A stretch of DNA of 64,000 nucleotides from Watersipora subatra (Eukaryota > Bryozoa > Gymnolaemata > Cheilostomatida > Watersiporidae), in contig NC_088711.1 in the NCBI RefSeq assembly GCF_963576615.1, positions 63,707,248-63,771,247 of the forward strand, in the 5' to 3' direction. Positions 1-64,000 of the stretch are shown here, one piece after another (the stretch's first letter is position 1; every line of letters starts with the position of its first letter). The notes beneath the pieces are model-generated. The model saw nothing but the letters and a program-made list of their open reading frames with translations. It was not told the DNA's origin and made no database searches. The translations under genes were made by a program, and so were the position numbers.

Positions 1-3000
1 TATTCTTTGATCAGGTTTACGGCCTCAGATTCGTTTCTGACACTGGCAAGGCCATCATCAACATAAAAGTTATGGTGTATAAAGTAGTGCGATTGTGTGT
101 TGTGGGGAAACGTGTTTCTGAAATTGTCAGCCAAAAATCGTAGCCCATAAGTGGCACATGCAGGAGAGGACCTGGCTCCAAATAAATGTACAGTCATTTT
201 GTATGACTGAAGCTGACCTTCTGTGTTGTACGAAATGAATTGTAAATAATCTTGGTGATTTTCCGATACTTTGAACTGGTGAAACATCCTCTTGATGTCT
301 CTCATGATTGCTATTGGTCTCAGTCTAAACCTTAACAGGATTCCTTGTAGATCGTTCATATGTTCTGGCCCTTGAAGAAGAAAGTCATTCAGGCTTACTC
401 CTCCCACCTTGGCAGCACAGTCAATTCGATCCGGTAATTCGATCAGTAATTCGATCCGGTTTTCTAGGGTGGTACACCCCAAAGTGTGGAATGTACCATG
501 AGTAGTCAGTAGTTTTTCTCAGTTGCAGGGATAGCTTCTCCCTTGTTTATTATATCTCTCATAAACTCATGGTACTGTTCTTTATAACGCGAGTCCTTCT
601 GGAATTTCTTTTCTAGCAGCCTAAACCTATGTATGGCAGCTGATTTTGTATTTAGTGCATATGGTTTTGATTTGAATGGCAAGGGCATGGTTACCCTATC
701 CTTTTTCAGAGTAGTTTGTGTTTTTAGTATGTGAAGAAATTGTTTATCATCTACAGAGAGGCTTGGTGTGTCTTCATGTGCACCATGAAATTCTTGGTTG
801 AATATATTTATAAGTTTGTGCAGTTCTTTGTTTGATTTGGTTGTGCACTGAAATGTCACAAATTCATGTTTGGCTAATTGGTCAACAATTGTTGCTAGTG
901 TGGTATGTGGAGCACTGTCACCCATAACATTCCAGCCTATGGCAGTTTTGATGGCAAATGGTTCATCATCATGATCAGTGTCGATAACTTGCTGAGGTTT
1001 GAAGGCTTTGGTAAAATTGTTGCCTATGAGTAGGCCGACAGGTACATCTTTGTGATTGTTAGGTAATTCATTAGCTACTTGTATGAGATGTGGCCAACGG
1101 CTCAGTACAGTTTTTGTAGGTATTTGTCGTCTGTCAATAGGTATTTTGTGATGTGAATAGCTAGGGGGTAATTCATAGCAAACTTTGTGATTGTAGGCTC
1201 TGACTGTCAAACCATACACTAGATGATTATGGACTTTCTTTTTGTCAGATGTCATTGTTGTAATATCTATTTCTGTGTGGGTATAGTCTGGTTGTATCTT
1301 GTGTATCGTATCTACAGTGATATAGGTTCTGTCGGACATTGAGTCAACAAGAGCATATACTAAAGCTTCCGTCAGAGGGTTTTTTTTTATTTGAGACCCA
1401 AACAGGTAGTATCCACGAAAGTGAGTTCAATTCCATGTTTAAACATATATTCAAACATGATTTTTCTGGTCATTGAGAATTGTCTTTTGTTTTTAAAGGT
1501 TCTGCAGCTTTTGGCTGCAAGGAGTTGTTGGCTATAGGCTTAGATTGCTCCAGATTCGAGCTATTGCCAAAACCAGATTTTACCTGTTGTTTGACGGATG
1601 AAGTTCGCATATTGTGTAAGGCTGTTGGATGTTTACCTTGACAGACTTTACATATAGATGGTACTTCACACTGTCTGTAGCTGTGGGCATCAGACAAGCA
1701 AGAGAAACATAGCTGTTGGTCCCTCATGAAGGTTTGTTGTTCGTTAAAGGAGAGTCGACCAAATTTCCCACACTCTGTGGTGGAGTGGTTTTTCATGTTG
1801 CAATAGACGCACTCCTTAGTACTGATTTCGCTTCTAATACCTTGAGTTGGCCCATTATGCTGAGTGGCATATGTTTTCTTCAGGTTTCTGCTTTGCTTGT
1901 TAGTATCGTTTGTGTAGGCCTTGCCTGCGTATATGTCAGCGTACATAGGATTACATGACATCTCAAGTTCTGTACTCAAAAACTTGCACAGTGCTTCAAA
2001 ACTTGGGCTTTGGTTGTATTTCTTTTGATATTTAGTAGCCTTTCGCACCCATTGCCGAGTTATGAATTCAGGCAGCTTAGCCAAGATTTGTTTATGAACC
2101 TCATAGTTGTCAAGAAATGAAAGCTTTTCTATACAGACTTTTGCAGTCTTGCACAACAGGAGGAAATCTATGAACTTCTGCAGTCCATCATGGTCTCTAG
2201 GTTTGATGGCAGACCACTGTTCAAGTTTGCTTCTAAAACCTTGAGCAATAGTAAATGGGTCACCAAATCTGGCGTCTAAGACTGCTCTGGCTTCAACATA
2301 GGCAGTCTCACCTTGTAGGAAAAAGTACCCGTTTACAGCTTCTAAAGCTTTTCCTCCAAGATATTTACTCATGTAGTCTAACTTTTCGGAGTCGGAAAGT
2401 GGTTTTTTGCCTATCAGGTTATCAAAGCTGAGCGCCCAACGAGGATAGTCTACTGGATTTCCATCAAACACCTTTGGCTCTGATAGTGGTAGTTGATATG
2501 TCATAACTACAGTCTTAACAGGTTCTGCTGAGATATGCTGCTCTGAGCTTGTATTTTGCTTTAAGGCAGTAGCTACCGGAGTTGTGTTCACCTTGCAATG
2601 CGAAGTTGTAGGAGGCCTAGTCGTCCGTTTTTGATTGAAGGTGTGTGCGCTGGGCATAATTGTTTCAGGTTCAAGATCATCATCCTCAGATTCAGAGTCT
2701 AATGTATGTGGGACCTGATTGGCAACATGATTTGTTGCTTTCTCTTTGCACGGCTTTGTAGTTGCAGGTGGCTTGCTGGGTGCAAAGGGAGACGCAAGGT
2801 TCAAAATATTTGGTGGTGCATCGAGTACTTGGTGGCCATTACCAGTTAGCATGAGACCAGATCCTTCGCATTCTTCTTCAGCTAATGCTTGACTGTATAT
2901 GACAGCTTTTCGTTTTTCAGCCTCAATTTGACTCTCGATTTCAATTGCCTTTTTGGCATTTTCTAATTTTGTCAGTTGTTCTTGAATTGCTTGTGTTTTG

Positions 3001-3731
3001 CTGTTAGCATGTAGCTGCATTTCTAATTCGACTAGTCTAGCATTTGCTTCAGCTTGTTTTTGTCTTAAGATTGATGAAGTTGTTGAACAAGAAGTGCTGC
3101 ATGAATACTGTGAGCCAATCGCTGAATTCCTTGATTTGTGTGATAATGCTCTTGAGGTTTTTGGCCTAACTACTTTGCTGCTTACTATCTGGCTTATTTG
3201 ATTACACAACTCGTCATTATCATGTGTTAGCTTGTCAACCTGTTGTGTGACAGCTTTGCATGGCTCGCCATTCAAAACTCTAAATTCGTTATAGAGCTTA
3301 TGCACATGTCTCTCACTGGCCTCAAGATCCTTTTTTATAGCCTCATACCTAGCAAAGGAGGTGTCTTCTTGGTCTATTTCATTGTGAAGTGTGGCATTTA
3401 TCTGAGCTTGCACTTTTATATCACTTAGCAGTTGTCGCTTTATTGTTTCACCTTTCACCCTAGCTGATCTTCTAGGTTGGTTTGAAAGTGACAAGGTGTC
3501 ATATTGGGTGCTAATTTTACGGGTGGGCTGGTTGTGAAGTGAAGGAGTTTTATGAATGGAAATTAGGTCGATACGCTCTGAATTTGCAAGGTGTGGATCG
3601 ATTGACTCAGGCACGAGATTGGAGTCGAGCGGCGTTACGTCAGGTATGATCTCATCGGCACCAGCAACTGCGACGGCTGCACGAGCAAGCAGCCCTTCAT
3701 GCGGCGAGGCAGAGCTAGTAGCCATATTCAT
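1..3731 (-). mobile_element. BEL/Pao LTR retrotransposon fossil, 5' half (gag and start of pol)
   Basis: The gag region (about 1470-3731) starts with an Ala/Ser-rich leader and a coiled-coil-like Gln/Lys/Glu segment. A DUF1759-type capsid region follows, then three C-terminal zinc knuckles of the CX2CX4HX4C type, the last a shorter variant ending in His. Pol begins at about 1339 with the DUF1758-type aspartic protease region and runs into reverse transcriptase toward base 1. This order is typical of BEL/Pao elements. The rest of pol and the 3' LTR would lie beyond the left edge. I could not delimit the 5' LTR above 3731. The copy looks broken, with roughly one or two interruptions in the visible part, and gag is still long and open, so it is probably fairly young. 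Family assignment is confident; age is inference. Confidence 0.85.
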
Positions 3732-5864
3732 TTTAATAGTTTGGCTTATTTATCCAAAGAGCAATTATCGCAGCTCCAATAGACCAGCAGCTAATTGTTA
3801 TACCCAAAATAGTGTAGTTAGCTACTCTACATTTATATATGACAGTCAATATTTGGCAAACATAAAACCTATGGTTGTGATTTCACCCGTGCCGAGATTA
3901 ACAATATACCGCTGACAAATAACAAAAAAAGAAACAAAAATATACAAGCTGTGTAACTAAATAATACAACGATGAAGGCTATGCTCATGGTTATGTAAAA
4001 TTAATTGCAGGCATTATACACCGACTTCTTGTAGACTTACTTCTCTTCAGCAGGTTGACTTGCCTGGTGGAGATATTACACAGCTGTTATTTCTTTCTTG
4101 CTGTTGATTTAGTGGTTGTGGCTCATCTGTGTATCAGTAGTAGTTCAGGCGTAATATCCACTCCATTCTATTCTTGTATTCTTAGGTGACAAGATTCACT
4201 GTATTGCACTTCCCAATAGATCTGAGATCCAACGGATTATCGGTTGTTAGTTGTATGTGAATAGTATGTTTATTTGATATATATGCATATACCGATATAT
4301 CGTGAATCTAAAATGAAATTAAATGAAGAGTAAATAATAATAAAAGAGGCGATAGCAAGTTTGATAGCAAGTGAAAGTAGCATAAAAGATGTATAAAAAC
4401 TCGCAATAATATGTAGCAGATAAAACATTGCTAACAAATTATGATTTGATATGAATGAGTATACAACATATATAAAGCAGAAATGCGCATATACTTGAAA
4501 AAGCAGCTGAAAACAAAGCATTAACTATATGAATAATAACAAATAAAAAAGGCACTCTGTATAATAATGATATTAAAGTAAAAAGGTATTACCTTGTTAC
4601 ATCCTCTCAGGAAATGCAATAAGAATTGTCCTGGTTGTGATATAACGTGATACGTATTCTTGATCGTGCTTTCTGATGACTTTAGTTTACTTTAGGAATA
4701 TTGACGAATATGATAAGTGTAAAACACAAGTTACCAGCTTGAGGTGCACAAGATAAATGCCTCAGGTGGTCCAAAAAATAGAAAAGTGTTGCTGCCAATT
4801 GCTAATGAATCATACTTCCGATTATAAACCAAATACACAAATGTTGAAATAGTATTGAAAAACACATAAAATGAGGACAAGGCTTGGTGAAATCACAACC
4901 CTGTGGTTAAAATTGACTTGTTTGCTGTCTCTTGAGGACAGCTGATAGACTAGGACAGTGAGTAAAGATGTACGCATTACTACGTGTATAGTAAATAAGT
5001 TGCTGAATCTAACATTTAGCTTACCCATAATCCTCTTAGATATATATTGTGTAAACTGTGTTGAACGCTTTTATCTCAAGATGCATCAAATACCCATCCT
5101 TTGTAATGTAATCATTTGATACAACACTTCCTCTGTGTGCTACAGGCTGTTTCCAATGAGCTCTATTGACTGATGCGTTCAGCTGTCATAGCAACTCTTA
5201 CCTTGGCCGCAATGAGACTATGGAACGAGCTGACTGAAGTAACTCCTGCATATCATATTTATTGTATTTGTAGGAAGTTGCTAATATCCTGGTTTCCTAA
5301 TATTGGATTGTCTTTTGCTTTGAAAGTACTGCTTGCCATCACCAGTTTTGTTATATTTTTAAAAACCAAATTTTTTGTCTCTGTGAAGTCAAGACAAAAA
5401 AGGATGGAGTCAGTTGAATTTTTTATACGAAGATATCTGCTGGATGAAATGCGATCTTTTATTTGTGTAACCCTCATAAGTAGCTTGGACCAATGGAAAT
5501 GCTTGTTCATTATGATTGGTTGAATCTACTTTCTCGTTTATGAACAATCTTTCAACTTCTATACATTCTCTCCTTTGATACGAAGCTCTCTCTCTGCTGA
5601 TCACATTCTGTTTGTAATGTTCTTCTCAATTTGAGTGAGATAAAAAAAGTTTTTCAGATAGTCTGCCACACAACATCACCTATAGCATCACATAACAGGA
5701 GAAATCTTCTAATTTTGATACAAATAAATTGAAATTGAAACAATAAAAATATTACTAAAACTAATGTCAATAAATAGCATATATCAAACGAAAATTAGAA
5801 AGGAAGAAATAAATAACATGCTAAATGACCAGAACTTGAGCGAAATAAAGGCTGTGAGCTTCAC
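3732..5864. other. Gene-free AT-rich stretch between the retrotransposon and the PCYT2 3' end
   Basis: The part next to 3731 is presumably the leader and 5' LTR of the BEL/Pao element, but no boundary is clear. A 15-18 bp inverted match (core GGTTGTGATTTCACC) occurs near 3870-3885 and 4886-4905 and might bound a small inserted element. Short open frames near 4270-5600 show no recognisable protein family. AATAAA on the minus strand near 5458-5463 is a possible but distant polyadenylation signal for PCYT2. Confidence 0.5.
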
Positions 5865-16182
<10,318 letters not shown>

Positions 16183-16232
16183 AATAAGGGAGACTTTGGT
16201 CTCCCTTATTGCTCTATAAGGGAGACCAAAGT
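16183..16232. repeat. Compound hairpin
   Basis: AATAAGGGAGAC at 16183-16194 pairs perfectly with GTCTCCCTTATT at 16199-16210 across a 4-nt loop. ACTTTGGTCTCCCTTA at 16193-16208 also pairs perfectly with its inverted copy at 16217-16232, so two mutually exclusive stems share one arm. It lies just before the 49-bp minisatellite. Confidence 0.85.
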
Positions 16233-16263
16233 TACTTACCATACTTACCATAAGACCATACTT

Positions 16264-16990
16264 ACTCTCTCGTCTTATTGTACTCTAATGTTGCAGAACT
16301 GTATCCTACTAACTTCTCTAGTCTTATTGTACTCTAATGTTGTAGAACTGTATCCTACTAACTTCTCTAGTCTTATTGTACTCTAATGTTGTAGAACTGT
16401 ATCCTACTAACTTCTCTAGTCTTATTGTACTCTAATGTTGTAGAACTGTATCCTACTAACTTCTCTAGTCTTATTGTACTCTAATGTTGTAGAACTGTAT
16501 CCTACTAACTTCTCTAGTCTCATTGTACTCTAATGTTGCAGAACTGTATCCTACTAACTTCTCTAGTCTTATTGTACTATAATGTTGTAGAACTGTATCC
16601 TACTAACTTCTCTAGTCTTATTGTACTCTAATGTTGTAGAACTGTATCCTACTAACTTCTCTAGTCTTATTGTACTCTAATGTTGTAGAACTGTATCCTA
16701 CTTACTTCTCTAGTTTTATTGTACTCTAATGTTGTAGAACTGTATCCTACTAACTTCTCTAGTCTTATTGTACTCTAATGTTGTAGAACTGTATCCTACT
16801 AACTTCTCTAGTCTTATTGTACTCTAATGTTGTAGAACTGTATCCTACTAACTTCTCTAGTCTTATTGTACTCTAATGTTGTAGAACTGTATCCTACTAA
16901 CTTCTCTAGTCTTATTGTACTCTAATGTTGTAGAACTGTATCCTACTAACTTCTCTAGTCTTATTGTACTCTAATGTTGTAGAGCTGTAC
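16264..16990. repeat. Minisatellite, 49-bp unit, about 15 copies (intergenic)
   Basis: The unit begins TCTAGTCTTATTGTACTCTA, continues ATGTTGTAGAACTGTATCC and ends TACTAACTTC. Copies are almost identical, suggesting recent expansion. No exon was recognised on either side. Confidence 0.95.
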
Positions 16991-17459
16991 AACCACTTAA
17001 TTTCCTTTTGTATACAAATACATGTCGTATTAACTGGTCTATCTGATGATAAAGTAGATGTTTTGATCAACTTCACAATGCCTATGTAACTAAAACTTTA
17101 TGATTGAAAGACGCGACTTATGTTTGAAGGAAAACAAATGCCTTCATGTCTGTGAAACGAAAAATTTAGCCATGATTGCAATGTTAAAAATTACAAAATT
17201 ACATATGGTTGTCATCCCTAAAACTTTTCAAGACTGCAGGTACAAGTTATTGCTCTACGTCATAATTTGCTAGAAAAGAAAAAAACAGATGCATCACTAC
17301 TCTGTAGTTTCCATTGAGAGAGAACTGAACAAAAAAAATACTGCAAAAAAATACACAGCGTCTACAAAATAAGAATTGCCAAAAGCATAAATTGTTGGTT
17401 AAAAACTATAATCAGTTAACTTAAATGAAAACAAAAAGGCAGAAATGTTTTTGAAACTT

Positions 17460-17675
17460 AAAAAAACGACTCAATTCAATCCAGTTCTCATCAAAAAATT
17501 AGCGATTCAATTCCCAATTCTTTTGCATCATAGATCAGGTTAGAATTGATTCATTTCAATTCAATAAGCAAAACACTACAATTCAATTCTCAATTTTTAG
17601 CTATTCTAATTTCCAATGAATCAATTCAATTCTGCTATTTGACAAAATCAATTCTCTATTGATTCGCCACCTGTA
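17460..17675. mobile_element. Probable hAT-like element end with ATTCAATT-rich interior
   Basis: Repeated TCAATTC motifs end at ATTGATTCGCCACCTG near 17660-17675, which reads inverted as CAGGTGGCGAATCAAT, a typical hAT terminal sequence. The other end and the target duplication were not found. More TCAATTC-type sequence occurs at 18395-18490. Low confidence. Confidence 0.3.
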
Positions 17676-17865
17676 CACTAACTCGCCTGTTCAACCATTG
17701 CTCTAAATAGAAGTCGCTCAACCACACAAGTGTTGTTCGGTAACTTCTATGCAAGACAAGCTTAGAAATAAAATAAACATTGATCGTTGAAGTTTTATTT
17801 TATCATCTATTATAGGACAATTTCTCAATGCGCTTGGTTACACTTGCAAAATATACCATAACACC

Positions 17866-18270
17866 TTTATTTGAACGCCGTGGCACTCTATTGTTTTAAC
17901 CTTTCCCTTAGAGTTGCACTTTATTAGAGGTGAGGTTCAAATAGAAGGTGGCATTGTATTTTTCAAACACCTCGTCAGAATGTTGAGAAGATAAATTCAA
18001 TCCTTTCACCGGTGAATTGAATGTCGCCCATGTTTTGCATTTTCCTTCAGGCGGTGCTACAGTAACTTTTTTGGATTAACCTCCAAACTTGTAGATCTCT
18101 AAATAAATGTGCATGAGGAAGCTGATACATGTCTCTACCAGCAACTAACCTGCAATATCTTATTGCCTGCGGTTGCAAGTCGTTGGGGCTATAAAGTTTT
18201 TTATTTCATTTTACATTAAAAGGCATATTTTCATTTTTCAACTACATTTAACAAGGTTGCATAAAAGCTC
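17866..18270. mobile_element. Old partial copy of the CCGTAAAACCTCTAA MITE family
   Basis: The segment (TTTGAACGCCGTGGCACTCT onward, then AATGTCGCCCATGTTTTGCA) aligns by eye with the interior of the better copies at 23655-24738 and 47906-48543. The left terminus is diverged and the right end is missing. Confidence 0.6.
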
Positions 18271-20246
18271 ATTGCGCTCATCGATGTTTGCTACAGTTTG
18301 CGGCCAAAACTGGCTTTTCATGCGCAATAGAACAGGAGTTACTTCATCTATGCTACAGTAAAAGCATAGCATAGATGTCGTCTATCCTGACAGTAAAGAA
18401 TCTATTCAATTCTTACTGGTAGAATGTGCCGAGTCTTTTCAATTCTATAGTAAGAGAAAGATACCTGAGAATCAATTTAATTCCTTTGGAAAGTGAGCCC
18501 TAAGGCTTGCTTGAGCAAGCATGTTAACTTGAGTGCCCATCTCTGCGAAAAGGCTAAAACTAAATACAATGAAGAGATTCTCTATGAACATGAAAAAGTA
18601 ATAATGTTTGAGTACATTGAACCAATTGTACTTTCAAGAGCAGATATATTAGTTTCTAGTCCACTTGCTAAGCTAGACATAGAGATGCACCCACTTTTTT
18701 CTTATTAATGTCGCAAAGCTTCCACATGCTCTTCGGTTAAAATTATGGTGTTTTTCTGCATTAAATTGTGCTTTTTATGACACAATCTTTCGGCAATTTA
18801 ACAAAACATGAATAGCTCATTTGATAGCAGATTAGGTTAAATCAGATAAACACATATTTTTCTCTTGAAATAAAACCAAGGAGCACAAGGATAAGAAGCA
18901 TTACAAACAGTCTCATTAGACACAGACTCTTTGTCAACAGGTTTCTGAGAAACGCCTTTTACAATTGCATCCTCAACGGCTAGTTGCCAAAGAAATATCC
19001 ACCCTTCTTAAAAGCGATCTTATCAGTCAACCACTACAAGATACATTTGTGCTCTCATGCCATTCTTGAGATAAATCTACTTACATTCTATGGGGAGGAT
19101 AAGAAGGAGAAAGAATAAGAGTCCAAAGTAGTATAGGTGTTTTTTAGCTCGAGCAAGTGCTGAAATTTTGGACAGCAACTACAGCCAGCAACTCTGTGTC
19201 AGTTATAGTTCAAATGCCCTTTTCAGGGTGCTCCACTACTTTTCACGGTCGTGTTCTTGTGTTTTCTTTATGTTAAGCTCTCATTCTCAAGAGTAATATG
19301 AAAATCTATCATTGGTGTTCGAGATCACTTTCAAAACACTTAAAATATTCGCATTTAATTCTGCACTAAACGAAATAGGGTAGCTATCTTGAACAAGCTC
19401 TAAAAAATAAAATTATTGCTAATGTATTTGTCTGTTTCAATCTTTGCTATTTGTAAATTTTTGATGATTGTTAGCAATTTTTCGATATAGATAGTAAATT
19501 TGTATACGACTCTATATTTGAAGATATTACAAACATTCTCTATTACGGAAGTCCAACGATATTTCATTTATATTAACAATGCTAAAAAGCCGGTTTGGTG
19601 TAAACAATGCAATGAACTAGCTTACTGTTCATGTAGAACCGTTGGTATTTGTCTAAAATATAGTAATTAAATCTAATGAAACAATCCTAGCAATATTATA
19701 TGCATGCAGTGATAAACTTCACAAATTAGAAAATATATTATGTACACGTACAAGTACAGCTTCAACGCGAATTTTAATTTGCGCTCACTATTGATGGAGA
19801 ACTGGTTAAAATGAGCGTCAGAGGCCGTAGCTGTGAAGCATTAAATCATCAAGGGACGCTCTTCGTACTAATATATGGTACGCCGCTGTATTGTTAAACT
19901 ATCGGTATGACTTTTCCTGTAAGCGATTCAGCATTTTCAAGATTCTCTTTACTCGTTTTTAATTGTGGGTAGACAACTCTAGTTCACAACCACAGAGACC
20001 CTACATGTAGATCTACTTGTGACTGGTTGTGAGCTTAGTGATCTACTCCAAAGTCAATGCTTCGTCAATTGTTAATGGCAACAGAGCAAGTAATGATTTA
20101 TGTCATATGCTCATCATCATATGGAATAAAACAATTCTATTCCTTTTTGGTATTTTTTACTGTTTCCAATGTTTTCCCATTGGGAAGTAGTGACATGCCA
20201 CAGTGCCACAAAATGTTGCAAGCTATAAATCAAAAAGAGCTACCAG
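18271..20246. other. Gene-free AT-rich spacer
   Basis: Only short, low-complexity open frames (for example 18493-18708 and 20057-20257) with no recognisable family. No RNA gene or repeat array was seen. Confidence 0.5.
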
Positions 20247-20260
20247 TAATGATGTAACAA

Positions 20261-20696
20261 TAATAATGGCATGCTTCTGTCATGTGGTGACAATGCTTGG
20301 TAGTGTTCTCTAGTAAAAACACACCACCAGGACTAGGTTTTCTATAAGCTACCTTGGGTGGTCCTAACACTTATCAAGGGCTTCTTCTGGAACTGTCAGA
20401 TTAACCTGAAGGGATACATTTTTGCAACACGTCCAGTCTAACAGAGCCAGGTAGCCATTTCACTTGTCCAATGTGCGAAGGACAGAGCTGGATCTTTAAC
20501 GTGCCCACATTGTCAGTGTGGTACACGGGGCCTCCAAGTTAAGGTCTAGATCCGAAAGACCCAGCAATTTAGGGTTGAAAGCTTGCTGAGAGCTTTTTGT
20601 CAGATTGGCATTAAGCAGGGCTCGAACCACCAAACCCATGGTTGATAGTCAAAGATGATACCACTAAGCCATCCTGACACCCTAATGAACACACCC
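20261..20696 (-). mobile_element. tRNA-derived SINE with 14-bp target duplication
   Basis: The minus strand starts GGGTGTCAGGATGGCTTAGT near 20688, a tRNA-Leu/Ser-like head with an A box (TGGCTTAGTGGTA). The B box GGTTCGAGCC is at about 20618-20628. A body with a conserved-looking block (AACGTGCCCACATTGTCAGT on the plus strand) follows. The 14-bp direct repeat TAATGATGTAACAA flanks it at 20247-20260 and 20697-20710, which fixes both ends. Confidence 0.88.
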
Positions 20697-20921
20697 TAAT
20701 GATGTAACAAAACCTGTTTTCAACCATATGGAATATATTTTTAAGGAATATACACAATTACTATCAGAAGTCTAGTTCGGATCCCAGATGATTGCAGAAT
20801 GGTACAAAGTAAAAATTTAAACGTTGAAACACCAGTAAAAAATGAACAAGCATGAAAGGCAGCCATTGCAAAGGATAATCTTCTCAAGTCCAATTTACTT
20901 TAAGCATCTATAACCAAACTG

Positions 20922-23900
20922 CTATGGAGAAGATGATCTGGATCCACTTGACCTGCAAGCAGAGGATGCAGTTAAACCAAGAATAAAAAAGACAAGAGCT
21001 GCTCCTCTGACACGAGGAAGCAAGTGGTAGGTGGCGAAGCAACTGTAGGCATATCAATAAGTCTGGCTGTCGCTCATCAATACAATGATTATTATTTGCT
21101 GAAGAATAAAAGTGATGACACATTGAGAGATCTAGTGTAGACTTAAATGTGATGAACATGTTTATAAGAGTGTGTTACATGTATAATCTGTTTTCTGTAA
21201 CTGCAGACAGCTACTCATATCAACTGAATAAGTGCTCTTAAACCTGACATTAAGGTGAGGCCAGTAGCGGAAGAACTCATGTGTCACAGTATAATGAATA
21301 GAAATGGCTGTTCACATGATTATCTCTTTAAGCTCAGCAATACTAGTAAAAGTTACTACTAAACAGTAATTGTTATACTTTTACAACACTCCTCCTTTAC
21401 AAAATATAGATTAACCAATGTCTATTCTCTATTATCCATTAGTGATGGTGTATATTACTACATGCACATTATGCATTGTGAGAATTTGAAAGCCTCATGT
21501 AAAATAAGGCTCCAGCATATTGGTAATAGCAATAGATGAGTAGTTAAGAATGCCCTCCCAACCCTTACTACAGCAGTGAGTTACTAGATTGAAGAGTACC
21601 GTGAAACAACTTGTTTGCAGTAAATGAGAACGTAGGGTAACAGAGGGTTAAATATGAAACTTGCAACAAGCAAGTTTTGCTTACCTAGACGACTGGCTGC
21701 TTCCTGCCTTTTTCCTGTAATAAGAAATAAGTGATTAGCGTGATTTGAAGAAACCATTCTATAGCAACTAGACAGCGGTGTGCAATTGAGTGCGTACCGC
21801 TGGTAAATGCCAGAGAATTAATTATAAATATTTAGAAAGCTAATAGGTGGGCCAATTTACTATACACAAAGTTACCTGGTGGCTCTTTGCCATGGGTCAG
21901 TGATGCCTGGCTCAGACTTGGAAGTTCTCAATGGACTTTTCGTCTCAGGAGACCGACTTGTAGATGATCCACCCTTGCTCTTAGACCTGCTCCTTCCACC
22001 AGAGCTCCTACTAGAACTGCTTCTTGAACAAGAGCGTCTTCTTCTCGACTCGGAGGGGGACCTTGAGCGTCTCCTCCTGGACACAGAGGGTGACCTTGAA
22101 CGTTTTCGATGTTGGTTCCTCTTTCTTGAATTGGATCGAGAATAATGCCTATGTGATCGAGACCGCCCTCTACCTGATCGTGGGCTCGGGCGACGTAATC
22201 TTGAAGTTCTTCTGCGTGACCTTGATCGCTCTCTACGTGACCTAGAATCATCGCGCTGAGATCTCCTCGGCCGTGGTTTGTCTTCTCTCGATCTCGAAGT
22301 TCTTCGCCGAGATCGTGAATTTGAACGCCTTCTACGTGAACGAGATCTTGAATGCCTTTTTCTAGACCGAGATCTTGAATGTCTTTTCCTTGACCGAGAT
22401 CTCGAATGCCTTCTCGGCGAATGAGATCGAGACTTCTGCTTGCGAGAGCGAGAACGTTTTCTGCGGTTTCGAGACAAGGAGCGACGACCTCTCGAACGTG
22501 ATCGAGACTTTTTTCCATGAGAACGAGACCTTCGTGAGTTTGTACGATTATGTTGACGAATGCTGGATCTTTGGTATTCTCTTCGTCTTGGGGATCGACT
22601 GCGAGACCTAGAAGCTCTGCGTTGGCTTGATTGCAAGCGACTCACCTTTTTCTGTGTCGGCTTTTCAGCAGGTGATGCCGCCCTATTAATACACACAAAG
22701 TAAAAATACATAATGAGGGAGAATGTAATCTATGATTTTAGATAAGCCATAAGAAGTACATAAAGAGTTTATAATATTCGTAGCATTGTTTATCACACTG
22801 AAAGACCAGACATGATAGACATTTCATATAGGCAGCAGTTGACAGTTTATCACAAAAGAACATCATCTAACTCACCTGCTAGATTTGTCAGAGTCAGTCG
22901 ATTTGGAATTGCTTCTGGTCCTTTCCTTCCTGTTTGCAAGGTTTGAACTAGCTGGTGCCTCCTTCTCATCCTCACCTGAGTAACAAACGATACATTATAC
23001 ACTTTGAAATACTCTCAACATATTCCTACTCCTTACTCATAATAAAGTCAATCTTATATATCAGCATAAATCTCTTGTGATGTTTGACAAAACATCGCAA
23101 GAATCCATAGCAACAAATAGCTTCATTTACTGAATGCATCGCACATCATATTTCCTTACTGTCGCTACCCTGAGAATCCTTTGCGCTCGAGTCAGATGAC
23201 GACGACCTTTTAGCAACCTTCCTTGAGTCTTCAGTTTGTGATTTAAGAGTGCCAACTAGGATCTGCATAGGAGAGTATTCCTTGTTCGTGATCTGCAAAA
23301 CAAAAGCAAATTTATTAAAGGAATGACCATGAACCTCAGTTAACTACCAAGTAGGACGCCCTCCTAGTTTCAGATATCCAGCTAGCAGACTACTTCTCTT
23401 TCGTCTTAGTGAGGTATCGGAAAGGTTTAAATGAACACAACAGAAAAAGCTTACAAAGTCTGTTGCAGATGATTGACTAATAGAACAACATGGAGTGGAT
23501 AATACCAGAAAAAAACATTGAATCAATAAAAATACATGAATTGTCTGTCATTTAACAATAATGTTAACAATAATGCGTAGTGTAAAATCAATACACCGCA
23601 GTGTAATAAATGTAATGACGCATACACTGTGATGGCACAAAGATATCACATATACCTCAAAACCTCTAATTGAATGTCGTGGGCTCGTGGCGCTCTGTTT
23701 TTCAACCCTTCCTCTATAGTGGTGGTCATATAGAGGTGGCCTTCAAATCTGGCGTTGCATTTTTCAAATAGCTTGTCAGAATTTTGGGAAGATAAATTTA
23801 GCCCTTTTGCGGGCGAAGCGAATGTCGCCTATATTTTGCACTTACACCCTCTTTTCGGTGGAGCGACATTAACCCTTTTGGGTGCTATAAATCTATTAAC

Positions 23901-26900
23901 TTACATTGTAGAAGAGTTACGAGCATCGATCCATTGTGAGATCAGATAACCGGAATGATGCTATTAAATAATATGCTATTTATCTGCAAATTTGTAACTT
24001 ATATAACGATAATCAATCAAATGCTACAAAGATATATTAATGAACATGTCACATAAACAAACCATACTTATAATAAATGCAGAAACAAAAATGAACGGTT
24101 ATGAAACAAAAATATTTGCACTATTTGCTCGGCAGGTTGCATTTTGATTGTTGCTTTTGATGAAACGAACATCTGGTTGTTCAATAATTTCCACAATGCC
24201 TTCTGACCTCAACTCTTCTTCTGCACTGCTTAACTAGTCGATACTAGCGTCCAAACAATTTTTTGCAAGTAAAAGTAAACAAACCAGTAAAAGTTTCGAT
24301 CGATAAACTTCTAGCCGCATGCGCGTTAAGCACAGCTTTTAGCATATACTATCGTACATGTAAACCGTTTTTCATATACTTTAAAGTATCAAGACCGCGT
24401 TAACCAAAGAACTACTATTTACCTTATACCGTCATCAATTATATTTACGGTGTTGCTTTCAAAGTCTTAACAAAAAAAACAAAAAGCCATATGGTTGGAC
24501 AAGAGAATTAATTGTTATTGATATAAACGATTCATTATTAATACGATTTTGTGGACACTTTTTTACTGATCAGTTGATAATATGGGTTGATAAAGATCAA
24601 AGAATGTCAAAGTGGTGGTCAAATGGAGGTGGTGTCCAATTCAAGAGTGGCGCTTTATTTTTCAACTCTTCTCCCATAGTGGCAGTCACATAGAGGTGGC
24701 ATTCAAAAAGAAATGGAGTTCGATTAGAGGTTTTACGGTAGTAATAGAGGGTGATGTTTTAGGGCAATAATGCAGATAACATGAGATAAACTGCCCTCAG
24801 GCCTTTATTCACTGATTGCAAGTTGGGGCGGCTAGTGTTAGGCGATTAGTTATGAGCACCTGGGGGTGTGGAGGGGGGCGGTGTAAGACCCCCAACAGGT
24901 TTCTCTCATGTAGGTCTCAGCCGGGCCTCTCATGTGAAGTTTTAAAAAATTTTATCGGAAAGTATCAACATTTTTCTATTTTTTGAGATTTGTTTTGTTT
25001 CAGGTGATGTGACTGCTGGGACGTTTTTAGATTAAAATAGGCAAAACTTGACCGCGGTTAAAACGCTCAGAAAAAAGACTTTTTTTCAGCGTTTTAACAC
25101 AGATCAATTTTGCCGATTTTATTTTAAGTTCCGGAGGTTTGCACGCTTTCGATGGGACATGGCCAAGCGGATGTTTGGTAAAACTTGACCTTTTGCAAAC
25201 CTTTATAAAAGTCATTAACAAGAATATTTTGCCGCTAATAATGACGCCTAAGAACTACTAAAAGTTGATGTTTGTCTCTATGGCTTGGAATAAAGTGATA
25301 TTCTACAGCGATAAAAACCGTTTCCACAGCCGTTGGGCAAATAACTGTTCGAGTAAATGATGTTGAGGTCGAGTTATCTGAAGCAATTTATCATTGCGTG
25401 GGAACGAACCAAACAAATCTGTTCGTGTTAACCTTGTTTTCGAGATGAAATGTTACATTTTATCCTAGGGCGAGTTATCCGAGTTTGACTGTACTTAGCC
25501 ACAGAAAATTCTTAAAAAGTTGGGGCGGCTCAGCCAGCCAGCCGCCCCAGAGAATACGGGCCTGACTGCCCTCACTATCTATAAGCATACGACATTACAT
25601 TCACTGAGAGTAATGAATAATAGAATATAATATTATTATATTATATAATTAATAAACTATAATTCATTATTATAATATTATAGCAATGAATAATAAAGTA
25701 TACTAATCATTACCTTGGAAGAAATATCTTCCTTTGTCTTCTCTTGCTTATCATATCGGAGAGCTGAGCTAAAACAACACCACACAACATAAATAAATGT
25801 AATAAAATAATGAATAATGAATAAAATAATGTAATGTACAGCAGGATGAGGTATACAAATGAATATAAACAAATACATCATACGGTAATAATCTGAGCAG
25901 TACCTCTTTTGTCGACCATCGCTAACTTCACCATCTTCTGAGTCAGAGTCCGCTGACCTAACATAATAAATTAGAATGATAAACGTTAGATACGAAGAGA
26001 GGAAAGTACCTTGTCAAAGCAGAATGCAAGAAACAACAAAGAACAATGCAAGGATTAATGAAAAAATACTACAGCTTAAAGCTTTAGAACTGCATCCATC
26101 TAAAATGTCATCAGAAAAAAATCTCGCAATGAAAATATAGTGATGGCGGTCATCATTGAGAACGAGTTCTTCACAAGTACCAAGGTCTTTATAGCTGAAC
26201 AATCACACAAAAAACTATTTATGACAAAAGCTGAACGCCAACTGTGAGCATTTTCCATTTCACCTTTTAACGCCATTAGTCCCTCCGCCGTCTGGTGACT
26301 TCTCTTTTTCGGCAGCAAACCTGTTCCCTAGAGACTCAGCCGACTTATACTGGTCACTTTGCCTTAACTTTTCTCTCCTCTCTCTCTCCTTAGAGTCCCG
26401 AGCCTCCCGTACTCTCGGCCGCTCTCTTTCCTTTTCCCTCTCAGCCTGTCTCTCATCACGAGCATCCTTCCAGTTCCTCTCAGTGTCTGGCTTGCGAGAT
26501 GCTTCACCATTTCTCTTTTCCGCTGAATAAGAAGATGCCAAGCATTAGTTCTATTTTAGCAACACAGTCTCAGATTCGTACATAAAATAATTAGCTAGGT
26601 CACACTTTGTTCAAAAAAAGAAAATTGCAAAAACTACCGGCCTGTAGACCAGTTTAGGTTGCTGACCCTAGCGGCTGCAGAAGAAAAAATCAGGGCAAGT
26701 TACACTAAACTAATCTCTATAACCATTCCTATAGTTACACTAAACTAATCTCTATAACCATTCCTATACTACTTTTGAAGAGTCCAGAGAAAAGGAATCA
26801 GTATAAGGATACCCGGAGGGCTCTCCACACGAGCGTATCGTTCGGCAGCTTTGGCTATAGCCTCGGTGTCATTTATGCTAAGTACCCTCCCTTGGGCACT

Positions 26901-29900
26901 CCTCCAGTGAGGGGGTGTGACGCTCCTGCTCCTAGATCTTCTGTCTAGGTACCTCTGCAAGATGTTCAGTATACAGAACTCTCTACACCAAAACAAATGC
27001 TAAAGAAATACAAACACCGCCACTTGTCCTTTAATAATCATAGAGGAAGTGATATAAATAGAAAATATGAAAAGTAGAGAAAGGTATAGCCAGAGGATAA
27101 AATGCTTGGCTATTGATTATTTTGACATGAAGTTCTTCCTGAAAAGTTCAAAGTTCACACAAAATTTTAGTGTAAGAATAAATTGTTTAAACAAAGTGCA
27201 TGCATATTAAAGAAACATTGGTCATTTTATTGACTAGAACTTGTGGAGAGATGACAAAAAACTAGTAATTCTAAACAGGATGAAGGAGTGATACAGCTAT
27301 TTGTCTGAAAAGGCATGAGATAAAGATATAGGCTATTCCACCTATGCTTTTACTCTTTATGTTCTACCTACTAGACTAAACATTCTTTGTCAGAGCGTCT
27401 TGTTGAACTATGCAGCATTATTAACATTCTCATTAACAGTTTGTGTGCTGACATCAGAACGATATTGACTGAATATCTGAGTTTTGTATACAGTAAAGGT
27501 GGCAGTAAGTTGTAAGTCAAAGGACTTACCAAAAAACCCCTTCCCTTGATCACTCGACCCTTCGGGTCATATCTTTTTCTTTCATAACGCCTTCTCTCAA
27601 AGCGACCAGTATCTCTCGACTCACGTCTAGGCCTGTCACGACCGACATCTTCCTGTCGCTGTTCACTACAAGTTCGAACATTGCATAAGGAGCATGAATT
27701 ACTGGCTTCACCAGCGGCTAGACATGGTTTATATATCAATAGCATTGATGGCCTCAACAATATATAGTACAACCTAGAGCTAATAATTCGAGTATTAACT
27801 CTTTTACCATGAGAAACCATGTTCGATGCAATGTTAAGTCATATCAGCCCTTGCAAAATGCTAAGAAAAAGTGTCACCTACGGTTTTTTAGCCTCTCCTG
27901 ACTCCTGCTGATCATCTGTTTTCGGTTTTCGCATAAGAAAGGTATTGGCGGGCAATTCAGGAATCTCATCCGCTCTTACTGTACAGTACACCTTCTCTTC
28001 CTCAGCCTCTTCCTCCTCCTCCTCCTTGTCTCTATAAAAAACCAATGATGAGACACCATTTAGAGCTCAATGATGGGTTATATCAAAGAATTCTTCAGTC
28101 GTACCATGTACAGGTCATCTGCCCTCAATCATATCATATATATGTCATCTCTCCTCAGCCACACCATATATAGGTCATCTCTCCTCAATAACACCCTATA
28201 TAGGTCATCTCTCCACAACCACATCATATATAGGTCATCTCTCCTCAATCACACCCTAAATAGATCATTTCTTCACAACCACATAATTTATAGGTCATCT
28301 CTCCACAATCACACCATATATAGGTCATCTCTCCTCAACGACATCATATATAGGTCATCTGTCCTCAATCACACCCTAAATAGATCATCTTTCCACAACC
28401 ACATCATATATAGGTCATCTCTCTTCTATCATACCCTAAATAGATCATCTCTCCGCAACCACATCATATATAGGTCATCTCTACACAATCACACCCTATA
28501 TAGGTCATCTCCCCTCAATCACTCCATATAGGTCTATCTCCTCAATTACACTATATATAGGTCACCTCTTCAATTGGGTTTGATACAATTGGTCCAAAGA
28601 GGAGTGGGCTATTAGGAAAGTTCGAAGGACGTGATCTAAAAGTATTAGCCTGAGAAGAATGCTGACTATTGACCAACTAAAAATGACACACAGAGCTGGT
28701 GCTTGTGACAAACAAAGTTGGTGCCAAATCATAGACTCAGATTAACCACATAGATTATCTATGAATTTGCTAAATGGAGCAGCAACAAGCAAATGGCTAG
28801 TACACCTGTTACATATGCTTGTAGTATCACGCCTGCTTCCTAAAGGGAAATTCAAGTTTACTCACTTTTTTCTATCTTTTTTATGCTTTTTCTTTTTGCT
28901 TTTTTTCTTTTTCTTCGGAGAATCACTGTCATCGGCATCAGACACATCCGAGCTTTTTCTTCTTTTCTTCTCTGAAAAACGAAGCGCCACTCTCAGAGAA
29001 CAACTGGTTGCGAAATATGAAAATGTGTATTTTATGAAGACAGAAAAGAAGATAAATTCGGATACAAACTCTTAAGCTGAAGAATAAGCTCTCCGCTGTT
29101 GGATATCCTCACATCAGACTTGGGCCGATTCTTCTCATCCACTTCCTGTTGCGCAATTTCATCCACAACATCGAACCCCTTGACTACCTCGCCAAATACC
29201 ACGTGTTTCCTTGAATATAAGAATGTATTTTGATAAAGGCAGGATATAGTCAGTGGGCTGACAAGGCAAAGTGCAATGGGGTACTCACTATCTATGCAAA
29301 ACATATTTCAGTCACGGACTCTATGTAGCACTTTTTCACATGCCAGTCAAAACACAGATTAACTTACCCATTGAGATGCGGGGCAGGTGCAGTTAATCTA
29401 AAATAGACAAGCATCTTCAAGGACAAATATGTAGTCCAAGAAACGAGTAGATTAGGAGAGAACCACAAAAACCAGCAACAAGACTCCAAAAGTGATGGTA
29501 AAAAACTATGTATTAGTAGAGCAGGAACATAAACTTATCTTTCAGCCTTTTCCTTCGGAGGGTGGGCTACTCAAACTAAGATGTTTTATAGTCAGAAATT
29601 TATGCTGAATTCAATTATAATGTTTCTACACCTATGTGTTTGCACATTTCTGAGCTAGAGAGCACTTTCGAAATGGGAGGGGGCAACTCCAAGTTTGGTT
29701 GGAAAACTTCACATATCAGACAAAGAAAACTATTTTATAATCTCAAAAATTAATAAATGGTTTTATTTGTGATTAAGTGAGTCAATTCTCAGCATTCCTT
29801 AACCCATGCCAAGGATGCAGCAAGACCACTTGTTTCACTGTCTTGATTAGTCTGTGAATGAAACCCTAGTCAGAGGGACTAAATTTCAATATGAGACAGC

Positions 29901-32900
29901 CAAACAGTATTCAAACAGATGGTTGATATTAGAAAAAAAGAGCATTCAATGTAAAATTGCTCAAAAAGTACTAAGCATTGAGAACTTCGATGAGAGTTCA
30001 GACTTGTTGTCATTATGCCTGTTATAAAAAGTATTGTAACAAACTCGTTATGGAAAGAGCTGAGAAAAGACATGAGAAGAGACAGAAAGAATGTGATACA
30101 GCAGAAGAGGTGAGATCAGATATTTATAGCTTTACAAATTCATGATGATTACTCCATGATGATGGTACATTGGTGGGAGAAAAAGAAAACATTTTCATTT
30201 TTGTTTGCTCATTTTGTGAGCAGCAAAATAAACTCTGCAGTTTACATGACATGTTATAGCCTACAATTTGGACATAAATTTATAGATAAATTACATGTAT
30301 GATCCTTCCTTGGTTTTTAGCATATGACCACACAAACTACGCTAGATATGGCATGCTGTACTGAGATGACTAATCTGAAAGTATGGCGTAGCAAGGTGTA
30401 TGAGGCTCTTATGAAGAAGAGGTATTTTACTTATCAATCATGACATCACTGTCCATTCAGCTCTATCGCTTGTGATTTATTGAGCAGTTAAAAGAGACTC
30501 AAAGTCTCACGGTGGAATCATAGGGTTTACCAGGAATCATCAGCCTCTCAATGCTGGACTCTATCTCACCCAGAACGAACAGCTGTACATACAGACATGA
30601 GGAAGATGCTAGTGCCTGGTGATTCGGATGCAGCAAGTTATGAGATGCATGAAAAGGCATGGAAGGCTGATGAGAAAATGAGGGAAGTCATGAAAGACTC
30701 ATAACAGCAAGAATAAATCCGTTTGCATTTCAAACCACCAAGCTAGTGCATATTACCAGTGGTGCAAAAGCCTCCATTGAAGTGAAGCAGGATCTTGAAA
30801 TGGCAAATGTGATAGGAGAGAAACAGCTTTCAGAATTTGTCCAGAGGAGGTTAAGCACCCAAGAGATTGATTTCAATGCATCCATCAAGTCAAACAAGCT
30901 CAAAACCTTCTCCACATTACCATCAGCTAAGAAAAAATCAAAAGAAAAAGTCCTAGAGTGTTCGCACAGACTGTTTGAGAATTTGTTAGTGATCAGCCAA
31001 CAGCGTAACTTGGATTTGAGAAAAGTGTTATCATTCTCTCTTGGCAACATCAGCTGGTCTCTGGTTAACTTTGATGGCTCTATATTGAAGACTGCCAAGT
31101 CGGCTCTGATGGCTGCTGTTGACGAAGATGTTGATGATCAACCATCAATCTATGTTAATCAGGATCAGCTACCAGTCTTTGGCGCTGTTGTGGTTGATGC
31201 TATGGCCGAAATTCAGACCCTGAAAGCTCCTCCAACTTTTGGCATGGTTGCAAGTCAGCTTTTGCAACGGATAGTTAGTATTGCAAATGTATATCACACA
31301 TGTCGTGTGGATTTTGTTTGTGACACATACCCTGATATCAGCATTAAAGGAGGTGAGAGAAGTCATAGAAGTGTGAAAGGAGGGCAGAAGGTTGCTGTGT
31401 TTAGTCCGAACTTCTGAATTTTTAGCAGATGGCTCAAACAAGACTGCTTTAGTGAAATTTTTAAAGGATACATGGAAGAAGTCAACTGTGAAGCAGAAAC
31501 TAGATCTTGTAACAGCTTTTTCTCAAGAATGCCACATGATCAGCTATGACCTTAATGGATCAATCACGCGGTAAACCAAATAGATAGTTTGACACCAGAC
31601 CACGAGGAAGCAGATATGCGTGTTATCACATATCGCAAAGATAATGGAAGACAAACCCAGCTCAAAAGTTCTAGTCGAGTGCCAGGACACAGATGTTTTC
31701 CTAAGCTGTCTATCTCTAGTGAATGAGCTGCCATCACAAAAACTCATTTACTGCTGTGGTAAGAAGCAGTTGAGATATGTAAACAGGCTGTCTGTCTACT
31801 GCCCTCACATCCGAACGATGCAAAGCACTGCTCGGGCTCCATGCTCTAAGTGGATATGACAGTGTAAGCGCATTCTATTCCAACGGGAAGATAAATTTCT
31901 TCAAGCTGCTAAAGAACAATCTTGAATTCTGTAACACACTGAAATCATTGGGAACAGATTTTGAAGTTGATGGTGCAATAAGATAATCTGTTGAGACATT
32001 CATATGCAGATTATATGGTGAAGAAACAAGTTCCATCAATGAAGCAAGGTATAAGATCTGCTCACCATCTCGGACATCACAACCAAACCTACCACCAACA
32101 CTAGATGAGTTAAATCTCCATATATCTAGGGCTGCCCATCAGGCCGCGATATGGTGAAGAGCCAAGCAAATCATCATCAATGCCCCATCCCCCAGCAACA
32201 TGGATGATTTATGGAAGATGGAGAGCTTAAAGCTAGATGGATAACACAACAACCAGCACCTCCTGATGTGCTCGTGACATGTTTTGTCGATGCAAAACTG
32301 GGTGCCAGTCTCGTCGCTGTCAGTGCAACAATACAGATCTCAAGTGTACGGACATGTGCAGAAGCAGCTGCTGTAGCAATAGAAATAAAGAGGATGGAGA
32401 TGAAAGTAGTGATACAGAAGACTCAAATGACTGTGAATTAGAAGGTTAGCATTTGAGTGGTATTGTAACCAAAAGTGCACTTCATCTTTGATTAGAATAC
32501 ATGTGTCACACCGTATAAAAGACTGACTAATTGCGATTTCACTTGCATAATAAAGTAAACGGTTCAACATAATCAGCATTAATGATGAATATATGTATAC
32601 TAAAATGTTATATATGCATGGTCTGAGTCTTTAAAAATACTTTTCATTTTGTTTTGCAGATCTGTAATGATATATGAGTTGCGGAATAACAAGGACAAGC
32701 TGTAAAGCTGCCACAATATCAACCAAAATGGGAACACATAATATTATGTAATACAATTCTAATATTATAATAATTAAAGAATAAATTTTTTAATGTTATC
32801 AGAATTGATTCCAACTTAGGTTATTGCTAATTATTTAGTATTTATATGCCATTTTCATTATTACATTGTTGGTAGAAGCACATGAAACATTACAGACATT

Positions 32901-35900
32901 TATTTAATTAAAATAATGTATTAATTAAATTGCTCAAAAATGAACAATCTGAGAGGTGTAGAAACCAGATATTTGAAATCAGCTCAAAATTCTGATCTAG
33001 ATGCCACTCTTATTACATAGCCCACCTCCAAAAGGAATAAATCACTTTTTTTGACAGCTTTTTGATGCCCTCCTGCTCTACTATATACGATGGTGTCGAT
33101 GACACTCACATGAAGAACTGCGAGCCATTAGTGTCTGGTCCCCTGTTGGCCATGGACAGCAAGTAAGGTCTGGAATGTTTCAGGTCCAAGTTTTCATCTA
33201 GAGTATAAGCAGATTATTAACTAGAGCAAAGTATAAATGCAGATAGCAGATTATGCAGATAAATAACAAATCAACTTTCTACAAATCAATTTATGCACAC
33301 TAAATCAATACAACTGCGCAATAAATCAATACAATTGTGCAATAAATCAATACAATTGTGCAATAAATCAATACAACTGCGAAATAAATCAATACAACTG
33401 CACAATAAATCAAAACAACTGCGCAATAAATCAATACAAATGCACAATAATTTTCTAATGCAATCAATGCAACTGCACAAGAATTCCCAATGCAATCAAT
33501 ACAACTGCACAATAATTCCCTAATGCAATCGATGTAAGCTGAGCTGTAGCCTGTCTTGACAAACTGTTGTTTTTGCGGAGTTGTTCCCCCGTCGAGCGGG
33601 CGAGCAACACAACAGCTTGTCACAAGACGTACTGCACCTGATGCATCAGCTGCACGGAAAGGGAGTTGTTGTCTTCCGTCTATGCGGCTTGGTTGCGATG
33701 TTATGTCGGTCGCTCCATTGGTAATCGTAACGGATTTCGCGCAAAAGATTATGTAGAAAAAAATAAGATTACAACGTTTAACCAAAGACCAGTCTTTGTT
33801 GTAAACGTTAGTAGAATTTAAGAATAAAATAAATTGAAAATAAAATCCATAAGAACAAATAAAACTGACTGATACAAAAGTAGAAACAAAACTGACTGAG
33901 CGCACAAATAACGACATGCTTAGTCGCTGTTGTTACCTAAGTTCTCAAGTTCTACTAAAGTTTACCGCAGAGACTGGTCGCTGGTTAAACGTTGTACAGT
34001 CATACTTCGACTTACGAGCTTAATGCGTTCCGAGACTGAGCTCGTATGTTAATTTACTCGCATGTTGGTGCAATTTATTTATATATAGAACCATTAAATA
34101 TATATTGATTGGTTTCCATACTCTAAAAAATGCAAATAAAACACGCAAAACAAAATATTGTAACAGAAAGAACATGTTGGTTATTGTCCTAATTTACCAA
34201 ATGCTTTCAAAAAGCAACAATTAAAAAATAATGCAAGGAAATGTGATTAATTAAAATGTAAAATTAAATACATACAATAGTAGCTAATGCTAGCATTTGC
34301 CAGAGAGGGAGATATAAGTTATCCTTCATTACAACAGTTGACTTTGATAAATTTGAATTTTATCAATGTCTTAAAAGACAAACGTAGAAGCAAACCTAAA
34401 AGCAAACTTTCATTTTTAACTTAACGTAATTGAAATTTCTTCGGCGTTCGTAGTTTGAAGTTACTCGCTGGTTAGCTAATTTTTCCTTTGTTTCGCTTTC
34501 ACGACTAGCCGGCCGTTTTAAGATAATCCTATTTAAAGACGTTTGCCTTTGTCGCCCTTGCAACATGTTGCGATTAGGACGAACGCAGGAGTCGTCACAA
34601 AAGGTTAATGCACGACCACTAGCCAACTTGTCCGAATGTCTATTTTTATAGTTTTGCTAGATAGCACCGGCCTTTTCATATAGCGTCGTTTCAGTTACGC
34701 TGTCACCGGCCAATTGTTTATCCAATGCCTGAGCAGTCTCTCCATCAGCGGTCGTGAAGATCGCTGCGCCATTTAGAAACTATGGCCAGTCCTTTCGCGA
34801 ACTAAATGCCCTGAATATAATCCTTCTGTTTGCTAATTGTGGATGTATTTCTGTCATATTGCTGAGCTAGCTCAATCACGCATACACATTTTGCATATTT
34901 TTCAATAATTTTCCGTTTAATATCAACTGTTATCATTCGCTTTTTCTTTGCATTATCTTTCCTTTTACTGGCAAACTTTCGGTCAACGCAGAGTACTTTT
35001 AATTCACATGATTCTGCACTGAAAATCGCACCAAAAAACCATGGTACAAAAGTATGACCTAAGCAGTTGAAAAATACAGAGTGATGCTGTTCTCATAAAA
35101 CACCTCCGGCATACTTGGCAACTGACTCACGTGCTCGTATCTCAAACATGGCTCGTATGTTGGTGCTAAAACTTGCTTAAAAGCTGGCTCGTATCTCAAG
35201 TTTCTCGTACGTTGGAGCACTCGTAAGTTGAAGTATTACTGTAATCTTATTTTTTCTACATAAATTTTTGTGCGAAATTCGCTATGATTACCAATCCAGC
35301 GACCGACATAACATCGCAACTAAGCCGCATAGACGGAAGAGAACAACTCCCTATAAGTGCAGCTGACGCATCAGGTGCAGTACGTCTTGTGACAAGCTGT
35401 TGTGTTGCTCGTCCGCTCGACGGGGGAACAACTCCGCAAAAACAACAGTTTGTCAAGACAGGCTAGCTGAGCTGATGCTGCTACGATTTTGGAACACTAA
35501 CAAAATCCTCAATAAATAGAATGAGCTGAGCCACTCATGCGAACCAATCAGATTTTGACTACTACTCAGTATTTTTCATGACAATCGTGAAAGCCGTTTT
35601 ACCTGAGAGCATATATGAGGAATGTTGGACAGAATTTCAGATATATGAACGGATATGTTTGCAAATATACTGTTATTTTATACAGTACAAATAAGTATAA
35701 GAATATGGTTTGTAAGAATGTGCAAAACATGAAAACCTTTTTTCATAATCTAAAAGTCAAATCCAAATGGTCGCTAATTATTCTTGTGTTTGGAAGGAAG
35801 TTGAACAGACAGTCATGTTACTGTTATTACTATTACGTGTGTATTTCTGTTATTACTAAAGGGATACTAGTAGCTAACAAAGCCTTTTCTTTCAGCCAAC

Positions 35901-38900
35901 TACTACCTGATGCTAGTTTGTAAAGAATAGGTTTAGTAAACGTAAAACACTTCTAAAAAACCACCGCATAGCTACATGAAACAGATAAATAAGCTTACCT
36001 GGAAAGGTTCCACCATAGATGGATTCACCCCCTGTACCGTTGCCTGATAAGTAAGAATGTTGTGCGTACTATGAATAAACGGCAAGTGATGCAAGTGTCT
36101 GACACGAGGCACGACAAGGAGCAGTGCTATGACCAGTTTGAAACTGCATAGCTTTAGATTCAACAGTGCCAGACTGCAAACATGTTAGCAAATCCATACA
36201 GCGATTTATAATACTCCAGGGGAAAATCAACTAGCAGCATGAGGGTGGCACAGTGCAAATATCCAGCTAAATACTTTAGAATAGAGAGTAGACAACTTAT
36301 AATAATTGTGATAGCCGTTTACCATTAACAAAATCTCCAGCCTGAATCATGAAGGTTTTGATAACACGATGGAAGATAACTCCTTGATAGTGTAGGGGTT
36401 TCCCGGTGACAGTCCCATCTCCTCGTTCACCTAAAAATATAAGCAGGCTTCAGGAGAAGCAGATATTAGAGATCTGATGAAGCCTTATTATCTATTCCAA
36501 ATAGTTCCATGTATCTGAGAAATAACCAATGAGAGGTAGATGTATTCATCGGATTGTGAAAGGAATTACTTTTATTTAGCAAAATAAAAATACTTATTTT
36601 ACTACAAAATCTAAAAATGCCTCAGAATATCGCCATTCAGATATATTTATTATCTACTACAATAATCACCTCATATCAGAGTACAAAAGAGCTACAAGCA
36701 GAATTACCAGGTACATAACTTTATATTGATGGCTATGTTTCAAGAATATATATTCCAAGTTTAGTGGTTGCTCTGGGATGTACAATGAGAGATACCAATG
36801 CGCAAAGGCCTAACTCACAAGCGCCTATCGTGCCCTCTCCAAAACAACAAATACCAAATAGTGGTCAACACAAACATAAAAATCTACAGAGCAAGAACAC
36901 CAAGCGCAAGTTTAGAACCATACCTTAATTAACCATAACTTACCTGTGCACAATGACCTGAAGTTTTCCACAGTCTTTGGACATTTGTCAGCATAAAGAT
37001 CGAAAACTATTCTGCCAACTACAATTGATTACACAGAAATTGGAAGACGCACATTATTTTAAAAATTAATTTTTTTGGATAGGCTCCACTACACCATTAT
37101 TCGCTTACAATGAGGTCAGCATAAAGGATGTACACATGCAGACGTCTGCTTCGCTATATTTACCATTGCTTTACTACAGACGAGTTCATTATAAATGGGT
37201 CACAGATGTGCAAATTATTAGTTCTCAGAGGTGAAGCATAACCAGTGTTCAGATTAAAGGCATGTATTATATATTGTGCGATGCAACTTATAACAATATC
37301 AGCATTGACAAGAAGAGAGAGACATGTTCTCTAAATGTTCTCTAAGGTGCCTGAATATTATTGGTGAAATTATTGATGAAATTGCACATCCTCTTATTAT
37401 GTTTAGTCAGACCTCAATATACAAAGTTGGTAAATTTAAATATTTACTTCACGTGTTGAAACCATCATATTGGTAAAAAGCAGTCTTATCAGAATACATC
37501 AATTCTAGTTTACTTTCTTCCAGTGATTTCAGGGCCCATAAAACAATGATAAATACTTTGATGATATATACAATTAAAATAAATGCATTAGGTAAAACCG
37601 TGTAAAAATAAATGTGCAAAATTAAATTAATGCAAAAACTAAATTACTAATAAATAAAAAAGGGTTACAGTTTACATTGGAAACATGTCACCAGAAGTGT
37701 AGGTGCGCAAATGCATATTAGAAACACATGGCGTAACTCACCCTACCTTACACTAATTAAACTAATTTAAATCAACTTAATTTATATATTTCTTCGAGTT
37801 TTTAAATTTTATTCTTTCAGTTATACCAGCCTTTATACTTTCACTAGCGAAATGTTAGTAATGTTTTAAATAGTATGCTGAAAATCACCTTGTGTTTGAG
37901 AGAAATATTTTAGTCATGTCATATACGTATATACTTTCAGGTCACATATTAAAAAATTCAAATGTAGAAGACAATTCTCAAGTTTCCATCAGCTTTATGC
38001 TTTACCACTCACCATGTGAGCAAGTTAATCTTTTTGAATTCAATAGATACTAATTAACAATGAAGGCTAACAGAGAGAGTTTAAAGATAAAGTCAACTAT
38101 AGATACTCCTCAAATCGCGAATGAGATACATTTCGAACAGCCGTTCATTGAGCGAATTTGTTAATAAGTTGTCTCAGTTTATTATTTTTTTACGGAATGT
38201 ATGTTTAAGGAATATATAAGAACTAGATAAATGCCCGTCGTTGCTCGGGTAATAAAAAAAGTCTTTGCAGAAAATTTATGTTTATATAACATATAACAGC
38301 AGTTACCGTCCTAACTTCATATCATGAGAAAAATGATTAAAAAAAAGATGAGAAAAGTGTTTTGCGCAGCTCAAATAAATTAAGAGAAAAAATAAAACAA
38401 CTGTAAAGGTGTTTAAACGTAAATGTGAAATAATTAGCAAATAATGGCAAAATAAAGTCTGTTTTGTTATGATTACAATGAAAATTTATTTGCTATACAA
38501 TTATATGATATTAATTCATTTCAGTGTTGGCATCGTAAGGTGAAAATGCCGCGTGGAGTGGTATAAAAACCCATAGTAATTATCTAATACAAACACCCTC
38601 AAAAATTTTATATATGTACTGTACATATTACAAATGAGTAACAAAAGCATATCTGCTAACCTTAGTAACTATAGTTACCTACAGTAACTTGAGTGTGTTT
38701 TATGGTTATGATCTGCAAGAAAATGTAACATTACATTGTACTACAGCACATTCCGTGGGGAGTTCGTACCTTCGAGACAAACGTATAACATAACCGTTTA
38801 ATTTAAATTCCATGAATTTAGCTTACTAAACCCATACTTCTTAAAGCTAAGTTTTAGTATTTTACAAAACTAAACTTCAACTTTGTCATGGGCTAAAATC

Positions 38901-40973
38901 CTATCACTCATCCGTTTGCGGTTTCATTTTTACTGTAACTCATAACGACTAATGCTGAAGTAAGAGCGCGAAATAGAGAGCATGCGAGCATCGTATCTCT
39001 TTCAGGCATTGAGAGAGAGATTTCAGCAAATAGCATATCTGCATTCTCAGTAGGCTATGTCGTCGTAATCAGTACACCAACTGCCAAATTTCAATTTTGA
39101 AAAAAATTGTTGTTGATATCGTGTGGCGAAAAAAGCCGAAAAACTTTCTTCTTTGTATAGCAAGGACAATAAAAACATTGTGTTCCATATTGTGAGGCAA
39201 AAAAATCTTATAATAAAAGCATCCTAACCCGAGGGCGCAAAGGTGAAAAAGATATACAGTATATGGTAAGAGCGACTGGCGTGATAAGAATGGCTTGGCC
39301 TTGTGGTTACACGCGCTTGTTAGTAGATTTGCGATTTCAATCCCATTACCAAGCAAATTTTTTATTGTTAGATTTCGATCGCTACACAAGACGTTGGATA
39401 CAGGTTAAACAAAAAGGCTTGTATGAGTAGCCTATATTAGATTGTGCTGCAGTTGAAGAACAATTAAATGATAATGAAACAATATGCAATATAAAGATAT
39501 GTACAACTGGAGAGAAAAAGTACTAATGTAAAAAAAACGCTACTGAAATTTCAAGTGTTGCTGTATGGCGCGAATACTAACGTTTTCACGAATATTAGAA
39601 TTGTTTGAAGATTGAACTGTAATCTACTGTTAATATAAAATTGTTTATTTAATGATAGTTGTGACAGAGAGAGGAATTAAATGACACTCTAGGGCGAACT
39701 GGGCAGAGGAAGCCTCTTGCTGGGCGAATGTTGGATGCGCCCTCACCGCGTCCGGTGCGTCAACGGCAAAAAGCCGCACTACTTGGAAAAAAGCGTGCAA
39801 TACAAAATCTAGCAAACAGCATCTCTGTACGAACACTTTTGACATGCGCACAACACAGTTCGTATCTACCATTGTTCGTGATACGAATGTTCGTAAGTAG
39901 AGAAGGGCCTGTATTTGATTCGTGTAGAAATATGATTTGGTTTCTCAGAGTTTGGTCAGTTACAATGTCATACTGCTACCCTTGTATGTATTCCAAACAC
40001 TTAATTGGCACAGCATTTCTTCTGGGCGTGGTAGACATAACCTAGTAGGCATACTCCACCACATGAAGAAAAAACAAACAAAATTGTGATTTCCTTCGAC
40101 TTCCTAAAGCAGGTTTGTTTTTTCAAAACGCTAACAAAAAGGGCGCTAATTCAAACTCTATCGCTCAGCCTGGCTGCTTAATAGGGCTAATAAGCGATTT
40201 GGTAATGGAAAGAAAAAATAAACTCTCTCTCTCTGCTCATTTGTACGTTCACCCTACTTAATGTTGCAACCAGACCTGCCAACCAAAGAGTGGGGCAATG
40301 CGTGAGATTTGGTTTTGGGGTAATTGATGTATCAATGATAGTATATATAAAATTGTTGAAATTGGGGCAAAAATCTCACGATTTTCTCACGCATTTTCAT
40401 ATTTTCTTTGGGGTGATTGCGTGAGTCTCACGCCCAATGCATGAGAGTTGGCAGGTATGATTGCAACGCCCATCTATAACTTAACCATCTTATACATATG
40501 GAGGGAGTTCTTCATATCATCGAAAACCTACTAGTGCTAAGGCACCTTAGATCATAACCTGGTAAGGACGAAAACGATAAAATACATAAGGCAATTATTA
40601 CACAATGTCCTATTCAGCATTTTAAATGTTTTAAATTACCGCCTACTGACATGCTTTTAAACGAATATGTTCATTCAGATGAATTTGTGGGAAAATATCG
40701 GGGAGACAAAAAATAACTATTGGCTATAGGAACGGAGATCTTCCGAGAGTTTATAATAACAGCTTTAACTGTTGTAGATACTTTGTTTAATTAGTATGAC
40801 AACAAATGAATGCTCAAAACATGATTTTTTCACTAGCATCCATAAAATTTAGGTTTTACTATGAAATTAGTCAAAAATATAACTGAACAAACACGTTGAA
40901 AATCAATACCTGGATTTTCTGCAAACTCAATATCAAAGAAGCATCGCACGTTTTTTCGATGTTCAATAGTCAT
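20922..40973 (-). CDS. PPIG: Cyclophilin G-type peptidyl-prolyl isomerase with RS domain, complete, 19 exons
   Basis: A nuclear cyclophilin linked to splicing and the RNA polymerase II C-terminal domain. Exons (minus): 40973-40910, 37018-36944, 36430-36323, 36043-35999, 33197-33110, 29397-29368, 29209-29070, 28971-28866, 28031-27882, 27665-27530, 26954-26813, 26522-26264, 25957-25904, 25768-25714, 23292-23160, 22975-22876, 22682-21876, 21714-21685, 20952-20922. Total 2553 nt, 850 aa (human 754); all phases fit. The isomerase domain (residues 7-180) has [15 protein letters not shown] at 66-80, SMAN at 112-115 and NGSQFF at 121-126. The position equivalent to cyclophilin A Trp121 is His (PHLNGKHVVFG), as in human PPIG. 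PPIG-specific blocks follow: [13 protein letters not shown] in exon 9, GRVIKGRG in exon 10 and TPPHWR at 327-332. Residues 563-830 are an Arg/Ser domain. The exon 7 donor (GTTTGT) is the weakest call. NKTR is a related alternative; the middle region favours PPIG. Confidence 0.95.
23655..24738. mobile_element. TA-flanked MITE (CCGTAAAACCTCTAA family), long copy, PPIG intron 14
   Basis: The left end CCTCAAAACCTCTAATTGAA follows TA at 23653-23654. The right end ATTAGAGGTTTTACGG precedes TA at 24739-24740. Subterminal blocks (GTGGCGCTCT, CTTTTCGGTGGAGCGACATT) match the copy at 47906-48543. TA flanks suggest a Tc1/mariner-type element. No transposase is visible, and the interior is AT-rich. Confidence 0.82.
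24798..25564. mobile_element. Non-autonomous hAT-type element, PPIG intron 14
   Basis: Ends are CAGGCCTTTATTC and, inverted, CAGGCCCGTATTC, followed by a GGGGCGGCT motif near each end. An 8-bp direct repeat ACTGCCCT flanks it at 24790-24797 and 25565-25572, diagnostic of hAT-like insertion. A second terminus-like motif (GGCGAGTTATCCGAGTTTGA, 25469-25490) inside hints at a remnant of another element. It lies 59 bp from the end of the TA-flanked MITE. Confidence 0.85.
26699..26768. repeat. 35-bp direct duplication
   Basis: Two identical copies starting GTTACACTAAACTAATCTCT in PPIG intron 11, ending about 45 bp before the end of exon 11 on the coding strand. Confidence 0.9.
28075..28565. repeat. 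Minisatellite, 30-bp unit, about 16 copies (PPIG intron 8)
   Basis: The unit begins TAGGTCATCTCTCCTCAATC and continues ACACCATATA. It ends about 45 bp before the acceptor of exon 9. The period is a multiple of three, so long spurious frames cross it. Confidence 0.93.
30290..32450 (+). pseudogene. Decayed gene of an uncharacterised repeated family (fossil) in PPIG intron 5
   Basis: On the strand opposite PPIG. The best-preserved open part is 30746-31417. From memory it resembles a large family of uncharacterised multi-copy proteins in cnidarian and mollusc genomes, whose members carry a conserved central region and a Cys-rich C-terminus. A Cys-rich stretch is visible near 32280-32370. The element is broken several times and is treated as a fossil. 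No terminal repeats were found, so its transposon class is unknown. Confidence 0.55.
33290..33530. repeat. 21-bp tandem repeat, about 8 regular plus some degenerate copies
   Basis: Units like AAATCAATACAACTGCGCAAT, with later units lengthened by TTTTCTAATGC-type inserts. It lies in PPIG intron 4, next to the MULE-like insertion. Confidence 0.9.
33547..35465. mobile_element. Mutator-like (MULE) foldback MITE, copy A, split by a Tigger insertion
   Basis: Ends TAGCCTGTCTTGACAAACTG and its inverse are flanked by the 9-bp direct repeat GCTGAGCTG at 33538-33546 and 35466-35474. Removing the Tigger-like insertion leaves about 672 bp, matching copy B at 46881-47540 (660 bp). Terminal inverted repeats are about 285 bp, so the element is mostly inverted repeat. 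Long inverted repeats plus a 9-bp target duplication point to the Mutator superfamily. No transposase is present. Confidence 0.88.
33997..35241 (-). mobile_element. Tigger/pogo-like DNA transposon remnant, 1245 bp, nested in the MULE MITE
   Basis: Starts CAGTCATACTTCGACTTACG and ends with the near-inverse …TATTACTG, with TA duplicated at 33995-33996 and 35242-35243. The uninterrupted copy B has a single TA at the same point. On the minus strand about 34822-34970 encodes a CENP-B/pogo N-terminal helix-turn-helix ([15 protein letters not shown] then [17 protein letters not shown]). The DDE catalytic part is absent, so this is an internally deleted, non-autonomous copy. Confidence 0.85.
37019..40270. 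other. PPIG intron 1, mostly unannotated
   Basis: AT-rich, with no recognised exon. It holds the dispersed repeat end at about 38224 and a degenerate tRNA-like stretch near 39292-39357 (possible SINE head). A GTTCGTGATACGAATGTTCG-type segment near 39865-39895 may be a Tigger-type terminus fragment. Confidence 0.45.
40271..40460. mobile_element. 190-bp MITE (ACCTGCCAAC ends)
   Basis: Left end CAGACCTGCCAAC, right end GTTGGCAGGTATGA, flanked by TTGCAAC at 40264-40270 and 40461-40467. The interior is full of CTCACGC/GCGTGAG inverted motifs. Elements with these ends are, from memory, widespread in marine invertebrates. The 7-8 bp duplication fits hAT-like transposition. It lies in PPIG intron 1, 450 bp from exon 1. 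Confidence 0.85.
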
Positions 40974-42676
40974 GGCTTGTTTGATGTAACTAGTTACAAC
41001 TCAATAGACGCTTGTCGAACATTAATTAATCTTCTCAACCGAGGAGTTTTTTGAATGGGGTAATTCTTTTTCACATTTTTAAAGTTATCGCTGCACACAG
41101 TGCGATGTGTAACAATCGTTCAACGTACCATGAAGTTTTACGTAGAAGGGGAAAGGTTTATGGATCACATGCTAATGTAGTGTCGCAGAAATAGTAACCC
41201 ACAACGATTCGTCCTTGTTAACACTAAACTGGGGTAAAGTCAATTAAGGAAGCAACTCCAAAAGTGAACGCAATTGGGTGCTGTAACTGCTGTTAGCTTC
41301 TAATTTAGGGATAATTTACATGTATATTCTAGCTTTCTAAAAGTACATTTGTCTCAGAAAAAACAACTCATCAAAGTTGGGCATTTCAACAGAAAAGCAT
41401 AGCTACAGAGTAATGCTGTTGCACAGAGATGTTAGCAAAACTGGATGTCAAGAGGTAGGAGAGCCTGAGTCACAAGGAATGTACAATGCTCATTTAATAA
41501 GCAAAACAACTGGTACACAAAATGTTTCTCCGGAAAATTATCAAGAAGATGCATTAAGGAGATGCAGTTGATGAGAAAATTGCAAGAGGCTACTAAAATA
41601 ATTTTTAAAAGAATCACTCAAAAAGATACCTATATTAACCATTATTAAAAAACTGCCAAAAGGCATGAGAGACAATCGCATGTACAGCGCTTTGCCAGCC
41701 TCTACCAAAGGCAACCAGAAGTAATAAAAGTTAGTCATCATTTCCAAGCAGTAAATTTCTATTACATACTCGAAACATATTTCTTCAGGTATCCACCCTA
41801 TAAAACATAAAGAATAAAGCCTGAGAACCTGAACATCTCATATACCAATAGAGACATTTACAAAAGAAAAGAGTTCTAATGGCTCTTTTTATTTTCTTAA
41901 AATATCATTGTTCTCTTCTGACACTAAAAACCTGTAAACGTATCAAATATATAGACTTTTTATCAAAATCAAACTAATAAAAATAACCTCCATTTGCAGG
42001 CTCGATGGAAATTGTGATAACACAACATCTGGTTACTTATGAAAAGATTAAAAAAGTATATCTGATTTTTTTCAGTAGTGAGGTATATGTATGTGTATTA
42101 TCGTGAGGAAATAGAATGCATAAAATGATGACAGCATTAGACTGTAACAAGTGGCAAGATAATGCAGCTGAATTGGAAGGAAATGTCTGTTGGTTATAAT
42201 ATTGGCATGTATGATAAAGGCATAGTAGTTATTGTAGGTTAATGATAAAGGAGTCTTGACTCAATAGCGGTGGATGTGCACTGTAGACATTTTATGTCAC
42301 TCATCTGATGAGAATTAAGTATCTGGTACCATGTGCAAGCTATTCATGCTTTATTCTTTCAGACTGGTAGATAAAATTTGTTCATTATTAACTTTATTAT
42401 CACCGGTCAATACTGTTCGGAGCAAATAAGACTGAAAGACAAAAAAACAAATAGTAAAGTAAATTATATATATTTTGCAAGAAAAAAACTATTCTTGCAT
42501 ATTTGCTGTTATATAATGTAAATTGGCAAGATGATGGCGTCTGGGATAAGGTGTTGTGGTTTTTTTGGGAAAGTAGTGAAGTAGTGGATGCTCAGACAGA
42601 TTAGAGATATGATTTGAGTATTTAAAACAGCAAATATTTAAAAAGACATATAGCTCCTCAGCATTAAGGGTAATTA
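40974..42676. other. Spacer upstream of PPIG
   Basis: Likely contains the PPIG promoter and 5' UTR. No conserved exon or repeat array recognised; AT-rich sequence only. Confidence 0.5.
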
Positions 42677-42884
42677 AACGTTGGTCATAGCTGTCTATAA
42701 CAGGTAGCAATCGTAGCAAGGTAGCACAACCCTATGGCGCCTTACAGTGCCTCGCGTTGCGTGTTCACAACTCGAGTTGTGCAACTCGAGTTGTGAACAC
42801 GCAACGCGAGGCACTGTAACGCGCCATAGGGTTGTGCTACCTTGCTACGATCGCTACCTGTTATAGACAGCTATGACCAACGTT
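42677..42884. repeat. 208-bp near-perfect palindrome
   Basis: Arms 42677-42779 and 42782-42884 (103 bp each) are inverted copies with about two mismatches around a 2-nt centre. The centre is two CAACTCGAGTTGT palindromes in tandem. Part of one arm recurs at about 42968-43047 (GAACGCGCAACGCGAGGCAC and GTAAGGCGCCATA). It lies between PPIG and TTC1. Confidence 0.93.
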
Positions 42885-45072
42885 GAAGTTATGAACAACA
42901 AGTTTTGAAATATTTGTTGAAGTTGTACACTAAATAAATTTTCTATGTGCATGTATATGGTTTGAAGTGAGGGTTGTACAACTTGAGTTGTACAACTCGA
43001 GTTGTGAACGCGCAACGCGAGGCACTGTAAGGCGCCATACAACCCTGAAGCATGATTTTTGAAATATTTCTCATTTTTTTATCAGGTTTCGATAAAAAGG
43101 GATACTTGGAGTGATGTAAGACTTGGAGTGATGTAAGACTTGGAGTGATGTAAGACAAATTGGACAATATACAATGTTAGTAAAAGATTGATAGGACTTG
43201 TTTTACACCTTTATGAGTTGAATTAGAGCATGAATTGATAGTTTAGCTTTTGTATAGGTAATAGTATAGGTATATATATATATGTATATAAGACATATAT
43301 ATATACATATATATATATGTCTTATACATATATATATATGTATATATATATATATGTATAGGTATATATAATTGTATAGGTAATGGTCTGTAATTTCTTC
43401 ACTCAGTGTGCAGGAGCATGGAAGGGTGAAGGTTGGTTTGAGATCGAGCTTAAGAGCGTCAACAGCTGTTCTTGCAAAGATGTAACTTTCATTGGCTATT
43501 TTTAACTTTTCGTGCACTAATATTGTTTTAGAATTTTTTAGCTGGATTTGTAAAAATAAATATGCACCCTTAACTGGTAAATGATGATATTGCTAATAGT
43601 TTACCACCATTACCAGTGTCTGAACCGATACTGATCAATTAGTTGGTACAACCTATTCAAAAGCAGACAAACTGAACATAGTCAAATTTAGAACAATATG
43701 AGAAAGTAAATTTAATACTGATGTACGTGTGGGTGCAGAAGCATTATGTAGAAAAAGATTATTCTAAAAACACACAATAATGTAATATATAATAAGCACA
43801 CAACAAGGCGACAGTTCTTATCTAAAACACAGCTCTCATTGGACGGGGTTTATCATTGAGATTGTCAGAGATTTTGACATTCACTCACATAAGGCATTTA
43901 TATAATTTTCTATTATGCTTTTTAATAACTGACAAGCTGCTAGACTGAACTGTTACAAGACATACCTTCTTTCCTTTTTCCATTTCCTAATGCTGTAGGC
44001 TTTTTCCAGTTTTTACTTGATATAGTTGTAATCCACTTGCATGTTCAACAACAAACCTTTGTCTGTTCAATGGCCAAGGGCTTGCAAATCTTGCCTCTTA
44101 ACATAATTAACTGGAGACCTGGTTTGTTTAAAAATATCTTGAAGCAAAATCCCTTTGATTGGTGGAGTCGTCTTTATTGATAACATGCTGGCGTTAGGCT
44201 ACACTGCTTGACTTTCTTTGAGCACCTCCATCAGCTCAGCTGCTGCATTTTTAATCATTAGCGAATTATTTAACTGATTGCTATTTTATTTTTGGCAGCA
44301 TTGTGAGAGTGAAATATATACATACTATATATGCTCAATGGTATAATTACTGAACATGGTGACTTACCTCATTCATGGTTTTACCCTCACTCCAAACCAT
44401 ATACATGTACATAGAAAATCTATTTAGTGTACAAGTGTACAAGTATTTCGTACAACTTCGTATAAGTGCTACTGAGAACAGTTCACTATAACAATTCATG
44501 TAAAACTCACAAGTTAAAATATTTAAATATAAAAGTTTAACAAATTTAGTTTCCATGTTTAGTATTCATCTACCATAAAGGATGAACCCAATAAATTGTG
44601 TCCAACAATCACTTTCCAGCTAGATAATTTAGGCTAATAATACATGCTGAGCCTTGTTACAGTAATATTATAAAAATATAATATATCTGTTATATGTAAC
44701 AGGGTTGATGAATCAGTTGAAGTATTATAACCTAGACAAGAATGCTTACCTGGTTTGTAAGACAGTTTATAAATAACAAATTCAAACAGTCAAAAACGAA
44801 AAGTAAAAATATAGTTCATTCAATATCATTCCTGTTGAATTTATTAAAAATTAAATCGTGCACAATGCGTCAATTGTAGCATAACTTGCCATAGGAATGA
44901 CCTTTATATAAGCAAAGTGCTACGGATTTGAAGAACTTACAGAATATAAAGTTTGATGTGCTAGCTAAAAGGAGCAACAGTGTTCTCATTAAAGCGTCTG
45001 CTGATGTTGTTGATGTTCAAATATAAATAACTATGAATAGTTCTATGGATAGATCTATAGATACAACAGACA
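42885..45072. other. Spacer between PPIG and TTC1
   Basis: Includes a 17-bp triplicate (ACTTGGAGTGATGTAAG, 43104-43154) and an AT-rich palindromic microsatellite at 43262-43376 (AGACATATATAT and its inverse). No gene recognised; the proximal end presumably carries the TTC1 3' UTR. Confidence 0.55.
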
Positions 45073-48000
45073 TCAAGAGTTGCTGAAGTTGACAGAGTAT
45101 CCTCCACTATCATTTTGTTGAAGTTTGAAGTTGTCCGTTGACAAGCCAAAGGGTCGCAGAACAAGGTTACCCAAGTCCTTCAGTTTGCCTGCGAGTATAG
45201 TTAGAGCAGTTACTGAATTGAGGGTAAGATAACTTCTCTTTTTACTAAAACTTCGTTCACTTCAAATATTGATTACTGAGGAAGAAACATGATTTCATGT
45301 GCTAGGTCATCACTATTACATGATACAAAGTGTACTCGATAAAGATAGAAAGATAGAGATACTAGGTAAGGTTATCTCATGAGTAAATGACCTTCCAATG
45401 TTTACTTATAAAATGCTTCAACTTGTATCTCAGACTAGACTTACCTGCGCAGAGGAATAGACCGTATAAATAAATAAGATATTCAGAACATATTCTGAAT
45501 TTCTGACAGAATATGCCGTCAATTAAACTCTGTCGAGTATGATTGCTGTGTAATCGATAGTTTGATCACCATGATAAGTATGTTGATAACAGCATACCCA
45601 TCCTGGTGTATTCATCCCAGTAGCAACTCGCATCTCAGACTAGACTTTGATTGGTAATGGGCATATAAAAAGTAAAACGGAAAACACTGACTTACCTAAC
45701 ATCTCTGATTTTAACTTTTCATTTCTCTCTTCAATCTGCTTGGGAAGTCTCTAAAACACCAATAACATTTCAGCTGCAAACACTTATTCACTTCTCACAT
45801 AAATTCATGCGTAAAGGTAATAACTGTGAATGGCATATACAGCACACCGAGCAATAGTATTAGAAGAAACAAGGTCAGAGGTGAGAAGGTCAACTGATGC
45901 CAAGCGCACTGATGGTGGAATAATAGACTATTTAGGCCAAACGTGAAGTGGTTAATAGACTATCTATCAAAAAGGTAACAAGGTCAAAGGTTATGAAGAA
46001 GAATACACAGATATCCTAATACATATCTGACAAGCAGGCAATATATGGCCAAACGATGACATCATAGACAGAGAGTGATACCTGACATGCTGAGAGTGAT
46101 ACCTGACATGCTGAGAGTGATACCTGACATGCTGAGAGTGATACCTGACATGCTGAGAGTGATACCTGACATGCTGAGAGTGATACCTGACATGCAGAGA
46201 GTGATACCTGACATACAGAGAGTGATACCTGACATGCAGAGAGTGATACCTGACATCCTGAGAGTGATACCTGACATGCTGAGAGTGATACCTGACATGC
46301 AGAGAGTGATACCTGACATGCTGAGAGTGATACCTGACACGCAGAGAGTGATACCTGACACGCAGAGAGTGATACCTGACACGCAGAGAGTGATACCTGA
46401 CACGCAGAGAGTGATACCTGACATGCAGAGAGTGATACCTGACATGCTGAGAGTGATACCTGACACCCAAAGAGTGATACCTGACATGCTGCGAGTAATA
46501 CCTGACATGCTGAGAGTGATACCTGACATGCAGAGAGTGATACCTGACATGCAGAGAGTGATACCTGACATGCTGAGTGTGATACCTGACATGCTGAGTG
46601 TGATACCTGACATGCTGAGAGTGATACCTAACATGCAGAGAGTGACACCTGACATGCTGAGAATGATACCTGACATGCAGAGAGTGATACCTGACATGCT
46701 GAGAATGATACCTGACATACTGAGAATGATACCTGACATGCAGAGAGTGATACCTGACATGCTGAGAATGACACCTGACATGCAGAGAGTGATACCTGAC
46801 ATGCTGAGAGTGATACCTGACACCCAAAGAGTGATACCTGACATGCAGAGAGTGATACCTGACATTCATAGAGTGATACCTAGCCTGTCTTGACAAACTG
46901 TAGTTTTTGCGGAGTTGTTCCCCCGTCGAGCGGGCGTGCAACACAACAGCTTGTCACAAGACGTGCTGCACCTGATGCATCAGCTGCACTTATAGGGAGT
47001 TGTTCTCTTCCGTCTTTGTGGCTTGGTTGCGATGTTAGGTCGGTTGCTCCATTGGTATTCATAACGAATTTCGCGCAAAAATTTAAGTAGAAAAAATAAG
47101 ATTACAACGTTTAACCAGCGACCAGTCTCTGCGGTAAACTTTAGTAGAACTTGAGAACTTAGGCAACAACAGTGACTAAACATGTCGTTATTTGTGCGCT
47201 CAGTCAGTTTTATTTCTTTTTTGTATCAGTCAGTTTTATTTGTTCTTATAGATTTTATTTTATTTTTAAATTCTACTAACGTTTACAACAGAGACCGGTC
47301 TTTGGTTAAACGTTGTAATCTTATTTTTTTCTACATAATTTTTTGCGTGAAATCCGTTATGATTACCAATGGAGCGACCGCCATAACATCGCAGCCAAGC
47401 CGCATAGACGGAAGAGAACAAATCCCTTTCAGTGCAGCTGATGCATCAGGTGCAGTACGTCTTGTGACAAGCTGTTGTGTTGCTCACCCGCTCGACGGGG
47501 GGACAACTCCGCAAAAACAACAGTTTGTCAAAACAGGCTAAGTGATACCTGACATGCAGAAAGTGATACCTGACATGCTGAGAGTGCTTCTAAAGATTTG
47601 CTGTCGAGTTCCAGTAGTGACTTATAGTCTACCAGCGCCTCATCAAGTTTCTCTGATTTCTCATAAGCCTGAGCTCTCCGCAACAGTGGCTTGGGATAAT
47701 GGGGGTGGAGCGCTAGAGAGTCTGTACAATCTTTAATCACGAGGTCGGTCTTTTCCTAGAAATTAATTATTAAAAAATGCAAATCTACTACGATTATATT
47801 AGGAATGTATTAGAAATATATTATATAAAGCATAATATATGTAGTATATTAATATATGCTATATTTTGACTAGTCAGCACTAGGCACAACTGACTATTCG
47901 TAATACCGTAAAACCTCTAAGTGAATGCCATGGTACTCTATTTTTCAACCCTTCCTCTTTAGTGGCAGTAAATTGGAAGTGGCGTTCAAATAGAGGCTGA

Positions 48001-51000
48001 AGTTGTATTTTTAAAACGGCTCGTCGGAATTTTGGGAACATAAACTTAGCCCATTCACGAGTGAAGCTAATGTGGCCTATATTTTGCCCTCTTTTGCCGG
48101 TGGACCGATATTAGACTTTTTAGAAGCAATAAATCTGCTAACTTACCTCTAACTTTTCAAAGATCTCTAAATAAAATATGCATTGGGAAGCTGAGAAATA
48201 TCTCTATCAGTTGTTATCTATTGCTTACAATTAAACTGCAATGATATTATAGCCTGTGGCCCTGTGCCTTGCTTTGCAATTTGTTAAAGCTTTCTATTTT
48301 TTCATTCTAAATTTGAAGGCATATTTTTATTTTATATCTATATATTTATGATGTTGTGGACACTTTTCTACTGCTCAATTGATATTATAGGTTCGTAAAG
48401 ATCAAAGAATGTTAAAGTGGTGGTGAAATGGAGGTGGCGTTCAATTAGAAAGTGGCGCTCTATCTTTCAACCGTTCTCTCAGGGTGGCGGTCGAAAAAAA
48501 GTGGCGTTCAAATAGAGGTGGCGTCCAATTAGAGGTTTTACGATATATAGTATTGCTAGTATCCCAACAAAGCATAACCCAAAAAATATATACAGCTTGG
48601 TCTAAAAAAGCATTGCATTTCTCACAAGTTATAATACAATATATTGCAATTTGTTGTGACTAATATATCATATTAATCACAAAGCAAGTAATATGCCAAA
48701 CTCAAATTTGAACAATAATACAACTACATGTATCAGACCACATGTATGCAGATTTATTAAAAAATTATTAATTATAACAAAGTTGTCTGTTTTGATGAAA
48801 TTTTTGCTAATGTGTAAATTTGAACACTGTCGGGCATTATTTCTTTCTATTATTAGCTATTAGAAAGGCGAAAAAATCCCAGCACAAATATTGACGACAA
48901 TGTAAGACTCATATACATATGAATAGACACACGTACCAGATACATATGAATAGACCCACATACCAAATACATATGAATAGACACACGTACCAAATACATA
49001 TGAATAGACACACATACCAAATACATATGAATAGACACACGTACCAAATACATATGAATAGACACACATACCAAATACATATGAATAGACACACGTACCA
49101 AATACATATGAATAGACACACGTACCAAATACATATGAATAGACACACATACCAAATACATATAAATAGATACACATACCAAATACATATGAATAGACAC
49201 ACGTACCAAATACATATGAATAGACACACATACCAAATACATATGAATCGACACATGTACTAAATATATATATGAATAGACACACGTACCAAATACATAT
49301 GAATAGACACACATACCAAATGCATATAAATAGACACACGTACCAAATACATATGAATAGACACACATACCAAATACATATGAATAGACACACGTACCAG
49401 ATGCATATGAGCAGCGGCTCGATTAGAATGCATGATGGCCCTGTCCTTAGCGAAGCACAAAGGGCATATGGAGAGGGCTTCTGTATAAGAGGACACAGCC
49501 TCAACATAGAGCTGCTGCCTGAACTGGTCATTACCGGCATCCTTCAGCACCTGAGCATTATTCCGCAACTCCTAAAAAACACAAAGAGCTTGCCAGTTTG
49601 CTCAAATGCACTAAAACCTTTTTTCTATCCGTCAATACCTTAAAGAGAATTCAGTCTTTTAGAAATGATGCATTCTCTCCAAATTATGATATACACACAG
49701 AACAAGTATAATTTGAATTAAACTTGGTACAGAGGGGGAGTCAAGTTCTGACATGATAACAACCGCTGGCCATTCATGCTGTCGATAAGCAAGATCACGA
49801 GAGTGCATCTGACAAGTTTCAATATGTTTATTGATATACATGTACCGCAGAGATGTTACTAACATTATAAGGTATAGCACAGAGAACAAACCATATTAAC
49901 TGCATAAATAGTGTTAATGTTTCTTGGACATTCTAGTTGCTGTGCGTGCGATTCTTTTATTGACCAACATAGTTTTTAACCCCCCTTAACAGCAAAAGCT
50001 GTAATTTATTGACAGAACACTCTCAGATGCACTGACTGCTTTTCAATAGACAAAGACCTGAATTTCTGACAGAATATGCCGTCAATTAAGCTCAGTGGAG
50101 TATGATTGCAATGTGTAACCAATAGTTTGATCACCATGATGGATATGTTGATACACATACAACTACAGATCTACCTTTACTTATGATCACTTTACCATGT
50201 GAGCTATACAACATACGATGTGAAATTCTAGCATATATTGGATTTTATACTGAAGCAATTTTCAATATACAACATCCAAAGTTTCTGGAAACATTATTGC
50301 TTCACTTTAAAAATGAAAGTGAAAATTAAGAGCAAAATGTAAAAGGTATGAAAATAAATAAACTAAGCTAGTTGACCTTGACCTTAAGATATGTAGCGTT
50401 ATCTCTATTACTAGCTCTACCTGAAAACCTATGCATCGTCAAGCCATCTTTTGATTTCCATGACACAGTATGATTTTATTGAAACTGATATTAATAACTT
50501 AGTTTTTTACACATAACATTGTTTTTTTACATTAGATTTGTTCACATAGTTATATAGACTGCATTCGCTTGAAGACTATGGTAATTACTTTTAATATTTA
50601 TGAAAGAGATACTGAAGTCTTTGGATTAAGGATCAAGTTAAATTTAACATACAAATAACACGAAAAGAATGGACATCAGTTTTACAAGTTTGATTGTGAT
50701 AGATTCAAGCAACAAGTTTTACTATCTAATACATTGTTAACTGCTGCGTGTATAACTACTAATACATTGTTAACTGCTGCATGTATAACAATAACATTGT
50801 TAACTGCTGCATGTATAACTACTAATACATTGTTAACTGCTGCATGTATAATTACTAATACATTGTTAACTGCTGCATGTATAACTACTAATACATTGTT
50901 AACTGCTGCATGTATAACAATTGTTAACTGCTGCATGTATAACAATAACATTGTTAACTGCTGCATGTATAACTACTAAACATCACTCTCTTCTACAGTC

Positions 51001-51552
51001 ACTCGAGGCGACTAAGACTGCCTATGGTTGTAGTTTACGTATGATAGCAGATCGGCAATCATTTTGATCGGAAGCAGTCATCTGCCATGAGTTTATACTG
51101 ATCTGCCTCAATTTTAAGCTACTAAATTCTATTGACTGCTAAGCATAGTTAGTATAAAAATTCACAGCCGGTAAATAATAATTAAAATAATACTTTTAAC
51201 GAAAACTTAAAGATACCATTTTCTCTTGGTCGGAAAGCTTGTCTTCTCGCTCAGCTCGCTCTTGCAGAAGCTGTGCTTCTATTTCATCTCCTGATGAGTT
51301 AGCATTTTCTTCTTCCGAGTTTTCGTCAGAACTAACATCTCCTTTTGCTGCACCAGCCTCCCCTTTAGGAACAGGGTCTGGAGTTGTCTGTTTAGATGCT
51401 GTTTCTTCATCCGAGTTGTTGTCAAAACTATCATCTCCTTTTGCTGCACCAGCCTCTTCTTTAGAATCAGGGTCTGGAGTCGTCTGTTCAGACACTGTTT
51501 TTTCTTCAGTGAGCGTTAGTTTACTAGTGTTACTAGCAAGATTGTCTTCCAT
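45073..51552 (-). CDS. TTC1: Tetratricopeptide repeat protein 1, complete, 5 exons
   Basis: TTC1 is a TPR adaptor/co-chaperone reported to bind Hsp70/Hsp90 and G-protein alpha subunits. Exons (minus): 51552-51217, 49571-49398, 47755-47570, 45750-45696, 45188-45073. Total 867 nt, 288 aa (human 292), phases consistent. Residues 1-100 are acidic and disordered-looking. Three TPRs follow, from [20 protein letters not shown] (exon 2) through NRAAAHMHL to [21 protein letters not shown] (exon 3). The C-terminus carries [14 protein letters not shown], then [20 protein letters not shown] and YSVNFSNS, strongly conserved with human. ATG at 51552 sits in a good context (ACTATGG). Residues 23-54 are repeated at 55-82 (QTTPDP…EAGAAKGD), a tandem coding duplication. 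The donors of exons 2 and 3 are each the first of a tandem array of near-identical donors. The chosen junctions give exactly the human spacing. Confidence 0.97.
45490..45596. repeat. Dispersed repeat copy 1 (~100 bp), TTC1 intron 4
   Basis: Shares CTGAATTTCTGACAGAATAT, GCCGTCAATTAA and AGTTTGATCACCATGAT with a second copy at about 50052-50155 in TTC1 intron 1, same orientation. Family unknown. Confidence 0.8.
46063..46880 (-). repeat. 21-bp minisatellite of the TTC1 exon 3 donor, about 39 units
   Basis: On the coding strand each unit is GTAT followed by CACTCTCAGCATGTCAG. The latter 17 nt are identical to the last 17 nt of exon 3 in the commonest unit. Two more units (47541-47570 region) lie between exon 3 and a MITE that split the array. 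Every unit carries a CAG-GTATCA donor. Variants (CAGCAT, CTGCAT, CTGCGT, CTTTGGGTGT) recur in blocks. Confidence 0.95.
46881..47540. mobile_element. Mutator-like foldback MITE, copy B, inside the TTC1 intron 3 array
   Basis: Uninterrupted 660-bp copy with terminal inverted repeats of about 285 bp (TAGCCTGTYTTGACAAACTG…). The 9-bp flank AGTGATACC is on both sides (46872-46880, 47541-47549), which is also the array motif. It is highly similar to copy A, so both insertions are fairly recent. It separates the first two donor units from the rest of the array. Confidence 0.9.
47906..48543. mobile_element. TA-flanked MITE (CCGTAAAACCTCTAA family), short copy, TTC1 intron 2
   Basis: CCGTAAAACCTCTAAGTGAA follows TA at 47904-47905; CCAATTAGAGGTTTTACGA precedes TA at 48544-48545. 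It is 638 bp and shares terminal and interior blocks with 23655-24738 and 17866-18270. Confidence 0.85.
48905..49405 (-). repeat. 27-bp minisatellite of the TTC1 exon 2 donor, about 18 units
   Basis: On the coding strand each unit is CATATGTATTTG (like the exon 2 end CATATGCATCTG) followed by GTACGTGTGTCTATT or GTATGTGTGTCTATT, the intron start. The array begins exactly at the junction. One unit near 49240-49275 has lengthened AT-rich sequence with an in-frame stop; the others keep the 27-bp step. Confidence 0.96.
50052..50155. repeat. Dispersed repeat copy 2 (~100 bp), TTC1 intron 1
   Basis: Second copy of the repeat at 45490-45596 (about 85-90% identical by eye), in the same orientation. 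Confidence 0.8.
50733..50980. repeat. Minisatellite, 24-33 bp units, about 8 copies (TTC1 intron 1)
   Basis: Core ACATTGTTAACTGCTGCATG then TATAAC with a variable spacer. GTTAAC is palindromic. It is not at an exon junction. Confidence 0.9.
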
Positions 51553-54149
51553 AGTAAACAAACAGCACAGGACCTACAACCAGCGGAGAACTTCAAGGAG
51601 TTGAATACTAAAAACCTACTAGGGCTACATAGTAAATACCACAAAATCTGTGAACTTAGCATCGATGTAAGGAGCTTGCACATCTACCCCTAGAGTCTCA
51701 GCAGAAGTACAGTAATTTTAATCAGCTTTGCAACCACGTAACAATTCTGTGCTATGTCTCTTGTTAGATTATCCTTCCTTTATATCTAAACTAAACATTT
51801 TAGCTTGAAGAAATGACTGACTCATTTTTACTTACACTCATTCAAATCGAGTGTAAGTTGTTTATAAAAAGCGGAATAAAATTCAAATCGTAATTACGTA
51901 AAACCATAAATACCTCCAATAATATTAGTGAACAAACTCACAATTGATAGTTCAGGATTTAACAGAACAGATAAATTTAATAAAAATTTGTAAAATATAA
52001 TCGATAAGCCAAAAAAAGCAGAATCTTTTTAGCCAAAAAAAGTTTACTAAGATAAAAGAAGATACAACAGTACCATAAAAAAAATAAAGCAAAAAGCAAT
52101 TCATATGTATAACCCACTGTAGTTTCTCATTATTGCTAATGAAGTGATGCTAAAATTGAATAAATGATGTAAGAGCTTCTCCATTTGGGTCGCCAATGCA
52201 AGAATAAAGAATCTTGTAAGCCATTTTTAATAGAGAAATTCAACTTATATGACATGCAATTTTAGTGGTGTTTACTTCAACTGCAATCATGTATTGCCTA
52301 GCTCATGGTGAAAAACATGAAATTAATGAATATATATTTTAATTCAACCTTAGTTTCTAGAAAAGGTAGGTACTCATTTAATTGAACCCGATTTAAACGC
52401 TGCTTTCTGACCAGGACATCAACTAGAAAATTATCTCCTTCTTTGGTAGTAAATGGAAGTTAATACTTTTATGCACGATACTTATTCTTTTCATCTACTA
52501 AAATTAACTTAGCTTTTACTTTGTTGCTACAAATATAGAGCTTAATTTTATAAACAAGTGAACTAGAAAATGGGCAACCACACTTTAGATTTGTGTATCA
52601 ACACAGGTGGGAGAAGTAGAGTACGATTGCAGCAAATAGACCAAAACACTTTATAATATTATATTGCTTGAATTGAAAACTAAAAAAAAAGTTTGTTATA
52701 GCTTCTTTTATAGAAAAGCTGGGCCCTAATGCTAAGTCTGTTATTGATTAGGGCCAGTATATGGATGATAAAAAAAACTCAAAAATGTCACAATCTCACA
52801 AGAGTCATTGCTATTCATCACTGACAATGCAATTACTGGTATTTTACATGCTATATCACTTGAGGGCATGCAGGGTTGATTGTCAACTGACCAAGTTTTT
52901 TTTATAGTTGTGAAGGAGAACTGCTTTTTGCTAGTGAATGATTTTTCATTGTAACAGTAGTAATAAGTAGTGAAACTATTGTGCATTAAATCCTGATTGC
53001 CCTATGGTTATATTGCTGTTTAAAAAACATGTACAAATTCGATTTACTTTCGATTGCTCTCAAAGATTTTTTATTAGCTGCAAAACCATAGTATGGTTTA
53101 AAATCTAATGATTAGAGCTAGTTAAGTATTAAACTTTGCTGTTCGAGAGGCACTCAAACGCATATCTGCACAAAAACCAAACATATGTCTCAATCTCTAA
53201 AAATTCATGAGCTTTGCTAATGACTATTTGTTTTACATCTCTATTCGTTTGCTGCATAGTTGCAATGATCAGCAAACAAGTTGTATTGAAATTACTCTCC
53301 AAATTTATGATGGAGTTCTGAGAGTAATGATTTTAGCTCAAGCTCGTTGGCTTTTGAATTTTACGTTTGTTTTACTCCGTTATATACAGCAACTTATACA
53401 ACACGAAAATATCTTTAGCTGGCTACAACTTAAGATTACTACACTAAGATTCTTTCTATCCACTTCCTATACAAAATATAAGCCTATGGAAGACTCAAAG
53501 AAATATCGAAAACATTTGTGAACTCAGTGCGTGACAAAAAATGTTCATGAATTTCAAATCTAACAACTTTTATAACGTTGATTCGTTCCTGAAGTTGGTC
53601 AAACTTGTTCTTGGCCCGATAATGAATGTAGATACTTGATACAAAACAAACGAAATGTAGCACAGTTTGTCTCGCTACAAAATAGCCGCTGTTATAAAAC
53701 AAAAACGTCGCGCCTATTAAAGTCTACGATAAAAATATAATTATAGGCCTAAATCTTCAGCTATACATACTGGAAATGTCTTGCCATGCTAAATTTGGTT
53801 TCGGCTTTATGTAAGCTGAAACGTCGGTACAACGCATAAACCTTTTTAACTTGAGTTACGAATGAAGAATGGGATTAGTTAATAATGCGTTGTATTTATG
53901 TTGCACACAATTTATGCGAGCCGAATCATGTTTTGCTTACATAAAGTTATTCTAAAGATTTATGTCATATGGACTTGTAAGTTTAATGATTTTGGGAAAA
54001 AAGTTTTCTATCATAAGAAGCAATAGTTCTTACTCTTGACTGCGAAGATTAAGATTTGTCTTAGTACCTACCTAGTCAGTGACCAATTTCTACATTGAAT
54101 ATATGGTCGGTACTCGAATGTATGGTCGAACTCTACATGACATGTTATA
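51553..54149. other. Spacer between divergent TTC1 and the LINE/SEPSECS side
   Basis: AT-rich; presumably holds the TTC1 promoter at its left end. No exon, RNA gene or repeat array recognised. Short frames (for example 53207-53521) match nothing I know. Confidence 0.5.
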
Positions 54150-55380
54150 CTCAGCTGAGGCATCAAACAACATACATGCGGATACTTGATTTCAACATTT
54201 GAGCATGATTTTGACAAAAGCATTTGACAAGGTACCTCATGAGCTTCTAATGCAAAAACTTTCTACTAGACAAGGCATTGACAGTTATTTGTTAACATGG
54301 ATACATGACTTCTTGTCTGAGCGAAATCAATGTGTGGTGCTCAATGGAGTTAAATCTACTGTTCTGCCTGTGACCTTAGGAGTACCACAAGGATCTGTAT
54401 TAGGGCCTACTTTTTTCTTAGTGTACATCAATTACCTCCCAGATTTCATAGACTGCTCAGTAAGTCTGTTTGCAGATGACACTCTGATTTACCAAGTGGT
54501 CATCAACACAACTGATGAAAGTTGTTCTCAAAAAACGTTGATTCACTGCAACAATGGGCAGATAAATGAAAAATGAGTTTCAATGCAACTAAGTGTCACG
54601 TTATCGAATTTAACAACAGTGGAATAATACCAAAATACGCTCTTGGTGATTAAGTTCTAGACCATGTGGAAGACACACGTTATCTTGGTGTTTAGTTACA
54701 ATCTAACCTAAGAGTTGACAAGCATATTTCTAAAAAAAATCAGTAGTTGCAAAGTGACAACTAGGCATGATAAAAAGAGCCTTATACTGGGCTCCACAAT
54801 CTGCTCGGTTGCGGGCATACAAGTCATTTTGTCGTCCACATATTAAATATGCTGCAGAAATATGGGATCCGTTTCTAAAAAAACATAGCAGTTATAGAAG
54901 CTGTTCAAAATCAAGCAGTACGTTTTATAAGCCACCTTAAAGGATGAGAAAGTGTTAGTGAAGCGAAAGAAAAGCTTGGTCTTGAGCTACTACAAAAGAG
55001 ACGTCGTGACATCTGACTACGACTTTTAGTGAGAATACTTAGCAAAGAGAATAATCATTCAGCACTGAACAGTTTGTACAACCAACTTATTAACCAATCC
55101 AAGCCTCCCATTCAAACTGGAGCAAACAGTAAAGGACTACTATCATCTGTACATGCCACTAAAAGTGAATACTTTAACAGCTTTCTACCTAGAACCATAA
55201 GAGACATTAAAAATCCTACAAATAACCACTCAGCTAAAGCACTATAAACTTATATAGCAAGTTAAGTTTGCACTACTGACTAACATTAAACACAATTACT
55301 CGAAAATTGAAAACCACTGACAAAATAAATAAAATCATACGAGACACACCACTTCCACATTAAGTGGTCTAGTGTGAAAA
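54150..55380 (+). mobile_element. 5'-truncated LINE (Jockey/CR1-like reverse transcriptase)
   Basis: Frame 54199-54576 encodes the reverse transcriptase palm: KAFDKVPHELLMQKL, LGVPQGSVLGPTFFLVYIN and the catalytic FADDTLIY box. After a stop at about 54576 and further frame changes, the typical C-terminal tail appears at 55029-55247 (SEYFNSFLPRTIRDIKN). There is no endonuclease domain or 5' end, so it is a truncated, inactive copy ending shortly before the SEPSECS first exon. Confidence 0.9.
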
Positions 55381-55739
55381 CAACTACGAGCTAGTACGAG
55401 GAATATAATAAAATACAATAGTGTTAAAACCTTTGTGCAGCTAGCGACAAACTCTCCCCAACTGTGGTCAATGTAATGGTGATTCATACTTTGTAAATTG
55501 TACTAAACTAAAGTATAAATAGTTTAGATGAGTGTTCAGACCAACCTGAAAAACTCAATATGTGCTAATGGAACTCAAATAGCGCTTTCCTGCAGAGGAA
55601 GCTAGTGAGTCTTCAGATCTTTGAAAACACATCATTCTTTTCTATTGACCGGATGAAGATTAACTATAACTGTCTAAGTGTAACTGTATGATTATTGTCA
55701 AATAGAAATCTTTTAGTTCTTTAGATCAGTACATAAAGA

Positions 55740-64000
<8,261 letters not shown>

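Follow-up and report, generated by a model that had tools for sequence, protein, structure and literature searches.

Tandem arrays repeating the 5' splice site at exon ends of TTC1 and other genes of the bryozoan Watersipora subatra

The exon 2 minisatellite of human IFI6 (6-16, G1P3) is the closest system known to us. It was reportedly described by Turri, Cuin and Porter in 1995 as carrying multiple splice donors, and its 12-bp unit is present in about 26 copies, which begin close to where exon 2 ends. A related case is that of tandem alternative donors, for example GTNNGT, in which closely spaced 5' splice sites are able to shift the exon end. Engineered minigenes are the usual means of studying how the spliceosome chooses among near-identical donors separated by a few tens of bases. 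Two downstream repeat units of human IFI6 act as donors and give three mRNAs, as stated in an excerpt of PMC4526556. The open-access literature that we searched does not describe junction minisatellites for bryozoans, nor as a class occurring genome-wide, and the excerpt of a report on minisatellites in earthworm metallothionein introns (PMC12783039) does not describe donor-bearing units.

We analyzed a 64-kb stretch (the window) of chromosome 4 (OY755161.1) of Watersipora subatra, whose genome spans 783.7 Mb (excerpt of PMC12902671). Coordinates are window positions, and adding 63,707,247 gives the genome position. The introns of this genome are rich in minisatellites, some of which include the donor. 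Genome-wide, tandem triplets of AGGTRAGT are about ten times as frequent as those of its reversed motif, and single copies of the two are equally frequent in a sample. The window also contains an array of 31-bp repeats (57453–59436) in which higher-order periods of 93, 155 and 248 bp are seen, and two long minus-strand open frames (506–3749) that resemble a retroelement polyprotein by eye, with zinc-knuckle-like CxxC motifs. An array at the end of TTC1 exon 2 has the sequence features of the IFI6 type: it begins before the exon end, repeating the exon–intron junction, and its units are donor-like.

Donor arrays at two TTC1 junctions

Scripted splicing of five exons gave a TTC1 product of 288 residues with a Pfam TPR_1 match (4.7e-14), and its best PDB relatives by phmmer are SPAG1 (1.7e-35) and RPAP3 (7e-25). 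The gene is presumably TTC1, rather than one for another TPR protein, as judged from the human protein and its C-terminus. Exon 2 (49398–49571, minus strand; 174 nt, ending in phase 0) was placed using the sequence, the Pfam TPR match and PDB chains, and exon 3 (47570–47755, minus strand; 186 nt) ends in SLEALSACQ. Coding exon 1 contains a 96-bp tandem duplication (2.1 copies, 51306–51504).

The array at the exon 2/intron 2 junction, referred to as array A, is a 27-bp minisatellite on the minus strand. TRF placed it at 48913–49410 with 18.4 copies and a 91% match. The unit listing resolved 18 units from 49409 down to 48922, 17 of them 27 bp long and one, unit 6, of 29 bp. The sequence-only reading had described an array of about 18 copies of 27 bp starting at the junction, and both analyses bear this out. 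Each unit consists of the 12 terminal nt of exon 2 and the 15 initial nt of intron 2; unit 1 reads CATATGCATCTG (exonic, encoding HMHL) and then GTACGTGTGTCTATT (intronic). Exact pattern searches of the whole 784-Mb genome found the 27-bp unit only in array A.

Five donors in line begin at 49397, 49370, 49343, 49316 and 49289 on the minus strand. Donor 1 is CTG|GTACGT, with its GT at 49396–49397, and donors 2–5 (49288–49370) read TTG|GTAYGT. The GT is intact in all 17 of the 27-bp units, and GTAYGT is found everywhere except in unit 6 (TTTA|GTACAT). The earlier description of the repeated donor as carrying TTG holds for most intronic copies and fails for the exonic copy, where CTG precedes the GT. 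We scored the donors with an approximate weight matrix: donor 1 reaches 4.2 bits, most other unit donors (TTG) reach 1.8–2.0 bits, the last full unit, which has CTG again, reaches 4.2 bits, and unit 6 does not score above zero. Donor 1 is stronger by this measure than every other array A donor but the last. Donors 2–5 are in frame and free of stops, and their use would add 9, 18, 27 or 36 residues, the first block being VRVSIHMYL. The first in-frame stop past exon 2 is a TAG (49260–49262, minus strand) inside unit 6, whose 2-bp insertion puts the later units in another frame. These additions, and a stop near 49260, agree with what had been read from the sequence beforehand.

Exon 3 ends in a sister array, array B, whose 21-bp unit combines the terminal 15 nt of the exon, CTCTCAGCATGTCAG, with GTATCA of intron 3. 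It comprises 40 whole units on the minus strand, two at the junction (47543–47584) and 38 (46069–46881; 38.7 copies by TRF) past a 660-bp foldback element. This element (46881–47540, minus strand), a candidate Tc1/mariner-like MITE whose ends are inverted and which is edged by TA on either side, lies inside the array two units after the exon 3 donor. The genome pattern search found the exact 21-mer at the TTC1 locus only. GT is intact in 40 out of 40 whole units, and the columns TGTCAG|GTATCA are near-invariant, with 4 changes in 480 cells compared with 43 in 360 for the other nine columns (46076–47584), although these counts are not independent because the units share descent. The 38 units past the foldback element lie beyond an in-frame stop, and their intact donors therefore cannot reflect coding use. 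Given the shared descent and the position of most units beyond the stop, we leave the conservation of the donor columns without interpretation.

Spliced with donor 1, the TTC1 product aligns without gaps to the TPR domains of SPAG1 and RPAP3 over both HMHL|EKTD and SACQ|RLPK (phmmer). In the predicted protein, use of donor 1 thus yields conserved spacing of the TPRs at each of the two junctions with arrays (exon 2/3 and exon 3/4), as had been expected of the first donor, and it is probably the donor that is mostly used. A different reading is that array A works as a ladder of isoforms, in which donors 2–5 are appreciably used, and TTC1 gains 9, 18, 27 or 36 residues between the two helices of its second TPR, over a range determined by the copy number. 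We consider this unlikely. The open frame of donors 2–5, the triplet periods of both TTC1 arrays (27 and 21), the intact GTs and quiet donor columns, and the use of downstream repeat donors by human IFI6 (excerpt of PMC4526556) are all in its favor, but donors 2–5 score below donor 1, and the GT and column counts of array B come largely from the distal units that lie past the stop and share descent. Arrays in other genes bear further on this reading.

Junction arrays in other genes

Two of the four junction-spanning arrays of the window lie in TTC1, and the other two lie in a minus-strand gene with a Pfam CTP_transf_like match, presumably PCYT2. One of these (12929–13480, by TRF) consists of diverged 16-bp units starting at 13480 with the exon end CAGCTG|GTATGT. 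Its donor 1, at 13474, joins DTYQL to VKDAGRY of the next exon, which is the spacing of human PCYT2. The other (8864–9005) has a 43-bp unit in 3.3 copies that spans GTGAATAGATACAAAG/GTAAGATAA. Its donor at 8970 reads ACAAAG|GTAAGA and scores 6.6 bits (AAG|GTAAGA, approximate matrix), and if a later donor were used an in-frame TAG would be read within the first added unit.

Elsewhere in the genome, an exon with a DNMT1 match (L042, on C1 near 1,460,540; 38 of 38 residues aligned, phmmer E 3.6e-15) ends in six identical AAG|GTGAGT donors spaced 25 bp apart. The first added unit would read GTG AGT TGT TAT TGA, which is a stop, so a later donor in DNMT1 would truncate the protein. As the donors are identical, position rather than strength likely decides which donor is chosen there. 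At a further locus (L043), an open frame without a Pfam or PDB match lies at the start of an array with a 34-bp period.

We surveyed the ends of conserved exons using 149 sampled ends, drawn from 80 of 142 Pkinase matches and 69 of 75 Myosin_head matches. Some of these ends are not true donors, and the resulting rate is approximate: by reading, the junction was spanned, with at least 6 exonic nt included, in 6 of the 149 (95% CI 1.5–8.6%). The six arrays have periods of 111 bp (L089), 32 or 33 bp (L098), 32 bp (L099) and 46 bp (L127) in kinases and of 43 bp (L128) and 31 bp (L133) in myosins. Two more loci (L053 and L152) carry arrays that start at intron base 1, with periods of 45 and 18 bp. 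A stricter, automated donor caller placed 56 donors among the 80 kinase ends and reported a single case, L127, in which 20 nt of the junction are copied at 80%; TRF and inspection by eye turned up the cases beyond L127. In the window genes, 4 of the roughly 11 donors that could be placed by reading are spanned, well above the 4% of the sample. The L099 array has 17.9 copies that are 99% alike, and its first donor reads CAG|GT where the copies read CAG|AT.

The periods of the 12 spanning arrays are 27, 21, 16, 43, 25, 34, 111, 32, 32, 46, 43 and 31 bp, and three of them (27, 21 and 111) are divisible by three. Adding the arrays that start at intron base 1 gives 5 of 14; our triplet test was run on 4 of 13, with L053 counted and L152 left out. 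There is no triplet bias in these sets. A rule that junction arrays have a triplet period and an open frame, which both TTC1 arrays fit, was rejected on these counts. The lack of triplet bias outside TTC1 and the truncation predicted for DNMT1 both weigh against an isoform ladder at array A. The non-triplet periods and the stops in DNMT1 and in the 43-bp PCYT2 array imply that, in W. subatra, a ladder of donors need not amount to a ladder of isoforms, and routine isoform production, judged from these predicted frames, is not the general rule. The sequence-only reading had offered array A as either a source of isoforms or a neutral array; the same periods and stops favor the neutral alternative, and isoforms as a rule are not upheld.

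The arrays might instead have been selected for redundancy, with copies of a weak donor raising total U1 occupancy and securing exon recognition. Several of the spanned donors are indeed weak, including CAG|GTATCA (0.5 bits, approximate matrix), AAG|GTACTT (L098) and AAG|GTACAT (L089). However, strong donors are spanned too (AAG|GTGAGT in DNMT1, the 6.6-bit PCYT2 donor, and L127 at 6.8 bits), weak donors also occur among unspanned kinase ends, and the L099 array repeats without its donor. We regard selection for redundancy as very improbable.

The units are unrelated between arrays, each being a copy of the exon end at which it lies (TTC1 twice, PCYT2 twice, DNMT1, L089, L098, L099, L127, L128 and L133). 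Together with the restriction of the TTC1 units, by exact pattern, to their own locus, this makes a mobile donor cassette unnecessary, and that candidate was rejected. For the same reasons, the idea that array A is an inserted mobile repeat bearing donors, or an artefact of assembly, can be almost wholly discounted: apart from the general difficulty of repeats nothing speaks for it, whereas the units vary and the assembly was made from HiFi reads (excerpt of PMC12902671).

We think it quite probable that array A is a locally born minisatellite and a coding-silent by-product of duplication, with the exon-proximal donor sufficing for splicing. The founder unit would have lain across the donor of TTC1 intron 2. 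Where a tandem duplication begins within an exon and ends within the following intron, the upstream exon and its donor would remain whole, and the extra copies would become the start of the intron, silent provided that splicing uses the exon-proximal donor. Unequal exchange or slippage could then enlarge the array. We infer this route from the structure of the arrays. It would need no selection, and it predicts gene-specific units, no triplet bias, and non-triplet arrays in essential genes.

Arrays in relation to splice sites

Of the 149 sampled exon ends, 7 have a TRF array lying over the end of the match; in Markov-resampled sequence the average over ten rounds was 0.1. At positions 140–440 nt past the exon ends, 18–20 of the 149 are array-covered, and by this comparison junctions are entered at about one third of the intron level. 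Acceptors are spanned in 1 of 90 cases (L200), and the difference from the 7 of 149 covered donor ends is not significant (Fisher P 0.26). This sole case is the start of a kinase exon, where a 58-bp array (3.2 copies) reaches across the acceptor and takes in 30 exonic nt. In the window, a 40-bp array (13.9 copies, 61060–61619) abuts the acceptor of a plus-strand SEPSECS exon (Pfam SepSecS) that is not clearly included in the array.

The donor motif may itself attract tandem duplication, which would make splice donors more frequent birthplaces of arrays than other sites. The evidence here conflicts. Triplets of AGGTRAGT number 5923 sites genome-wide against 585, 756, 687, 3751 and 1255 for five control motifs, and among the matches listed the motif has 9 distinct loci in the first 3.5 Mb of C1 against 9 in 60.7 Mb, 9 in 38.7 Mb and 2 in 10.4 Mb for controls. 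This excess does not follow single-motif counts, which do not favor AGGTRAGT (23 against 8–26 in 429,456 strand-bases). On the other hand, CAGGTAAGT triplets number just 450 (75 for the reversed control), with one array making up most of the matches listed, and array coverage is lower at junctions than within introns. The nine AGGTRAGT loci that we fetched, all from the start of C1, had an exon at the array start in two cases (L042 and L043) and none in five, and in the other two the start lay inside the array. Among 63 arrays sampled in or near genes, units scoring at least 4 bits were found 2 times in sense, 6 times in antisense, once for the reversed and never for the complemented sequence, with no enrichment of sense donors. 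Seeding by the donor motif is, on this mixed record, doubtful as an account of the junction arrays.

Comparison with known donor arrays

Coding-silent duplication would give minisatellites a simple route by which to acquire splice donors without harm to the protein. Natural genes of W. subatra offer 3 to about 40 donor copies in line, some with a spacing that destroys the frame, and the choice among such copies is therefore directly measurable in existing RNA-seq of this species (BioProject PRJEB62167, specimen tzWatSuba4; PMC12902671). We also put forward, tentatively and as somewhat less probable than not in our estimation, a wider conjecture. Ladders of a gene's own splice donor may be a standing class of intron start in W. 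subatra (at roughly 4% of the conserved exon ends in our sample), read by an exon-proximal rule even where the copies are identical and strong, as with the six DNMT1 donors; some triplet ladders, such as that of TTC1, may leakily yield proteins of variable length, not the same in every individual.

Like ordinary intronic minisatellites, the junction arrays consist of head-to-tail tandem units for which variable copy number is expected, but they differ in that the founder unit takes in coding sequence and the 5' splice site. They are also unlike GTNNGT donors, as the W. subatra donors would arise by unit duplication and lie 16–111 bp apart in many copies. The nearest likeness is to IFI6: the units of array A carry splice donors at an exon end, several in line, and by the make-up of its units the TTC1 array is a further case of the IFI6-type splice-donor minisatellite. 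It differs from IFI6 in gene, phylum and unit, which are unrelated, and in unit length (27 instead of 12 bp). In W. subatra, several genes of one genome show donor arrays, non-triplet units included. What is new is the presence of several members of this type in one window and at a few percent of the sampled exon ends of one genome.
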